A program made the position numbers and the translations under genes. A stretch of DNA of 64,000 bases from Janthinobacterium sp. 61 (GTDB taxonomy: Bacteria; Pseudomonadota; Gammaproteobacteria; Burkholderiales; Burkholderiaceae_D): assembly GCF_002846335.1 (NCBI RefSeq), contig NZ_PJMQ01000001.1:4402001-4466000 (forward strand). The letters run 5' to 3'. The notes under the pieces are model-generated. The model saw only the letters and a program-made list of their open reading frames with translations. It was not told where the DNA came from and made no database searches. Positions 1-64,000 of this stretch are shown in pieces. The stretch's first letter is position 1; every line of letters begins with the position of its first letter.

Positions 1-2019
1 TGCGAACGCGACCGCCTGCAGCAGGAACTCGAATCGCGCGCGGCGGAACTGGAACTGGAGCGCGACCGGGCCGAGGCGGCCAACCGGGCGAAGAGCGACT
101 TCGTGGCCAACATGAGCCATGAAATCCGCACGCCCCTCAATGCCGTGCTGGGCATGGTCTATTTGCTGGGCAATACCAGGCTCGACACGGAACAGCGCAA
201 GTATCTGACCATGGTGCGCGTGGCGGGCCAGTCGCTGCTGGGCATCCTCAACGACGTGCTCGATTATTCGAAGATCGAAGCGCGCCGCATGGAATTGTCG
301 CCCGTCGAGTTCGACCTTGACGAAGTCATGAATACCCTGGCCACGACGATGACGATGAATGCGGGCGAGAAGGAGCTGGAACTGGCCATCGCCGTCGAGC
401 CCGACGTGCCGCGGCGCCTCGTGGGCGACGCCCAGCGCCTGCAGCAAATCCTCGTCAACCTGGCCGGCAATGCCATCAAGTTCACCGAGAGCGGCGAAGT
501 GGTGGTGGCCGTCAGCCTGGCCGAGAGAGAAGAAGGGCGCGCCTGCCTGCGCTTCGAAGTGCGCGACACGGGTATCGGCATGACGGAACTGCAGCAACAG
601 CAACTGTTTTCCGCCTTTTCACAGGGCGACCAGAGCATCACGCGGCGCTTCGGCGGCACGGGTTTGGGCCTGGCCATCAGCAAGCAACTGATCCACATGA
701 TGGGCGGCGATATCGCCGTGGCCAGCAGCGAAGGCAAGGGCAGCCGCTTCTGGTTCAGCGTGCCCTTCGAGATGCTGGAGCAGCCGGCCGAGACGCGGCG
801 CACGCCGGCCCTCGGCCAGCTGCGCCTGCTGGTGGCCGACGATAACCGCACTACACGCGAACTGATCGTCAAGCTGATCGAGGCCTGGGGCTGGCTGGCC
901 GACGAAGTGGACTCCGGTTTTGCCGCCATCGAACTGTATCGCGAACGCCTGGCGCAGCAGCAACCGTATGACGTGGTGCTGGCCGACTGGCACATGCCCG
1001 TGATGGATGGCCTGGCCACGGCCAAGGCCATCCGCCAGGCGGCCAGTGGCCAGCGCCAGCCCATCGTGGTGATGGTCAACGCCTTCGCCCGCAACCACCT
1101 GGAAGAGATTTCCAGCGCGGCCGAGGCCGATGTCGTGCTGATGAAGCCGATCACGGGATCGAGCCTGTTCGATGCCCTGCACCAGGCGCTGATCGCCAAG
1201 AACGACGGCGGCGAGCAGCGCATGCTGCACCAGCCGCTGGGCACGGAGCTGGCCGGCGTACATTTCCTGCTGGTGGAAGACAATCATTTGAACCAGGCCG
1301 TGGCGCGCGGCATCCTCGAACACATGGGCGCTACCCTGGACGTGGTGGGCGACGGCCTGCAAGCGGTGGAGCGGCTGCGCACGGAGGCGCTGCGCTACGA
1401 CATCGTGCTGATGGATATGCAAATGCCCGTCATGGACGGCTTCAGCGCCACCCACATCATCCGCACGGAACTGCGCTTGAACTTGCCCGTGATCGCCATG
1501 ACGGCCGGCGTGCTGGCGTCGGAGCGCGAGCGCTGCATGACGGCCGGCATCAGCGATTTCATCGCCAAGCCCGTGGTGGTGGAAGAGATGATGGAAGTCA
1601 TCCTGCGCCACCTGCCCAAACGCCCGCAAGTGCAGACGACCGAGGCGGCACCCGTTGCCGATGAGGAAGTGTTTTCCATGGCGCCGCTGATGCGCGTGAT
1701 GGGACGCGATGCGAAAGGGCGCGGCGTGCTGCGGCGCATGGTGGAAGATGCGCTGAACAAGGGCATGACGCCCGTGCGCGACGCTGAAACAGCGTTGCAA
1801 ACGGGCCGCCACAGCGACGTGGCGCGCATCTTGCACGGCGTGCGCGGTTCCGTGGGCACCCTGGGCACGAAACGCCTGATCCGCGCCGCGTTTGCCACCG
1901 AGGAAGCCATCGACGCCGGTCGACTCGACGAGGTGCCGGCGCTGCTGGCGCACACGGCGCGGGAACTGGAGCAGGCGCTGGCGGCGGCGTCCGATTGGTT
2001 GTCGAGGCTGAAAGATTAA
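1..2019 (+). CDS. Hybrid sensor histidine kinase, 5' end outside window
   Basis: The reading frame is open from base 1, so the N-terminus (probably the input domain) is missing; 672 residues are visible. They start with a coiled-coil-like stretch ([21 protein letters not shown] type) leading into a HisKA domain with phosphorylatable His at about residue 40 ([10 protein letters not shown]). A HATPase_c domain follows, with its N-box near 151-160 and GTGLGL later. Two receiver domains come next, with acceptor Asp near 329 ([10 protein letters not shown]) and 472 ([10 protein letters not shown]). A C-terminal HPt domain has His near 612 (HGVRGSVG). This is a BarA/RcsC-type phosphorelay kinase. 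The stimulus cannot be inferred because the sensor part is cut off. A REP-type palindrome lies immediately downstream, so no partner response regulator is visible here. Confidence 0.93.
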
Positions 2020-2023
2020 AAGA

Positions 2024-2115
2024 GTAGGTCGGATTAGCGCTTGCGCGTAATCCGACATGATACGCCAACAATATTGTCGGATTACGCGGCGTGCCCCCGC
2101 TAATCCGACCTACGC
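2024..2115. repeat. Paired REP palindromes (REPIN/BIME-like) with GTAG ends
   Basis: Two palindromes sit head to head. The first spans 2029-2055 and the second 2076-2109; both open with GTCGGATTA or close with TAATCCGAC. The unit starts with GTAGGTCGGATTAGC (2024-2038) and ends with its exact reverse complement (2099-2113). A GTAG head before each palindrome is typical of REP sequences mobilised by RAYT (TnpA-REP) transposases. The element fills the gap between the sensor kinase stop and the end of modE. Confidence 0.8.
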
Positions 2116-2118
2116 AAT

Positions 2119-2943
2119 TTACGCCGGCACGCCCAGAATCACGCTGGACGCCTTGAAAATGGCCGTCACATTGCTGCCAAGCTCGATACCCAGCTCGCTG
2201 CTGCTCTGGTTCGTGATGATGGCGGCGATCGTGCCGCCGCGCGGCAAATCCAGCACCACCTCCGTGTTGACGGCGCCCGTCTGCACACGCGTCACCAGCC
2301 CGGCCAGCTGATTGCGCGCGGAAAAGCGCGCCCCTGCGCTGTCAGTCACGAGGATGATGGACGACGCCTTGATCAGCGCGAACGCTTCCGCGCCCGGCAC
2401 CAGGCCCAGGCTCTCGCTGCTGCCCTGCGTGACGATGGCGACGATGTGCTGGCCACCGGGCAATTCCAGTGTGACTTCATCGTTGACGGCGCCCTGTTTC
2501 AGTTCGGCTACCTTGCCCAGGAATTGATTGCGTGCCGTGGTTTTCATGGCCATTCTCCGTATGAGTAAAAGATCGTCGGCGATGCCTTCCGCCTGACTGC
2601 CCAGCTGGCACAGGTAGCGGGCATGCTCGCGCTCGATGATGCGGAAATTGTCGACCAGCTGGCGTCCCCGCTGCGTCAGCCGCGTACCACCGCCGCCCTT
2701 GCCGCCCGTCAAGCGCTCGACCAGCGGCTCGCCGGCCAGGTTGTTCATGGCGTCGATGGCGTCCCAGGCGGCCTTGTAGCTCATCTTCACAAGCTTCGCC
2801 GCCTGCGTGATGGAGCCGCACTCGGCAATGGCGCCCAACAATTCCACGCGGCCGGCGCCGCCCAGATGCTCTCCACCCACCGTCATCCATACCGAGCCTT
2901 GCAGGCCGATTTCCGCTGTCGCTGATTTATCCAATGCGTTCAC
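2119..2943 (-). CDS. modE: Molybdate-responsive transcriptional regulator ModE
   Basis: A 274-residue protein with a LysR-like N-terminal winged helix (SITQAAKLVKMSYKAAWDAI) and two C-terminal Mop/TOBE molybdate-binding modules (repeats starting ARNQFLGKVAELKQGAVN and ARNQLAGLVTRVQTGAVN). ModE dimers bind molybdate and repress the uptake operon. E. coli ModE is 262 residues. The chosen GTG start at 2943 lies inside the end of modC (17-nt overlap), with a GGGGAAGAA stretch upstream. It is the last gene of modA-modB-modC-modE, so the regulator is co-transcribed with its target. A likely operator lies before modA at 5129-5152. Confidence 0.92.
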   Translation of the reverse strand: MNALDKSATAEIGLQGSVWMTVGGEHLGGAGRVELLGAIAECGSITQAAKLVKMSYKAAWDAIDAMNNLAGEPLVERLTGGKGGGGTRLTQRGRQLVDNFRIIEREHARYLCQLGSQAEGIADDLLLIRRMAMKTTARNQFLGKVAELKQGAVNDEVTLELPGGQHIVAIVTQGSSESLGLVPGAEAFALIKASSIILVTDSAGARFSARNQLAGLVTRVQTGAVNTEVVLDLPRGGTIAAIITNQSSSELGIELGSNVTAIFKASSVILGVPA

Positions 2944-3649
2944 CCAAAGCCATGTGTTCTTCCCCGTTATCGATCTGTCCGTCGCGCAAGTACAGCACAT
3001 GCTCGCCCAGGATGCGCGCATCTTCCGGATCGTGGGTGATCAGGATCATGGGCACGTCCAGGCGCTGCTGCCACTGGCTCAGTTCCAGACGCATTTTGAC
3101 ACGCAGGGCCGGATCGAGGGCCGCAAAAGGCTCGTCGAGCAGCAGCGCGGCCGGCTCGGCCACGAGCGCCCTCGCCAGCGCCACCCTTTGGCGCTGGCCA
3201 CCGGACAACTCGTCGGGAAACTGGTGCGCCAGTTCCTGCAAATGAAATGCGGCTAGCCAATGCTCGACCTTGTCCAGCTTTTCGCGCGCGCGCGGGTTGA
3301 ACCAGCCCCGCGCCAGGCCGAAGCCCACGTTCTGGCGCACCGTCAGGTGCGGGAACAGCGCGTAATCCTGGAACAGATACGCCACATTGCGTTGCTGCGG
3401 CGGCAAATTGATGCCAGCGGCCGAATCGAACAGGGTGCGCCCGTTCAGGCGGATATGGCCGGCGTCAGGCGTGAAGAGTCCGGCAATGGCTTTCAGGGTC
3501 ATGCTCTTGCCGGCGCCAGACGGGCCATACATGGCGATGCGCTGACACTCGGACGTGCATTTCACCTGCAAGTCGAAGCGGCGTTTGCCGGAGCGCAAGG
3601 TGGCGCGAAGGTCGAGGTCGAGTTGCATAGGCGTCGTCATTGGCGTCAT
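2927..3649 (-). CDS. modC: Molybdate ABC transporter ATP-binding protein ModC
   Basis: A 240-residue ABC ATPase with Walker A GPSGAGKS, signature LSGGQRQRVALARAL, Walker B LLLDEPFAALD and the H-loop ITHD. It would power molybdate import through ModB. It lacks the roughly 110-residue C-terminal TOBE regulatory domain of E. coli ModC (352 residues); the frame ends in TAA right after the ATPase fold, and the two Mop modules of ModE follow in the next gene. The ATG start overlaps the modB stop in an ATGA arrangement, implying translational coupling. Confidence 0.93.
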   Translation of the reverse strand: MTPMTTPMQLDLDLRATLRSGKRRFDLQVKCTSECQRIAMYGPSGAGKSMTLKAIAGLFTPDAGHIRLNGRTLFDSAAGINLPPQQRNVAYLFQDYALFPHLTVRQNVGFGLARGWFNPRAREKLDKVEHWLAAFHLQELAHQFPDELSGGQRQRVALARALVAEPAALLLDEPFAALDPALRVKMRLELSQWQQRLDVPMILITHDPEDARILGEHVLYLRDGQIDNGEEHMALGERIG

Positions 3650-4317
3650 TTGTGCGCGATGCGCCCGGGCGCCAGGCGGCCAGCCGACAGCAGCACCACG
3701 ATACAGACAAAGGAAGTGATCAGCACCAGGGTGTTGGCCACGTCGTCCTGGCCCGCCTGCACGGCTTCATACACGGCCACCGACAGGGTTTGTGTCTTGC
3801 CGGGGATGCTGCCGGCCACCATCAGGGTGGCGCCAAACTCGCCCAGCGCACGCACAAAGCCCAGCAGCACGCCAGCGAGGATGCCACGCCAGGCCAGCGG
3901 TAAGGTTACACGGAAAAAGATGGCGATTTCAGAAATGCCCAGCACGCGAGCCGCCTGCTCCAGCTGGCCGTCGACCGCCTCGAAGGCGGCCCGCGCCGGC
4001 TTGAAGACAAGGGGAAAGGCCACCACCGTGGAAGCGATCACGGCGCCCTGCCAGGTAAAGATGAGGTTAATGCCGAAGTTATCCTGCAGCCAGATGCCCA
4101 GGGTGCCGCGCCGGCCCAGCAGCACCAGCAGATAGTAGCCGAGCACGGTGGGCGGCATCACCATCGGCAGGGTCAACAGGGCGTCGAGCAGCTCGCGCCC
4201 GGGAAAACGCGTGCGCGCCAGCAGATAGCCCGTACCGATGCCGAGCAACAAATTGAGCGCCGTGGCCCAGGCCGCTACTTTGAGCGACAGGGCCAGCGCG
4301 GTCCAGGCGATATCCAT
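3646..4317 (-). CDS. modB: Molybdate ABC transporter permease ModB
   Basis: A 223-residue inner-membrane permease of the BPD_transp_1 family, with about five hydrophobic segments. The EAA-type loop reads EQAARVLGISEIAIFFRVTLP. It forms the channel for molybdate between ModA in the periplasm and ModC in the cytoplasm. It is placed 17 nt after modA and overlaps modC by 4 nt, the usual modABC order. Length and the N-terminal segment (ALALSLKVAAWATALNLLLG) match the family. Confidence 0.93.
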   Translation of the reverse strand: MDIAWTALALSLKVAAWATALNLLLGIGTGYLLARTRFPGRELLDALLTLPMVMPPTVLGYYLLVLLGRRGTLGIWLQDNFGINLIFTWQGAVIASTVVAFPLVFKPARAAFEAVDGQLEQAARVLGISEIAIFFRVTLPLAWRGILAGVLLGFVRALGEFGATLMVAGSIPGKTQTLSVAVYEAVQAGQDDVANTLVLITSFVCIVVLLSAGRLAPGRIAHK

Positions 4318-4334
4318 GCGGGCGCGTGCTTAAA

Positions 4335-5093
4335 TTATGGTTTCTTGAAACCGTACTTGGCGAGAATGGCTTGCGCCGGTGCCGTTTGCAGGTAGCTGAC
4401 GAAGCGCTTCGCTTCGGCGGCATTGCTGCTGCCCTTGATGGTGGCAATCGGGTACAGCACGGGCGCCTCCAACGGCACGTCCAGTACCACGTTCACTTTA
4501 TCCTTCATGATGGCCGCGTCGGTGGCGTAGACAAAGCCTGCATCGACTTCGCCGCGCGCCACGTAGTCGAGCGACTGGCGCACGTTCTGCGTGCCGATGG
4601 CTTTAGTCTGCACGGCTTGCCACAGATTCGCCTTTTTCAGCGCGCCTTCCGAATAGCGGCCAACGGGCACGCTGGCCGGGTTGGCGATGGCCACGCGGGT
4701 CACGCCCTTGTGCGTCAGGTCGCTCAAGCTCTTGATGCCCAGCTTGCTGTCGTGCGGCACGATCAGCACCAGGCTGTTGCCGACGAAGTCCATGCGGTCC
4801 GCCGGCAGCACCAGGTCCTGCTTTTGCGCCGCATCCATGGTTTCCTGATCGGCCGAGGCAAATACGTCCACAGGCGCGCCCTTGACGATCTGCTGCAGCA
4901 GCACGCCCGAGGCGGCAAAGTTCAGGGACACCTTGCTGCCCGGATACTGCGCCTCATAGCCTTGCGCCGCATCCTTGAACGCATTCGTCAGGCTGGCCGC
5001 GGCCGACACCACCACTTCGCCGGCAAAGGTGGAGGTGGCGGCGGTAGCGAGAAGAGCGGTGCCAAGCAGGCGGGCGAGCGAGGTGAGACGCAT
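4335..5093 (-). CDS. modA: Molybdate ABC transporter substrate-binding protein ModA
   Basis: A 252-residue periplasmic binding protein. The start MRLTSLARLLGTALL gives a classic signal peptide ending in STFAGE. It is preceded by AAGGA 8 nt upstream, which is why the longer upstream frame was not used. The mature protein begins EVVVSAAASLTNAFKD, the typical ModA opening whose serines bind the oxyanion. It carries the family patterns SADQETMD and FVYATDAAIM. It is first in modA-modB-modC-modE. A ModE-type operator lies 36-59 nt upstream of the start codon. Confidence 0.95.
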   Translation of the reverse strand: MRLTSLARLLGTALLATAATSTFAGEVVVSAAASLTNAFKDAAQGYEAQYPGSKVSLNFAASGVLLQQIVKGAPVDVFASADQETMDAAQKQDLVLPADRMDFVGNSLVLIVPHDSKLGIKSLSDLTHKGVTRVAIANPASVPVGRYSEGALKKANLWQAVQTKAIGTQNVRQSLDYVARGEVDAGFVYATDAAIMKDKVNVVLDVPLEAPVLYPIATIKGSSNAAEAKRFVSYLQTAPAQAILAKYGFKKP

Positions 5094-5128
5094 GATCGTA
5101 TCCTTGTAAGTGAACGGTGAACAAGGAG

Positions 5129-5152
5129 CGTAATATACACCGATATACAGCG
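5129..5152 (-). promoter_or_regulatory. Probable ModE operator upstream of modA
   Basis: On the minus strand the site reads CGCTGTATA, then six bases, then TATATTACG. The half-sites are near inverted repeats (7 of 9 match) and resemble the E. coli ModE operator pattern CGnTATATA-N6-TATATnnCG. Its position just upstream of modA and the presence of modE in the operon support the assignment. Confidence 0.75.
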
Positions 5153-5201
5153 TTCTGCCATGGCACAAGTCAAGCCAGCACAAAGTGCATTCCCTGATAT
5201 A

Positions 5202-5217
5202 CTGTATATAAACACAG
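5202..5217 (+). promoter_or_regulatory. LexA (SOS) box in front of the UdgX cassette
   Basis: The 16-mer CTGTATATAAACACAG is CTGT-N8-ACAG. With flanks, 5200-5219 reads TACTG...CAGTA, matching the E. coli LexA consensus at every fixed position. The site ends 16 nt before the ATG at 5234, where a bound repressor would block transcription. It is about 50 nt from the ModE site of the divergent modA operon. Confidence 0.87.
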
Positions 5218-5233
5218 TATATTGAGGCACCCC

Positions 5234-6466
5234 ATGGAACTGACGGACAAGCTGGAAATCCTGGCCGACGCGGCCAAGTACGACGCGTCCTGCGCCAGCA
5301 GCGGGGCGCCCAAACGCGATTCCATCGGCAAGGACGGCTTTGGCGCCACCTCCGGCATGGGCATCTGCCACAGCTACACGCCGGACGGGCGCTGCGTTTC
5401 GCTGCTGAAAGTGCTGCTGACCAATTACTGCCTGTACGATTGCCAGTACTGCGTCAACCGCCGTAGCTCGAACGTGCCGCGCGCGCGGTTTACGGTGGCC
5501 GAGGTGGTCAAGCTGACGAGCGACTTTTACCTGCGCAACTATAGCGACGGCCTGTTCCTCAGTTCCGGCATCATCCAGTCGGCCGACTACACGATGGAGC
5601 AGCTGGTGCAGGTGGCGCGCGAGTTGCGCGAGGTACACCAGTTCCGCGGCTATATCCATCTGAAAACCATCCCCGACGCCGATCCGGCCCTGATCGCGCA
5701 GGCGGGCCGCTATGCCGACCGGCTCAGCGTCAATATCGAACTGCCGACGCAAGACAGCGTGCAAAAGCTGGCGCCGGAAAAAAGCGTGCATACGATTAAA
5801 CTGGCAATGGGCGCCATCCGCCGCAAGCTCGATGAGAAAGCGGAAGAACCGCGCTCGCCGCGCTTCGCGCCGGCCGGGCAAAGCACGCAAATGATCGTCG
5901 GCGCCGACGCCAGCGACGACCAGCAAATTCTCTCCACTGCCGAGACCTTGTACGGCAGCTACAAGCTCAAGCGCGTCTACTACTCGGCCTTCAGCCCGAT
6001 CCCCGACAGCCCGAAAAGCGTGCCGCTGGCGCCGCCGCCGATGCTGCGCGAACACCGGCTGTATCAAGCCGATTTCCTGCTGCGCAGCTATGGTTTCCAG
6101 GCCAGCGAACTGCTGCCCGCCACGGGCGGCAATCTGGCGCTCGATATCGATCCCAAGCTGGCCTGGGCGCTGGCGCACCGCGAACATTTTCCGCTGGACT
6201 TGAACCGTGCGGCGCAGCACATGATCGCCCGCGTGCCCGGCATCGGCCTGCGCAACGCGCAGCGCATCGTCGACCTGCGCCGGCTGCGGCAAGTGCGCTA
6301 CGCCGACTTGTCGCGCTTGCGCTGCAGCATGAAGAAAATCGCCCCCTTCATCATCACGGCCGACTACTTTCCCGCGCGCGATACCACCGCCTCCGAACAC
6401 CTGCGCCGCGCCATGGCGGAAGCGCCGCAGCAGATGAATTTATGGCCGGAGCTGCAGGTCGCATGA
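5234..6466 (+). CDS. Putative DNA modification/repair radical SAM protein (TIGR03916 type)
   Basis: A 410-residue radical SAM protein with the [4Fe-4S]-binding CX3CX2C motif at Cys66, Cys70 and Cys73 (YCLYDCQYC). A helix-hairpin-helix-like segment sits near the C-terminus (ARVPGIGLRNAQRIVDLRR), which suggests DNA contact. The architecture matches the radical SAM family always found beside DUF4130 and UdgX proteins; its chemistry is not established. ATG 5234 is preferred over the upstream TTG because GAGG lies 6 nt before it. The stop overlaps the next start (ATGA). A LexA box directly upstream predicts induction by DNA damage. Confidence 0.9.
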   Translation: MELTDKLEILADAAKYDASCASSGAPKRDSIGKDGFGATSGMGICHSYTPDGRCVSLLKVLLTNYCLYDCQYCVNRRSSNVPRARFTVAEVVKLTSDFYLRNYSDGLFLSSGIIQSADYTMEQLVQVARELREVHQFRGYIHLKTIPDADPALIAQAGRYADRLSVNIELPTQDSVQKLAPEKSVHTIKLAMGAIRRKLDEKAEEPRSPRFAPAGQSTQMIVGADASDDQQILSTAETLYGSYKLKRVYYSAFSPIPDSPKSVPLAPPPMLREHRLYQADFLLRSYGFQASELLPATGGNLALDIDPKLAWALAHREHFPLDLNRAAQHMIARVPGIGLRNAQRIVDLRRLRQVRYADLSRLRCSMKKIAPFIITADYFPARDTTASEHLRRAMAEAPQQMNLWPELQVA

Positions 6467-7290
6467 GTACAGTGGTGCGGCTGGCGCAGTCGTTCGACGA
6501 GTGGCGCGCGGCCGCACGTGAACTGATCGCGCGCGGCGTGCCGCCTGCCGACGTGGCCTGGCAATCGCAACCCGGCGATGGCGACCTGTTTTCCTCCACG
6601 CCGGAGGCAACGGATAACAGCGCTCCGCTGCTGCGCCTGCCCCGTCCCCTGGTCGAATTGCTGGAAGGCGCCGCCTGTTTCAACGTGCATGACCGCTGGG
6701 CATTCTTATATCAAGTGCTCTGGCGCTGGCAGCTGGGCCAGCACGACGTGATGTCGCCAGCCGATACGGACGGCGCGCGCCTGCACGCGATGGCCAAGGC
6801 CGTGCGCCGCGAGGAGCACGACATGCATGCGTATGTACGCTTCCGCGAACGCAGCGAGGCCGAGGGCGCCCCCCGCTTCGTCGCCTGGTTCGAACCCACG
6901 CACGACGTGCTGCCGCAAGTGGCGCACCACTTCGCGCGCCGCATGGGATCTACCAGCTGGATGATCGCCACGCCCCAAGCCAGCATGCTGTGGGATGGCG
7001 CATCCTTGCATGCGGGACCGGCGCTGCTGCGCGGCGCTGCCGATATCGACGATGCCGGTGAAGCCCTGTGGCTGACCTACTACCGCAGCATCTTCAATCC
7101 CGCGCGCGTGAATGCGGATTTGCTGCATAGCCATATCCCCTCGCGTTTCTGGAAAAATCTGCCGGAAGGCGCCATCGTGCCTGCTATGCTCAGCGGCGCC
7201 GCCAACGGCGAACGGCGCACGGGCCAGACGGCCAGCGTAGGCCAGCGCAGCGGCGCCACCATGATCCCGATTGCCGCCGAGCGCGCCTAG
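6463..7290 (+). CDS. DUF4130 / TIGR03915 DNA metabolism protein (partner part of UdgX)
   Basis: A 275-residue protein starting MSTVVRLAQSFDEWRAAARELIARG, with the family features RRMGSTSWMIATP and YRSIFNPARVN. In most proteobacterial relatives this domain is the N-terminal half of a roughly 480-residue protein ending in the UdgX domain. Here a TAG at 7288-7290 (after IAAERA) closes the frame, and the UdgX part resumes in the same frame 24 nt later. The product may therefore be a separate domain, a read-through precursor or a broken fusion. It overlaps the radical SAM gene by 4 nt, so it lies in the same LexA-controlled unit. Its biochemical role is unknown. Confidence 0.85.
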   Translation: MSTVVRLAQSFDEWRAAARELIARGVPPADVAWQSQPGDGDLFSSTPEATDNSAPLLRLPRPLVELLEGAACFNVHDRWAFLYQVLWRWQLGQHDVMSPADTDGARLHAMAKAVRREEHDMHAYVRFRERSEAEGAPRFVAWFEPTHDVLPQVAHHFARRMGSTSWMIATPQASMLWDGASLHAGPALLRGAADIDDAGEALWLTYYRSIFNPARVNADLLHSHIPSRFWKNLPEGAIVPAMLSGAANGERRTGQTASVGQRSGATMIPIAAERA

Positions 7291-7314
7291 CCAGCGCGCG
7301 AACTGCCCACCACC

Positions 7315-7926
7315 TTGGACCAGTGCCGCCGCTGCGAGCTGTGGCAGCACGCTACGCAAGCCGTGCCCGGCGTCGGGCCGCTACAGGCGCGCATCATGCT
7401 CGTCGGCGAACAACCGGGCGACCAGGAAGACCTGGCGGGCTTGCCGTTCGTTGGCCCGGCTGGCGCGCTGCTGGACCAGGCGATTCACGATGCGGGCATG
7501 GCGCGCGACAGCATCTATCTGACCAACGCCGTCAAGCATTTCAAGTGGGAACCACGCGGCAAGCGCCGCTTGCACAAGACACCCGCGCAACGCGAAATCC
7601 TCGCCTGCCATGGCTGGCTGGAAGAAGAGATCGAGCGTGTCAAACCAGAGGTGATCGTGGCACTGGGCAGCACGGCGTTAAAGTCCGTTCTGCAAGATGG
7701 TTCAGCCACCATGACGCCGCTGGTCGGCACGCCCATCGAGCACGACGGACGCTGGGTGGTGACCGTATATCACCCGTCGTATGTGCTGCGCGCGCCGGAC
7801 GAGGCGAGCCGGCGGCAGGCATACGCGGTGATAGTCGACGGCTTGAACCAGGCGATGCGGCTACTAGAAGGCCAGGATCACAGCGTCGACGCTGGCACTT
7901 CCTGCCCCTCGTCACGCCGCGCGTAG
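7315..7926 (+). CDS. UdgX-type uracil-DNA glycosylase superfamily protein
   Basis: A 203-residue family 4/5-like uracil-DNA glycosylase fold with GEQPGDQEDLAG (residues 31-42), NAVKHFKWEPRG, the UdgX-defining KRRLHK loop (83-88) and HPSYVLR. In Mycobacterium smegmatis UdgX the loop histidine forms a covalent bond to the deoxyribose at uracil sites; the equivalent here is His87. The only nearby start is TTG 7315, with no convincing Shine-Dalgarno. The frame continues upstream through eight sense codons to the TAG ending the DUF4130 gene, so independent translation is uncertain. The 3' end overlaps the convergent transporter gene by 49 nt. All motifs of the active site are intact. Confidence 0.85.
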   Translation: MDQCRRCELWQHATQAVPGVGPLQARIMLVGEQPGDQEDLAGLPFVGPAGALLDQAIHDAGMARDSIYLTNAVKHFKWEPRGKRRLHKTPAQREILACHGWLEEEIERVKPEVIVALGSTALKSVLQDGSATMTPLVGTPIEHDGRWVVTVYHPSYVLRAPDEASRRQAYAVIVDGLNQAMRLLEGQDHSVDAGTSCPSSRRA

Positions 7927-8891
7927 CGCTGCGCAATCACGGCACAGATCATCAGCTGAATCTGGTGGAACAGCATCAGCGGCAGGATCACCATGCCCAG
8001 CGAATGGGTGGCAAACAGCACCTTGGCCATGGGCACGCCGCTGGCCAGGCTTTTCTTCGAGCCGCAGAAGACGATGGCGATCTCGTCTTCCTTGGAAAAA
8101 CCGAGGCGGCGGCTGATGAACGTCATCAGGCCCAGGACCAGCGCCAGCAGCAAGATGCTGAACAGGCCCAGCGCTACCAGGGTTTCCACCGAGATCGTAT
8201 GCCACAGGCCTTCGCTGACGGCTTCGCTGAAGGCCGTGTAGACCACCAGCAAGATCGAACCCTGGTCGACGAATTTCAGCATGACCTTGTGGCGATCGAC
8301 CCAGCGGCCTATCCAGCGGCGCAGGAACTGGCCAGCCAAGAACGGCAGCAGCAGCTGCATGACGATGGAGAGCACCGCATCGACCGACGACTTGCTTTCC
8401 GCGCCCTTGGCCACCAGCAAGCCCACGAGGATGGGGGCAAGGAAGATGCCGATGAAGTTAGAGGCCGAGGCGCTGCAGATGGCGGCTGGCACATTGCCGC
8501 GCGCCATGGCCGTCAAGGCGATCGACGACTGCACGGTCGACGGCAGCGCGCACAGGAACAAAATGCCCACATATAAATCGGGCGTGAGAAACGTCAGCGC
8601 CAGCGGGCGCAGGGCCAGGCCCAGCAGTGGAAACAGGATGAAGGTGCTGGCCAGCACCAGCAAGTGCAGCCGCCAGTGCATGACGCCGGCCACCACGGCT
8701 TCGCGCGACAGCTTGGCGCCATGCAAGAAAAACAGGGCGCCGATGGCGACGGTGGTGACGTGGCCGAAGACCACGGCCGTCTGGCCCGTGCAGGGCAGGA
8801 ACGTGGCCAGCGCCACGGTGACGAGCAGGGCGATGGTGAAATTATCGGGTTTCAGATTGCGCAACAGGGCAGTGGGAGAGAAGGAAGACAT
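7878..8891 (-). CDS. Bile acid:sodium symporter-like (PSBT/SBF) membrane transporter
   Basis: A 337-residue protein with about ten hydrophobic helices, of the SBF-like CPA family (YfeH/ArsB-like bile-acid symporter fold). Recognisable segments are FLHGAKLSREAVVAG, CALPSTVQSSIALTAMARGN and FCGSKKSLASGVPMAKVLF, typical of this family's two crossover regions. ATG 8891 (MSSFSPTALLRNLKPDN) was preferred over the upstream extension because the transporter family begins here. The substrate is not predictable. The gene runs convergent to UdgX with a short 3' overlap. Confidence 0.88.
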   Translation of the reverse strand: MSSFSPTALLRNLKPDNFTIALLVTVALATFLPCTGQTAVVFGHVTTVAIGALFFLHGAKLSREAVVAGVMHWRLHLLVLASTFILFPLLGLALRPLALTFLTPDLYVGILFLCALPSTVQSSIALTAMARGNVPAAICSASASNFIGIFLAPILVGLLVAKGAESKSSVDAVLSIVMQLLLPFLAGQFLRRWIGRWVDRHKVMLKFVDQGSILLVVYTAFSEAVSEGLWHTISVETLVALGLFSILLLALVLGLMTFISRRLGFSKEDEIAIVFCGSKKSLASGVPMAKVLFATHSLGMVILPLMLFHQIQLMICAVIAQRYARRDEGQEVPASTL

Positions 8892-9042
8892 GCGGTAGCC
8901 TGGTAGCGGCGCAGCCTTGCAACACTGTGCCGGGGATGACAAACAGCGCCGGGAGCGGCGCCAGTGCTGGCTATTCTACCTGTATTGTCCAGCTCCTTGC
9001 CTGGCGGCATGGGCATCGCTGCCCGGCAAAAACTCTGCGGGC

Positions 9043-9072
9043 AAAAAAAATGCCCTGTCCGCAGACAGGGCA
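9043..9072 (-). terminator. Rho-independent terminator of the BON gene
   Basis: Inverted arms GCCCTGTC (9052-9059) and GACAGGGC (9064-9071) form a hairpin. On the minus strand it is followed by eight T residues (complement of 9043-9050). It lies 28 nt after the BON gene stop. Confidence 0.85.
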
Positions 9073-9099
9073 ACCCGGAGTAAAGTACAGCGCGAGGGA

Positions 9100-9462
9100 T
9101 TAACCGGCGGCTTTGACTTTCAGCTCGTTCTTGATTTCTTTCACGCCGCTCACGGAGGCGACGATCTGCACGACGCGGTCACCCGCTTCGGCGCTCGGTA
9201 CATCGCCCGACAGGACGACGACACCTTGCTGGGTTGCTACCTTGACTGGCAGGGTAGCGGCTTGTGCATCGGCGCTCAGGGCGGCCTTGGCCGAGGAAGT
9301 GATGGTTTCATCAGGGACGGCAGCGGCGGCGTTGGCGGCCACGACAGTCTTAGCAGGAGCTTGTGCTTTTGTTGCGGAGTCAGCTGCATGCGAAGCGGTG
9401 ATCGAGGCGCCCGACAGTACGATAGCGGCGACCAGGGTATTGAACAGTTTCGATGTTTGCAT
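9100..9462 (-). CDS. Periplasmic BON-domain protein
   Basis: A 120-residue protein with a signal peptide (MQTSKLFNTLVAAIVLSGAS...SHAAD), an Ala-rich linker and one BON domain (ITSSAKAALSADAQ ... VVVLSGDVPSAEAGDRVVQIVASVSGVKEIKNELKV). BON domains (OsmY, DolP) associate with phospholipid membranes and envelope stress. GAGAGGAAC precedes the ATG. The promoter region holds a consensus sigma-54 promoter (9539-9554) and two TGTC-N10-GACA sites, so the neighbouring GlrR homologue is the likely activator. The gene is monocistronic, with its own terminator at 9043-9072. Confidence 0.9.
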   Translation of the reverse strand: MQTSKLFNTLVAAIVLSGASITASHAADSATKAQAPAKTVVAANAAAAVPDETITSSAKAALSADAQAATLPVKVATQQGVVVLSGDVPSAEAGDRVVQIVASVSGVKEIKNELKVKAAG

Positions 9463-9538
9463 GGTAGTTCCTCTCAATGAAGTTAAAAGCTTCTTACTTG
9501 GATAAAGCAACACGTTGAAGCGTCACATCTACCCATAC

Positions 9539-9554
9539 AGCAAGCACCGTGCCA
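9539..9554 (-). promoter_or_regulatory. Sigma-54 promoter of the BON gene
   Basis: The minus strand reads TGGCACGGTGCTTGCT, an exact match to the RpoN consensus TGGCACG-N4-TTGCW. Transcription would start near 9529, giving a leader of about 66 nt before the BON start at 9462. No other gene lies in this orientation close by. Confidence 0.88.
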
Positions 9555-9647
9555 GCTTTTAAATTTCATTCAAAATCAAAGGCTTACAGTAAAATTCGAT
9601 TTTTTCAGCCCGTTTCAGCCGGATCTGGCCCGAAAATCGGGGCTTTT

Positions 9648-9665
9648 TGTCGCCTGACAGCGACA
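9648..9665 (-). promoter_or_regulatory. GlrR-type upstream activating site 1
   Basis: TGTC-N10-GACA, in fact TGTCGC-N6-GCGACA with 6-bp arms. This is the motif bound by the E. coli enhancer-binding protein GlrR (QseF). It is centred about 128 bp upstream of the predicted sigma-54 start. Confidence 0.8.
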
Positions 9666-9724
9666 GCTTGTGGCAAGAAAATCAATATTCCACAGTAAGT
9701 CTTTGATTATCCACACTTTATTTT

Positions 9725-9742
9725 TGTCGCTATTCAGCGACA
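9725..9742 (-). promoter_or_regulatory. GlrR-type upstream activating site 2 (overlaps glrR stop)
   Basis: A second TGTCGC-N6-GCGACA site with the same arms as the one at 9648-9665, centred 77 bp further upstream. It spans the last codons and TAG stop of the glrR-like gene. Paired sites at this distance from a sigma-54 promoter fit DNA looping by a hexameric activator. Confidence 0.8.
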
Positions 9743-11097
9743 GGGTCGCCGTCACCCCGAAATAGGGCCGGCGTCAGCTCGTATTTCTGTAATAAACGGT
9801 AGAACTCCGTGCGGTTGCGGTCGGCCAGGCGCGCCGCATCGGCCACGTTGCCGTCCGTCAGGCGCAGCAATTGAATCAGGTAGTCGCGCTCGAAACGCTG
9901 CTTGGCTTCGTTGTAGCTGAGCGCTTCCAGCGATGGCACGCGCAAGGCCCGTTGCACCAGAGACAAGGGCACCAGCGGCGCCGTCGCCAGCGCGCATACT
10001 TGCTCGACCACATTGACCAGCTGGCGCACGTTGCCGGGCCATGGCGCGGCCACCAGGGCCGTCAAGGCATCGGGGGCGAAGCCGTTCAGGGGCTTCTGGT
10101 ACTTGGCCGCCAGTTTCTGCAAGAAATGGTTCGCCAGCAGGGAGATGTCTTCGCGGCGCTCGGCCAGCGGCGGCAGGGTCAAGGTCACCACGTTCAGGCG
10201 GTAATACAAGTCTTCGCGAAATTGCCCATCCGCCATGGCCACGTCCAGGTCACGGTGCGTGGCCGACAGGAGACGCACATCGACCGGACGCGTCTGGTCG
10301 GCACCCACGGGGCGCACGGCCCGCTCCTGCAGCACGCGCAGCAATTTGACCTGCAGCGGCAGCGGCATGTCGCCGATCTCATCTAAAAACAGGGTGCCGC
10401 CATCGGCCGCCAGGAACAGGCCTTCGCGGTTGCCGACGGCGCCCGTAAACGAGCCTTTTACATGGCCGAACAGTTCCGATTCCAGCAGCTGCTCGGGAAT
10501 GGCGCCGCAGTTGACGGCGATGAACGGCGCCTTGGCGCGGCGACTGGCATTGTGCAGGGCGCGCGCCAGCAACTCCTTGCCCGTGCCGCTGGGACCGCGG
10601 ATCAGGATGCTGGCATCGGACCCGGCCACCAGCTTGGCTTCGGCCAGCAGCTCGGCCATCTGCGAACTACGGCTGATCAGCTCGGCGCGCCAGCTCTCGT
10701 CGCCGGACGCAGGCGCCGGCATGACGGTGGACAGGTTAATGGCATACGCCACCTTTTCCATGAGCAGCTTGCCATCGAACGGTTTCGTCAGATACGCAAA
10801 CGCGCCGCGCGCCGTCGCGTCGACGGCGTCGGGGATAGTGCCGTGGGCGGTGAGCAAAATGACGGGCAGGGCCGCATGCTGGCGGCGGATTTCATCGAAC
10901 AGGGCCAGGCCGTCGCGGCCCGGCAATTGCACATCGGTAATGACCAGGGCCGGCAATTCCACGGCCAGGCGCGCCAGCGCGGCTTCCGCGCTGCCCACGG
11001 CCGTGACGCGATAGTTGCCCGCTTTCAAGCGGATGGTCAGCAGGCGCAGCAGGTCGGGATCGTCGTCGACCAATAAAATGTGGGCTTGCTCGCTCAT
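9730..11097 (-). CDS. glrR: Sigma-54-dependent response regulator GlrR/QseF
   Basis: A 455-residue NtrC-family activator. Receiver domain residues about 5-120 (LVDDDPD, acceptor Asp in VITDVQLPGRDG, Lys in TKPFD). AAA+ domain with Walker A GPSGTGKE, the sigma-54-contacting loop GSFTGA (the usual form is GAFTGA) and Walker B GGTLFLDEIGDMP. C-terminal Fis-type HTH (NVADAARLADRNRTEFYRLLQ). Domain order and sequence fit E. coli GlrR. It is last in the operon kinase-lipoprotein-regulator and overlaps the lipoprotein gene by 4 nt. Its most likely local target is the BON gene just downstream. Confidence 0.92.
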   Translation of the reverse strand: MSEQAHILLVDDDPDLLRLLTIRLKAGNYRVTAVGSAEAALARLAVELPALVITDVQLPGRDGLALFDEIRRQHAALPVILLTAHGTIPDAVDATARGAFAYLTKPFDGKLLMEKVAYAINLSTVMPAPASGDESWRAELISRSSQMAELLAEAKLVAGSDASILIRGPSGTGKELLARALHNASRRAKAPFIAVNCGAIPEQLLESELFGHVKGSFTGAVGNREGLFLAADGGTLFLDEIGDMPLPLQVKLLRVLQERAVRPVGADQTRPVDVRLLSATHRDLDVAMADGQFREDLYYRLNVVTLTLPPLAERREDISLLANHFLQKLAAKYQKPLNGFAPDALTALVAAPWPGNVRQLVNVVEQVCALATAPLVPLSLVQRALRVPSLEALSYNEAKQRFERDYLIQLLRLTDGNVADAARLADRNRTEFYRLLQKYELTPALFRGDGDPVAE

Positions 11098-11636
11098 TTC
11101 GGCGCTCCCGCGGCAGGGCGCACGGACAGGCTGCGTTCGATGTTTTTCAACGCCTCGAGTTTTTCATTGAGCTGCTCGATGCGGCGCTGGGCATCGCGCA
11201 GCTGGCCATTGAGCTTGTCGATGCTCTCTTCCTGGCGGCGCAGCTCTGCGTACTGGCTGCTGAGCAATTGCACCAGCGGCGCCAGCAGTTGACCATCCTT
11301 GCCCGTGGCCGTGGCTAGCGGTTCCAGCAAGGCTTGCGCGCGGGCCAGGTCGCCGGCACCGCGCACGGTCGCTTGCAGCATGGCACGGCGGATGGTGTTG
11401 TGCGGCGCGTGATCGGCCTTCGCCAGGTCCAGCTGCGCCTTCACCAGTTCCGACGGCGTCATCAGGCGCACGGCGCTTTGATACGCCAGCAGTTCCGTGA
11501 GCTGGGGATCGGCCACCACCACCACGCGCGGCGGCGTTTGCACCAGCACGGGAGTCTGGGTGGAAGGCTTGGCGGCGCATGCGCCCAACAGCAGCGCGCA
11601 GGTGGCCATGCCGGCCAGGGAGGTTCTCGTCATCAT
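11094..11636 (-). CDS. QseG-like outer-membrane lipoprotein
   Basis: A 180-residue lipoprotein. The signal peptide ends in the lipobox LLLGAC with acylated Cys near residue 21. The C-terminal part is a long charged coiled coil (SSQYAELRRQEESIDKLNGQLRDAQRRIEQLNEKLEALKNIERSL region). It sits between the histidine kinase and glrR genes with 4-nt overlaps on both sides, exactly where E. coli has qseG, which positively affects kinase GlrK. Sequence similarity to QseG cannot be checked here, so the name rests on position and architecture. Confidence 0.8.
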   Translation of the reverse strand: MMTRTSLAGMATCALLLGACAAKPSTQTPVLVQTPPRVVVVADPQLTELLAYQSAVRLMTPSELVKAQLDLAKADHAPHNTIRRAMLQATVRGAGDLARAQALLEPLATATGKDGQLLAPLVQLLSSQYAELRRQEESIDKLNGQLRDAQRRIEQLNEKLEALKNIERSLSVRPAAGAPK

Positions 11637-13045
11637 ATGGGCAGTTCTATCCGAAAATGCGCGCCAGCCTGGCGCGGTAAAAGAGTGACGCTGCCATCGT
11701 GGGCGGCAATATATTCGCGCACGATGGACAGGCCAATGCCATTGCCGTTGCGCGCGCCGGCCACCTGGCGCACGCCCTGGTAAAACGGCTCGAAGATGCG
11801 CTCGGCATCCTCGGGCGCCACACCAGTGCCCTCGTCGATGCAGTCGATGCACACGCGGCCGCTTTCGCTGGATAAGCTGAACCGCACGATGCCGCCTTCC
11901 GGGCTGAAGCGCACGGCATTCGACAGCAGGTTGGCCAGGGCGGTGGCCAGCTTGTCGCGGTCGGCCTGCACGATGAGGGACACGCCCTGCACCTCGACCG
12001 TCAGGCGGCGCGCCAGCCATTGCAGGCGCTGCCCGGCCACCACATCTTGCAGCAAGACCAGCAAGTCCACCTTGCTATGCGCCAGGTGCTGGGCGTCAAA
12101 GGCGGCGGTATTGTAGCGCAGCAAGTCTTCTATCTGATTTTGCAACGAGGCCGTGTTTTGCTGCAGGATGCCGGCGATTTCGCGCTGGCCATCGCTGAGC
12201 TTGCCGGCCACTTCATCTTCCAGCAAGGCTACGCCTTCGCGCAAGGCTGCCAGCGGCGTCTTCAATTCGTGCGAGATGTGGCGCAGAAAACGTTCTTTGT
12301 CGGCATCGAGGTCCGCCAGGCGCTGGCGCAGCCAGTCGAGCTGCTGGCCCAGGCGGCGCGTGTCGGCCGGGCCACCGACGACGATGGGCTGGTCGTAGCG
12401 CTTTTCGCCCAGGCGCTCGATGGCCGTCTCGATGCGGCGCAGCGGGCGCGACAATAGAAAGCCGAAGCAGGTGGCCAGCACGGCCGCCAGCAGCACGGCG
12501 CCGGCCACCAGCATGCCCAGCACGCGGCGCTGGCGTTCCAGCTCGGCCAGCAGGGCGTCGTTGCGGCTGCCGATTTGCGTCTTGCTTTCGCGCGCCAGGC
12601 TGTCATTGATCTGCGTCATGCGGGCAAACGCGCGGTAGACGACAGCGTGGCCATCACGCTTGCGGCGTTTACCGGCCTGCAACACTTCCCAGGCCGACTG
12701 CGCTTGCACCTTCCATTCGTCGGCCAGCTGGGGCGCGAACTCGGGCGTGGCGCGGTTCAGCACTTGCAGCGCCGCCGTGGCTTCATCGCGGGCCGCCGCG
12801 TAGCGCTCGCGGAACACGGGATCATCGAGCACGAGAAACTGGCGCGCGCTGCGCTCCATGGCCAGCGTGCGCTCGGACAAACGCTGCGACTGTTCCGTCA
12901 GGGTAATCGCCTGCGCCGCCGTCTCGCGCCCCAGGCGCGCCAGGTGCTCCAGGGTCAGCAAGGCTTGCACGGAGGTGGCCGTCAAAATACCCGTGGTCAA
13001 AATGAAGGCGGCAAATAACAGTTGGCGAAAGGACAGTCTGGACAA
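11633..13045 (-). CDS. glrK: Sensor histidine kinase GlrK/QseE
   Basis: About 470 residues with an N-terminal transmembrane helix (FRQLLFAAFILTTGILTATSVQALL), a mostly helical periplasmic domain and a second membrane helix (LGMLVAGAVLLAAVLATCFGFLL). A HAMP segment, HisKA (FLRHISHELKTPLAALREG) and HATPase_c (NLLSNAVRFSP, NGNGIGLSIV) follow. First gene of the operon with the lipoprotein and glrR. The start is uncertain: TTG 13045 has GAAGG 8 nt upstream, while TTG 13072 would add nine residues but lacks a ribosome site. The signal is unknown; in enterics this system responds to envelope stress. Confidence 0.9.
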   Translation of the reverse strand: MSRLSFRQLLFAAFILTTGILTATSVQALLTLEHLARLGRETAAQAITLTEQSQRLSERTLAMERSARQFLVLDDPVFRERYAAARDEATAALQVLNRATPEFAPQLADEWKVQAQSAWEVLQAGKRRKRDGHAVVYRAFARMTQINDSLARESKTQIGSRNDALLAELERQRRVLGMLVAGAVLLAAVLATCFGFLLSRPLRRIETAIERLGEKRYDQPIVVGGPADTRRLGQQLDWLRQRLADLDADKERFLRHISHELKTPLAALREGVALLEDEVAGKLSDGQREIAGILQQNTASLQNQIEDLLRYNTAAFDAQHLAHSKVDLLVLLQDVVAGQRLQWLARRLTVEVQGVSLIVQADRDKLATALANLLSNAVRFSPEGGIVRFSLSSESGRVCIDCIDEGTGVAPEDAERIFEPFYQGVRQVAGARNGNGIGLSIVREYIAAHDGSVTLLPRQAGAHFRIELPI

Positions 13046-13342
13046 GGTAAGCGCCTTCGGTTCAGTCAGCAAGGGGGAAAAGGCGCATGGTACGCTAAGC
13101 TTTCATTCAGAGACGCCACCCACCCGGGAATGATCAATTTTGCAACATTGCCGCTTTTCCGGCGGTCAGCAAGGCCCCGGCGGCGGCGCACGAATACTCC
13201 TAGTACAATAGGGAAAACTTGATACAGGCATCAAAGTGACACCCGCCCTGGCGGCCAGCCCTGGCATTACGCCACTTTGCCCCAACATGTGATGCAGCCC
13301 CACCGACTATCCGTTTCACCTACCGAAGAGATCCCATACCGC

Positions 13343-16219
13343 ATGAGCACATTTGAAAAAGTCAGCAGCAACTTCATTCCAGTCTTGCAGGCAACCATCG
13401 AGCAATATGTCGAGCCGGCAACGGGCATGCGCCATATCCACATGCATACCGAGCAGGCTGAAATGGTGTTCCTGGTGGCCTTTCCCACTGTGCCGGAAGT
13501 GAGCGACGGGCGCGCCCACATCCTCGAACACCTGGCACTGTGCGGCTCGTCCCGCTACCCGGTGCGCGACCCCTTCTTCTCGATGCTGCGCCGCTCGACG
13601 GCCACCTTCATGAATGCGATGACCTACCCGGACCGCACCGTGTACCCGTTCGCCAGCACCGACCGCAAGGATTTCTTCAACCTGCTGGACGTCTACCTCG
13701 ATGCCGCCTTCTTCCCGAACCTCGATTACCTGAATTTCCGCCAGGAAGGCTGGCGCCACGCATTCGAAGGCGACAAGCTTGTGTACCAGGGCATCGTCTT
13801 CAATGAAATGAAGGGCGCATTCAACAGCCCCATGCGCGCACTCGACAGCGGCATCGCCAGCGCCTTGCTCAAGGGCACGACGTATGAAGTGGAATCGGGC
13901 GGCGATCCGCTGAATATTCCCGAGCTGACGCATGCCATGCTGAAAGAATTCCACGCCAGCCACTACCATCCTTCGCAAGCCGTGATCATGACTGCCGGCA
14001 ATATCGAAGCGTCGGCCGTGCAGGAACAAGTCGCCGAACGCGTGCTGTCCAAGCTCAGCGGTTTCTCCGAACGCCGCTTGCCGCAACTGGCACCCGCGTG
14101 GACCGCGCCGCAGGAAAACATCGTCAAGATTCCTTCGCAGGAAGCGCGCGACGACGAATTCGGCCTGCAATTTGCCTGGCTGATGGGCGAATCGAGCGAC
14201 CCTATCGCCTACTACCACGCGCATCTGCTGTCGCACGGTTTGCTGGGTGAGTCGTCGGCGCCCGTCATGCGCGCCATGGAATCGGCCGGCTATGGCCGCC
14301 CATCGGACATGAATGGCCGCGACGCGGGCATCCGCCAGATGGTGTTCCACATTGGCATGGAAGGTTTGACCCAGGAACAGATCGCCGATGCGCACCAGCG
14401 CATCTGGACGGCCCTGGAAGAAACAGCGGAAGAGGGCATACCCGCCGCCGTGCTGCACGCGGCCTTGCGCGACATCAAATACAGCCAGCGCGAAATCAGC
14501 AGCGGCCGCATGCCTTACGGCCTGGGCCGCTTGCTGCACGCCTTGCCGCTGGCCATGTATGGCGGCGACGTGATGGACGCCTTCGACAATGCGGCCATCC
14601 TGGAAACCCTGGAACAGCAGATCGAAGACCCGGAATTCTTCAAGCAACTGGTGCGCGAGCTGATCGCCAATCCGACCCGTTTGACCACGCACGTGGTACC
14701 CGACAGCGCCTACTTCACGGACCGCGCCGCGCAGGAAGACGCCAAGCTGGCGGCCCTGCAAGCGCGCCTGACGGACGCCGAACGCGAACATATCGTGGCC
14801 GAGTCCGCCGCCCTGGAAGCGCATCAGCAACTGCCATCGAATTCCGAAGTCTTGCCGCGCATCCGCCCTGGCGACGTCAGCGCCTCGCCGCGCCCGGCCC
14901 TGCCGATTCCGCCCGCCGTCGATGGCGCCGTGGCGTTTTCCATCGCCTCGAACGGCATCAGCTATGCCAACGTGCTGTACGACGTGTCGAACTTGCCGGA
15001 AGCATCGTGGCCCTGGTTGCGTTTGTACACGGACCTGGCGCCGGAACTGGGCGTGGGCGACATGTCGTTCGACGACGCCAGCGCCTGGCGCCAGAGCATG
15101 GTGCCTTCGTTCCACATCGGCCTGGAAGCCATTCCCCGCCCACAGCAAGCGATGCGCGTGGAACTGTCGTTCTCGGCCAGCGGCTTGCGCGAGGAACATG
15201 CGGCGATTGCCGCCGTGCTGTCGGCCTGGATCGCCAAGCCCCGCTTCGATGAAGAAGAGCGCCTGGCCTTCCTGATCGAAAGCCTGGTGCAAGACAAATT
15301 GAGCAGCCTGGCCGAATCGGGCAACCGCTACGCCATGCTGGCCTCGTCAGCACCGCTGTCGCCCACGCGCCGCTTCGACGACATCGTCGGCGGCCCGGCG
15401 GCATTGCCGTTCTACCGCCGTTTGCAGCAACTGAGCAAGAGCTCGGCAGGCCTGCAGGAAATCGCCCGCGAACTCGACACCCTGCACGCGCACATCATCG
15501 CCCAGGCACCAACCGTGCTGTGCGCGGGCCTGGAGCAGGATGGCATCGCCCTGGCCCGTTTGCTGGAATTGCCAGCGGCCAGCGTCGACACCGCTGTCCC
15601 TGCGGACACGGAAATGCCAGCGCCAGCAGCATTACCGCTGGCCAACACGGCCCTGCATGCGACGAGCCAGATCAACCATTGCTTCGTTTCGTGGGCCGTG
15701 CCCGGCGTGCACAATCCGGACGCCTCGGCCCTGGCTGTCGCTGCCGAACTGATGACCAACCAGGTGCTGCATACGGCCCTGCGCGAAAAAGGCGGCGCGT
15801 ATGGCGGCAGCGCCAGCTATGCGGCCGGCGCCGGCACGTTTACCCTGAGTTCCTACCGCGATCCGCGCCTGGCCGGCACGTTTGCCGACTTCGGCACGAC
15901 CCTGGATCAAATCCTCGACGGCGATTTCTCGCAAGAGCAAGTGGAAGAGGCCATCATCTGCGTCATCAAGGGCCTGGACAAGCCGCACTCGCCGTACGCG
16001 GAAGCGCTCACAGCGTGGAACATGCAGCAGCGGGGCACGACAGAAGCCGTGCGCCAGCAATTCCGCAGCGGCGTGCTCAATTGCACCCTGGCGCAGATCA
16101 AGGACGTGACGCGCACCTGGCTGAAAAACGGCCAGCAGAGCCGCGCCGCGTTTGCGGGCAACACGACGCAAGACCTGGCCGGGCTGGAAGTGGTCGATTT
16201 ATTGGCGCTGGCCAGCTAA
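13343..16219 (+). CDS. M16C family metallopeptidase (presequence protease/PreP-like)
   Basis: A 958-residue pitrilysin-superfamily peptidase made as one chain with two halves. The inverted zinc motif HILEH is at residues 59-63, and the distal Glu lies in FNEMKGAF. The C-terminal half carries the substrate-holding pattern REKGGAYGGSASY. The length agrees with PreP/Cym1 (about 970), larger than PqqL-like proteins. It probably degrades small unfolded peptides in the cytoplasm, as no signal peptide is seen. ATG 13343 (MSTFEKVSSNFIPVLQ) is chosen because homology starts there. It is a single-gene unit on the plus strand, divergent from glrK. Confidence 0.92.
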   Translation: MSTFEKVSSNFIPVLQATIEQYVEPATGMRHIHMHTEQAEMVFLVAFPTVPEVSDGRAHILEHLALCGSSRYPVRDPFFSMLRRSTATFMNAMTYPDRTVYPFASTDRKDFFNLLDVYLDAAFFPNLDYLNFRQEGWRHAFEGDKLVYQGIVFNEMKGAFNSPMRALDSGIASALLKGTTYEVESGGDPLNIPELTHAMLKEFHASHYHPSQAVIMTAGNIEASAVQEQVAERVLSKLSGFSERRLPQLAPAWTAPQENIVKIPSQEARDDEFGLQFAWLMGESSDPIAYYHAHLLSHGLLGESSAPVMRAMESAGYGRPSDMNGRDAGIRQMVFHIGMEGLTQEQIADAHQRIWTALEETAEEGIPAAVLHAALRDIKYSQREISSGRMPYGLGRLLHALPLAMYGGDVMDAFDNAAILETLEQQIEDPEFFKQLVRELIANPTRLTTHVVPDSAYFTDRAAQEDAKLAALQARLTDAEREHIVAESAALEAHQQLPSNSEVLPRIRPGDVSASPRPALPIPPAVDGAVAFSIASNGISYANVLYDVSNLPEASWPWLRLYTDLAPELGVGDMSFDDASAWRQSMVPSFHIGLEAIPRPQQAMRVELSFSASGLREEHAAIAAVLSAWIAKPRFDEEERLAFLIESLVQDKLSSLAESGNRYAMLASSAPLSPTRRFDDIVGGPAALPFYRRLQQLSKSSAGLQEIARELDTLHAHIIAQAPTVLCAGLEQDGIALARLLELPAASVDTAVPADTEMPAPAALPLANTALHATSQINHCFVSWAVPGVHNPDASALAVAAELMTNQVLHTALREKGGAYGGSASYAAGAGTFTLSSYRDPRLAGTFADFGTTLDQILDGDFSQEQVEEAIICVIKGLDKPHSPYAEALTAWNMQQRGTTEAVRQQFRSGVLNCTLAQIKDVTRTWLKNGQQSRAAFAGNTTQDLAGLEVVDLLALAS

Positions 16220-16256
16220 GGCGTGGGCTTAACAAGTGTTTTGACTTGGCTGTTGC

Positions 16257-16389
16257 AACGCCTGACAAAACCGTAGCGAGCGGCAGTGATTTGTGGCCGA
16301 GAAGCGCAACCGTACTCTGTACGGGGGCGCCGAGCCGGTGAGCATCGCCGGCCGCAAAGCGCGACGCGCAGTAGGTTTGGTCAGGCGTT
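16257..16389. repeat. Structured intergenic repeat, copy A
   Basis: A 133-nt element bounded by AACGCCTGACAAAACC (16257-16272) and GGTTTGGTCAGGCGTT (16374-16389), 15 of 16 complementary. It shares about 75-80 percent identity by eye with 52934-53053, including CCGTAGCGAGCGGCAGTGA and GTGAGCATCGC. An internal hairpin CCGTAC-TCT-GTACGG is replaced in copy B by CTGTGC-GAAT-GCACAG, so pairing is kept while sequence changes. The right arm supplies the stop codon of the neighbouring VOC gene. Function unknown. Confidence 0.88.
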
Positions 16390-16791
16390 TCCAGGTACGG
16401 CGCTCGGCTCCATGAACATCAACTCCCATTGATGACCATCGGGATCCTGGAAACTGTGGCCATACATGAAGCCGAAATCGATCGGCTCCTTGTAGATGCT
16501 GCCGCCCGCCTGGACGGCCTTCGCCACCAGGTCATCGACTTCGCCGCGGCTCTCGGCCGACAAACACACGAGCACTTCCGTCGCCACCTTGGTATCGCAC
16601 AGCTGCTTGGGCGTGAATTGCTTGAATTTGTCGTGCGTCAACAGCATCACGAAAATGTCGTCGGTGACGATCATGCACGTCGCCGTTTCATCCGTGAAAT
16701 GGGCATTGAAACTGAAGCCCAGCGCCGTGAAAAAGGCCACGGAACGCTCGAGCGACTGGACGGGCAGATTGACAAAGATTTTGCGGGCCAT
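16381..16791 (-). CDS. VOC family (glyoxalase-like) protein
   Basis: A 136-residue vicinal-oxygen-chelate fold protein with the two beta-alpha-beta3 modules expected (KIFVNLPVQSLERSVAFFTALGFSF and the C-terminal HSFQDPDGHQWELMFMEP). This is the YaeR/PhnB-like subgroup often called glyoxalase/bleomycin resistance protein; its substrate is not predictable. Two adjacent ATGs exist: ATG 16791 is 5 nt from AAGGAG and ATG 16794 only 2 nt, so the second was chosen. The last residues and the TGA stop (16381-16383) lie inside the right arm of structured repeat copy A, so insertion of the repeat probably reset the C-terminus. Confidence 0.85.
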   Translation of the reverse strand: MARKIFVNLPVQSLERSVAFFTALGFSFNAHFTDETATCMIVTDDIFVMLLTHDKFKQFTPKQLCDTKVATEVLVCLSAESRGEVDDLVAKAVQAGGSIYKEPIDFGFMYGHSFQDPDGHQWELMFMEPSAVPGNA

Positions 16792-16846
16792 CATGTCTCC
16801 TTGAGTTGAGATGAAAAATGCTGCCCGCCGATTCTACACCGGCTTT

Positions 16847-17737
16847 TCAGCCCCTCGCGCGCGCCACGGTCTTGGGCGCGTAGCCGAAATGGCGGCTGAA
16901 CGCGGCGCTGAAATTGGCCGGGTGACGGTAGCCCGTTTGCCAGCCCGCCTGCGCCACCTGGCAACCATTTTCCAATAACAACTTTGCCCGCTGCATGCGC
17001 AGCGCCAGCAAGGTGCGCTGGGGACTGTCGTTGTAGCGGTAGCGCCATCCCTGCTTGAACTTGAACAAACTCAGCCCCACTTGCGCGCACAGGTAATCGA
17101 GCGTGAGTGCCTGCGCCATCTGCTCCTGCATCAGCGCATACGCGCGCTCCAGTTTGACAATGTCGGCCTCGGACCAGCGCGGCGCGGACGCGGGCGCTGG
17201 CCGCAGTATCCGCAGCTGTTCCGCCAGCAGGCTGAGCACGCCGATATGCACGGCCAGCGGGTCCGTCGCGCGCAGCAGCGACCGAGCGTGCAGGGCGGAG
17301 GCTGCCGTGGTGGCGGCATGCGCCAGCTGGCGCGCGCCGCCGTTGGGCAGCAGGGAAGTCAAGCCCGCCGGCCAGTAGCGCGCCAGCGCATCTTCGTCGA
17401 CCAGCACGCGCAATTGCGCCGCCTTTTGATTCGCCTCAAAACGGCGCTCGCCGCTCGTATGGCGAAACGCCGTCACTGTCGTATGGCCGCCCCGGAAACG
17501 CAATTGTTCGCCATCGCGCGTGGTGTAGCCGGACGCGCCTTCCAGGCCGATGGTGATGACCATGCCGCCCGCATCGTCATGCTTCGATTGCTCGACAAGC
17601 GCGAGCCGCGGACGGTAATCGGAATGCACGAGCAGCAAGCCCTGGTCGACCTGCCTCTGGTCGGCGCGGCACTCGCCGATCCCGGGGTCCAGCTGGCGCC
17701 GCGTCCAGCCTGCCGCTTCCCTGTCCTGTTCCCTCAT
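16847..17737 (-). CDS. AraC family transcriptional regulator
   Basis: A 296-residue regulator with a variable N-terminal sensor region and a C-terminal double HTH (LTLDYLCAQVGLSLFKFKQGWRYRYNDSPQRTLLALRMQRAKLLL ... VAQAGWQTGYRHPANFSAAFSRHFGYAPKTV region). The PchR-like character of the second HTH and a Fur-like box in the divergent promoter (17803-17817) suggest iron-linked control. ATG 17737 has GGGAGGAGCG immediately upstream, so the longer upstream frame was rejected. It is divergent from an O-methyltransferase gene, its likely target. Confidence 0.88.
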   Translation of the reverse strand: MREQDREAAGWTRRQLDPGIGECRADQRQVDQGLLLVHSDYRPRLALVEQSKHDDAGGMVITIGLEGASGYTTRDGEQLRFRGGHTTVTAFRHTSGERRFEANQKAAQLRVLVDEDALARYWPAGLTSLLPNGGARQLAHAATTAASALHARSLLRATDPLAVHIGVLSLLAEQLRILRPAPASAPRWSEADIVKLERAYALMQEQMAQALTLDYLCAQVGLSLFKFKQGWRYRYNDSPQRTLLALRMQRAKLLLENGCQVAQAGWQTGYRHPANFSAAFSRHFGYAPKTVARARG

Positions 17738-17802
17738 CGCTCCTCCCTGTCCTGGCGCACCGTCGCGCATACGAAATGCACCGTGTCGCATACAAATGCA
17801 AA

Positions 17803-17817
17803 TGATAATTATTCTCA
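17803..17817. promoter_or_regulatory. Fur-like box between AraC regulator and methyltransferase
   Basis: TGATAATTATTCTCA is a 7-1-7 inverted repeat with one mismatch from the Fur core TGATAAT-N-ATTATCA. It lies in the divergent intergenic region, 60 nt before the methyltransferase start and 66 nt before the AraC start. Confidence 0.7.
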
Positions 17818-17877
17818 TTGTTGCATAAAATAGCGTTCATGCACACCTCAATGCCCACCTCGCCGAAAGGAAGCACC

Positions 17878-18909
17878 ATGACGTTCACATCGCAACACAC
17901 TTTGCAGCCCTACTGGGACCTGGCCGTTGCGCCCGTCCAGGCAGATGGGCTGGCCGCCGCCCTGGAACTGGGCGTTTTCGAGGTACTGGCCACGCCGCAC
18001 ACGCCAGCACAGCTGGCCGCAGCCCTGTCTCTGCATGCGCCGCACACGGCCCTGCTGATGGAATTACTCTGGAGCATGCAGGTGCTGGAACGCGATGCGA
18101 CCGATGACGAGACACAGCGCTACCGCTGCACAGCCGCCACCTTGCAGTACTTCTGCCGCAACTCTGTTTCTTATTGCGGCGACGCCTGGCTATACCGGCT
18201 GCATGCGCTGCGCCATTTCGCCACGCAGTTAGCTACCCTCGTGCGCGACGGCGGCAAAGCGGCGCCATACAACACGGCAAATGCGGTCAACTGGGCCGTT
18301 GCCGCGCAGCAGCAGATCGGCCAGGAACAACGCGCCGTCACCATGCGCGCGGCCCTGTCCGTGATGCAGCGCATTGCCCCATTTGCGGACGGCAACACGC
18401 CGCTGCGCCTGCTCGACCTGGGCGGCGGGCCGGGCTGGGTTGCCATGGCGCTGGCGCAAGCCCATGCGGGCTTGCACGGCTGCGTTTTCGACTGGCCGGA
18501 AACGGTGGCCGTGGCAGCCGCGAACATCGCCCACGCGCAACTATCTGACCGCCTGGAAACCTTGGGTGGCGACCTGGACAGCGACGAGATCGGCAGCGAT
18601 TACGATCTGATCTGGTGCTCCTCCGTGCTGCATTTCGTGCCCGACATGGCAGCGGCCTTGCGCAAGATCCATGCGGCACTGAAACCCGGTGGCGTGTTCG
18701 TCTGCGTGCAGGCAGAAATCGCGTCAACGCCCTTTGATGCCGCGCGCGTGCTGCCGTATTACTTGCCGATGCGCATGCTGGGCCGGACGGTGACACGGCA
18801 GGGTGAACTGGCGCAACTGTTGCGCGACACGGGCTGGCGGCAAGTGGAACAATACAGCGCCAGCGATTTCCCCATGGCGCCCGTACAAGTGCTGATTGCG
18901 CGTAGCTAA
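17878..18909 (+). CDS. SAM-dependent O-methyltransferase (PF00891-like)
   Basis: A 343-residue protein. The N-terminal winged-helix dimerisation region (LAAALELGVFEVLATPHTPAQLAAALSL region) is followed by a class I methyltransferase domain with motif I LLDLGGGPGW, an acidic ribose-binding Asp in FDWPET, and DLIWCSSVLHFVPD. This build is typical of small-molecule O- or C-methyltransferases in secondary metabolism. AAAGGAAG precedes ATG 17878; two earlier in-frame ATGs lack a ribosome site. A Fur-like box lies upstream and another AT-rich Fur-like cluster just after the stop. Substrate unknown; iron-dependent expression is an inference. Confidence 0.85.
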   Translation: MTFTSQHTLQPYWDLAVAPVQADGLAAALELGVFEVLATPHTPAQLAAALSLHAPHTALLMELLWSMQVLERDATDDETQRYRCTAATLQYFCRNSVSYCGDAWLYRLHALRHFATQLATLVRDGGKAAPYNTANAVNWAVAAQQQIGQEQRAVTMRAALSVMQRIAPFADGNTPLRLLDLGGGPGWVAMALAQAHAGLHGCVFDWPETVAVAAANIAHAQLSDRLETLGGDLDSDEIGSDYDLIWCSSVLHFVPDMAAALRKIHAALKPGGVFVCVQAEIASTPFDAARVLPYYLPMRMLGRTVTRQGELAQLLRDTGWRQVEQYSASDFPMAPVQVLIARS

Positions 18910-18910
18910 C

Positions 18911-18939
18911 GATTATCATTTAATAATTATCATTTTTAT
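18911..18939. promoter_or_regulatory. AT-rich Fur-like half-site cluster
   Basis: Two GATTATCATT/AATTATCATT half-sites in tandem (18911-18920 and about 18925-18935) lie directly after the methyltransferase stop and about 120 nt before the SDR start. They resemble overlapping Fur hexamers but do not form a clean 7-1-7 palindrome, so this is tentative. Confidence 0.4.
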
Positions 18940-19058
18940 AGTGGATGGCAACACAAATGCGCTAAGCTATACCTGCAGCGTGGCCGCTGCCTGACGTGGC
19001 TCGCCAGCATTGATCGATGTCATCCGCAGCACTCCGCTGCCTCCACAGGGAATTCATC

Positions 19059-19811
19059 ATGAGTCAAACAATTGCAGGGAAAGTCGTCGTCATCACCGGT
19101 GCCAGCAGCGGCCTGGGCGAAGCCACCGCGCGCCACCTGGCCGCACTGGGCGCCTTTGTCGTGCTCGGTGCGCGGCGCATGGATTTGCTCAATACCATCG
19201 CCGAGGAAATCACGGCCGCCGGCGGCCAGGCCGCCATTGCCGATACCGACGTCACGGTGCCTGCCGACGTCAAGAATCTGATCGATACGGCGCTGGCCGT
19301 ATTCGGCAAGGTCGACGTGCTGATCAACAACGCGGGGCTGATGGCCATCGCACCGATGAGCGCCTTGAAGGTCGATGAGTGGAACAAGATGATCGATATC
19401 AACATCAAAGGCGTGTTGAATGGCATCGCCGCCGTCCTGCCATATTTCCAGGCGCAAAATAGCGGCCACTTCATCAACATCTCGTCGGTGGCAGGACAAA
19501 AAGTCTTCAGTCCGGGCGGCACCGTCTACAGCGGCACCAAGTTTGCCGTCAGCGCCATTTCGGAAGGCTTGCGCCATGAACTGGCCGCCAGCGGCGGCAC
19601 CATCCGCACCACCACCATCCTGCCGGGCGCCATCGACACGGAATTGACGGGCGGCAGCAGCCACGCGGAAAGCGCGGCCGGCCTGAAAGAGTTTTACAAG
19701 CAAGCCATCCCCGCCGACGCCGTGGCACGCGCCGTGGCGTATGCGATCGGGCAGCCGGACAACGTGAGCATCAATGAAATCGTGCTGCGTCCCACGGTGC
19801 AGGAGTTTTAA
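19059..19811 (+). CDS. Short-chain dehydrogenase/reductase (SDR)
   Basis: A 250-residue classical SDR with the cofactor motif TGASSGLG (TGxxxGxG), NNAG at the end of beta-4, catalytic Ser in ISSVAG and the YxxxK motif YSGTK. GARRMDLL after beta-2 suggests NADP(H) preference (Arg-Arg). It probably reduces a carbonyl on a small molecule; the substrate is unknown. The start ATG 19059 matches the family N-terminus (MSQTIAGKVVVITGAS). It converges on a LysR gene with a 4-nt overlap of stops. Confidence 0.9.
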   Translation: MSQTIAGKVVVITGASSGLGEATARHLAALGAFVVLGARRMDLLNTIAEEITAAGGQAAIADTDVTVPADVKNLIDTALAVFGKVDVLINNAGLMAIAPMSALKVDEWNKMIDINIKGVLNGIAAVLPYFQAQNSGHFINISSVAGQKVFSPGGTVYSGTKFAVSAISEGLRHELAASGGTIRTTTILPGAIDTELTGGSSHAESAAGLKEFYKQAIPADAVARAVAYAIGQPDNVSINEIVLRPTVQEF

Positions 19812-20707
19812 GCCACATCTTGCTGCAGCGCCTCGATGATCAGGCTAGCGAGCCGCTCGACGGGCGGCCTGGACACGCTGGAGGCGCGCAGCAGTTCCAG
19901 CGACAACGGGGGCAGGGCGGGCAAGCCCGCCGCCACGTGATCCAGCGCGCACACGGAAGAAGGCAAGCCCAGGCTGGTGCGTACCGTTACGCCCAGCCCG
20001 GCTGCGGCCGCTGCCCACAACCCTGCCAGGCTGGGACTGGTAAACGCCGTGCGCCAGGCGATGCCGGCCCCATCGAGCGCCTGCGTGGCGCAGCGCTGGA
20101 ACAGGCAATCGCGGTCGAACGTAATGAGCGGCAAGGGCTCGCCCGATTCGGGACGCCAGGCCAGGCTGGATGAGGCGATCCAGCGCATGGACGGTTCGGC
20201 AATATGCTGGCGCTGCTGCAGCGGATACTCGGCCACGTCGGCGCTGCAGGCGCCACCCCACAGCAGGGCCAGGTCCAGCTGGCCCATGGACAGTCCTTGC
20301 ATCAAGGCCGTGTTGCGCGCCACGTGCGCCTCGATGCGCACTTTCGGATGCGCGCGGGCAAAGCGCCCCAGCACGTCGGGCAGCAAGACTTCGCCAAAAT
20401 CCTCCTGCAAGCCGAGCCTGATCCAGCCTTCCAGTTCCGCGCCGCGCAGGGCGACGGCCGCCTCGTCATTGAGTTCCAGCAAGCGGCGCGCATAGCCAAG
20501 CAGCACTTCGCCGGCCGGCGTCAGCGCCAGCCCCCGTCCATCCTTGCGGAACAGGGGCATGCCCGCCTGTTCCTCAAGTTTTTTCAACTGCGCGCTGACG
20601 GCCGAGGTGGAGCGGCCCACTTTGTCCGCCGCGCGGGCAAAGCTGCCCAGGTCGATGCCAGCCACATAGCTGCGCAGGAAGGCGATGTCGAAATTCAGCA
20701 GGCTCAT
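19808..20707 (-). CDS. LysR family transcriptional regulator
   Basis: A 299-residue LysR protein. The N-terminal HTH is FLRSYVAGIDLGSFARAADKVGRSTSAVSAQLKKLEEQAG, followed by the PBP2-like effector domain (IRLGLQEDFGEVLLPDVLGRFARAHP). It is divergent from an MFS transporter (start 20820), its likely target by the usual LysR rule. The 3' end overlaps the convergent SDR gene by 4 nt. The effector is unknown. Confidence 0.9.
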   Translation of the reverse strand: MSLLNFDIAFLRSYVAGIDLGSFARAADKVGRSTSAVSAQLKKLEEQAGMPLFRKDGRGLALTPAGEVLLGYARRLLELNDEAAVALRGAELEGWIRLGLQEDFGEVLLPDVLGRFARAHPKVRIEAHVARNTALMQGLSMGQLDLALLWGGACSADVAEYPLQQRQHIAEPSMRWIASSSLAWRPESGEPLPLITFDRDCLFQRCATQALDGAGIAWRTAFTSPSLAGLWAAAAAGLGVTVRTSLGLPSSVCALDHVAAGLPALPPLSLELLRASSVSRPPVERLASLIIEALQQDVA

Positions 20708-20819
20708 GGCATCAATGCAATCGTCCGGTTTTATGGGATTGTTTATCGTAAATTATCTGATATTCAGAATGATCGTAGCGCGCAACACTGTCAGGGTCAA
20801 CCACTTTCCTGTCCCTGCC

Positions 20820-22112
20820 ATGACCACCAGCTGCCCTGCCGTTTCCCTTCCTGTCACTCCGCCCGCGCTCGGCGATGCCCACCGCTGGAAAGTGCTGGCC
20901 GTGGGCGTGGCGGCCAACGCCAGCTTTTCTGCCGCCGCCAACGGCATGCCCACGACGGCCATCTGGCTACGCAGCGGCTATCACCTGAGCAATACAGAAC
21001 TGGGCGTGGCGCTGGGCGCCATGGGCCTGGGGGTGGCCCTGACCGAATTGCCATGGGGCATGGCCACCGACCGCTGGGGCGACCGCCCCGTGCTGCTGAC
21101 GGGCTTGCTTGGCACCATGCTGGCCTTGCTGGCCCTGCTGCTGTGGATTACGCCCGCCGGGGGCACGGTGCCGCCGTTATGGGCACTGGCGGCGGGGCTG
21201 GCATTGGTCGGCGTGCTGGGCGGCAGCGTGAACGGCGCCAGCGGCCGCGCCGTGATGCGCTGGTTCGGCACGGGCGAAAGGGGGTTCGCCATGAGCATCC
21301 GCCAGACGGCCGTGCCGCTGGGCGGCGGCCTCGGCGCCCTCATCCTGCCCAGCCTGGCATCGCGCTACGGCTTCATGCCCGTGTTTGGCGCCCTGGCCCT
21401 CGTATGCGGCCTGTCGGCGTTTTTTACGTGGCGCTGGATGCATGAGCCCGATTTCTCTGCCGAGGCCGCCACGGGCCCGCACAACGCGTCCATGGGCCAG
21501 ATTGGGGTCAAGCCGCCACCGTCCTTGCAAGGTCCACTCAAAAACCGCAAAGTCTGGCGCTTGGTGGCGGCCATCGGCTTGCTGTGCGTGCCCCAGTTTG
21601 CCGTGCTCAGCTACGCCACCGTGTTCCTGCACGACCATGGCCACCTGGGCCTGGCTGCCATCACGGCCGTGATGGTGGCCCTGCAGGCGGGCGCCATGGT
21701 GATGCGCATCTGGAGCGGACGCCACACGGACCGCCACGCCAACCGGCCCGCCTACCTGCGCGGCTCGTCCCTGGTGGCGCTGGCCTCGTTCGTCTTGTTG
21801 GGATGCATCGCCTGGACGGATGCGCCGGGCTGGCTGTTGATGGCCGCCGTGGTGGCCGCCGGCATCGCCGTATCCGCCTGGCATGGCGTGGCCTACACGG
21901 AGCTGGCCACGGAAGCGGGCGGCGCCAATGCGGGTACGGCCTTGGGCATGGCGAATACGGCCGTCTACGTGGGCCTGTTCCTCACGCCGATGGCCATCCC
22001 GCACCTGCTGGCGGCCAGCAGCTGGCCCGTCGTTTGGTGGCTGGCAGGGCTGGTGGCGCTGTGCACGTGGCCCCTGTTTCCCAGGGCTCAGGGCAGCGGC
22101 GAAATCCGGTAG
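20820..22112 (+). CDS. MFS transporter (cyanate/CynX-like)
   Basis: A 430-residue major facilitator with 12 predicted helices. The loop 2-3 signature WGMATDRWGDRPVLLTG is the conserved GxxxDRxGRR motif. The family resembles CynX/YybO-type or anion:cation symporters. ATG 20820 (MTTSCPAVSLPV) is chosen because upstream sequence has no hydrophobic start and the family begins near HRWKVLAVG. It is divergent from a LysR gene and its 3' end overlaps the convergent HTH regulator by 25 nt. Substrate not predictable. Confidence 0.85.
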   Translation: MTTSCPAVSLPVTPPALGDAHRWKVLAVGVAANASFSAAANGMPTTAIWLRSGYHLSNTELGVALGAMGLGVALTELPWGMATDRWGDRPVLLTGLLGTMLALLALLLWITPAGGTVPPLWALAAGLALVGVLGGSVNGASGRAVMRWFGTGERGFAMSIRQTAVPLGGGLGALILPSLASRYGFMPVFGALALVCGLSAFFTWRWMHEPDFSAEAATGPHNASMGQIGVKPPPSLQGPLKNRKVWRLVAAIGLLCVPQFAVLSYATVFLHDHGHLGLAAITAVMVALQAGAMVMRIWSGRHTDRHANRPAYLRGSSLVALASFVLLGCIAWTDAPGWLLMAAVVAAGIAVSAWHGVAYTELATEAGGANAGTALGMANTAVYVGLFLTPMAIPHLLAASSWPVVWWLAGLVALCTWPLFPRAQGSGEIR

Positions 22113-22747
22113 ATGCACCGCATGGCGTTCGTCAGCAAATGCTGCTCGCGCACGATGCTCGCGCCCGACCCCACCACTTCCTGGAACAGCTGCAGTTCGG
22201 AGCGGCAAAAGCCCTGGCAGGTGCGCGCAGCGGCGCAGATGGGGCAGTGGTCTTCGATCAGCAGCCAGTCGTCGCCATCCGCTTCCACGCGCGCCATATA
22301 ACCCTCTTCATCGCGCACGGCCGCCAACTGCTGCAAGCGCGTGGGCAAGTCCGGCGCCGAGCACGCCAGCGCGTAGGCGCCGCGGCTTTCCTCTTCGCGC
22401 TGGGAAATTAATTTATCCAGGCCCGCTTCGCCGAACAGCTGGCGCACCGAACCGATCAGCTTGATCGTCAGCTGCGCATGCGTATCGGGAAAGCGCGCAT
22501 TGCCCGCTTCCGTCAAGACCCAGTTCTGGCGCGGCCGGCCCGCGCCCGCCTGCGCTTCCTGGCGCCCCTCGATGAGGCCCGCCGCCACCAGCTTTTGCAC
22601 TTGCTGGCGCGCCGCCTCGCCCGTCATGTCCAGGGTCTTGGCCAAGGTCGCCGTGGAGACGGGTCCCTTGGTCTTGATGAAATACAGAATGCGCTCCGTC
22701 GTTTGCGGCGCTTCGCTATTATCCAAACGTTTACTTGTGTAATTCAT
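22088..22747 (-). CDS. HTH transcriptional regulator with Cys cluster (COG2345/SufR-like)
   Basis: A 219-residue regulator with an N-terminal winged helix (TTERILYFIKTKGPVSTATLAKTLDMTGEAARQQVQKLVAAGLIE region) and the wing GAGRPRQNW typical of COG2345. The C-terminal half contains HCPICAAARTCQGFCRSE, four cysteines in CX2CX5CX3C spacing, reminiscent of the Fe-S-binding cysteines of SufR. ATG 22747 follows GAGCGA; an upstream TTG is less likely. It is divergent from the DUF2165/RND cluster, which it may regulate. Confidence 0.82.
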   Translation of the reverse strand: MNYTSKRLDNSEAPQTTERILYFIKTKGPVSTATLAKTLDMTGEAARQQVQKLVAAGLIEGRQEAQAGAGRPRQNWVLTEAGNARFPDTHAQLTIKLIGSVRQLFGEAGLDKLISQREEESRGAYALACSAPDLPTRLQQLAAVRDEEGYMARVEADGDDWLLIEDHCPICAAARTCQGFCRSELQLFQEVVGSGASIVREQHLLTNAMRCIYRISPLP

Positions 22748-22871
22748 TTCGCTCAACTATCATGGGGCAAGTTAACCAACTAATCGCTTGCATAATAGGC
22801 CGCTAGCTCCCCGCTGTCGAGGAGTTTCCACGTCCGCATGCAGGCAAGACACACTTTTGGACTGGAATCCC

Positions 22872-23351
22872 ATGCAGCTACAGCACTCCATCTGGCTGTT
22901 TCACGCCATTCTCGCCACCGGCCTGGCCATCTGGCTGACCCTCGCCACCGTCAACAACCTGCACGCCTTCCACGGCGCCGTCTGGGCCATCGGCAACACC
23001 ATGCGCATGGACCCGCTGCGCCAGGATCCGACCATCCAGACGCCGCTGCTACGCCGCGCGCTCACCTCACTGGCCTTGCACCGGCTATCGCTGGGCGTGG
23101 TACTGGCACTGCAACTGCTGGCAGCCATCACCGCCTGGACGGGCGTGGCGCTGTTCTTTGGCGCGTCACTGGCCGATGCGCTGCCCTGGCTAAACCTGGC
23201 CTTGTGCGCCATGGCCGCCTTTTTGCTGCTGATGCACCTGGGCGGCCTGTGGTTCGGCTACTGGATCGTCCAGGAAGGCTTGCAGACGACGCACCTGGTG
23301 CTGCTGCTGTGGACCATCGGCCTGTTTGTACTCTTTAATTTTCACTTCTAA
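22872..23351 (+). CDS. DUF2165 family small membrane protein
   Basis: A 159-residue protein with four predicted membrane helices (first: SIWLFHAILATGLAIWLTLATVNNLHAF). The DUF2165 family is recognised by the early NN-H-F pattern, FWxxxTMRMDPL-like loop and the terminal GYWIVQEGLQTTHLVLLLW segment. Function unknown. It lies 82 nt ahead of the RND efflux adaptor, possibly as the first gene of that unit, and is divergent from the Cys-rich regulator. Confidence 0.8.
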   Translation: MQLQHSIWLFHAILATGLAIWLTLATVNNLHAFHGAVWAIGNTMRMDPLRQDPTIQTPLLRRALTSLALHRLSLGVVLALQLLAAITAWTGVALFFGASLADALPWLNLALCAMAAFLLLMHLGGLWFGYWIVQEGLQTTHLVLLLWTIGLFVLFNFHF

Positions 23352-23433
23352 TGCACAGCGGACCTGACCAGCCTCCGCTGCGCCTCTTCTTCCCGTTGTC
23401 TTTATCCCTTTGATTGCTGTAAAGGACTTCATT

Positions 23434-24543
23434 ATGAATACGAAACTCGTCGGCGCTTCCGCGCTGGCCATCACCCTGGCCGTCGCGGGCGCCGTGCTGT
23501 ACCCGCGTGCTGATTCACAAGCCGCTGCGCATGCGGCCGATGCCGCCTATCCCGCCACCAAGGTGGCGCTGGTCCCCGTCGTGCTGGGCACGCAGGAGCG
23601 TTTCTTTGCGGGCGTGGGAGAACTGGAAGCGGCGCGCCAGGTGCAGGTGGCGGCCGAAACGGGCGGACGCGTCACGCAGATCCGCTTCGAATCGGGGCAG
23701 AGCGTAGCGGCCGGCGCCGTGCTGGTGCAGCTCAATGACGCCACAGAACAGGCGGCCCTGCTGCGCCAGCGCGCGCAGCTGAAAAACGCGGAAAGCAGCC
23801 ATGCCCGCACGGTGCAGATGGTCAGGGAAAAGGCGGCCACGCAGGAGCAATTGGATAGCGCCCTGGCCGCGCGCGACGCGGCCCTGGGCGACGTGCGCCA
23901 GACGGAAGCGCTGATCGCGCAAAAGACCATCCGCGCGCCATTCGCCGGGCAGCTGGGCATCCGCAAGGTCCACGCGGGCCAGTACCTGAATGCGGCCGAC
24001 ACGGTGTCCAGTTTGATCGACACGAAGTCGCTGCTGGTGAACTTCGCCCTCGATGAGCAGAGCAGCGCGAAGCTGGCGCCGGGCCAGGCCGTGCAAGTGC
24101 TGGTGGACGCCTACCCCGGCGAAGTTTTTACAGCCAGGATCAACGCCATCGACCCGCTGATCGCCCGCTCACGCATGGTGCAGGTGCAGGCGACGCTGAC
24201 AAATCCGCGTGGCGCCTTGAAGGCGGGCATGTACGCCAATGTGCGGGTGGCGCGCGAAGCTGGCCAGCAGCTGACGGTGCCGGAAACGGCGGTGACCTAC
24301 AGCGCGTACGGCGACACGGTGTTTGTGGCGCAGCAGGAGGGCAAGCAGCCGCTCACCGTCAAGCGCGTGGACGTGAAACTGGGCGAGCGGGCTGGCGGCC
24401 GCGTGGCTATCGTTGAAGGCTTGCGGGAGGGCCAGCGCGTGGTCGCTTCAGGCCAGCTGAAACTGGCCGACGGCATGGCCGTGCAAGCGGTGGCCAATAC
24501 ACTGGACGAGGCCAAGCGCGCCGCGCCCAGGGCCGGTTCGTAA
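23434..24543 (+). CDS. RND efflux periplasmic adaptor (membrane fusion protein)
   Basis: A 369-residue adaptor of the HlyD/AcrA superfamily, with an N-terminal signal or anchor helix (LVGASALAITLAVAGAVLY) and no lipobox. A lipoyl half (VAAETGGRVTQIRFESGQSVAAGAVLVQL) comes first, then a coiled-coil hairpin (LLRQRAQLKNAESSHARTVQMVREKAATQEQLDSAL region) and the second lipoyl half (IRAPFAGQLGIRKVHAGQYL). It bridges the permease and the outer-membrane channel of the next two genes. AAAGGA lies 8 nt before ATG 23434. Confidence 0.93.
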   Translation: MNTKLVGASALAITLAVAGAVLYPRADSQAAAHAADAAYPATKVALVPVVLGTQERFFAGVGELEAARQVQVAAETGGRVTQIRFESGQSVAAGAVLVQLNDATEQAALLRQRAQLKNAESSHARTVQMVREKAATQEQLDSALAARDAALGDVRQTEALIAQKTIRAPFAGQLGIRKVHAGQYLNAADTVSSLIDTKSLLVNFALDEQSSAKLAPGQAVQVLVDAYPGEVFTARINAIDPLIARSRMVQVQATLTNPRGALKAGMYANVRVAREAGQQLTVPETAVTYSAYGDTVFVAQQEGKQPLTVKRVDVKLGERAGGRVAIVEGLREGQRVVASGQLKLADGMAVQAVANTLDEAKRAAPRAGS

Positions 24544-24558
24544 GGGAAGGCCGCCACC

Positions 24559-27500
24559 ATGAAATTTACCGATTTATTCGTACGCCGCCCCGTGCTGGCG
24601 CTGGTCATCAGCACCCTGATATTGATGCTGGGCGTGATCGCCATCAAGCAGTTGCCGATCCGCCAATATCCGATGCTCGAATCGTCCACCATCACCGTCA
24701 CCACCACCTATCCGGGCGCCTCGGCGGAACTGATGCAGGGCTTTGTCACGCAGCCGATCGCCCAGGCCGTGTCGTCGGTGGAAGGCATCGATTACCTGAC
24801 GTCGTCGTCGGTGCAGGGCAGCAGCACGGTGACCGTGCGCATGGAATTGAACCGCGATTCCACGCAGGCCTTGACGGAAGTCATGGCCAAGGTCAACCAG
24901 GTACGCTACAAGCTGCCCGAAGGCGCCTTCGATCCTGTCATCGAGCGCTCGGCCGGCGATTCCTCGGCCGTCGCCTACGTCGGCTTTGCCAGCGAGAGCG
25001 TGTCCGCGCCAGGGCTGACGGACTACCTGGCGCGCGTAGTGCAGCCGATGTTCGCCACCATCGACGGCGTGGCGAAAGTGGACGTGTATGGCGGCCAGCA
25101 ACTGGCCATGCGTCTGTGGATCGACCCGGCCAAACTGGCGGCGCGGAGCTTGACGGCGGCCGATGTGGCCGACGCCGTGCGGCGTAACAACTACCAGGCG
25201 GCACCCGGAAAAGTGAAGGGACAATTCGTCGTCTCGAACATCAGCGTTAACACGGATCTGACCAGCGTGGCGGAGTTTCGCGACATGGTCATCACCAAGG
25301 GCGGCGATGCAAAAGACAGCGCCGCCCTCGTGCGTTTGAAAGACGTGGGCACAGTGGAACTGGGCGCGGCCGCAACGGAGACGAGCGGCATCATGGACGG
25401 CGTGCCGGCCGTGTACCTGGGCCTGTCACCAACGCCGGGCGGCAACCCGCTGGTGATCGTCGACGGCATCAAGAAGCTGCTGCCGGAAATCCAGAAAACC
25501 CTGCCACCGGGCGTCAAAGTCGAGCTGGCGTTCGAAACGGCGCGCTTCATCCAGTCCTCCATCGACGAGGTAGCGCACACCCTGCTCGAAGCGCTTCTCA
25601 TTGTCGTCATCGTGATCTACCTGTGCATGGGTTCCTTGCGCTCGGTGCTCATTCCCGTCGTGACGATTCCGTTGTCGATGCTGGGCGCGGCGGCGCTGAT
25701 GCTGGCCTTCGGCTTCAGCATCAATCTGCTCACTTTGCTGGCAATGGTGCTGGCCGTGGGCCTGGTGGTCGACGACGCCATCGTGGTGGTGGAAAACGTG
25801 CACCGCCATATCGAGGAAGGCAAGACGCCCGTGGCCGCCGCCCTGGTGGGCGCGCGCGAAGTGGCTGGTCCCGTGATCGCCATGACGATCACGCTGGCGG
25901 CCGTGTACGCGCCCATCGGCATGATGGGGGGTCTCACCGGCGCGCTGTTCAAGGAATTCGCGCTGACCCTGGCCGGCGCCGTGGTGGTGTCGGGCGTGGT
26001 GGCGCTCACCTTGTCGCCCGTGATGAGTTCCTTGCTGCTGCAGCCGAAACAGGCGGAAGGGCGCATGGCGCGCGCCGCCGAACACTTCTTCGAAGGCTTG
26101 ACCACGCGCTATGCGCGCCTGCTGGACCGTTCCTTGCACCACCGCTGGTGGAGCGCCGGCTTCGCCGCGCTGGTGATGGTAAGTTTGCCCTTTTTGTACC
26201 TGTTGCCGCAGCGCGAACTGGCGCCGGCGGAAGACCAGGCAAGTGTCTTGACGGCCATCAAGGCGCCGCAGCACGCCAACCTCGATTACGTCGAACGCTT
26301 CTCATACAAGCTCGATGACATCTACAAAAATATCCCCGAAACGGCGTCGCGCTGGATCATCAATGGCGGCGAAGGCCCGGCGTCCAGCATCGGCGGCATC
26401 AACCTGACGCCATGGGCCAAGCGCACGCGCAACGCGGCCGTCATCCAGGCCGAATTGCAGCACGCAGTGGGCGACGTGGAAGGCACCAGCATCTTCGCCT
26501 TCCAGCTGGCGCCCTTGCCAGGGTCGAGCGGCGGCTTGCCCGTGCAACTGGTCTTGCGCAGTGCGCAGGATTACGCCACCCTGTTCCGCACCATGGAAGA
26601 CGTCAAGCAGCGCGCACGCGATAGCGGCCTGTTCGCCGTCGTCGACAGCGACCTCGATTACAACAACCCCGTTGTGAAAGTGCGCGTGGACCGTTCAAAA
26701 GCCAATAGCCTGGGCATTCGCATGCAGGACATCGGCGAATCGCTGGCCGTGCTGGTGGGCGAGAATTACCTGAACCGCTTCGGCATGGATGGCCGCGCGT
26801 ATGACGTCATCGCGCAAAGCCCGCGCGAACAGCGATTGACGGCGCAAGCCCTGACGCAGCAGTACGTGCGCGCCGACGATGGCAGCCTGCTTCCCCTGTC
26901 GGCCGTCGTGTCGGTGAGCGAGCAGATCGAGCCGAACATGCTGACGCAATTCAACCAGCAAAATGCGGCCACCTTCCAGGGCGTGCCGGCGCCCGGCGTG
27001 ACCCTGGGCGACGCCGTGGCCTTCCTCGACGGCGTGGCCAAGACTCTGCCACCGGGCTTCAGCTACGACTGGCAATCGGATGCGCGCCAATTCGCCACGG
27101 AAGGCAATGCGCTGCTGCTGGCCTTCCTCGCGGCCGTCATCGTGATTTACCTGGTGCTGGCAGCCCAGTATGAAAGCCTGACGGATCCCTTGATTATCCT
27201 GATCACCGTGCCCCTGTCGATCTGCGGTGCGCTGATTCCGCTGGCGCTGGGCTACGCCACCGTCAACATCTACACGCAGATCGGCCTCGTGACCCTGATC
27301 GGCTTGATCAGCAAGCACGGCATTTTGATGGTGGAATTTGCCAACGAACTGCAGGCGCATGAACAGCTGGACCGCCTCAGCGCCATCCGCAAAGCGGCGC
27401 AGATCCGCTTGCGCCCGATTCTGATGACGACGGCCGCCATGGTGGTGGGCCTGGTGCCGCTGCTGTTCGCTTCCGGCGCGGGCGCCAACAGCCGCTTCGG

Positions 27501-27657
27501 CCTGGGCGTGGTGATCGTGTCGGGCATGTTGATCGGCACCTTCTTCACCCTGTTCGTGCTGCCCACCGTGTACACCTTTTTGGCCCGCCGCCATACGGCC
27601 GACCATGCCACGCCGCGCGCCCGCGAGCTGTCGCAGGCGCTGAAGGAATCCATATGA
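24559..27657 (+). CDS. RND efflux transporter permease (HAE1 family)
   Basis: A 1032-residue AcrB/MexB-type drug-proton antiporter with 12 membrane helices and two large periplasmic loops. The N-terminus MKFTDLFVRRPVLALVIST, the periplasmic YPGASAE and the TM4 proton-relay acids (GLVVDDAIVVVENV) are intact. The C-terminus has the conserved GLISKHGILMVEFANELQ. Length agrees with MdtB/MexF-like pumps. It lies 15 nt after the adaptor and overlaps the outer-membrane factor start by 4 nt, giving a complete tripartite operon. Substrates cannot be predicted. Confidence 0.95.
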   Translation: MKFTDLFVRRPVLALVISTLILMLGVIAIKQLPIRQYPMLESSTITVTTTYPGASAELMQGFVTQPIAQAVSSVEGIDYLTSSSVQGSSTVTVRMELNRDSTQALTEVMAKVNQVRYKLPEGAFDPVIERSAGDSSAVAYVGFASESVSAPGLTDYLARVVQPMFATIDGVAKVDVYGGQQLAMRLWIDPAKLAARSLTAADVADAVRRNNYQAAPGKVKGQFVVSNISVNTDLTSVAEFRDMVITKGGDAKDSAALVRLKDVGTVELGAAATETSGIMDGVPAVYLGLSPTPGGNPLVIVDGIKKLLPEIQKTLPPGVKVELAFETARFIQSSIDEVAHTLLEALLIVVIVIYLCMGSLRSVLIPVVTIPLSMLGAAALMLAFGFSINLLTLLAMVLAVGLVVDDAIVVVENVHRHIEEGKTPVAAALVGAREVAGPVIAMTITLAAVYAPIGMMGGLTGALFKEFALTLAGAVVVSGVVALTLSPVMSSLLLQPKQAEGRMARAAEHFFEGLTTRYARLLDRSLHHRWWSAGFAALVMVSLPFLYLLPQRELAPAEDQASVLTAIKAPQHANLDYVERFSYKLDDIYKNIPETASRWIINGGEGPASSIGGINLTPWAKRTRNAAVIQAELQHAVGDVEGTSIFAFQLAPLPGSSGGLPVQLVLRSAQDYATLFRTMEDVKQRARDSGLFAVVDSDLDYNNPVVKVRVDRSKANSLGIRMQDIGESLAVLVGENYLNRFGMDGRAYDVIAQSPREQRLTAQALTQQYVRADDGSLLPLSAVVSVSEQIEPNMLTQFNQQNAATFQGVPAPGVTLGDAVAFLDGVAKTLPPGFSYDWQSDARQFATEGNALLLAFLAAVIVIYLVLAAQYESLTDPLIILITVPLSICGALIPLALGYATVNIYTQIGLVTLIGLISKHGILMVEFANELQAHEQLDRLSAIRKAAQIRLRPILMTTAAMVVGLVPLLFASGAGANSRFGLGVVIVSGMLIGTFFTLFVLPTVYTFLARRHTADHATPRARELSQALKESI

Positions 27658-29057
27658 AAAATTACCGCTATCTTGTTTCCCTTTTGCCCGTGCTGGCCGG
27701 CTGCGCCGTCAGTCCCGCCTACGTCACGCCGGGCACGCCGGCCATCCATCTGGCCAGCCCCCAGCAGGCACAGTTTGCGCCCGCTCAAACGGCATCCATG
27801 AGTGCCGCCTGGTGGACGTTTTTCGATGATGCGCGCCTGTCGCAGCTGATCGCCAGCGCACTCGAACACAACCTTGATATCTCGCAGGCGCAGGCGAATC
27901 TGCTGGCCGCACGCGCCATCTTCGACGAGCGCCGCCTCGACGAACTGCCTGCCGTCACGGGCCATGCGGGCTGGCAGCGCCAAGTGCGGCAAGACACGCC
28001 CAACAGCCGCGCCGCCAGCGCCAGCACGCGCGTGGGTTTTGACGCGCAATGGGAGATCGACCTGTTCGGCCGCCTGGCGCACATGAGCCGCTCGGCGCAG
28101 GCGCGGGCCGACGCGGCGCAGGCGGACTTGCGCCAGACGCAGCTGACGATCGCCGCCGAAGTGGCACGCAATTACTACGAGGCGCTGGGCTACCAGCAAA
28201 ACCTGGCGCTGACGCAGGCACAGGTGCACAGCTGGCGCGATACGGTGGCCCTCATCGATGCGCGCATTCGCGCCGGCAGCGGCTTGCCGGAAGAGCGCCA
28301 CAACGCGCTGGCCAACCTGGCGCGCAGCGAGGCGGCCATTCCTCCCTTGCAGGCGGGCTTGCGCCAGGCGCAGTACCGGCTCGATGTCTTGAGTGGCCAG
28401 CAACCTGGCACAGACACTGCGGGCGCCATCGCGCTGGCCACGACGCCACGGCAACAGGCACCGCTGGCGGGACAACTGCCCTTGGGCGACGTGAACCAGC
28501 TGATCAAACAGCGCCCCGACGTGGTGCGCGCCGAACGCCTGCTGGCCGCTTCCAGCGAGGACGTGGGAGCCGCCACGGCGGACCTGTATCCGCGCCTGAG
28601 CCTCGGTGGTTTCCTGGGATTCTTTGCGTTGCGCGGCAGCGGCGTGTTCGACGGCGGCGCGCGCGCCTTCGAGGTGGCGCCTTCCGTCAGCTATCCGGCG
28701 TTTCGCCTAGGCAGCGTGAAGGCACGCTTGCGCGGTACACAAGCCGAGGCCCAGGGCGCGCTGGCGCGCTATGAGCAAGCGCTGTTGGTGGCGCAGGAAG
28801 AGGTGGAAAACGCCGTCACGCAGCTGGCGGAAAACCAGACGCGCCTGGCCTCCTTGCTGCAGTCGGCGCGCCACGGCGATGCGGCTCTCGGCATCGCCAG
28901 CACGCGCTATCAGGGTGGCTCCGGCAGCTACCAGGCGGTACTGGAAAACCAGCGCGCCTTGTTCGATATCCGGCGCGAAGCGCTGCTGGCGGAGACAGTG
29001 TCCTACATCGATGCGATTGCCCTGTACAAGGCGCTGGGATGGGGGCAAACTATGTGA
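27654..29057 (+). CDS. Outer-membrane efflux factor, NodT family lipoprotein
   Basis: A 467-residue TolC/OprM-like channel. The signal peptide ends in the lipobox LAGC, followed by the typical SPAY. Two OEP repeats are seen: SAAWWTFFDDARLSQLIASALEHNLDISQAQANL and a second set ending in QGGSGSYQAVLENQRALFDIRREAL. It trimerises in the outer membrane as the exit duct of the RND pump whose permease gene it overlaps by ATGA. Confidence 0.93.
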   Translation: MKNYRYLVSLLPVLAGCAVSPAYVTPGTPAIHLASPQQAQFAPAQTASMSAAWWTFFDDARLSQLIASALEHNLDISQAQANLLAARAIFDERRLDELPAVTGHAGWQRQVRQDTPNSRAASASTRVGFDAQWEIDLFGRLAHMSRSAQARADAAQADLRQTQLTIAAEVARNYYEALGYQQNLALTQAQVHSWRDTVALIDARIRAGSGLPEERHNALANLARSEAAIPPLQAGLRQAQYRLDVLSGQQPGTDTAGAIALATTPRQQAPLAGQLPLGDVNQLIKQRPDVVRAERLLAASSEDVGAATADLYPRLSLGGFLGFFALRGSGVFDGGARAFEVAPSVSYPAFRLGSVKARLRGTQAEAQGALARYEQALLVAQEEVENAVTQLAENQTRLASLLQSARHGDAALGIASTRYQGGSGSYQAVLENQRALFDIRREALLAETVSYIDAIALYKALGWGQTM

Positions 29058-29082
29058 TCTTTTTAGCTTGGAGAGGGGCGCG

Positions 29083-29658
29083 ATGTTCACGCAAGGCAGC
29101 TGGCTGAATCCACCGGAAACATGGTCCGCCGACGACGCGCAATTGCGCGTGACGACGGATGAAAAAACCGACTTCTGGCGCAAGACTCAATATGGTTTTA
29201 TACGCGACAGCGGCCACTTTTTCGGCACTGGCATCGACGGTGATTTCACGGCGCAGCTGCACGTGGCGGCGCAGTATTCGTCGCTGTACGACCAGGCCGG
29301 CATGATGGTGCGCATCGACGAACAGAACTGGATCAAATGCGGCGTCGAATTTTCCGATGGCCAGCTGTTATTGAGCACCGTGCTCACGCTGGAAAAATCG
29401 GATTGGGCCGTCAGCATCGCCCCCGCCATGCCGGACGGTTTCTGGCTGCGCGTAACGGTGGCGCAAGGCGTGATCCGCGTGCAGTATTCCACCGATGGCC
29501 AGCGCTGGCCGCTGCTGCGTCTGGCGCCATTTCCCGAGGCCGCTAGCTACCGCGTCGGCCCCATGTGCTGCACACCGGAACGCGGTGGCCTGGAAGTGGT
29601 TTTTTCCCGGTTTTCCATCGCTCCGGCGCAGCAAAAAGACTTGCATGATTTGAGCTGA
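29083..29658 (+). CDS. DUF1349 (concanavalin-like) protein
   Basis: A 191-residue protein of the DUF1349 family, described in yeast as regulation of enolase 1. Predicted jelly-roll fold; recognisable segments are TDFWRKTQYGFIRDSGHFF, YDQAGMMVRIDEQNWIKCGVEF and YRVGPMCCTPERGGLEVVFSRF. No signal peptide. The start ATG 29083 follows GAGAGGGGCGCG. It lies 25 nt after the efflux operon but is probably unrelated in function. Biochemical role unknown. Confidence 0.85.
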   Translation: MFTQGSWLNPPETWSADDAQLRVTTDEKTDFWRKTQYGFIRDSGHFFGTGIDGDFTAQLHVAAQYSSLYDQAGMMVRIDEQNWIKCGVEFSDGQLLLSTVLTLEKSDWAVSIAPAMPDGFWLRVTVAQGVIRVQYSTDGQRWPLLRLAPFPEAASYRVGPMCCTPERGGLEVVFSRFSIAPAQQKDLHDLS

Positions 29659-29659
29659 A

Positions 29660-30058
29660 TCAAGCCACCCACGTCTCGTGCAAATGGCGCCACAGCAGGG
29701 CGCCAGCCGGTGTTTTTTCATATACGACGGTCGACAAACGCTCGGTATTTTCTGCGCCCGGCAGCGACTGGAATTCGCGGTAGGAGACGGTAGCGCCGGC
29801 GGCGCTTTCCTGGATTAAAACGAGGTCGGAAATTCGCATCTGCAAGCCCGGTCGGCTGCCGCCGGCGGCGCGGAAAAATGCCGTCAAGCCAGCGCTATCG
29901 AGCTGCTTGCCGCCTGGCGCCACCATCGTGAAAGCGGGTGAAAAACGCGCCAGCAATTCGGCGCAATGTGCTGGCGCCGCCGCCTCGCCAGAGAGCCATG
30001 CACGGATCAGTATGTGCGTGGACAAGACGTCGTCAAAATAGGGGTTCGTTGCGTTCAT
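29660..30058 (-). CDS. NTF2-like (SnoaL/DUF4440-type) protein
   Basis: A 132-residue cone-shaped alpha+beta protein of the NTF2-like superfamily: N-terminal helix HILIRAWLSGEAAAPAHCAELLARFSP, then the beta-strand region FTMVAPGGKQLDSAGLTAFFRAAGG and GATVSYREFQSLPG. Such proteins bind or isomerise small molecules; no specific role is predictable. The start overlaps the stop of the MFS gene by 4 nt (ATGA), so the two are co-translated. Confidence 0.75.
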   Translation of the reverse strand: MNATNPYFDDVLSTHILIRAWLSGEAAAPAHCAELLARFSPAFTMVAPGGKQLDSAGLTAFFRAAGGSRPGLQMRISDLVLIQESAAGATVSYREFQSLPGAENTERLSTVVYEKTPAGALLWRHLHETWVA

Positions 30059-31476
30059 TTTTTGCTTGCTCCATGGTGATGTAAAAGGTCGAGAACGGCA
30101 CGGTTATCGATGCGCGAGCACAGTGCCAAAGGCAGCAAGCACGAGGCTGCGGCGAGGGCAAAACACCAGTGAAAAACCTGGACCGCGCGCAGGTGCTGGG
30201 CGGGGTCGTCGAGCGACGCAATGCCCTGCGCCGCCAGCAAGCCATTCAGTAGTACGCTGAGCAGCGCCACGCCCAGGCAAAAGCCCAGCTGGCGGTTGAT
30301 ATTCCACAAGGCGCTGGCCTGGCTCAGTTGCCCGTCCGGCGTGCGCAAGAAAGCCGTGCTTTGCGCCGTGCTGCTGCACAAGCCGCCGCCAAAACCCATC
30401 ACGGCATATGCCCAGGCCAGCCAGAATACTTGGCCCGCAGAGTCCACCCGCAGCAGCATCAGCATGCCCGCCGCCTGCAGCAGGGCGCCAGCGATGAACA
30501 GGGGTTGCGGACCCACGCGGCGATAGTTCTTACCGGTGAGCGAAATGGCCGCAAACGAGGCCAGCGCCCACGGCAGCATCAGCGCGCCCGCCGTCGACGC
30601 CGACATGCCCAGCACGCCCTGCAGGTACAGCATGGCCAGCAAGCTCACGCCCATGAAGACGCCCGGCACCAGCAAATACATCAGCATGGCAATGCGCAGC
30701 AGCGGTTCAGCGGCCAGGCGCAGCTTGAGCAGCGGCGTGGATTTGCGCAGCGCGCCGCGCACATACACCCAGGCGCAGACGGCGCCCAGCGCCAGCACGC
30801 CTGCGCCGGCAGCCAACTCTCCCGGCGTGCCCAGCATGGTCAAACCCAGCAACAGCAGCAAAATCGCCGTGCTGCCCGCCACAAGGCCACCCGTGTCGAG
30901 CCGGGGTACGGCCGCGCGCGGCGGATCGGGGCGCAGCCAGCAGGCGGCCAGCAGCAGCGCCAGCGCCGCGAATGGCACGTTCAGATAAAAAATCCAGCGC
31001 CACGAGAGGCTGTCGACGATCACGCCGCCCAAGGCGGGCGACAGCGCGGGCGCCAGCAAGCCCACCAGCATGATGACGGAGGACAGGCCGGGGCGCTCGG
31101 CCGGCTTGTATAACTGGTAGGTCATGCTTTGCCCCAGCGGAATGAGCAAGCCGCCGCCCAGGCCCTGCACGCAACGCCAGGCGATCAGTGCCTCGATGGA
31201 CGGCGCCAGGCCGGCGCCGATGCTGGCGCATAAAAAAGTTAGCAACGATGCCATGAACACGGTTTTGCTGCCATAATAGGCAGCAAGCCAGGCGCTGGCG
31301 GGAATGACGATGGTCAGGCCGAGGATGTAGGCGGTGCTGATCCAGGCCAGCTGCGCCACCGAAGCGTGCAGGGCATGGCCGATGTCGGGGTAGGCGACGC
31401 TGGTGATGAACATGTTGATCAAGTCGACGAAAAAACCCAGCAGATAAATGGCCGCGACCTTTTTGCGATAGTCCAT
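30055..31476 (-). CDS. MFS transporter, DHA2 (EmrB/QacA) type
   Basis: A 473-residue drug:proton antiporter-like MFS protein. Motif A variant AAYYGSKTVFMASL, motif C RCVQGLGGGLLIPLGQSMTY, LAPALSPALGGVIVDSLSWRWIFYLNVP, and about 14 helices match the DHA2 branch. It is divergent from a LysR gene (start 31604) and followed by the coupled NTF2-like gene. Likely exports a toxic compound and is likely controlled by that LysR protein; both are inference. Confidence 0.9.
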   Translation of the reverse strand: MDYRKKVAAIYLLGFFVDLINMFITSVAYPDIGHALHASVAQLAWISTAYILGLTIVIPASAWLAAYYGSKTVFMASLLTFLCASIGAGLAPSIEALIAWRCVQGLGGGLLIPLGQSMTYQLYKPAERPGLSSVIMLVGLLAPALSPALGGVIVDSLSWRWIFYLNVPFAALALLLAACWLRPDPPRAAVPRLDTGGLVAGSTAILLLLLGLTMLGTPGELAAGAGVLALGAVCAWVYVRGALRKSTPLLKLRLAAEPLLRIAMLMYLLVPGVFMGVSLLAMLYLQGVLGMSASTAGALMLPWALASFAAISLTGKNYRRVGPQPLFIAGALLQAAGMLMLLRVDSAGQVFWLAWAYAVMGFGGGLCSSTAQSTAFLRTPDGQLSQASALWNINRQLGFCLGVALLSVLLNGLLAAQGIASLDDPAQHLRAVQVFHWCFALAAASCLLPLALCSRIDNRAVLDLLHHHGASKK

Positions 31477-31603
31477 GGTGCTCCGAATGGCAAACGGCCA
31501 GCTTAAGCGCCCATCGCCATTTGCGTAACGGGCCAGCCCCGATTACACTGTCAAACAAATTTTGACAAACCTCTACAACCCGCATGCCTCCTCATTTCTA
31601 TTT

Positions 31604-32506
31604 ATGATCAGTCTTGACCGTTTGGGTATTTTCATCGCCATCGTCGACGCCGGTTCACTGACGGCCGCCGCCGCCGTGCTGGGCCAGAGCAAGGCCGTCG
31701 TCAGTTTTAATTTGAAACAGCTGGAGGCGGAGCTGGGCGTGTCGCTGCTCACGCGCAGCACGCGCAGCCTGGCGCTCACCGACGTGGGGCGGCGCTTTTA
31801 CGAAGATTGCCAAGGCGTGCTGAGCGAAGCGCAGAGCGCCATCGAGACGGCGCGCCAGGGACACCAGAGCTTGCGCGGCACCCTGCGCCTGACCACCACC
31901 GTCGAATACGGCGGCCGCACGGTGATCCCCGCGCTGATCGCCTTTGCCGCCACCCATCCGCAACTGCAGATCCAGCATTCCTCGTCGTCCTCGCATGAAG
32001 ACCTGATCTCTGGCGGCTATGATCTGGCCATCCGCATGGGGTCACTCAACGATTCAAGTTATCGCGCCGCGCTGATCGAGCCGTATGCGATCTGGCCCGT
32101 CGCCTCGCCCGCCTACCTGGCCAGCCTGCCCGCCAGGGACATCGCCACCTTGCCCGACTTGCAGCGCGCGCGCTGGCTGGCGCACAGCCGACTCAGCACG
32201 CCGCTGCGCTGGGAGGTGCAAACGCCAGACGGCCCCGCCGCCTTTGCCGCGCAGGACGATGCCGCCATCCATTCCGACTCCGCCTCGGCCCTGCTGGGCT
32301 TTGCCCTGGGCGGCTGCGGCGTGGCCCTGCTGCCGCAGTGGCTGGTGGAAGGGGAAGTGCGCGCGGGACGCCTGCGCCGCCTGCTGCCCGATGTTGTCTT
32401 CCCGGAGCAGGGCGTGTATGCCGTGTATCCGAACACCCAGCATATTGCGGAAAAGGTGCGCGCCTTTATCGACTTTTTGCGCGCTTTCGTGGGCACGCCC
32501 GCCTGA
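31604..32506 (+). CDS. LysR family transcriptional regulator
   Basis: A 300-residue LysR protein of the DmlR/aaeR-like group: N-terminal HTH LGIFIAIVDAGSLTAAAAVLGQSKAVVSFNLKQLEAELG, effector domain starting LRGTLRLTTTVEYGG. Starts MISLDRLGIF at 31604; an earlier in-frame ATG would add residues outside the family. Divergent from the DHA2 MFS gene, which it probably regulates. A terminator follows at 32571-32600. Confidence 0.9.
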   Translation: MISLDRLGIFIAIVDAGSLTAAAAVLGQSKAVVSFNLKQLEAELGVSLLTRSTRSLALTDVGRRFYEDCQGVLSEAQSAIETARQGHQSLRGTLRLTTTVEYGGRTVIPALIAFAATHPQLQIQHSSSSSHEDLISGGYDLAIRMGSLNDSSYRAALIEPYAIWPVASPAYLASLPARDIATLPDLQRARWLAHSRLSTPLRWEVQTPDGPAAFAAQDDAAIHSDSASALLGFALGGCGVALLPQWLVEGEVRAGRLRRLLPDVVFPEQGVYAVYPNTQHIAEKVRAFIDFLRAFVGTPA

Positions 32507-32570
32507 GCATGCACCTTGCCCCACGGCGCACATATCACGTCGTCAATACTTGTTGAACAAAACGATTTCC

Positions 32571-32600
32571 AAGGGGCAAACGGGCGCCCCTTTCGTTTTT
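32571..32600 (+). terminator. Rho-independent terminator after the LysR gene
   Basis: AAGGGGC (32571-32577) pairs with GCCCCTT (32586-32592), followed by TCGTTTTT. Confidence 0.75.
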
Positions 32601-32645
32601 CACGGCCTACACTGAAAGGACGTTGTTCACCGATTGGAGACCATC

Positions 32646-33476
32646 ATGACACATACATTGGCAGCAGTTTTCGTCCTGCGCGACATGGCCGAGCGGGCCC
32701 GGCACGACCTGATCACGGCGGGCTTCCCCGGCGCCAGCATCCGCCTGCACGATGCGGGCAGTGATGATATTTCCGCCACGGAAAATATCCGCCGCGACGA
32801 CAGCGACAGCCTGCTCGACAACATCAAGCATTTCTTTACGGACCTGTTCGGCAGCCACGCCGACCGCCACATCTATGCGGAAGCAGTACGGCGCGGGCAT
32901 GTCGTGCTGACACTGGAAGGGGCGAGCGACGCCGATATCCAGCGCGCCACCGACCTCGTCGAGCGCTATGCGCCGCTTGACATCGATGCGCACGCCGACC
33001 ACTGGCGCGCTGGCGGCTGGCAAGGCGCGCCGCAAAGCGACAGCGCGATGCGCCAGGGCGCCAGCATGCAGTCAAGCGCGCCATCGCAGCAAGGCACGTT
33101 CGCCGGCAACCTGAACGAGGCGGCAAGGTCGCAGCAATTTGCAGGCGGCATGGCAGCGCCGCCACCCTCCGGCGTGGGCGCCAACGTGCGCCGCTATCCC
33201 GGCGCCGACAACCTGCCTGGCACCAGCGACGACGACGAGCAGTATTATCGCAACCACTGGAGCAGCCAGTATGCGTCCGGTGGCGGGCGCTTCGACGACT
33301 ACGATCCCGCCTATCGCTATGGCCATTCGATGGCGGGCAGCGACAGCTACCGGGGACAAAGCTGGGAGCAGGTCGAGCTTGAACTGCGCAGCACCTGGGA
33401 ACACACGTATCCGCAGTCGGCGTGGGACGACTTCAAGGCGGCCGTCAAGCATGGCTGGGAACGTGTAACGTCCTGA
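32646..33476 (+). CDS. YflT/GSP17M-like stress protein
   Basis: A 276-residue protein. Its first about 110 residues form the module seen in general stress protein 17M/YflT homologues (LAAVFVLRDMAERARHDLITAGFP ... ADRHIYAEAVRRGHVVLTLEGASDADIQRATDLVERYAPLDIDAHA region). The rest is a low-complexity linker rich in Gln, Ser, Gly and Ala, then an acidic Tyr-rich tail (DDDEQYYRNHWSSQYASGGGRFDDYDPAYRYG region) ending in WEHTYPQSAWDDFKAAVKHGWERV. Many relatives carry a DUF2382 domain instead, absent here. TGGAG precedes ATG 32646. Role in stress is inferred from the family only. Confidence 0.72.
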   Translation: MTHTLAAVFVLRDMAERARHDLITAGFPGASIRLHDAGSDDISATENIRRDDSDSLLDNIKHFFTDLFGSHADRHIYAEAVRRGHVVLTLEGASDADIQRATDLVERYAPLDIDAHADHWRAGGWQGAPQSDSAMRQGASMQSSAPSQQGTFAGNLNEAARSQQFAGGMAAPPPSGVGANVRRYPGADNLPGTSDDDEQYYRNHWSSQYASGGGRFDDYDPAYRYGHSMAGSDSYRGQSWEQVELELRSTWEHTYPQSAWDDFKAAVKHGWERVTS

Positions 33477-33510
33477 GCGCAGCCGGGCGCTGCGGGCTTT
33501 CCCCGGATCT

Positions 33511-34566
33511 TCAGCGCCCCTCGTGCGTCAGTTGCAGGAAGTGGTTCAGGATATGAAAGTGGTCTTCGAAGAATTGCTCTTCCATGGCCGGCAGGGAGGC
33601 CACGGGCACCCACTGCGCCAGTGCCGCGTCGTCGGCTGCCGTCACGGCCGGCAGCTGGCGCGTCTTCAGGTCAAAATAGTGCGCATGCGTGATGGTGCGC
33701 CCGCGCTGGCTGCGGTCAGGATGGTCGAACACGGCCACGCCGACCAGCGCCTCGACGAGGGTGGGTGCCAGCACGCCCAGCTGGGTTTCTTCCGCCAGTT
33801 CGCGCAGGGCGCCCTGCAGCAAGCGTTCGCGCGGCTCCAGGAAGCCACCCGGCAAGGCCCACAAGCCCTTGCCCGGGTAGCCGCCGCGGCGCACGAGCAA
33901 GACGTGGCCCCCCGTCTGCACCAGCGCATCCACGGTGCAAAAGATGGGCGCATACGGCGCCGTGCGCCAGCGCGCCTTGTACGCCTCGATGGCGCGGTAT
34001 TCCTGCACCAGCGGCGCGTACCACGGCAGCAAGGTCCACGCCTTCAGATACTGGCCGATGGCCGCCGGCAGCAGCTGCGCCACGGCGCTCAACGACACAT
34101 CGACGTCCTCGGCCTCGAACAGCACGTTGCGGATGGCCGTCGCGCCGATGGGCGCACCGGGATCGATCTCCAGATTGAGTAACTGCCAGTGCGGGAAGTG
34201 GTGCAGGTAATAACTGGTGGCGTCCTTGAAGCAGGCCACCAGGGTCACGCGCTGCAGCGCAGGCACGGCGCCCGCCACGGCGCGCCGCACGGCATCGGCC
34301 CACAAGCCATCGTCGTAGTAATCGCGCACGGCCACGTAGTGCACGCGCGCGCGCTGCGCCTCGGGCAGGGTGGCGGCGATCATGGCGGCCCGTTCCTGCC
34401 ACGTAAACGGGTTCTTCGGACTGCGCGCATGGAAGGCGGAGCCGAGCACCACCACCACCTGGGCGGCGGTGGCCAGCGCCGTTTGCAGCAAGCCGGCATG
34501 GCCATTATGAAATGGCTGGAAGCGGCCGATCAGGATGGCCGCATCGGCGGAATAGGCGAGGGTCAT
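33511..34566 (-). CDS. nadM: Bifunctional NMN adenylyltransferase / Nudix hydrolase
   Basis: A 351-residue two-domain protein. Residues 1-170 are a nucleotidyltransferase with GRFQPFHNGH (HxGH-like) and the C-terminal signature SATxxR equivalent GATAIRN. Residues about 205-351 hold a Nudix domain with the box GGFLEPRERLLQGALRELAEE. Same layout as Synechocystis slr0787 and Francisella NadM-Nudix enzymes, which make NAD+ from NMN and hydrolyse ADP-ribose. The ATG overlaps the stop of nadE (ATGA), tying the two NAD+ synthesis steps into one unit. Confidence 0.92.
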   Translation of the reverse strand: MTLAYSADAAILIGRFQPFHNGHAGLLQTALATAAQVVVVLGSAFHARSPKNPFTWQERAAMIAATLPEAQRARVHYVAVRDYYDDGLWADAVRRAVAGAVPALQRVTLVACFKDATSYYLHHFPHWQLLNLEIDPGAPIGATAIRNVLFEAEDVDVSLSAVAQLLPAAIGQYLKAWTLLPWYAPLVQEYRAIEAYKARWRTAPYAPIFCTVDALVQTGGHVLLVRRGGYPGKGLWALPGGFLEPRERLLQGALRELAEETQLGVLAPTLVEALVGVAVFDHPDRSQRGRTITHAHYFDLKTRQLPAVTAADDAALAQWVPVASLPAMEEQFFEDHFHILNHFLQLTHEGR

Positions 34567-36278
34567 GCGTCGTCTCCGGTAGGGTAGTGGGCGGCGATCG
34601 GCAATTGGCGCCCGCTGCCAAAAGCGCGCGAACGCACGCGGATGATGGGCGCCGCCTGGCGCCGCTTGTATTCGTTGCGGGCGACCATGCCGAGGATGCG
34701 CCGCACCAGGGTGCGCCCGTCGTCCGTCTCGCGCAGCTGGTCGACCAGGCTCAAAGCTTGCGCGCTTTCCGCCTCCGGCAGGCGCTTGCCCTCGATATGC
34801 CACTTTAAAATTTCATCGAGCACGGGATATGGCGGCAAGCTATCGGTGTCGCGCTGCCCCGGCGCCAGTTCCGCCGACGGGGGCTTGTCCAGCACGGCGA
34901 CGGGTATCAATTCGCGCCCGGCGCTGGCGTTGATGTGGCGCGACAGGGCGAACACCTCGGTTTTATACAGGTCGCCGATCAGCCCCAGTCCCCCATTCGT
35001 GTCGCCGTACAGGGTGCAATAGCCGACCGAGATTTCGCTCTTGTTGCCGGTGGTGAGCAGCAGGGCGCCGAAGGCGTTCGAGTATTCCATCAGGATCGTG
35101 CCACGCACTCTGGCCTGCAGGTTTTCCAGCGGCAGTCCCTCCAGCTTGCCGTCGAAGGCCCCCGCGTAGCCAGCCTCGTACTGCGTCACGATGTCGCGTA
35201 TCGGATGCGTGTGCAGGGCGATGCCCAGGTTGGCGCACAGGGCCACCGAATCGGTGACGGAACCGGCGCTGGAAAAGATGGACGGCATGGTAATGGCCAC
35301 CACGTTGCAAGCGCCCAGCGCTTCAACGGCCAGGGCCAGGGTCAGCGCCGAATCGATGCCGCCCGAGCAGCCGACAACGACTTTCGTAAAACCGCAACGG
35401 CGCGCGTAGTCGCGCAAACCGAGCACGATTTGACGCCGCGCAAACTCCACGGCGGGGATGCCTTCCGGGTCCGGCACGGGAAACGCCGAGCCATCGGTCC
35501 GGGTAAAACGCCCATCGGCAAAGCGCAGCAGTTGACAGTCTTCGACGAAGCGGGCTGATTCGAATTGCACGCCGTCAACCGGCGAAATGGCGAACGAGGC
35601 GCCGTCGAACACGAGTTGATCCTGGCCGCCCACCTGGTTGACGAACAGCAGGGGCAAGTGCACGCGCTTGCAGGCGGCGCCAAACACGGCGTGGCGCTGC
35701 GCGCGCTTGCCGATGTCGGACGGGCTGGCGTTGATGCTGACGACCAGGTCGGGCCGCGCAGCGTGCAGGGAGTCGAAAGGGTTGACGGCGTAGGCGCGGC
35801 CGTCGTCGTTCCAGCCATCCTCGCAAATCATGAAGCCGACCCTGCAGCCGGCGATGGACAAGGTGCAGGCGCCGGACGGGCCAGGCTCGAAATGGCGGCC
35901 CTCGTCGAAAATGCCATACGTCGGCAGCAGCTGCTTGTAGTATTCGGCGACGATGCACCCGTTGCGCAGCGCCAGCAAGGCGTTGTACAGGGACTTGCCG
36001 ACGCCAGAGTTCTGCCGCGCCGTGCCGATGACGGTGACGAGTTCCGGCCAGCGCGTGGATGCTTGCAGCAGCTTATCGAGCGCCTGCTGCATGTCGCGCA
36101 GGAAGGCGGCATCCTCGAACAGGTCGCCAGGGTAATACGCGCACAGCGACAGTTCAGGGCATACCAGCAAGTCGGCGCCATCGCTGCTGGCGCGCTGCAT
36201 GCGCGCGATGATGGCGGCGACATTGGCGTCGAAGTCGCCCACGGTAGGATTCATCTGGGCGAGGGCGATGGTCAGCAT
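34563..36278 (-). CDS. nadE: Glutamine-dependent NAD+ synthetase
   Basis: A 571-residue enzyme. The N-terminal nitrilase-fold glutaminase has catalytic Glu in CPELSLCAY, Lys in YKQLLPTYG and Cys in FMICEDGW. The C-terminal synthetase has the ATP-pyrophosphatase P-loop SGGIDSALT and GNKSEISVGY. It converts nicotinate adenine dinucleotide, ATP and glutamine to NAD+. The downstream nadM-Nudix gene overlaps by 4 nt. Start ATG 36278 (MLTIALAQMNPTVGD) is the family N-terminus. Confidence 0.95.
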   Translation of the reverse strand: MLTIALAQMNPTVGDFDANVAAIIARMQRASSDGADLLVCPELSLCAYYPGDLFEDAAFLRDMQQALDKLLQASTRWPELVTVIGTARQNSGVGKSLYNALLALRNGCIVAEYYKQLLPTYGIFDEGRHFEPGPSGACTLSIAGCRVGFMICEDGWNDDGRAYAVNPFDSLHAARPDLVVSINASPSDIGKRAQRHAVFGAACKRVHLPLLFVNQVGGQDQLVFDGASFAISPVDGVQFESARFVEDCQLLRFADGRFTRTDGSAFPVPDPEGIPAVEFARRQIVLGLRDYARRCGFTKVVVGCSGGIDSALTLALAVEALGACNVVAITMPSIFSSAGSVTDSVALCANLGIALHTHPIRDIVTQYEAGYAGAFDGKLEGLPLENLQARVRGTILMEYSNAFGALLLTTGNKSEISVGYCTLYGDTNGGLGLIGDLYKTEVFALSRHINASAGRELIPVAVLDKPPSAELAPGQRDTDSLPPYPVLDEILKWHIEGKRLPEAESAQALSLVDQLRETDDGRTLVRRILGMVARNEYKRRQAAPIIRVRSRAFGSGRQLPIAAHYPTGDDA

Positions 36279-36372
36279 GGCGATCCTTTATTGCTTGCGC
36301 TTGAAACCACTATCCTGCCTGAAATTTTACGCATCGTACTGATGCAATCGTGCAAGCCCGCCGATCAGGGTG

Positions 36373-36885
36373 CTACAAGGTCTTGAGCCAGGCCCGCAAG
36401 CGCGTGCGCGCGTTCGCATACGGCGAGGAGGTATTGAACTGAATCATGCGTCCCATCGTGTAATGCGTGTACCAAGGCTGGCCATACAATTGCGCATCGT
36501 CATGCGCTTCGATCAGCGCCAGCAACTGGTTTTTCGCCTGTTCCAGGCGCTGCAGCAAGTCATCCACGCCCAGTTCAGCATAGTCCGCATAGAAGCGCTG
36601 CGCCAGGGCGCCCAGAGCGTTCCACGTGAAACCTTCGGCGGGAAAGGCGATGTCTTCGATGCGTTTGCCGTCGCGCAGCTGCGCGTGCCAGTGCAAGACC
36701 AGCTCGTTCCACCCCACCAGGTAGGCGAGCAAATCGCACACGCTCATGCGCGTGCCCTTGACCTGCCCTTCCAGCACGGGCTCACGCGCCAAGGCCGGTG
36801 GCACACGCGCCAGCTCCTGCGCCAGCTTGGCGTACGTGGTGCTAATCGCCTCGACCAGTTCCTGCTTGCTGTTGGGAATCGCCAT
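36373..36885 (-). CDS. ClbS/DfsB family four-helix bundle protein
   Basis: A 170-residue protein of the ClbS/DfsB (DUF1706) family: N-terminal SKQELVEAISTTYAKLAQEL, central MSVCDLLAYLVGWNELVLHWH and NALGALAQRFYADYAELG, ending in ANARTRLRAWLK. ClbS protects colibactin producers by hydrolysing its cyclopropane warhead; most family members are in organisms without colibactin and have no known role. The start overlaps the stop of the ArsR-rhodanese gene by 1 nt (TGATG), so they are translated together. Confidence 0.85.
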   Translation of the reverse strand: MAIPNSKQELVEAISTTYAKLAQELARVPPALAREPVLEGQVKGTRMSVCDLLAYLVGWNELVLHWHAQLRDGKRIEDIAFPAEGFTWNALGALAQRFYADYAELGVDDLLQRLEQAKNQLLALIEAHDDAQLYGQPWYTHYTMGRMIQFNTSSPYANARTRLRAWLKTL

Positions 36886-37529
36886 CACGCCGCCTTGACG
36901 ACAGGCAAGCCGGCCGCCTGCCAGTCGTCGTAACCGCTACCGAGACGGCGCGCATGCAAGCCCCGCTGGCGCAGGGCGGCAACGGCCCGCACGGACAGCA
37001 CGCAATACGGGCCACGGCAGTAGGCGGCGATTTCTGCGTTCACCGGCAATTCGCCCAGGCGGCGCTGCAAGTCATCAAAAGGAATATTGATCGCATCGGG
37101 CAGATGGCCGGCAGCAAATTCCTGCGCGGGCCGCACGTCGAGCACGGTGATGCTGGCTTCCTGCATGCGCCCCAGCAGCTCGTCGCCCGTGATCGCTTCC
37201 ACATGATCGCCCCGGGTCAGCGCCTGCAACTCGCTGCGCTGATGCTGCGCATACACGTCCAGCGCGGCCAGCAGTTGCACGATGGGGCCGCTGCCCAGCC
37301 GGTACAGCACGCGCTTGCCGTGGCGTCGCGCCTGCACGAAACCGGCACGCCGCAACTGCTGCAAATGCTGGGAGGTATTTGCCACTGACAGGCCCGTCAA
37401 CTCCACCAGCTGCTCCACCGCATATTCGCCCTGAGCGATCTGCTCTAGCAGGCGCAAACGCGGTGCGCTGCCTAAAATATGGGCAAACGCGGCGGAACCG
37501 GTGAGACATTCGATATCGGCATTTTTCAT
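36885..37529 (-). CDS. ArsR-type HTH regulator fused to rhodanese domain
   Basis: A 214-residue fusion. Residues 1-100 are an ArsR winged helix (PRLRLLEQIAQGEYAVEQLVELTGLSVANTSQHLQQLRRAGFVQARRHGKRVLYRL region). Residues about 115-214 are a rhodanese domain with active Cys in AYCRGPYC. Such fusions may sense sulfane sulfur or oxidants through the rhodanese cysteine. The longer upstream frame was rejected; MKNADIECLTG at 37529 fits the family. A 14-bp-arm palindrome (37548-37583) directly upstream, shared with a divergent DUF2938 gene, is the likely operator. The downstream ClbS-like gene is coupled. Confidence 0.9.
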   Translation of the reverse strand: MKNADIECLTGSAAFAHILGSAPRLRLLEQIAQGEYAVEQLVELTGLSVANTSQHLQQLRRAGFVQARRHGKRVLYRLGSGPIVQLLAALDVYAQHQRSELQALTRGDHVEAITGDELLGRMQEASITVLDVRPAQEFAAGHLPDAINIPFDDLQRRLGELPVNAEIAAYCRGPYCVLSVRAVAALRQRGLHARRLGSGYDDWQAAGLPVVKAA

Positions 37530-37547
37530 TGACACGATGCTAGCACC

Positions 37548-37583
37548 CTTATAACATTCAAGCAATCAATTGAATGTTATAAG
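37548..37583. promoter_or_regulatory. Perfect palindromic operator between ArsR-rhodanese and DUF2938 genes
   Basis: CTTATAACATTCAA (37548-37561) and its exact reverse complement TTGAATGTTATAAG (37570-37583) are separated by 8 nt. The site ends 9 nt before the DUF2938 ATG and lies 19 nt from the regulator's ATG, so bound protein would block both genes. The ATTCAA...TTGAAT core resembles known ArsR-family operators. Confidence 0.82.
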
Positions 37584-37592
37584 GTGACAACG

Positions 37593-38081
37593 ATGCAAAT
37601 ACTCTGGCTCGATGCCCTGGCGATCGGCGTGGGCGCGACGGCGGTGATGGATGTGTGGGCGGTGGCCTTGAAACGCTTCTGGTGCATACCCTCGCTGAAC
37701 TTTGCGATGGTTGGACGCTGGCTGGGCCACCTGCCACGCGGCACCGTGAGCCACGTCAATATCGCCCAGGCGGCGCCTGTACGCGATGAAGCCATCCTGG
37801 GCTGGACCGCCCATTACGTGATCGGCGTGCTGTTTGCGGCCGTGCTGCTGGCGCTGGTGGGGCAGGAGTGGGTGCAAGGGCCAACGTTCGCGCCGGCCTT
37901 GCTGGCTGGCCTCGTGAGCGTGGCCGCGCCGTTCTGTATCTTGCAGCCGGGCATGGGCGCCGGCCTGGCCGCCAGCAAGACGCCGCATCCGACGGCCGCC
38001 CGCCTGCGCAGCCTGATGGCCCACACGGCGTTCGGCATCGGCCTGTACCTGGCGGCGTTGCTGTGGTCGACGGTGCGTTAA
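37593..38081 (+). CDS. DUF2938 family membrane protein
   Basis: A 162-residue protein with four hydrophobic segments. It matches DUF2938 by GVGATAVMDVWAVALKR, PSLNFAMVGRWLGHLPRG and the C-terminal LQPGMGAGLAASKTPHPTAARLRSLMAHTAFG region. Function unknown. ATG 37593 has AAGGTG 8 nt upstream. Expression is probably repressed by the divergent ArsR-rhodanese protein through the palindrome that ends just before this gene. The 3' end overlaps the convergent mscS-family gene by 4 nt. Confidence 0.85.
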   Translation: MQILWLDALAIGVGATAVMDVWAVALKRFWCIPSLNFAMVGRWLGHLPRGTVSHVNIAQAAPVRDEAILGWTAHYVIGVLFAAVLLALVGQEWVQGPTFAPALLAGLVSVAAPFCILQPGMGAGLAASKTPHPTAARLRSLMAHTAFGIGLYLAALLWSTVR

Positions 38082-40543
38082 GACGTCAGCGGCGGCACGG
38101 GGGCGGGCGCCGGTGCGGGTACAGCCGCCGAGATGGCCGGCGTCTCTGGCTGCGCCGGCACGGTGCTCAGCACCATCGTGCTGGGCTTGGCAATCGCGAT
38201 ATGCGCCTCGTCCAAGCGCTTGAGCAGCTCGAACAGCAGGGCGCTGCGGATGCCCGACGTCAGGCGCGGCGACGAGGCATAGCCGGTAGCGTTGAACAGC
38301 AAAAAGCCATTGTCGATACCGTCGAGCTGCACGCTGGGCGCCGGCGTCTCGAGCACGTCAGGATTGTCGACAAAGGTGGACAGGATCAGCGTGCGCGCCG
38401 CTTGCGCATCCGTGCCCAGCGGCAGCGGCAGCTTGACCTGCACCAGGCCCAGCGGATTGGCCAGGGTGACGTTGCGCACTGTCTTGGTGATGAATTCCGA
38501 GTTCGGTACGATCACCGTGGAACGGTCGCCCAATTGAATTTCCGTGGCGCGTACATTGATGCGGCGAATGTCGCCTTCCACACCGCCCAGCGAGACCCAG
38601 TCGCCCACTTTCACAGGACGCTCGGCCAATAAAATCAGGCCGGACACAAAGTTCTGCACCACCGCCTGCAAGCCAAAACCGATACCTACCGACAAGGCCG
38701 ACGCCACCCACGCGATGCGTTCCAGTCCGATGCCGGCCGCCGACAGGGCCAGTGCCACGGCCAGCACGCCCCCGATATAGCCAAATAGGGTAATGAACGA
38801 CACTTGCATGCCGGAGTCGAGATTGGTGGTCGGCAAATAACTGTTTTGCAGCCAGCGCTTGAACAGGCCCAGCGCCACAAAGCCCACCACCAGCACCAGC
38901 AGGGCCTGGATCAGCGCGGCAGGGCGGATCGCTACCTCGCCGATGGCCAGGCCATCCTGCAGCTTGCCCACGCGCTGGAACAGCTCGCCCGGACCTTCGC
39001 CGAACGGCGCCAGCAGCAGCATCAGGGCCAGCAGCACGACGATGGCGCGGCCGATGCCCGACAGCAGCACGGCCGCCTGGTCGCGCGCCTTGGGCGTGGC
39101 CAGCACGGGATGGGCGGCATCCGGCGGCGGCGGCGTGGAGGCCAGCAGCATGCAGATATCGTCGACCAGCACCGTCAGCAGATAGGTGCTGCCCACCACC
39201 ACGATGACCCAGGCAATTTGCTTGGCGATAAAACTGCCGAACGCCACATAGCCGACCAGCAAACTGATAACGCTCGACGCCAGCGCCAGCCACAGCAGCA
39301 CCGTGACGCAGCGCAGCCACAGCGGCGTGACCAGGGTGGCGGGATCGGCCTCGCGCAACAGGCGCCAGCAGCGCTCGGCGCGCATCAAGCCATAAGCGAT
39401 GGTCGTGCTCATCACCAGGGCGACGATGCAATTGACGGCCACGGCCGTCGACAGGCCCGCATTAATGACGATGGTGACGCGTTCCGTGGCCCACACCAGC
39501 ACCACGATGAAGGCAAACGTCGATGGAAAATGGCGCAAGCGATGCGCCAGCGCGTCGGGCAGGGGCAGCAAGCGCCACGACACGCGCCAGGGCGACAGCA
39601 GCGCGTGGCCCAGGCCCGCCGTAAAACCGGCAAAACAGATGATGCCGATCAAGCTGCCAAGGAAAGTCGAGGTTTTTTCAGACAGGCCGCCATCCCAGCG
39701 CAAACCCATGGCCAGCAATTCGGCCACCAGGCCCGGCGTCGCCGCCGCCAGCACCAGCACGGCCAGCGCATGCAAGGAGCGGCGCAAGCGGCCATGCGGC
39801 ACGCGCGTGGCCGTGATCACCAGCAGATAGCGCGAAACCCAGACGCTGGCGCCGATCACGGCCACGATGCCGGCCAGCAAGCCACCCCAGGCCGACCACG
39901 GCGTGGCACGTGCCGCGTTGGCCAACTCCAGCTCCAGCGCCCGCAGGCGCTGCAAATTCTGCGGCAATTCCGCATGCAGCTGTTTCCAGAAGGAACCGGC
40001 CAGGATGGACGCAGTGCGCTCGCCCAGGCGCGCCTGCAGCTGCGCGCGGCGCGCCGTCGACACCTGCTCGGACGCCTGCGTCGCTTCCACGGCCAGCAAG
40101 CGCGCCAGCTTCACCTGCGCATCGAGCGCGCTGCTGGTGCGGTCCAGCTGGCTGCGCTGCGCCGCCACGTCAGGGGCCTCTTTCGTGCCCGCCGCCGGCT
40201 TGCCCAGCTCGGCCAGCCGCGCCTGCACGCTGGCGAGCGTGGGCGCGAGCGCATCGGCAACCTTGTCCGCTTCGGCGCTGGCCGCCAGCGCATCGGCGCG
40301 CATCTGCGACAGAGTCGCGTCATCGAGATCGGCATCGCCATCGAGCGCCTTCTGGATCGTGGTGATCTGCTTGCGCAAGCCATCGAGGCGCTGGTCGGCC
40401 GTGGCGGCATCATCGACGGGCTGCGCCCAGGCGGGCGGCGCCGATAGCGAGCACGCCAGCAGCAGGGTCAATAGCAGCGGCAATAGCCAGCCACGCCAGG
40501 GCTGGCGCGCGGAAAAGAAATGGGGGGTACGGAATGAAATCAT
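38078..40543 (-). CDS. Mechanosensitive ion channel (MscS family with DUF3772)
   Basis: An 821-residue inner-membrane protein with a signal peptide (LLPLLLTLLLACSLSAPPAWAQ), a periplasmic coiled-coil DUF3772 region (about residues 45-190) and some ten membrane helices. The MscS pore-lining helix and beta domain follow (ALSVGIGFGLQAVVQNFVSGLILLAERPVKVGDWV region). The C-terminus is Pro/Ala-rich. This is the YjeP/KefA-size class rather than short MscS. It probably opens under hypo-osmotic stress. The 3' end overlaps the convergent DUF2938 gene by 4 nt. Confidence 0.92.
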   Translation of the reverse strand: MISFRTPHFFSARQPWRGWLLPLLLTLLLACSLSAPPAWAQPVDDAATADQRLDGLRKQITTIQKALDGDADLDDATLSQMRADALAASAEADKVADALAPTLASVQARLAELGKPAAGTKEAPDVAAQRSQLDRTSSALDAQVKLARLLAVEATQASEQVSTARRAQLQARLGERTASILAGSFWKQLHAELPQNLQRLRALELELANAARATPWSAWGGLLAGIVAVIGASVWVSRYLLVITATRVPHGRLRRSLHALAVLVLAAATPGLVAELLAMGLRWDGGLSEKTSTFLGSLIGIICFAGFTAGLGHALLSPWRVSWRLLPLPDALAHRLRHFPSTFAFIVVLVWATERVTIVINAGLSTAVAVNCIVALVMSTTIAYGLMRAERCWRLLREADPATLVTPLWLRCVTVLLWLALASSVISLLVGYVAFGSFIAKQIAWVIVVVGSTYLLTVLVDDICMLLASTPPPPDAAHPVLATPKARDQAAVLLSGIGRAIVVLLALMLLLAPFGEGPGELFQRVGKLQDGLAIGEVAIRPAALIQALLVLVVGFVALGLFKRWLQNSYLPTTNLDSGMQVSFITLFGYIGGVLAVALALSAAGIGLERIAWVASALSVGIGFGLQAVVQNFVSGLILLAERPVKVGDWVSLGGVEGDIRRINVRATEIQLGDRSTVIVPNSEFITKTVRNVTLANPLGLVQVKLPLPLGTDAQAARTLILSTFVDNPDVLETPAPSVQLDGIDNGFLLFNATGYASSPRLTSGIRSALLFELLKRLDEAHIAIAKPSTMVLSTVPAQPETPAISAAVPAPAPAPVPPLTS

Positions 40544-40749
40544 GCGGTCCTATCGGCCAGGTCAATACGGGTGAGCGAGACAGCATCGCGCCAGCAGGCG
40601 CCGCGGCAAAGAGCAGCGGCGGGGCGATGGGTGTTACGGGAGTTGCTTAACTGTACGGCAAACAGCGACAGCCTAGCGCACTCAAGCGATAGATGGCGGA
40701 AATTTTCGTGCGGCAATAATGACGGCCAGGCGCGCGCATGGCATCGGCG

Positions 40750-41481
40750 CTACGGCAGATCGATTTGATGCACTTGCTTATCGGAAGCAATAAAACGCGG
40801 CCGCCATGGCGGATTGATGACGGTGATGTCCTTCACGCCCAGCTTGGCAAAGTCGTCAGCGGAAAAGGTCCACCCGATCACCTTGCTGTCGGCATCGAAG
40901 CGGCGTGCCAGTTCGGGCGTCTGGCCCATGGTCGTGATGCGCTGCTGGACACCTATCTGCGCAAAATACTGGCGTTCGGCCTCCCGCTGGGGAGCCAGCC
41001 ATGTTTGTATCTCCACCTGCAACTGCTGACGCATGGCTTGCCGCTCGGCTGCCGGCAAGGCCGCCAGCATGGCTTCCTGCTGCTCATCGACGGCAAACGT
41101 GGCGCTACTGAGGCCGCCGTGATAACCGACCACGGCAAAGTTGCTGACGATCTTGCGGGGCGCGGCGGTAAAAACGTAGTTGGCGCACGAGGAAAAACAA
41201 TACTCGAGCACCTTGACCGTCAATGCCTGCGCCCGCACCCAGGTACCCAGCGCCATGCCGGCCTGCGTCGGGCCGCCCTTGCTGCGGATGGCCAGCACGC
41301 GCGGCTTGGTTTCCTCGGAGGCGAACAGTGCCAGCGCACGCTGATTCGCCTCGGCCGAAATGCTGCCGACATAGTTGAGCTCGCCGTTATCCAGATAAAC
41401 CTGGGTACTGGTTTCTGCGAGCGCCAGCGGCGCATACAGTGTGGCAACAAGCAGAGGCGCGACGCAGGCAGTCATGTGCAT
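40750..41481 (-). CDS. Periplasmic ClpP/crotonase-fold protein (COG3904-like)
   Basis: A 243-residue protein with a signal peptide (TACVAPLLVATLYAPLALAE). The central part, IRSKGGPTQAGMALGTWVR then CFSSCANYVFTAAPRKI and VGYHGG, resembles the ClpP/SppA-like fold, with a possible active Ser in the CFSSCAN segment. COG3904-type proteins are predicted periplasmic; function is unproven. Two nearby ATGs (41481, 41475) are possible starts. It is preceded by a 312-nt gap with no recognisable gene. Confidence 0.75.
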   Translation of the reverse strand: MHMTACVAPLLVATLYAPLALAETSTQVYLDNGELNYVGSISAEANQRALALFASEETKPRVLAIRSKGGPTQAGMALGTWVRAQALTVKVLEYCFSSCANYVFTAAPRKIVSNFAVVGYHGGLSSATFAVDEQQEAMLAALPAAERQAMRQQLQVEIQTWLAPQREAERQYFAQIGVQQRITTMGQTPELARRFDADSKVIGWTFSADDFAKLGVKDITVINPPWRPRFIASDKQVHQIDLP

Positions 41482-41793
41482 GGCAAATGGCGTGAGGAAA
41501 TGGAATTACAAACCGCAGCAGGTCCGGCGGGTATCAGCTCATTGTAAGATATTTTGTAAATAAAATAAGGTTTGCCATTTCTTCCAGGCCAGCGTTCGCG
41601 CCGGCACCGTGTGAGGAATTATAGAAGAGTGCGGTGGCGGCATGCTGGTTCCAGTTTATTCATGAACATAAGATTGGATAACGGAGCGCTTGCCGGTGAT
41701 GCCGGGGCACTTGGGCAAGACACCGGCATAAAGCGACTTTTTAGAGCACCTTCTACAAGGGAAAACTCAGCTGTCCGGTATCTCAGCAGCCGG
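41482..41793. other. Intergenic gap downstream of mesD, no gene seen
   Basis: 312 nt between the mesD stop and the ClpP-like gene. It is AT-richer near 41540-41570. I see one weak 7-bp-arm hairpin (ATGCCGG...CCGGCAT on the minus strand, about 41700-41735) with no T-run. No protein-like frame or repeat was recognised. Confidence 0.6.
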
Positions 41794-42822
41794 CTAGGTC
41801 GAGAGTTCTCCTCGAATGATTTCTGCGCCTGCACTGAGCGCATGCAATTTTCCTCTTGCTACCCGACGAGACAGGGGCGCCATGCCACAGTTAGTGCTCG
41901 GATAGAGTTTGTCGGCATCGACAAACCGCAGCGCTTTGCGGAGGGTGTTGGCGACTTCCTCCGGCGTTTCGATGGTATTGCTTGCCACGTCAATGGCCCC
42001 TACCATCACTTTTTTGCCACGAATGAGTTCAATCAGGTCAATGGGAACACGCGAGTTGTGGCATTCCAGCGAGATGATATCGATATTCGATTGCTGCAGC
42101 TTGGGAAAAGATTCTTCGTATTGACGCCACTCGGACCCCAGCGTATTTTTCCAATCCGTATTGGCTTTGATGCCGTAGCCATAGCAAATATGCACGGCCG
42201 TTTCGCATTTGAGCCCTTCGATCGCCCTTTCCAGGGTGGCAATCCCCCAATCATTCACCTCATCAAAGAACACATTGAATGCGGGTTCATCAAACTGGAT
42301 GATGTCGACGCCGGCAGCCTCCAATTCTCTGGCTTCCTGATTGAGTATCTTGGCGAATTCCCAGGCCAGTTTTTCGCGGCTCTTATAGTGGCTGTCATAC
42401 AGCGTATCAATCATCGTCATCGGACCTGGCAGCGCCCATTTGATGGGTTGCTTGGTTTGCTGACGCAAAAACCTGGCGTCTTCCACAAAAACCGGCTTCG
42501 GGCGGCTCACGGCGCCAACGACGGTCGGCACGCTCGCATCATAGCGGTCACGAATTCTGACGGTCTCACGTTTGTCAAAATCAACGCCGCTGAGGTGCTC
42601 AATGAACGTGGTGACAAAGTGCTGACGGGTCTGCTCGCCATCACTGACAATATCGATGCCGGCCTGCTGTTGTTCCTGCAGTGACAAACGTAAAGCATCT
42701 TGTTTGCCCTCGATTAATTCCTCGTCCTGTAATTTCCAGGGCGACCAGAGTTTTTCGGGTTGCGCCAACCAGGAAGGTTTGGGCAAGCTGCCGGCAGTGG
42801 ATGTAGGCAATAATTTTTTCAT
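41794..42822 (-). CDS. mesD: MesD-type core methionine synthase
   Basis: A 342-residue single-domain MetE-like protein (MKKLLPTSTAGSLPKPSWLAQPEKLWSPWKL...). It has QFDEPAFNVFF, ISLECHNSRVP with metal-ligand candidates, and the C-terminal STNCGMAPLSRRVA cysteine. It lacks the N-terminal half of full MetE (about 750 residues). Co-location with a DUF1852 gene marks it as MesD, a folate-independent methionine synthase family that depends on MesX and oxygen; the methyl donor is not established. Base composition is visibly lower in GC than the flanks. Third gene of flavin reductase-mesX-mesD. Confidence 0.87.
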   Translation of the reverse strand: MKKLLPTSTAGSLPKPSWLAQPEKLWSPWKLQDEELIEGKQDALRLSLQEQQQAGIDIVSDGEQTRQHFVTTFIEHLSGVDFDKRETVRIRDRYDASVPTVVGAVSRPKPVFVEDARFLRQQTKQPIKWALPGPMTMIDTLYDSHYKSREKLAWEFAKILNQEARELEAAGVDIIQFDEPAFNVFFDEVNDWGIATLERAIEGLKCETAVHICYGYGIKANTDWKNTLGSEWRQYEESFPKLQQSNIDIISLECHNSRVPIDLIELIRGKKVMVGAIDVASNTIETPEEVANTLRKALRFVDADKLYPSTNCGMAPLSRRVARGKLHALSAGAEIIRGELST

Positions 42823-42844
42823 GATAACTGGTTTCGTATTTTGA

Positions 42845-43825
42845 TTAAGCGGAGAGCGTGGTCGCAGCCCATTGTTCAAGAATGTTTTTGTATGGTTTGA
42901 TGAAGTGCTCTTCCGTATATTTGCCCTGCTTGACTGCCAGCTGGCTGCGCTCTTCCCGGTCATAGACAATTTGCGTCAATGAATAATCCTGGTTCTTCAG
43001 GCTGGGTTGATAAAGTCTTCCCGCCGCAGAATTGGCGTTATAAATCTCGGGCCGGTAGATCTTTTGGAACGTTTCCATCGTACTGATGGTGCCGATCAGC
43101 TCAAGATTGCTGTAGTCGCCCAGCAGGTCGCCGATAAAATAAAATGCCAAAGGTGCCGCACTGTTTGGCGGCATGAAATAGCGCACCTGCATCCCCATTT
43201 TCTCGAAATATTCATCCGTCGAGGAGAACTCATTTTGTTGATACTCAACGCCCAGGATGGGGTGCTGGTTTTCAGTGCGCTGATAGGTCTTGCTGCTCGA
43301 GGCGCTGATGCAGATGACCGGCGCCTTGCTGAAGTGCGCTTTGTAAGTAGTTGATCTGACAAAGTGCTTGAACAGCTTGCCATGGAAATCGCCGAAATTG
43401 TCCGGTGTGCCAAAGGTGGATTTATTATTGTTGTGCTCTGGCAGCAGCACGCTGAAGTCGTAATCGCGCACATAGGAGGAGAAGTTATTCCCAGCGATGC
43501 CGTCGATGCGCTCTCCGGTTTTTTTATCCAGGATATTCGGCTTCAATATCTCGATCAGTGGAATATTCCCGCCTGCGGCATCCATATTCAACGCGACGGA
43601 AATGATTTCAAGTTCGACGGAATAGCGGTCTGCCTTCGGGTTATCCCAATGCGCCAGGTTGTTGAAGCGGCTGTCGATCATTTTCAGGGTGTTGCGCAAG
43701 TTCTCCTGGCGACGCTCTCCCCTGGCCAGATTGGCAAAGTTGGTCGTCAGGCGCGTATTGTCCGATGGATGATAGTTTTCATCGAAAACAATGCTCTTGA
43801 TGCTGAATGCAAAATCTTGGCTCAT
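42845..43825 (-). CDS. mesX: MesX (DUF1852), partner of MesD
   Basis: A 326-residue protein beginning MSQDFAFSIKSIVFDENYHPSDNTRLTTNFANLARG, the hallmark N-terminus of DUF1852. No signal peptide or known catalytic motif. DUF1852 (MesX) is required for MesD to make methionine in Acinetobacter-type systems; its chemistry is unknown. It lies 22 nt before mesD and 70 nt after a flavin reductase gene. That suggests to me that MesX uses reduced flavin and oxygen, which is an inference only. GC content is lower than in surrounding genes, suggesting acquisition. Confidence 0.88.
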   Translation of the reverse strand: MSQDFAFSIKSIVFDENYHPSDNTRLTTNFANLARGERRQENLRNTLKMIDSRFNNLAHWDNPKADRYSVELEIISVALNMDAAGGNIPLIEILKPNILDKKTGERIDGIAGNNFSSYVRDYDFSVLLPEHNNNKSTFGTPDNFGDFHGKLFKHFVRSTTYKAHFSKAPVICISASSSKTYQRTENQHPILGVEYQQNEFSSTDEYFEKMGMQVRYFMPPNSAAPLAFYFIGDLLGDYSNLELIGTISTMETFQKIYRPEIYNANSAAGRLYQPSLKNQDYSLTQIVYDREERSQLAVKQGKYTEEHFIKPYKNILEQWAATTLSA

Positions 43826-43895
43826 GGTGATCTGGTGTCCTGATTGCTGCGAAAAGATGAATGTGTTGATTGCTTGCTGAGCGTGGCGATGCGTA

Positions 43896-44489
43896 TCAGG
43901 CCGCGACCAGCGTTTCGGCGGCGGCAGATTGCGCATGGCGCGTCAAGCCGACCAACGGCAATGCCCGTTGGACCGCCAGTGTGGCCCGCTGGATCAGGGC
44001 CGCGTCCTGCAGACGGTAGTCGGCGAAATCCTTGTCGGTCGCGTAGACGCCCAGCGGCAAGGTGCGTGCCTGGAAAAAGCTGAACAGCGGCCGCAATTGG
44101 TGGTCGATCATCAGGGCATGGCGCTCGCTGCCGCCGGTGGCCGCCAGCAAGACGGGCTTGTCGATCAAGGCATCCTGATGAATGAAGTCGAAGAAGTGCT
44201 TGAACAGTCCCGTGTAGGAACCGCGAAAGACCGGTGTTGCCACCACCAGGATGTCGGCTTGCTCGACCGCCGCAAGTTCCCGCTCCACCGTATCGGGCAG
44301 GTGGGAGCGCCAGGTCGCGCCGGCGAGCTGGGGGGCGAGCTGGCCCAGTTCGACCAGACGTTGTTCGCACAGCACTTCGTCGGCGATCAGGTCCATCAGG
44401 TGCTCTGCCAGGGCTGCCGCCTTGGAAGGGCGTTGCAGCCCGCCGGAGACGGCGACTAAACGCAGGGGACGTGTCATGTTTGCTTTCAT
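43896..44489 (-). CDS. NAD(P)H-dependent FMN reductase (SsuE/MsuE-like)
   Basis: A 197-residue flavodoxin-fold reductase: FMN-phosphate loop AVSGGLQRPSKAAALAEHL, then VVATPVFRGSYTGLFKHFFDF and GGSERHALMIDHQLRPLFSFF. These are the hallmarks of SsuE/MsuE enzymes that supply free FMNH2 to monooxygenases. No monooxygenase of the SsuD type is present; instead mesX and mesD follow in the same orientation. Divergent from metR. Start chosen as MKANMTRPLRLVAVSGG (44489); MTRPL at 44477 is also possible. It likely feeds reduced flavin to the MesX/MesD system. Confidence 0.85.
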   Translation of the reverse strand: MKANMTRPLRLVAVSGGLQRPSKAAALAEHLMDLIADEVLCEQRLVELGQLAPQLAGATWRSHLPDTVERELAAVEQADILVVATPVFRGSYTGLFKHFFDFIHQDALIDKPVLLAATGGSERHALMIDHQLRPLFSFFQARTLPLGVYATDKDFADYRLQDAALIQRATLAVQRALPLVGLTRHAQSAAAETLVAA

Positions 44490-44605
44490 AGGGATGGATG
44501 CGCCGGGGCCGAAAAATGCCAACAACAAGGACATCGATGATAGCGGCGGGAATCGATGAAGTATAATGGTCTTATTTCATACATCCATGAATGTGGCTCA
44601 TTTCA

Positions 44606-45538
44606 ATGCTTGAACGCATCCACCTCAGCATCGTCCAGCAGGTCGAAAAACAAGGGTCGTTGACGGCCGCCGCAGGCGTGCTGCACCTGACCCAGTCGGC
44701 CCTGAGCCACAGCATGAAGAAGCTGGAGCAGCAACTGGGCACCGACGTCTGGCTGCGCGAAGGGCGCAACCTGCGCCTGACGCAGGCCGGCCAGTATCTG
44801 CTGGCGGTGGCGAACCGGGTACTGCCGCAACTGGACCTGGCCGAAGAGCGCCTGGGTCAATTCGCGCAGGGCGAGCGCGGTGCGCTGCGCATCGGCATGG
44901 AATGCCACCCTTGCTACCAGTGGCTGCTCAAAGTGGTTTCCCCCTATCTGGCCGCATGGCCCGACGTGGATGTGGACGTCAAGCAAAAGTTCCAGTTTGG
45001 CGGGATCGGCGCGCTCTTCGGCTACGAGATCGACCTGCTGGTCACGCCCGACCCGCTGTACAAACCGGGGCTGACATTCGAACCCGTGTTCGACTACGAG
45101 CAGGTGCTCGTCGTGGCCAAGGGCCATGCCCTGGCTACCGCGGCCTATGTGCAGCCCCAGCAACTGACCCAGGAGGTGCTCATCAGCTACCCCGTGGACA
45201 TCGAGCGCCTGGACATCTATAACCAGTTCCTGTTACCGGCCGGTGTCACGCCCAAGCGCCACAAAGCCATCGAAACCACCGACATCATGCTGCAGATGGT
45301 GGCCAGCGGACGCGGTGTGGCCGCCCTGCCGCGCTGGCTGGTCGAGGAATACGCGGCCAAAATGGACGTCGTGCCTGTGCGGCTGGGTGTGCGCGGCATC
45401 GCCAAGCAAATCTTCCTGGGGGCACGCGAGACGGACACCGCCATCGACTACGCGCGTGCCTTCATCGAACTGGCCCGCCAGCCTGCCATCGTCATGGCGC
45501 AAGGAAGCGATGCTAAAACCCTTGATGCATCCCGCTAA
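44606..45538 (+). CDS. metR: MetR-like LysR transcriptional activator
   Basis: A 310-residue LysR protein close to E. coli MetR. HTH VEKQGSLTAAAGVLHLTQSALSHSMKKLEQQLG; effector domain LRIGMECHPCYQWLLKVVSPYLAAWP; and DLLVTPDPLYKPGLTFEPVFDYE with ISYPVDIERLDIYNQFLLPAGV. MetR uses homocysteine as co-inducer. It is divergent from flavin reductase-mesX-mesD, so it most likely activates that operon. Start MLERIHLSIV at 44606; an upstream ATG at 44591 adds five residues. Confidence 0.9.
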   Translation: MLERIHLSIVQQVEKQGSLTAAAGVLHLTQSALSHSMKKLEQQLGTDVWLREGRNLRLTQAGQYLLAVANRVLPQLDLAEERLGQFAQGERGALRIGMECHPCYQWLLKVVSPYLAAWPDVDVDVKQKFQFGGIGALFGYEIDLLVTPDPLYKPGLTFEPVFDYEQVLVVAKGHALATAAYVQPQQLTQEVLISYPVDIERLDIYNQFLLPAGVTPKRHKAIETTDIMLQMVASGRGVAALPRWLVEEYAAKMDVVPVRLGVRGIAKQIFLGARETDTAIDYARAFIELARQPAIVMAQGSDAKTLDASR

Positions 45539-45568
45539 GCCCAGGCCCGCCAGCAACATCACGCACGC

Positions 45569-46729
45569 CTATACCCCGGGGCCAGCCTGCTGCGCGCTTT
45601 CCATGGATTCCACTGCGTCGAAAATATGCGCCAGCGCGCTTTCCATGGCGCCGGCGGTAGCGTCGCCGCTCTGGTTGGTGATGATGAAGACCCCAAGCTG
45701 ATATTTGGGAACGACGTAGGCGTAGCTTTGCGCACGTGGCACGCCGCCATGGTGTACATAATGCGTGCCCAACTGGCGATTGCTACCGATGTTCCAGAAA
45801 TAGCCAATGCTGAAGTTATCCTGAAAGCGCGCCAAAGGCTTGTGCGATTCGACGACCGCAGGATGGGCGCCCAATTGCAGGCGCAGGTACTTCGCCATAT
45901 CCGGCATAGTCGACTTCAGGTTGCCGGCTGCCCCCCAGGGCAGTTGTGGCATCGGCGTTGTAACGACGGGATTGTCGCTGTGGTAGCCGGGCGCTAGCCG
46001 GCCGGTATCCATGGCCGTGATTCTCAGCTTGGTATCCTGCATGCCGGCTTCGCGCGCAAGGAATTGCGCGAGCAGGACTTCATAGGGCATTCCGTAGATT
46101 TTTTCGAGAGTGTGCGCAATGAGTTCGGTACCGGCGCTTGAATATGCATAGTCCTTGCCTAGCGGACCTTTGATGCTGACTCTGTGCAAGTCCTGCCAGA
46201 ATTGCTGTTGTCCGTAGTTGGCGTAGGCTGCATTGAGCTTTGCCGGCGTGGCGTGTGCAGTGAAATCCTTCAATATGGTGTTCACCCGCAATGGCAGCAT
46301 GCCCGGCATATTGCTGGTGTGTGTGATCAAATGGCGCAAGCGAACCGGCTGGCCCTGCGACTGCAAGTTCGGGTAGGCGGCCGCCAGGTACTTTTGTATG
46401 GGATCGTCGAGCGCCGCCTTCCCATCAAGCACAGCGTTCGCCAGTAGCAGGCCAGCAAAAGTTTTGCTGACTGAGCCGATTTCATACAGCGTTGTATCGT
46501 TCGGCGGATTGGCTTTGCCCGTCTCCAGCTCGCCTTGATGCAGAATGAATTCCTTGCCGCGATACACGACAGCAATCGAGGTCGCGTGTAGAAACTTTGA
46601 CTGCAGCAGCGCGGTCGCGGTCTGGCGCATTGCCGCAGGAATGTCATGCACAGGTGCTGTGGCAGCGGGCTTGCAAGCTGCCAGCACCAGTGTCATTCCA
46701 GTTATGATTGCGGCGAATTTGCTCATCAT
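45569..46729 (-). CDS. Class C beta-lactamase-like serine hydrolase, lipoprotein
   Basis: A 386-residue penicillin-binding/AmpC-fold protein. Signal peptide with lipobox LVLAAC, nucleophile motif SVSK in YEIGSVSKTFAG, second motif YSSAG (Y-x-N/S), and HHGG in place of the KTG box. Could be an esterase, D-alanyl-D-alanine peptidase or true beta-lactamase; motif variation (HHGG) argues for a non-classical enzyme. Start 46729 (MMSKFAAIITG) follows GGATGG; upstream sequence lacks a signal peptide. Its GC content is lower than that of most neighbours. Converges on metR. Confidence 0.85.
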   Translation of the reverse strand: MMSKFAAIITGMTLVLAACKPAATAPVHDIPAAMRQTATALLQSKFLHATSIAVVYRGKEFILHQGELETGKANPPNDTTLYEIGSVSKTFAGLLLANAVLDGKAALDDPIQKYLAAAYPNLQSQGQPVRLRHLITHTSNMPGMLPLRVNTILKDFTAHATPAKLNAAYANYGQQQFWQDLHRVSIKGPLGKDYAYSSAGTELIAHTLEKIYGMPYEVLLAQFLAREAGMQDTKLRITAMDTGRLAPGYHSDNPVVTTPMPQLPWGAAGNLKSTMPDMAKYLRLQLGAHPAVVESHKPLARFQDNFSIGYFWNIGSNRQLGTHYVHHGGVPRAQSYAYVVPKYQLGVFIITNQSGDATAGAMESALAHIFDAVESMESAQQAGPGV

Positions 46730-46837
46730 GCGCACCATCCAGGGGGGGAGGGGGCATTCTCGCACAATGGGTTCGGCGGTGACAAAAAAAGTCACTCGTA
46801 TGGCTTTTCCAGATAGTGAACGGCGGTGCTGGATAAA

Positions 46838-46870
46838 AGAAAACGCCACCCGGAAGTGGCGTTTTCTTTG
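46838..46870 (-). terminator. Rho-independent terminator downstream of glmS
   Basis: AGAAAACGCCAC (46838-46849) pairs perfectly with GTGGCGTTTTCT (46856-46867) around a 6-nt loop, with T-rich sequence on both strands. Confidence 0.85.
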
Positions 46871-46904
46871 TATTCTTGGTGGCCCGGAGCGGCCCCCCGC
46901 CTGC

Positions 46905-48734
46905 TTATTCCACCGTCACCGACTTCGCCAGATTGCGTGGCTTGTCCACATCCGTGCCCCGCGCCAGCGCCGTGTGATACGCCAGCAATTGCAGCGCGAC
47001 CACGTGCAGGATAGGCGACAAATCGCCGTAGTGCTCGGGCAGGCGGATGACGTGCAGGCCTTCGCCGGAGCTGATGCGCGAATCGACGTCGGCGAAGACG
47101 TAGAGCTGGCCGCCGCGGGCGCGCACTTCCTGCATGTTCGATTTCAACTTTTCGATCAGCGCGTCGTTCGGCGCGATGGTGACGACCGGCATTTCATTCG
47201 TCACCAGGGCCAGCGGGCCGTGTTTCAGCTCGCCGGCCGGATACGCTTCGGCGTGAATGTAGGAAATTTCCTTGAGTTTCAAGGCACCTTCCAGGGCGAT
47301 CGGGTAGTGCATGCCGCGCCCCAGGAAGAGGGCGTTTTCCTTGCGCGCGAATTCTTCGGACCAGGCGATAATCTGCGGTTCCAGCGCCAGCACGGACGCG
47401 ATGGCGACGGGCAGGTGACGCATGGCTTTCAGGTGCGCCGCTTCCTGTTCTTCGCTCAAGCGGCCATTGACTTGCGCCAGGCACAGGGTCAGCAGGAACA
47501 GGCCGGCCAGCTGCGTCGTGAACGCCTTGGTGGACGCCACGCCCACTTCCACGCCGGCGCGCGTGATGTAGGCCAGCGCGCATTCGCGCACCATGGCGCT
47601 GGTGGCCACGTTGCAGATGGTCAGGGTGTGCTGCATGCCCAGGCTGCGCGCATGCTTCAGGGCGGCCAGGGTGTCGGCCGTTTCGCCACTTTGCGAAATG
47701 GTGACGACCAGGGTGTTCGGGTGCGGCACGCTGTCGCGGTAGCGGTATTCGCTGGCCACTTCCACGCTGACGGGCACCTTGGCAATCGCTTCGATCCAGT
47801 ACTTGGCCGTCATGCCCGCATACGAGCTGGTGCCGCAGGCCAGGATCAGCACGCGGTCAATCTGCTTGAAGATGGCATAGGCGTTGTCGCCGAACAATTC
47901 CGGCATGATGCCCGTCACGCCTTCGAGCGTGTCACCGATGGCGCGCGGCTGTTCGAAGATTTCCTTCTGCATGTAGTGGCGGTATGGGCCCAGCTCGGCC
48001 GCGCCCGTATGCGCATGCACGGTTTTCACTTCGCGTTCGACAGGCTTGCCATCGACATCGACGATCCAGCAGCGCGACAGTTGCAGGTCGACCACATCGC
48101 CTTCTTCCAGGTAGATGATCTGGTCGGTCGTGCCGGCCAGGGCCATGGCATCGGAGGCGACAAAGTTTTCACCATTGCCCAGGCCGACGATCAGGGGCGA
48201 ACCCTGGCGCGCGGCGACCACGCGGTGCGGCTCGTCGCGGCAGAACACGGCAATCGCATACGCGCCATCGAGGCGTTTCACGGCCTGCTGCACGGTCTCG
48301 AACAGGTCGCCGTTATACATGTGCTCGACCAGGTGGGCGATCACTTCCGTGTCCGTCTGGCTCTGGAAGACGTAACCGAGGGCCGTCAGTTCGGCGCGCA
48401 GTTCGTCATGGTTTTCAATGATACCGTTATGCACCAGCGCCACGCGGGCGTTCTCTTCCGTTGGGGAAAAGTGCGGGTGGGCATTGAAGGAAACAGGGGC
48501 GCCATGCGTGGCCCAGCGCGTGTGGGCGATGCCCGTAAAACCGCTCAAGCCTTCTTCGGCGATCTGCTTTTCCAGCTCGGCGACGCGCGAGGTGGAACGC
48601 GAACGCTGCAAACGGCCATCCGCATGCAGGGCGATGCCGCAGGAATCGTAGCCGCGGTATTCCAGGCGCTTCAGGCCTTCGACCAGGATGGGAGTGATGT
48701 TACGTTGCGCTACCGCGCCGACGATGCCGCACAT
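46905..48734 (-). CDS. glmS: Glucosamine-6-phosphate synthase (glutamine-hydrolysing)
   Basis: A 609-residue enzyme. Cys2 is the N-terminal glutaminase nucleophile ([12 protein letters not shown]); HTRWATHG follows. Two SIS sugar-isomerase domains ([23 protein letters not shown]) and the C-terminal [12 protein letters not shown] are intact. It makes glucosamine-6-phosphate for peptidoglycan and LPS. glmU, two steps later in the pathway, lies 1.8 kb away on the same strand, separated by an Lrp-type regulator and a DnaA-box-rich gap. Full family length. Confidence 0.96.
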
Positions 48735-48822
48735 GGAAACCTCTGTCTAAAATTTAATCAATGCAAGCATGCTAATGCAGAGTCAATGAAATATGCTTTC
48801 TAAATCTGTATATTTTTGACTA

Positions 48823-48854
48823 AATATTTCACCACTATTTTACGGTGAAATATT
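48823..48854. promoter_or_regulatory. 11-bp-arm inverted repeat between glmS and Lrp-type regulator
   Basis: AATATTTCACC (48823-48833) and GGTGAAATATT (48844-48854) are exact reverse complements with a 10-nt spacer, in a very AT-rich divergent region. The site lies 42 nt before the Lrp-type ATG. It may be its autoregulatory operator, or it may also affect glmS. Confidence 0.6.
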
Positions 48855-48895
48855 ATTTCATTTAGACTCAATATATTCTCCAATTCATAAAAATC

Positions 48896-49369
48896 ATGAT
48901 CCATAGCAATATTACTCTCGACGACATTGATCGTCGCATCCTGAACGCCTTGCAAATGGATGCATCGCAAACCAACAGTGAGCTGGCGCGATCGGTGCAC
49001 GTCTCGGCGCCCACGTGTTTGCGGAGGGTCAAACATTTAATAGAAAGCGGTGTGATCGAGCGGCAAGTGGCCATCGTCGCGCCGCAGCTGGTGGGGGCGC
49101 GCCTGACGGCCATCGTGGAAATCACGCTCGATGTGCAGGCGGCCGAACGCATGGCGGAATTCGAGCAGCTGGTGGCGATGGAAGCGGCCGTGCTGCAGTG
49201 CTACCGCGTCTCGCCCGGGCCCGACTTCGTGCTGATGGTACAGGTGGCCGACATGCCCGCCTACCATGCGCTGGCGCACCGCCTGTTTGCCGCGCACGCC
49301 AATGTGCGCAATGTGAAAAGCTATTTTTCCACGTTTCGCAGCAAATTCGAGACGCGCATCGCTGTCTGA
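48896..49369 (+). CDS. Lrp/AsnC family transcriptional regulator
   Basis: A 157-residue regulator with an N-terminal HTH (LDDIDRRILNALQMDASQTNSELARSVHVSAPTCLRRVKHLIESGVI region) and a C-terminal RAM/AsnC effector domain (VLQCYRVSPGPDFVLMVQVADMPAYHALAHRLF). Probably an octameric or dimeric amino-acid-responsive regulator. Divergent from glmS across an AT-rich gap with a perfect inverted repeat. Immediately downstream begins the DnaA-box array. Confidence 0.9.
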   Translation: MIHSNITLDDIDRRILNALQMDASQTNSELARSVHVSAPTCLRRVKHLIESGVIERQVAIVAPQLVGARLTAIVEITLDVQAAERMAEFEQLVAMEAAVLQCYRVSPGPDFVLMVQVADMPAYHALAHRLFAAHANVRNVKSYFSTFRSKFETRIAV

Positions 49370-49682
49370 TTTGCCATCAGCTGATTATCCACCGCTTGCC
49401 CACATGCTTATACGCGTCTTGCACACCGCTTATACGGCACTTTTACACAGGCTTATGCACAAGCTGGGCCACGCTCCATGAGCGATGGCAGGGGGATTTT
49501 TCTCCAGTAATGTCCAGACTGGATGACACCGTGCCCTACAAAGCAGTGCCGCTCACGCATGCCCTCAGAGCCAGGCATATCCACGGTGACTTTTACACCG
49601 CTTTCACACAGCTTGCCAACAGGCTTACGCACCACTTATCGACAGATTTATCCACAGCCACCAACTGGTGGCAAGGATACGT

Positions 49683-49820
49683 TCAGAAATGCACTTGCGC
49701 GTCGGCATGAAACCGGTAACCGGCATTGCGGGCGGTATTGATGGGCAAGGTCATGCCGGTGGCCAGCTCGGCCTTGCGGCACAAACGGCTGAGCTGGGTG
49801 TCCAGGCGGCGCTGCGCCAA
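49683..49820 (-). pseudogene. Fragment of an OmpR-type response regulator (C-terminal end)
   Basis: About 45 codons translate to RRLDTQLSRLCRKAELATG followed by INTARNAGYRF and a TGA stop. That is the recognition helix and wing of an OmpR/PhoB-family DNA-binding domain. The receiver domain and most of the effector domain are missing: upstream (higher coordinates) the frame has no homology, and a histidine-kinase fragment on the opposite strand begins within 15 nt. Interpreted as a truncated, rearranged relic. Confidence 0.72.
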
Positions 49821-49833
49821 GGGCAGGGCACAA

Positions 49834-50169
49834 GCCGAGGCCAGCCTGCTGCGCGTGGCCCTGCGTAAGCTGCTCAGCAATGCTGATCGGCATGCGCCGC
49901 AGGCCCAGGCGATTCGCGTGCAAGACGCCACGCTCGATGACGGCCGCGTACACATCGTCGTCAGCAATGCGGGCGAACTCCTGCCTGCCGATGAAATCCC
50001 GCGCCTGCACCAGAAATACTGCCGCGGCCAGATCGCCCAGCACTAGCCTGGTGCAGGATTGGGCCTGTACTGGGTACAGCGCATCGCCGTGTATCCCAGC
50101 GCCGGGGCAGGCGTGAACCGGGCGGGCCGCAGTGAAATGCCCGAGCATATGTCGCCAGGCCTGTTCTAA
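49834..50169 (+). pseudogene. Fragment of a histidine kinase ATPase domain with in-frame TAG
   Basis: The frame reads AEASLLRVALRKLLSNADRHAP (N-box), then VHIVVSNAGELLPADEIP (G1-like), a TAG at 50044-50046, and in the same frame PGAGLGLYWVQRIA (G2 box) to a stop at 50167-50169. The N-terminal sensor and HisKA are absent. The internal stop and truncation show it is decayed. It abuts the response-regulator relic on the opposite strand, so the former pair has been inverted or joined abnormally. Confidence 0.75.
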
Positions 50170-50504
50170 TCGACCGCAGCACTTGCCCACACGCTATCCA
50201 CCGCCTATTCATGCGCTTTTCCACAGGTTTATCCACGGCAGCATATGGAAAGGCGGCGATGAAAAGCAGTTATCCCAACTTGTACCCAGACTATCCAGCG
50301 CTTGTCCGCAGGCTTACGCACAGACTTATCCACAATAGAGGAGTAAACGCCGCTGCGGCGCTGGCAGCGAGCTACAAATCGAAGGAAAAGGGAGTGAGGG
50401 GCGCATGCCAGGTGCCAGGGAGAAACTTGCCAACAGCTTATGCACGGGCTTGCACACAGGCTTATTCGCTACTTGTGCAGCGGCTTACCCACATAGTTAT
50501 CCAC

Positions 50505-50531
50505 AAAAAAAGGCAGGCCGCGAGGCCTGCC
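50505..50531 (-). terminator. Rho-independent terminator of glmU
   Basis: GGCAGGCC (50512-50519) pairs with GGCCTGCC (50524-50531); on the minus strand it is followed by seven T residues. It lies 26 nt after the glmU stop, and its T-run abuts an exact DnaA box. Confidence 0.87.
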
Positions 50532-50556
50532 TGTGTGCAAAAGTGAACGGTACCGC

Positions 50557-51933
50557 TTACTTCTTGATTTTCACGGGGCGCGTCCAGCCGTCGATGGTTA
50601 CTTGGCGCGCGCGCGAGACCGTCAGCTTGCCGGCCGGTGCATCTTTCGACAAAGTCGTGCCGGCACCCAGGGTAGCGCCTTTGCCGACGGTGACGGGCGC
50701 GATCAGCTGGCTGTCGCTGCCGATAAAAGCGTCGTCTTCAATGACCGTGCGGAATTTGTTCACGCCATCGTAGTTGCAGGTGATGGTACCGGCGCCGATG
50801 TTGACCTTCGAGCCGATGGTGGCGTCGCCGATGTAGGCCAGATGGTTGGCCTTGCTGTGCGCGGCGACCTGGCTGTTCTTCACTTCGACGAAGTTGCCGA
50901 TATGCACGTCTTCCGCCAGGACCGTTCCCGGGCGCAGGCGCGCGTAAGGGCCAATGATGGAAGCGCCGCCGACGACCGCGTCCTCGATATGGCAAAACGG
51001 CTTGATGTGCGCATCAGCGGCCACGGTGGCATTGATGATGACGTTGTTGGCGCCCACGCGCACGCCATCGCCAAGTTCCACTCTGCCTTCGAACACGCAG
51101 CCAACGTCGATGGTGACATCGCGGCCACAAATGAGTTCGCCACGCACGTCGATGCGGGCCGGATCAAGCAAGGTCACGCCCCGTTCCAGCAGCGCTTGCG
51201 CGATATTGTTCTGGTGGATGCGTTCCAGTTGGGCCAGTTGCACCTTGCTGTTGACGCCCGCCACTTCCCACACGGCAGCCGGATGTGCCGAGGTGACGGC
51301 CACGCCATCGGCGACGGCCTGGGCGACGATATCGGTCAGATAGTATTCTCCTTGGGCATTGTCATTCGACAAGGCCGACAGCCATTGCTTCAGGGCCACG
51401 GTGGGCGCGACCATGATGCCGCTGTTGATCTCGCGGATGGCGCGCTCGCTTGGGGAAGCATCCTTTTCCTCGACGATGCGCACGATGGCGCCGTTGTCGC
51501 GCACGATGCGGCCCAGGCCAAACGGATCGTCCTGTTCCACGGTCAGGATGGCCAACTTGTCGTTACCGGCCGCCTGCACCAGTTGCTGCAGGGAGGCGGC
51601 GCTGGTCAGCGGCACGTCGCCGTACAGGATCAGGGTGGGCACGCTGTCGTCCAGCAAGGACACGGCTTGCTGCACGGCATGCCCCGTGCCCAGCTGCTGC
51701 GTTTGCTCGGCAGCATCAATCGCCAGGCCATGGTTCGTCTTGTAGCCATCAAGCAACTTCAGCACCGCTGCGCCCCCATGCCCGTAAATCACGCATAATC
51801 GAGACGGCGCCAGGCCGCGCGCCGTGTCGATGACGTGCGACAACAGCGGCTTGCCAGCCAAAGGATGCAATACCTTGGGCAGTGCCGACTGCATGCGTTT
51901 GCCCATACCGGCAGCGAGAATGACAACGTTCAT
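50557..51933 (-). CDS. glmU: Bifunctional UDP-GlcNAc pyrophosphorylase / GlcN-1-P acetyltransferase
   Basis: A 458-residue enzyme: N-terminal uridyltransferase with [24 protein letters not shown] and LYGDVPL; C-terminal left-handed beta-helix acetyltransferase with hexapeptide repeats ([28 protein letters not shown] and [15 protein letters not shown] regions). It makes UDP-GlcNAc for the cell envelope. Full length, with an ATG at 51933 and a terminator at 50505-50531. Divergent from a DUF6279 lipoprotein gene. Confidence 0.97.
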
Positions 51934-51960
51934 AGACGGTTATTTCTATAAGTTAAGAAT

Positions 51961-52866
51961 ATGAAAAAGTTTAACACGCAGGCCCCGTCTTCCACGCCCT
52001 TTGGCCGTTTTACTTATGCCGTGCTGGCCATCATGCTCGTCGTCATGGCCGGCTGCAGCGGCTTGCGCCTGGCCTATAACAATGGCGATACCGTGTTGTA
52101 CTGGTGGCTGAACGCGTATGTCGACCTGGACCGCGATCAGAAGGGCTGGGTGCGCGATGATATCGACAAGCTGTTCGACTGGCACCGCAAGACGCAATTG
52201 AAGGACTATGTGGAAATCCTGCGCACGGGCCAGAAGCAGCTGCAAGGCAATATCACGCAGGCGGACCTGATGAGCGACTACAGCGAGATCAAGCAGCGCA
52301 CCCAGGCGCTGCTGCTGAAGGCGGCGCCCGAGCTGGCCGACCTGGCGCGTTCGCTCAAGCCCGAGCAAATTGCGCAGATGGAAAAGAAGTTCAAGTCGAA
52401 CAATGAGGATTACCGCAAGAAATACCTGAGCGGCGACCAGGAGAAGCGCCAGAAATTGCGCTACAAGAAAGCCATGGAGCAATTCGAACTGTGGTTCGGC
52501 AGCTTCAGCAGCGAGCAGGAGGCCATCATACGTAAAGCGTCCGACGCGCGTCCGCTGAACAATGACATTTGGCTCGACGAACGCATGCGGCGCCAGCAGA
52601 ACGTATTGAACCTGGTCAAGAAAGTCCACCAGGAAAAACTCGGCAAGGAAGCGGCTGCGGCCTTGATCGCAAGCCTGATCAAAGACAGTTTCGAGCGCCT
52701 GGAACACTCGGAGCGCAAAGCATTTTTTGACAGCTACGAAGCGAGCACTGCGCAAATGGTCTTGACGGTGATCAAGATCGCCACGCCAACGCAAAAGGCC
52801 CACGCCGTCAAGCGCATGCAGGGCTGGATCGACGATTTCAATTCCCTGGCCACACAGCCCAAATAG
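51961..52866 (+). CDS. DUF6279 family lipoprotein
   Basis: A 301-residue lipoprotein. N-terminal signal with lipobox VVMAGCS, then the family-typical GLRLAYNNGDTVLYWWLNAYVDLDRDQ. The remainder is predicted helical and rich in Lys, Glu and Gln (SLKPEQIAQMEKKFKSNNEDYRKKYLS region). Function unknown. It starts 27 nt from the divergent glmU start. The next element downstream is structured repeat copy B. Confidence 0.85.
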   Translation: MKKFNTQAPSSTPFGRFTYAVLAIMLVVMAGCSGLRLAYNNGDTVLYWWLNAYVDLDRDQKGWVRDDIDKLFDWHRKTQLKDYVEILRTGQKQLQGNITQADLMSDYSEIKQRTQALLLKAAPELADLARSLKPEQIAQMEKKFKSNNEDYRKKYLSGDQEKRQKLRYKKAMEQFELWFGSFSSEQEAIIRKASDARPLNNDIWLDERMRRQQNVLNLVKKVHQEKLGKEAAAALIASLIKDSFERLEHSERKAFFDSYEASTAQMVLTVIKIATPTQKAHAVKRMQGWIDDFNSLATQPK

Positions 52867-52933
52867 ACCGGCAGCGCCAGCAGGGGGGATGGGGCCATAT
52901 GCTATAGTGGCCGCCATCGAATTGAAGAAATGG

Positions 52934-53053
52934 AACGCCTAGCAAAACCGTAGCGAGCGGCAGTGAGTTGTGGCTAAGAAGCGCAGCTGTGCGAATGCAC
53001 AGTGAGCATCGCAGGCCGCAAATCGCGACGCACAGTAGGTTTTGTTAGGTGTT
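52934..53053. repeat. Structured intergenic repeat, copy B
   Basis: A 120-nt element, homologous to 16257-16389, bounded by AACGCCTAGCAAAACC (52934-52949) and GGTTTTGTTAGGTGTT (53038-53053). Compared with copy A the terminal stem shows compensatory changes (G-C to A-U, A-U to G-U), and the internal hairpin is CTGTGC-GAAT-GCACAG instead of CCGTAC-TCT-GTACGG. Its right arm ends 4 nt before the rsmD ATG and contains AGGTG, the best Shine-Dalgarno for that gene. Confidence 0.88.
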
Positions 53054-53057
53054 CTAA

Positions 53058-53723
53058 ATGCCCATGCAAAAGAAAATTAAAAAACCCGCCAAAGTCCCCG
53101 TCCACCACGCTCCGCCACCGAACCAGGTACGCATCATCGGCGGCCAGTGGAAGCGCTCCGTGCTGCCTGTTTTGCAGGCACTGGGCTTGCGTCCGACGCC
53201 AGACCGCGTGCGCGAAACCGTGTTCAACTGGATCAACCACTTGCGCGATGGCGACTGGGCCAACGCCCAGGTGCTGGATCTGTTCGCGGGCAGCGGCGCA
53301 CTGGGCTTTGAAGCGGCCAGCCGCGGCGCCGCCGCCGTCACCATGGTCGACACGCATACACCCGTGATCCGCCAGCTGGAAGAGAACAAGACGAAGTTGC
53401 GCGCCGACAACGTGCAGCTGCTGCGCGGCGACGCCCTGCTGACGGCGCAAGGCCTGGCATCGCGCGGCCAGCGTTTCGACCTGATCTTCCTCGACCCGCC
53501 CTACCAGCAGGATTTTCTGGCCAAGATATTGCCCTTGTGCGCCAACTTGCTCAAGGAAGGCGGCATGATTTACGCGGAATCGGGCTTGCCGCTGGTCTTC
53601 GACGACAGCAGCGAATTGGAAAAACCCCAGTGGATGGCGCCGTGGGAAGTCATCCGTGCCGACAAAGCGGGTACCGTTTATTATCATTTGCTAACTTACA
53701 ACAAAGTGACGGCAACTGCCTGA
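53058..53723 (+). CDS. rsmD: 16S rRNA (guanine966-N2)-methyltransferase RsmD
   Basis: A 221-residue class I methyltransferase with motif I VLDLFAGSGALGFEAASRGA and the catalytic motif IV DPPY (FLDPPYQQDF). RVRETVFNWINH before motif I is the RsmD signature. It modifies G966 of 16S rRNA. The Lys-rich N-terminus (MPMQKKIKKPAK) is variable; a second ATG at 53064 is possible. The gene starts right at the edge of structured repeat copy B. coaD follows 100 nt later, the common rsmD-coaD order. Confidence 0.95.
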   Translation: MPMQKKIKKPAKVPVHHAPPPNQVRIIGGQWKRSVLPVLQALGLRPTPDRVRETVFNWINHLRDGDWANAQVLDLFAGSGALGFEAASRGAAAVTMVDTHTPVIRQLEENKTKLRADNVQLLRGDALLTAQGLASRGQRFDLIFLDPPYQQDFLAKILPLCANLLKEGGMIYAESGLPLVFDDSSELEKPQWMAPWEVIRADKAGTVYYHLLTYNKVTATA

Positions 53724-53814
53724 ATCTGCCTATAAATGAGGCAAAAAGGCTCCCTGGCCCGAGGCGCAGCACCAATTTCAGGCATAATGCCCGTCTATAT
53801 TGGTGCATCGTTAG

Positions 53815-54321
<507 letters not shown>

Positions 54322-54335
54322 GTTAGAGTGAAATC

Positions 54336-54602
54336 ATGGCATTACTGATCACAGACGAATGCATCAATTGCGACATTTGCGAGCCCGAGTGCCCGAATGA
54401 CGCGATCTACATGGGTGCAGAAATCTACGAAATCGATCCCAACAAGTGCACCGAATGCGTGGGGCATTTTGACGAGCCGCAATGCCAGCAAGTGTGCCCC
54501 GTCAGCTGCATCCCCTTCAATCCCGCCTGGCGCGAAAGCCCGGAGCAATTGATGGCCAAGTACGAACGCCTGCAGGCGGAACTGCCTGCGGCCAAGGCCT
54601 AA
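54336..54602 (+). CDS. YfhL-type 2[4Fe-4S] ferredoxin
   Basis: An 88-residue ferredoxin with cluster motif 1 CINCDICEPECP and motif 2 CTECVGHFDEPQCQQVCP. The longer spacing in the second motif and the C-terminal extension (WRESPEQLMAKYERLQAEL) match the YfhL/Alvin family. Electron carrier; partner enzyme unknown. Co-directional with coaD at 14 nt spacing, probably in the same transcript. Confidence 0.94.
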   Translation: MALLITDECINCDICEPECPNDAIYMGAEIYEIDPNKCTECVGHFDEPQCQQVCPVSCIPFNPAWRESPEQLMAKYERLQAELPAAKA

Positions 54603-54708
54603 GCGCTCTTCGTCCTCCTCACCGCCGCCCCGCGCGGCCCTCTTTTGCCAACTGTTCTACACTGTGTGCTGACTTATCCACAGCCCATGGTTTCCACGGA
54701 GGTAGAAG

Positions 54709-55305
54709 ATGCAAATAAGCACATCCCGTTTGGGCCGCACCCTGGCTTGTGCCTGCCTGTGCGCCGGCCTGGCGCAAGCGGCGCTGGCCATTGAGGTAGG
54801 CGGCGTCAAGCTGGACGACACGGTGCAACTGGCCAGCCGCGAATTGAAACTCAACGGCGCAGGCGTGCGCTACAAGGTCATCTTCAAGGTCTACACGATT
54901 GCGCTGTACCTGCCGGAAAAGAAAACTCAGCTGGCCGACATCCTGGCGCTGCCCGGGCCGCGCCGTCTCGAAATCGTCATGTTGCGCGACATCACTTCCG
55001 ACGAGCTGGGTCTAGCCTTCATGCAAGGCTTGAAGCGCAGTTCCGACCAGGCCGACCGCACGCGCCTGCTGAGCCAGACGATGCAGTTCGGCGCCATGTT
55101 CGCCATGGTGCCCGGCCTGAAAAAGGGTGACATCCTGACGGTGGACTGGCTGCCGGAAGAGGGAACCCTGTGCAAGCTGAATGGCAAGCAGGTGGGCGAC
55201 ACGGTACCGGAACTGGCCTTTTACAATGCGCTGCTGAAGATCTGGATCGGCGCCCATCCGGCCGACACCTTGTTGCGCGCCCATTTGCTGGGCGACGTGG
55301 CCTGA
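54709..55305 (+). CDS. Chalcone isomerase-like periplasmic protein
   Basis: A 198-residue protein with a signal peptide (LACACLCAGLAQAALAIE) and a chalcone-isomerase-like fold (PF16036 type): VGGVKLDDTVQLASRELKLNGAGVRYKVIFKVYTIALYLPEK, MLRDITSD and FAMVPGLKKGDILTVDWLP region. Bacterial members lack known chalcone isomerase activity; role unknown. GGAGG precedes the ATG by 8 nt. An isolated exact DnaA box (54674-54682) lies in its upstream region. Confidence 0.87.
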   Translation: MQISTSRLGRTLACACLCAGLAQAALAIEVGGVKLDDTVQLASRELKLNGAGVRYKVIFKVYTIALYLPEKKTQLADILALPGPRRLEIVMLRDITSDELGLAFMQGLKRSSDQADRTRLLSQTMQFGAMFAMVPGLKKGDILTVDWLPEEGTLCKLNGKQVGDTVPELAFYNALLKIWIGAHPADTLLRAHLLGDVA

Positions 55306-55321
55306 ACAAAAACGCGGGCGT

Positions 55322-55346
55322 AAAAAAAGCCGGCTCACGCCGGCTT
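55322..55346 (-). terminator. Terminator of the small membrane protein gene
   Basis: AAGCCGGC (55327-55334) pairs with GCCGGCTT (55339-55346), with a run of T on the minus strand (complement of 55322-55328). It lies between two convergent genes. Confidence 0.87.
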
Positions 55347-55369
55347 GTCATGCTGCAACCGTTTATCAC

Positions 55370-55675
55370 TCAGGCGCGCGTCGACAGGGCGCGCAATTCG
55401 GCGGCATTGCTGGGCGACACGCCATCCATCTTGCCCAAGGTGCGTTTCAAAGCTTGCGCTTCGCGCATCTGCTGGCGCGCCAGGCGCTCTTCGCGGCTCA
55501 GCTTGGGACGCACCACCAGCACCATGGCGCGGGCGATACCCACCAGCAAAGGCTTGAACAGCAGGGCGAAGGCGCCCACGGCCACGATCACCAGCACGAG
55601 TTGCAGGGCGTTCAGCAGGGAAATCTCCAGCACGGGTGCGGATACTGCGTATAGGGCGGAGGCGAAGGTAGACAT
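55370..55675 (-). CDS. Small inner-membrane protein of unknown function
   Basis: A 101-residue protein with one strong hydrophobic segment (LLNALQLVLVIVAVGAFALLFKPLLVGIARAMVLVV region) followed by a basic, charged tail (RPKLSREERLARQQMREAQALKRTLGKMDG region). I do not recognise the family. The start MSTFASALYA at 55675 avoids an unlikely extension over an AT-rich promoter region. Terminator at 55322-55346. Confidence 0.65.
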   Translation of the reverse strand: MSTFASALYAVSAPVLEISLLNALQLVLVIVAVGAFALLFKPLLVGIARAMVLVVRPKLSREERLARQQMREAQALKRTLGKMDGVSPSNAAELRALSTRA

Positions 55676-55867
55676 ACTGTTCCAGTGCATTATAGAATTT
55701 GCCAGTACTATAGTGCAGTGCAACATATAAATCTAATTCCATTTCTTGATACCAATTATATGAATCGTGAATGGAAAACTGTAATATTTTTTGACGAGTG
55801 AAAATATTCGCGTCCGGCGCGGTTTACACTCTTAAGTAATCAATTCAACTTTTATCTTGGGCTTTCC

Positions 55868-56848
55868 ATGAGTTTTCTGACGCTGGATCTGAACTTGCTG
55901 CGTGTTTTCGACGCCGTCATGACGGAACAAAACCTGACGCGCGCAGCCGGCCACCTGGCGATGACGCAGCCGGCGGTATCGAACGCCATCAAACGCCTGC
56001 GCGAGAGCCTGGGTGACGAATTGCTGATCCGCACGGCCTATGGCGTGAAACCCACGCCCCGTGCCGAAGCGCTGTGGCCGTCCGTGCGCTCGGCCCTGGC
56101 CAGCCTGGAAGCGGCCGTCACGCCGGAAACCTTCGACGTGTCGAAGACGCATGCCACCTTCCGCATGGCCATGGCCGATGCGACGGCCGCCTTCTGGCTG
56201 CCCTCGCTGATGCGTTCGATCGAACGGGAAGCACCGGGCGTCAACGTGCGCATGATGCCGCTGACCACGCGTGAACCGCGGCCCATGTTGCTACGCGGCG
56301 ATATCGACCTGGCCGTGGGCTTCTTTCCCGGCGTGGCGGCGCAATTGTCGAGCGAAACGGGTTCGCCCATCCGCCACGAGCGCCTGTATTCCGGCAAGTA
56401 TGTATGCGTGATGCGGCGCGGTCACCCGCTGGCCGACAAGGAATTGACCTTGGATAACTATTGCGCGGCAAACCATTTATTGGTGAGCTTTTCCGGCCGC
56501 GCGCATGGCTTGATCGACGAAGCGCTGTCACAGATCCACCGCGAACGACGCATCTTGCTGACGGTCAACCAGTTCTTCACGGCCGGACGGGTAGTGGCCA
56601 ATTCCGACCTGATCACCGTCTTGCCGCGCCACCTGATCGCCTCGACGGGCATGACGGAGTCCCTGCTGTACAAGGATTTGCCATTGACCCTGCCGGCGGT
56701 CCACCTGGACATGCTGTGGCACGAACGCGACGCGCGCAGCCCTGCCCACAAATGGCTGCGTAATCATCTGGAAAGCATGAACACGCCCACTTTGCGCACG
56801 GCCACGGCGGCAGGCGGCGGCGTAGCGCCCAAACCGCATATTGAATAA
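55868..56848 (+). CDS. LysR family transcriptional regulator (NodD/SyrM-like group)
   Basis: A 326-residue LysR protein starting FLTLDLNLLRVFDAVMTEQNLTRAAGHLAMTQPAVSNAIKRLRE, the DLNLLRVFDA form typical of the NodD/LeuO/YbeF branch. The effector domain begins FRMAMADATAAFWLPSLM. No divergent target gene is obvious: upstream is an AT-rich gap of about 190 nt with an AATATTTT/AAAATATT inverted repeat (55783-55808). Ends at a bidirectional terminator shared with the chemoreceptor gene. Confidence 0.9.
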   Translation: MSFLTLDLNLLRVFDAVMTEQNLTRAAGHLAMTQPAVSNAIKRLRESLGDELLIRTAYGVKPTPRAEALWPSVRSALASLEAAVTPETFDVSKTHATFRMAMADATAAFWLPSLMRSIEREAPGVNVRMMPLTTREPRPMLLRGDIDLAVGFFPGVAAQLSSETGSPIRHERLYSGKYVCVMRRGHPLADKELTLDNYCAANHLLVSFSGRAHGLIDEALSQIHRERRILLTVNQFFTAGRVVANSDLITVLPRHLIASTGMTESLLYKDLPLTLPAVHLDMLWHERDARSPAHKWLRNHLESMNTPTLRTATAAGGGVAPKPHIE

Positions 56849-56866
56849 ATTATCTGCCAGCACCAG

Positions 56867-56901
56867 AAAAAAACGCCTGATGAATCATCAGGCGTTTTTT
56901 T
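56867..56901. terminator. Bidirectional terminator between LysR and chemoreceptor genes
   Basis: CGCCTGATGA (56874-56883) and TCATCAGGCG (56885-56894) form a long stem flanked by A-run and T-run, serving both convergent genes. Confidence 0.88.
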
Positions 56902-58461
56902 TCATGCGTGGCTGCTGGAGCGATAACCAATTCTGAACCCGCCCCAGTGCTTGCCATCGACGTGAATCGGCACGGATAAATCGTGCATGACTTCGCCCGT
57001 GTCGCGTTTATAGGTCTGCAACAGGAAGGGCTTGGTATTGCTGCCGCAGCGCGCCCCCGTACGGTCGCTGAAGATGCGCTTGGTGCGGTTATTCACCATA
57101 TCGATGGCATAGTCGCCCGTCAGCGGCTGGGAAAACTTCTTGTTGTGCGTTGGAAAGTATCCATTGTTGTCGACGGCGCCCGCATACGCCAGATGGGGCA
57201 GGGCGGCCAGCAGGCCTTCCTGCAGGTCGGGCAGCACCTTGTCCGTAAACGCGTCGAACTTCGTGTTGTGCTTGGGCGGATTGGTGTTCGGGATGGGGCG
57301 GTAGTGGCGGTCGAACAGGGCTTCGCGCGTAATGCGCCCCGAAGCGATGGCTTGCTCGAACAGTTTGCCCACATCCCGCGCGGCGCGCTGAGCCGCCTCG
57401 CGGATCTCGTCGTGCGGCGTGGCCACGCTCGATTCACCGAGGGCGCTGGCGATTACTTCAGCGCGCTCGGCCAGGGCCATGGCCGACTGCGTGGCGCGTG
57501 GCAATTCGGCATTCGTCGACAGCATGCTGTCGCGGATTTGCAGGATGGCGTCGGCGATCAGCTGCGTGGTGTCGACATGTTCGCGCGAGGCGCGGGCAAT
57601 TTGCCCGATAGCGTCTTCCGATACGCCCGACGATTCTTCGATGTGGCTGAGCGAGGCATGCACGCTTTCCACATTGCGCGCCGCTTCCGTCACGCCCGCC
57701 GCCAGTGAACTCATGCCACGTGCCGCTTTTTCTGACTGTTCATTGATTTCGCGCACCATCACGCTGATTTCATCGGAGGCTTCCTTGGTGCGCTGCGCCA
57801 GTTGCCGCACTTCACCGGCCACCACGGCAAAACCGCGTCCATGTTCACCGGCGCGCGCGGCCTCGATGGCGGCGTTCAGCGCCAGCAAGTTGGTGCGCGC
57901 GGAAATATCGGAAATGGCTTCCGTAAAACCTGTGATGCGTTTGGATTTTTCCTGCAAGCTCAGCATTGTGCTGGAGGCGCCTTGCGCTTCTTCGCGTGCG
58001 TTATTGATGCGGCGCAAGCCCTGATCCACTTCGGCCCGTGCCGCCACGCTTTCCACGCGCACGCCAGCGGCTACCTTGGCGGCCCGTTCCGCGTTGGCGG
58101 CAATCTTTTCAGTCATCATGGCATTTTGTGCGGAACTGTCGGCGATGTCGCTTGCCGTGCGCACATCGAGTTCCACCTTCTGTTTGACGGAATCGACAAA
58201 ATACGAGGTTTCCGCCGCGCCTATCATGATGGCATCGATGGCGTTGCCCACCGTATCGGCGAACTGGTGCAAGCCCGGCTCGGCGCGCCGACGGCTGGCG
58301 AACGCCAGCAGCGCGGCGCCAATGGCGGCCGCCACGCAGGCAATCAGATAAGGATGATCGCCGCCCGATAGCAGCAGCAGATAGGCCAGGCAACAGGCAA
58401 CGGCCATGGCCAGGATCGTGAATACAAAGAAACGCACCAGCTGATGCTGCAACTGCTTCAT
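56902..58461 (-). CDS. Methyl-accepting chemotaxis protein with C-terminal Cache-like domain
   Basis: A 519-residue receptor. Two closely spaced membrane helices near the N-terminus ([25 protein letters not shown] and [17 protein letters not shown]) leave almost no periplasmic domain. The cytoplasmic signalling tip [21 protein letters not shown] is intact. The last about 150 residues ([44 protein letters not shown]) look like a Cache/PAS-type sensor placed after the signalling domain, so sensing is probably cytoplasmic. Start 58461 ([12 protein letters not shown]). The 200-nt leader is full of hairpins. Confidence 0.88.
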
Positions 58462-58485
58462 TTGTCCCCCGCTGCGCGAACCCGT

Positions 58486-58615
58486 CACGTCCCCGCGGGG
58501 ACGTGCTGTAACCGTATGCGGGTGGGCACGATTGCCCACCTTGCACCCTGAACGTAACGTCTGCGCGGCGTTTCAGGCGGCTACCGGGTAGCAGAATTGT
58601 AGTTCCACCCTACAA
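58486..58615 (-). promoter_or_regulatory. Hairpin-rich leader of the chemoreceptor gene
   Basis: Four perfect inverted repeats lie in 130 nt upstream of the start at 58461: CACGTCCCCGCGGGGACGTG (58486-58505), GGTGGGCACGATTGCCCACC (58521-58540), GCTACC-G-GGTAGC (58580-58592) and TTGTAG-N7-CTACAA (58597-58615). This could be a structured 5' leader with regulatory function; it does not match a riboswitch class I can recall. Confidence 0.55.
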
Positions 58616-58663
58616 CATTTGTTCCGATAGCTCAATCAGAAAAGTGGGCTGGCTACACCGAGG

Positions 58664-59125
58664 TCACTTAATTGGCAATTTGGTGGTGTTTTTGACCTCT
58701 TCCATGACGGCATAAGTGTGGGTTTCCCGCACACCTTTCTGCAGCAAGGTCTTGCCGAGGAATTCGCGGTAGGCAGCCATGTCCTTGACACGTGCCTTGA
58801 CCAGGTAATCGAAACCGCCCGCCACCATATGACATTCCAGTACCTCTGGAATGATTTGTACGCTATGCTTGAAGGCGTCGAACACTTCCGGCGTCGTGCG
58901 ATCGAGCACCACTTCGATGAACACCAGCAGCGAGACGTCGAGCAGTTGCGGGTTCAACTGGGCCGTATAGCCCATGATGTAACCGGATTCGTGCAACTTG
59001 CGCACGCGCTCCAGGCAGGCGGCAGGCGACAGGTTCACGCGCGCGGCCAGCTCCACATTGCTGATGCGTCCATCACTCTGCAATTCCATCAAGATTTTCT
59101 TACTGATCTTGTCCAGCATTACCAT
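58664..59125 (-). CDS. Lrp/AsnC family regulator, probable putA activator
   Basis: A 153-residue Lrp-type regulator: HTH LDKISKKILMELQSDGRISNVELAARVNLSPAACLERVRKLHESG and the RAM domain ECHMVAGGFDYLVKARVKDMAAYREFLG. Divergent from putA, matching the PutR/BkdR-like arrangement in which an Lrp homologue activates proline catabolism. Start is either 59125 (MVMLDKIS) or 59119 (MLDKIS); a GGGGG stretch suits the latter. Confidence 0.9.
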   Translation of the reverse strand: MVMLDKISKKILMELQSDGRISNVELAARVNLSPAACLERVRKLHESGYIMGYTAQLNPQLLDVSLLVFIEVVLDRTTPEVFDAFKHSVQIIPEVLECHMVAGGFDYLVKARVKDMAAYREFLGKTLLQKGVRETHTYAVMEEVKNTTKLPIK

Positions 59126-59326
59126 CACCCCCAAATTAATATTATTTGGTTAAATTGTCGCATCAAAAACTATCTATTGCTAGCCCCCTGTATTACCAGA
59201 ATTAATCCATAAGAATCCCCTTTACAATCGAATCATCTTAACGTCCGACTTTCTGTATTTTTTTGCACCAAAAAAGAGCAAGAATTACGTCAGTTTTCGT
59301 CCCCTTTTTCCTTGTAAAGAGCACTT

Positions 59327-62300
59327 ATGCACCCTGCAGGCCCCTCGGCTTTTACCCCGATTCCTTTTGCTGCGTTCCAGGCGGAAATCCTGCCCGAAGC
59401 GACACCACAACGCGCCGCCATCACCGCCGCCTATAGGCGCGATGAGGTTTCAGCCGTGCAGTGGCTGTTGCAACAAGTCCGCCCCAGCAGTACCGAAACG
59501 ACGGCCGAGGGACAAGCGCTGGCGCACCGCCTGGTCTCGAACGTGCGCCAAAAACGCACGCGCGCATCGGGCGTCGATGCACTGATGCACGAGTTCTCGC
59601 TGTCGTCGGAAGAGGGTGTTGCATTGATGTGTCTGGCTGAAGCGCTGTTGCGTATACCCGACAGTCAAACGGCCGACCGCCTGATCGCCGACAAAATCAG
59701 CAAGGGCGACTGGCGCAAGCATCTGGGCGAATCGCCGTCACTGTTCGTCAATGCCGCCACCTGGGGCTTGCTGATCACGGGAAAACTGGTCAGTACCAGC
59801 AGCGAATCGGGCCTCGGTTCGGCCATGACCAAGCTCATCGCCAAGGGCGGCGAACCGCTGATACGCAAGGGCGTCGACCTGGCCATGCGCATGCTGGGCA
59901 ACCAGTTCGTGACGGGCCAGACCATCGAGGAAGCGTTGAAAAACAGCCGCGAGAATGAAACGCGCGGCTACCGTTACTCGTACGACATGCTGGGCGAGGC
60001 TGCCCTGACACAGCAGGATGCGGCCAATTACTACGCCTCATACGAAACGGCAATCCATGCCATCGGCAAGGCCTCGAACGGGCGCGGCATTCGCAACGGC
60101 CCCGGCATTTCCGTGAAACTGTCGGCCCTGCACGCGCGCTACAGCCGCGCCCAGCGCGCCCGCGTCATGGAAGAATTGCTGCCGAAAGTCAAAGCGCTGC
60201 TGCTGCTGGCCAAACAGTACAACATCGGCTTCAACATCGATGCGGAAGAAACAGACCGCCTGGAACTGTCGCTCGACCTGATGGAAGCACTGGCCTTCGA
60301 TGCGGACCTGGCCGGCTTCGACGGCATCGGCTACGTGGTGCAGGCGTATCAAAAGCGCTGCCCCTTCGCCATCGATTTCCTGATCGACCTGGCGCGCCGC
60401 AGCGGCCGCAAGTTCATGGTGCGCCTGGTCAAGGGCGCGTACTGGGATGCGGAAGTCAAACGTGCGCAAGTCGATGGCCAGGAAGGCTATCCCGTCTACA
60501 CGCGCAAGGTTTACACGGACGTCTCTTACCTCGTGTGCGCGCAAAAACTGCTGGCTGCCAGCAGCCTGATCTATCCACAATTTGCCACGCACAACGCGCA
60601 AACCCTGTCGACCATTTATACCTGGGCGAAGCGCGATGGCATTACCGACTACGAATTCCAGTGCCTGCACGGCATGGGCGAAACCCTGTACGACCAGGTC
60701 GTCGGCCCCGACAACCTGGACAAGCCGTGCCGCATCTACGCTCCCGTCGGCTCGCACGAAACCCTGCTGGCCTACCTGGTGCGCCGCTTGCTGGAAAACG
60801 GCGCCAACTCGTCGTTCGTCAACCAGATCGTCGACGAAAGCGTGGCCATCGATAGCCTGATCCGCGACCCCCTGGAGCTGGCGCGCCTGCAGGGCGGCTT
60901 GCCGCACCCCTCGATTCCACTGCCACTGGACATGTTTGGCAGCGAGCGCAAGAACTCGGCCGGCCTGGACCTGTCGAATGAAGACACCTTGCGCACCCTG
61001 GCCACCGGCTTGGCGCAGCAGCAGCAATGGCAGGCAGCGCCGCTGATCGACGGCGCCGTCAGCCTGAATGGCCCCGCGCACATGCTGCACAATCCGGCCC
61101 AGCACGACGATGTCGTGGGCAAAGTCATGGAAGCCGGTCCGGCCGACGTGGAAACGGCGCTGGCCAGCGCCAGCGCGTACGCCATGGACTGGCAAACAAC
61201 GGAACCGTCGATCCGCGCACAAGCATTACAACGCGCGGCCGACCTGTTCGAAGAGCACCATATCGAGCTGATGGCCCTGGCCGTGCGTGAGGCAGGCAAG
61301 TCCTTGCCGAACGCAATCGCCGAAATCCGCGAAGCCGTCGACTTCCTGCGCTACTACGCGGCGCAGGTGGAACACGCGCCGGCTACCCTGGCCCTCGGTC
61401 CCGTCACCTGCATCAGCCCGTGGAATTTCCCGCTGGCCATTTTTACGGGCCAGCTGGCCGCCGCGCTGGCGGCAGGCAACGTGGTGCTGGCCAAGCCGGC
61501 CGAGCAAACGCCGCTGATCGCCCACCGCGCCGTGCAACTGCTGCATGCGGCGGGCGTGCCGCGGGGCGCGCTGCAATTTTTGCCCGGTAGCGGCGAAATC
61601 GTTGGCGCCGGCCTGTGCAATGACGCGCGCGTGAAAGGCGTGATTTTCACGGGCTCGACTGAAGTGGCGCAATTGATCAACCGCAACCTGGCCGCGAGGG
61701 CCGTGGCTGAAGGTATCGACATTCCACTGATCGCCGAAACGGGCGGCCAGAATGCACTGATCGTCGATTCGTCCGCCTTGCCGGAACAAGTGGTCCAAGA
61801 CGTGATGTCGTCGGCCTTTGACAGCGCCGGCCAGCGTTGCTCGGCCTTGCGCGTGCTGTTCCTGCAAACGGAAATCGCCGACAAGACCATCCACATGCTC
61901 AAGGGCGCCATGCAGGAATTGCGCGTTGGCAATCCTGACCGCCTGGCCACCGATATCGGTCCCGTCATCGATGCGGAAGCGCAAAGCAATCTGCTGGCGC
62001 ACATCAACAAGATGAAAACCGTGGCTATCGACCATTATTCGCTCGATTTGCCCACCGTCAAAGGCACGTTCGTCGCCCCGACCGTGCTGGAAATCAAGTC
62101 GCTGGCGCAATTGACACAAGAAGTCTTCGGTCCCGTGCTGCACGTGATCCGCTACAAGCGCTCCGAATTGCCGCAACTGGTGCAATCGATCAACGACAGC
62201 GGTTACGGTTTGACCCTGGGCATCCATACGCGCATCGATGAAACCATCGATTTCATCACCAAGCGCGCCCACGTGGGCAATATTTATGTGAACCGCAACA

Positions 62301-62980
62301 TCGTCGGCGCCGTCGTCGGCGTGCAGCCGTTCGGCGGCGAAGGCAAATCGGGAACTGGTCCCAAGGCGGGCGGGCCCCTGTACCTGAAACGCCTGCAGCG
62401 CAATGCGGCGCCCGGCACGCAGCACCAGCGTCAGGCGCCGCCAGCGCTCGACGCGCTGACCGTGTGGGCGAAGATGCATGGCCACGACAAGGTCGAGCAA
62501 CTGGCGCAGGAATACGCGCGCACGACTTTGCTGGGTAGCACCACTGTCTTGCCAGGCCCGACCGGCGAGCGCAATACCCTGAGCTTTGCCGCACGCGGCA
62601 CGATTTTGTGCGCGGCGGCCACTTCCGGCACCTTGATGAACCAGCTGGCAGCAGTCCTGGCCACCGGCAACCTGGCCCTGGTGCTGGCGCAAGCGCTGGA
62701 TCTGATCCCGGGCGACTTGCCGGCAGCGCTGAAGGACCGCATCCAGGTCGTCAGCAGCCTGGATGCGGTCCAGCATGATTTCCAGATCGCCATGATCGAG
62801 CCTGGCCTCGATGGCCAGCTCAAACCGCTGCTGGCGGCCCGGGAAGGGGCCCTGGTGAGCACTATCGCCACCACGCAGGAGGGTGTCATCCCCCTGTGGC
62901 GCCTGGTCGCTGAGCGCGCGCTGTGCGTGAATACAACGGCAGCAGGCGGAAATGCAAGTTTAATGATGCTGAGTGTCTAA
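59327..62980 (+). CDS. putA: Bifunctional proline dehydrogenase / P5C dehydrogenase PutA
   Basis: A 1217-residue enzyme. The proline dehydrogenase barrel spans about residues 170-480 (GFNIDAEETDRLELSLDLM, KFMVRLVKGAYWDAEVKRAQ). The aldehyde dehydrogenase spans about 560-1020 with Glu in IAETGGQNALIVD, Cys in DSAGQRCSALRVLF and GGEGKSGTGPKAGG. A C-terminal extension of about 180 residues resembles a degenerate aldehyde dehydrogenase fold. The ribbon-helix-helix DNA-binding domain of E. coli PutA (1320 residues) is absent, so it cannot self-repress. The divergent Lrp-type gene is the likely regulator. Confidence 0.95.
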   Translation: MHPAGPSAFTPIPFAAFQAEILPEATPQRAAITAAYRRDEVSAVQWLLQQVRPSSTETTAEGQALAHRLVSNVRQKRTRASGVDALMHEFSLSSEEGVALMCLAEALLRIPDSQTADRLIADKISKGDWRKHLGESPSLFVNAATWGLLITGKLVSTSSESGLGSAMTKLIAKGGEPLIRKGVDLAMRMLGNQFVTGQTIEEALKNSRENETRGYRYSYDMLGEAALTQQDAANYYASYETAIHAIGKASNGRGIRNGPGISVKLSALHARYSRAQRARVMEELLPKVKALLLLAKQYNIGFNIDAEETDRLELSLDLMEALAFDADLAGFDGIGYVVQAYQKRCPFAIDFLIDLARRSGRKFMVRLVKGAYWDAEVKRAQVDGQEGYPVYTRKVYTDVSYLVCAQKLLAASSLIYPQFATHNAQTLSTIYTWAKRDGITDYEFQCLHGMGETLYDQVVGPDNLDKPCRIYAPVGSHETLLAYLVRRLLENGANSSFVNQIVDESVAIDSLIRDPLELARLQGGLPHPSIPLPLDMFGSERKNSAGLDLSNEDTLRTLATGLAQQQQWQAAPLIDGAVSLNGPAHMLHNPAQHDDVVGKVMEAGPADVETALASASAYAMDWQTTEPSIRAQALQRAADLFEEHHIELMALAVREAGKSLPNAIAEIREAVDFLRYYAAQVEHAPATLALGPVTCISPWNFPLAIFTGQLAAALAAGNVVLAKPAEQTPLIAHRAVQLLHAAGVPRGALQFLPGSGEIVGAGLCNDARVKGVIFTGSTEVAQLINRNLAARAVAEGIDIPLIAETGGQNALIVDSSALPEQVVQDVMSSAFDSAGQRCSALRVLFLQTEIADKTIHMLKGAMQELRVGNPDRLATDIGPVIDAEAQSNLLAHINKMKTVAIDHYSLDLPTVKGTFVAPTVLEIKSLAQLTQEVFGPVLHVIRYKRSELPQLVQSINDSGYGLTLGIHTRIDETIDFITKRAHVGNIYVNRNIVGAVVGVQPFGGEGKSGTGPKAGGPLYLKRLQRNAAPGTQHQRQAPPALDALTVWAKMHGHDKVEQLAQEYARTTLLGSTTVLPGPTGERNTLSFAARGTILCAAATSGTLMNQLAAVLATGNLALVLAQALDLIPGDLPAALKDRIQVVSSLDAVQHDFQIAMIEPGLDGQLKPLLAAREGALVSTIATTQEGVIPLWRLVAERALCVNTTAAGGNASLMMLSV

Positions 62981-63082
62981 AGGATCCTGAGAAAAAGTCC
63001 ATGGCGTTGTTGCCTTGCCTGGCCGTACATTCGTACTGCCTGCGGCAATGCGCCTGGCCCTGAACATTTTTCAGGCTCCTTT
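62979..63082. repeat. Palindromic intergenic element at the putA stop
   Basis: Imperfect terminal arms run AAAGGATCCTGAGAAAAAGT (62979-62998) and ACATTTTTCAGGCTCCTTT (63064-63082). Inside, GCGTTGTTGCCTTGCCTGGC and TGCGGCAATGCGC-type halves form a second stem around GTAC-ATTC-GTAC. The left arm begins at the last base pair of the putA TAA. It resembles a mobile or structured repeat, distinct from repeat copies A and B. Confidence 0.65.
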
Positions 63083-63095
63083 GTTTTGAAATAAG

Positions 63096-63127
63096 AAGGG
63101 CAGAACCACTGGTTCTGCCCTTTTTTT
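63096..63127. terminator. Bidirectional terminator between putA and mtnN
   Basis: AAGGGCAGAACC (63096-63107) and GGTTCTGCCCTT (63111-63122) form a 12-bp stem with a 3-nt loop, followed on the plus strand by a T-run (seven T residues at 63121-63127). Confidence 0.9.
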
Positions 63128-63147
63128 ATGCACCGCCAGTTCAAGGA

Positions 63148-63924
63148 TCAAGCAGCCAGGCGCTGGCATAGCTGCTGAATCACCGTAAACGCGTACGGCG
63201 AGGCGACTGTCTGCACGAAACGCATGAAGTCGACGGCGGCCTCTTCGTTGGCGTTGTCGGAAATGGTGCGCATGACGGTAAATGGCACGCCCAGTTCAAA
63301 ACACACTTGCGCCACGGCGGCGCCTTCCATTTCGACGGCCAGCAAATCGGGAATATCCGCTTTCAGCTGGTTCATATGCGCGGCGCTGCTGATGAACTGG
63401 TCGCCGCTGGCGATCAGACCACGGTGGACTTGCGCATGCTGCAAGCCAAATTGCACGATATCGGACGCCTTCAGCACGCTGGAAACATCATCACGCAGGA
63501 AATCTTCCGCAGCAGCTGCCATTTGCGTGCTCAGTTCCAGGTCCGTGGCGAAGCGCTGCAGTCCCGTCAACGGCACTTCGAAGCGGGGGAACAAGGGACG
63601 AGCGTCCATATCGTGTTGCAACAATGCTTCGGCCACCACGATATCCCCGACTTTCACCTGTTTATCCCCGCTGCCGGCCACGCCAGTAAAGACGATGTGG
63701 GTAACTCCGTACTTTTCCACAAGGATGGAAGCTGTCATGGCAGCGGCAACCTTGCCCAGACGCGACAGGACGCACACAGCGTCGATATTCCACAGGGTCC
63801 CCAGGGTGTAGTCGCGCATACCGTGCGAACGCCTCTGGGGGCCTTGCATGGCTTCTACCAGCCCCTGCTGTTCTTCGTGCAAGGCACTGATGATGCCTAA
63901 ACGCATTTTTTTGTGTGAATTCAT
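63148..63924 (-). CDS. mtnN: 5'-methylthioadenosine/S-adenosylhomocysteine nucleosidase
   Basis: A 258-residue PNP/UDP-family nucleosidase: GIISALHEEQQGLVEAM at the N-terminus, FTGVAGSGDKQVKVGDIVVAE, SGDQFISS, the catalytic-site AVEMEGAAVAQVC and MRTISDNAN (the Asp of SDNAN is the general acid). It removes adenine from MTA and SAH, recycling methionine-cycle by-products. Slightly longer than E. coli MtnN (232). Start at 63924 or 63906; neither has a clear ribosome site. The remaining bases to 64000 hold its promoter region with no other gene seen. Confidence 0.92.
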   Translation of the reverse strand: MNSHKKMRLGIISALHEEQQGLVEAMQGPQRRSHGMRDYTLGTLWNIDAVCVLSRLGKVAAAMTASILVEKYGVTHIVFTGVAGSGDKQVKVGDIVVAEALLQHDMDARPLFPRFEVPLTGLQRFATDLELSTQMAAAAEDFLRDDVSSVLKASDIVQFGLQHAQVHRGLIASGDQFISSAAHMNQLKADIPDLLAVEMEGAAVAQVCFELGVPFTVMRTISDNANEEAAVDFMRFVQTVASPYAFTVIQQLCQRLAA

Positions 63925-64000
63925 GCTGTTTTTACAGGTTTTTTGGGATTGCAAGACGGTTTGTACGGTGGAAACAGCTATTTTGACGACTTTTCCACCG

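Follow-up and report, generated by a model that had tools for sequence, protein, structure and literature searches.

Genes and features of the operon

The window, i.e. the whole 64-kb stretch of Janthinobacterium sp. 61 that was analysed, contains a LexA (SOS) box followed by a predicted two-gene operon for a radical SAM protein, a DUF4130 protein and a UdgX protein (Table 1). The radical SAM protein passes the curated cut-off of TIGR03916 by far and carries the CX3CX2C motif noticed in the sequence-only reading, while the general PF04055 model stays just below its Pfam cut-off (27.6 bits). Its predicted fold matches radical SAM enzymes. The HhH-like tail that had also been proposed is real but weak: PF14520 and PF12836 both match residues 305–350, and both remain below their Pfam cut-offs. 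By sequence, no solved relatives were found for the radical SAM protein (best E 0.28) or for DUF4130.

Table 1. Positions in the window of the predicted operon, its LexA box and related features
Feature	Position	Strand	Remarks
LexA (SOS) box, TACTGTATATAAACACAGTA	5200–5219		core CTGT-N8-ACAG at 5202–5217; conserved 5′ of orthologues
Core of the box, CTGTATATAAACACAG	5202–5217	+	16 nt between its end and the ATG at 5234
Radical SAM protein, 410 aa, TIGR03916 (rSAM_link_UDG)	5234–6466	+	NCBIfam 550.2 bits, cut-off 343.5
CX3CX2C motif, CLYDCQYC	5429–5452		in the radical SAM protein
HhH-like tail	~6146–6283		in the radical SAM protein
DUF4130/TIGR03915 part of second gene, 275 aa	6463–7290	+	NCBIfam 194.7 bits, cut-off 112.25; PF13566 127.2 bits
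In-frame amber codon, TAG	7288–7290		between the DUF4130 and UdgX parts
First possible start codon after the amber codon, TTG	7315		
UdgX (TIGR03914) part of second gene	7315–7926	+	NCBIfam 244.4 bits, cut-off 189.95
UdgX cross-link loop, KRRLHK	7561–7578		
Second CTGT-N8-ACAG site, CTGTGCGAATGCACAG	52987–53002		

The start codon of DUF4130 overlaps the stop codon of the radical SAM gene as ATGA. The DUF4130 and UdgX parts lie in one reading frame that is broken by a single in-frame amber codon, so that the three genes of the sequence-only reading are two, the second of which is split here. That reading was right that the three families occur together, but they do so as a two-gene operon with a DUF4130–UdgX fusion. 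The same operon is present in Caballeronia sp. Sq4a and Phaeobacter inhibens, where the radical SAM gene is followed by a ‘UdgX family uracil-DNA binding protein’. Among 72 loci of the taxonomic family, three of which (L060, L064 and L098) are cut off before both domains can be seen, the fusion is uninterrupted in all 68 readable relatives and interrupted in this genome only, which thus lacks the single uninterrupted frame of the proteobacterial operon. Judged from these frames, the architecture is that of two genes, often with a fused second one.

The UdgX part exceeds the TIGR03914 cut-off and contains the GEQPG, KRR-x-H loop and HPS motifs, which the abstract of PMC10359453 gives as UdgX motifs. 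It aligns with the UdgX of M. smegmatis (6ajo, 1.3e-49) including the KRR-x-H loop, and the KRRLHK loop noticed earlier is indeed there. Decay of this part after the amber codon was considered and not detected: its amino-acid and silent differences lie in or near the range among nine same-genus genomes. With the alignment intact through the loop and no surplus of substitutions in the UdgX part, three explanations fit: a recent stop, continued production of UdgX, or a sequencing error at the amber codon. In this strain, the radical SAM and DUF4130 proteins are probably made normally, and UdgX is probably made in small amounts or as a separate protein. Elsewhere in the genus, genome G237 (L104) shows a lesion of another kind: its box and its fused DUF4130–UdgX frame are intact, but its radical SAM gene is spread over two reading frames.

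The box in the host genome

The sequence-only reading had placed a full-consensus SOS box 16 nt before the first gene, and its site and spacing hold. The core alone is not decisive: the window contains two CTGT-N8-ACAG sites where 0.53 are expected, and at least two occurred in 10 of 100 shuffles, so the context has to decide. The second site of the window is probably another repeat or hairpin rather than a LexA box, since CTGTGC-N4-GCACAG palindromes recur in the genome. A promoter scan gave one weak match, CTGATA-18-TATATT (9/12), which overlaps the box.

We then compared the box with other sites in the host genome (6.0 Mb, one contig), which contains 62 CTGT-N8-ACAG palindromes, compared to 29 occurrences of the reversed motif. 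The extended 20-mer TACTGTATATNNANACAGTA occurs without mismatch at three places, one of which is the box studied here; if up to three mismatches are allowed, each strand has 16 occurrences, compared to 1 and 4 for the control. Two boxes lie directly upstream of the host lexA gene, and a 20-mer identical to the radical SAM box sits 5′ of dnaE2. Similar boxes, among the best of this genome, precede imuA, recA, dinB, radA, parE, an NAD kinase gene (with recN, recognized by eye, behind it) and a FAN1-like nuclease gene; for dnaE2 and parE, the scores come from fragments truncated at the end of the locus and stay below the full-length cut-off. The radical SAM box therefore matches the motif before the host lexA and is of the type carried by the genome's own SOS genes.

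Conservation of the box and LexA specificity

A search of the taxonomic family with TIGR03916 gave matches in 73 of 245 genomes, with 72 loci above the cut-off, one in each genome; the counts leave out two fragments, an additional one in G203 and one below the cut-off in G115. CTGT-N8-ACAG is present within 250 nt upstream of 69 of these 72 loci, which are not independent since the family genomes are related. On the same loci, three permuted motifs of equal spacing gave 0, 0 and 1, shuffles gave 0.16, and spacings of 7 or 9 instead of 8 gave 0 and 1. The upstream search of homologous cassettes that had been proposed with the sequence-only reading is thus positive among orthologues. The 69 boxes are spread over 10 of 11 genera and, except for one at 167 nt (L068), lie at 9–34 nt. 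With 39 different spacers among them, the half-sites persist while the middle drifts, and the profile is symmetric around TATACTGTAT....A.ACAGTA with little conservation outside it. The three loci lacking an exact box are two of genus g8, which has a divergent LexA (L033 and L034), and one with a single mismatch at 61 nt upstream (L099).

Two wider searches added 89 loci: in the order, 22 of 399 genomes passed the cut-off, of which six belong to the family, and in the phylum 84 of 398 did so, of which 11 had been counted before. GTTC-N7-GTTC is the LexA motif of Alphaproteobacteria. Within 250 nt upstream, this motif or its complement is present at all 54 loci from other classes of the phylum, and CTGT-N8-ACAG at none of them; a permuted control matched 1 of 54, and spacings of 6 or 8 gave 0 and 2. 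These 54 loci appear to be alphaproteobacterial, given the motif itself and the named example of Phaeobacter inhibens, whose box is of the GTTC-N7-GTTC type. Boxes were also found in the named examples Caballeronia sp. Sq4a and Cupriavidus sp. EM10.

The loci of the same order or class are more varied. An exact CTGT-N8-ACAG occurs within 250 nt upstream of 15 of 35; between −100 and +20, which includes boxes overlapping the start, 18 of 35 have an exact site and 25 of 35 one within a single mismatch, while two permuted controls gave 0 of 35 each. Among the remaining 10 loci, those of f44 (two) and f52 (one) gave no full-length LexA match. Group f25 (three loci, one counted among the 25 and two among the other ten) has a divergent LexA, and by eye the motifs upstream of its radical SAM genes are equal or close to that before its own lexA in all three. 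TTGTAC-N5-GTACAGTA-like palindromes precede both lexA and the radical SAM gene in this group (L125, L126 and L128; L237–L239) and represent a candidate non-canonical LexA motif.

Overall, the box is conserved at orthologues and follows LexA specificity, with misses at seven loci despite a lexA gene in the genome: f57 (0 of 3), f9 (0 of 1), f26 (0 of 1, its 5′ part frameshifted) and g8 (0 of 2). In f57 and g8, the motif before lexA was looked for before the radical SAM genes and not seen. All three f57 loci (L186, L187 and L191) have an inverted repeat of the type GGTCTCATCCAATGAGACC, changed in L186, ~20 nt before the radical SAM gene.

The best 80 distant loci comprise 73 of Bacteroidota type (72 Bacteroidota and one Fibrobacterota-type record) and seven proteobacterial ones. 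Two Bacteroidota motifs are given in passages of PMC8565304 (i.e. CTAA-N5-TTAG and GGA-N5-TCC). The former is exact at 17 of the 73 Bacteroidota-type loci, compared to 0.13 by shuffling, and lacking at 56; the latter is present at 10 of 73, compared to 1.0 in shuffles and 4 and 2 in two controls. None of the tested motifs, CTGT-N8-ACAG included, was found at the seven proteobacterial loci (Psychrobacter 3, Acinetobacter 2, Moraxella 1 and Brachymonas 1). As far as upstream motifs tell, most of the relatives examined keep a LexA-type switch even where the repressor reads a different DNA word.

Core and optional parts

DUF4130 follows the radical SAM gene at 76 of the best 80 distant loci, mostly of Bacteroidota, while no UdgX was detected at any of the 80 when sought with the UdgX of this window in a flank of up to 2.5 kb. 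Nor was UdgX detected in f25 (three loci), f44 (two) and f49 (five), with ~1.5 kb of flank examined. By this gene content, UdgX is an optional part of the system, and the radical SAM and DUF4130 pair is therefore the part to assay first.

These counts bear on the suggestion of the sequence-only reading that the radical SAM enzyme resolves or processes the covalent UdgX–DNA adduct. The family arrangement agrees with it, with the radical SAM gene directly followed by the DUF4130–UdgX fusion, and so does the loop histidine, which every loop form listed contains (up to five forms per group, covering 65 of the 69 family loci). However, a radical SAM protein devoted to UdgX-trapped DNA is disfavoured by the optional nature of UdgX, and the many loci with the pair and no detectable UdgX, within the flanks given above, make this function improbable.

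Presence, absence and neighbours

The cassette is matched in 11 of the 19 same-genus genomes listed and in none of the other eight, all of which keep modA at the locus. In three of the eight (L330, L333 and L334), modA directly adjoins the gene that follows the cassette in this genome, which we take to be bile-acid-symporter-like, and the sites are clean and empty; four (L328, L329, L331 and L332) have other sequence between the two genes, and in one (L327) the following gene was not seen. No box was seen around modA in the stretch examined of the eight genomes, so box and cassette come and go together. Its absence from eight of the 19 genomes, the frameshift in G237 and the split frame here indicate that the operon is dispensable.

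Such patchiness (matches in 73 of 245 genomes of the family and in 11 of the 19 listed for the genus) and the clean empty sites could also mean that the cassette is a mobile or phage-defence module, for which LexA control serves to sense danger, rather than a housekeeping repair operon. Relatives of the radical SAM protein on 158 plasmid records and in 10 phage records, eight of them unannotated, point the same way. Against this, 142 of the 158 plasmid records are typed non-mobilizable, 10 of the 11 same-genus copies lie beside modA, PADLOC gave no match for any of the three proteins and PHROG none for the radical SAM and DUF4130 proteins. We set a defence system aside on the PADLOC result and give the wider mobile-module explanation a small chance. 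A chance site, or one serving the divergent modA, has the 0.53 sites expected per window in its favour and is of negligible probability, being rejected on the conservation at 69 of 72 orthologues, on the boxes at 59 of the 62 family loci that lack modA as a neighbour (10 of 72 have it) and on the boxless sites of the eight cassette-less genomes that keep modA.

Relation to known systems

COG4277 is presumably an HhH/radical SAM protein. Passages of PMC8565304 describe a COG1573–COG4277 uracil-glycosylase repair operon under LexA-type control in Bacteroidetes, and report earlier evidence of its SOS control in Verrucomicrobia and Alphaproteobacteria. This is very probably the same gene pair as here, although its LexA motifs differ; the same passages suggest a uracil-glycosylase repair system and do not treat beta- or gammaproteobacterial copies. 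To the extent that these passages describe it, the SOS link is thus not new in general, being in print for three groups with what is very probably the same system. No report of the beta- or gammaproteobacterial operon was found among the titles and abstracts listed in literature searches, a coverage that excludes most subscription papers. On the sequence comparisons made here, the new elements are (i) the conservation of the box in Beta- and Gammaproteobacteria, (ii) its tracking of LexA specificity and (iii) the joint presence or absence of box and cassette at one site. The result is well supported as an extension of a known kind that corrects the architecture and the favoured mechanism.

The UdgX of M. 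smegmatis is proposed in passages of PMC10359453 to shield abasic sites, its physiological role being called largely unknown there. The UdgX part shares its family with that protein (PDB 6ajo and relatives), with the GEQPG, KRR-x-H loop and HPS motifs in common. The solved entry, however, is a 209-residue single domain, whereas the UdgX part here has a DUF4130 partner, fused in relatives and cut off by the amber codon in this strain.

Spore photoproduct lyase carries CX3CX2C, and the protein studied here shares with it and with SplB-like proteins this motif and the radical SAM class. It belongs, however, to an NCBIfam family of its own and shows no sequence match to a solved lyase; the lyase is also absent among the structure matches listed for it, a listing that excludes nothing. 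Parts of PMC8565304 mention that SplB is SOS-regulated in several species. Part of PMC3765255 predicts DUF4130 to be an enzyme with a role in mutagenesis and links it to uracil glycosylases and SplB-like radical SAM proteins. A radical SAM protein, its type unspecified in the passages concerned, is among the LexA targets in Gram-positive bacteria, Balneolaeota and Streptomyces (PMC7739468 and PMC9380542). The likeness of DUF4130 to DHH/RecJ is a fold hint only, and a profile comparison with RecJ was unsuccessful.

Proposed mechanism

The comparisons strongly support the earlier proposal of a damage-induced, LexA-controlled cassette, through the boxes of the host's own SOS genes and the counts of 69 of 72 and 54 of 54 loci. 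By these comparisons, the operon is almost certainly under LexA control, and switch and operon very probably do belong to the response to DNA damage. The operon thereby acquires a trigger that is well defined and open to test. The persistence of LexA-type control across lineages with different LexA recognition sequences is an argument that the target of the enzymes is SOS-inducing damage.

We consider it likely that the whole is a LexA-repressed two-gene DNA-repair operon, in which the radical SAM and DUF4130 proteins act on damage and UdgX is an add-on. LexA bound to the box, at the promoter just before the start codon, would keep the operon off; RecA filaments on damaged DNA would lead to self-cleavage of LexA and turn it on. 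The DUF4130(-UdgX) protein, translationally coupled to the radical SAM enzyme, would then be produced along with it; the enzyme, anchored to DNA through its HhH-like tail and with DUF4130 as partner, would carry out radical chemistry on a damaged nucleotide. That the radical SAM protein acts on a DNA lesion, as the sequence-only reading had put it, is plausible, and we regard radical chemistry on such a lesion as an evenly balanced proposition, drawn from family knowledge. UdgX would come as an optional extra, excising uracil and then protecting the abasic site left behind by attaching to it, a role that family knowledge makes about as probable as not. The substrate, once found, could reveal a new direct-reversal repair reaction.

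A more far-reaching and rather doubtful version would make the radical SAM and DUF4130 pair a core SOS effector that repairs directly, by radical chemistry, a class of lesions outside the known pathways, its LexA site being rebuilt by selection as LexA specificity changed; DUF4130, as a degenerate scaffold of RecJ/Cdc45 type, would bring the enzyme to DNA, with UdgX as an optional anchor.

Two further sites in the host genome concern other genes. The 16-mer CTGTATATAAACACAG recurs at C1:508403-508422 (L021), 38 nt before the FAN1-like nuclease gene (PF21315 and PF18081), which suggests that a nuclease of crosslink-repair type may be under SOS control. A LexA-like box, AACTGTATATACGTACAGTA, lies at C1:2679850-2679869 (L030), 13 nt before a second radical SAM gene, of the PA0069 family (NF033668, 483 bits).
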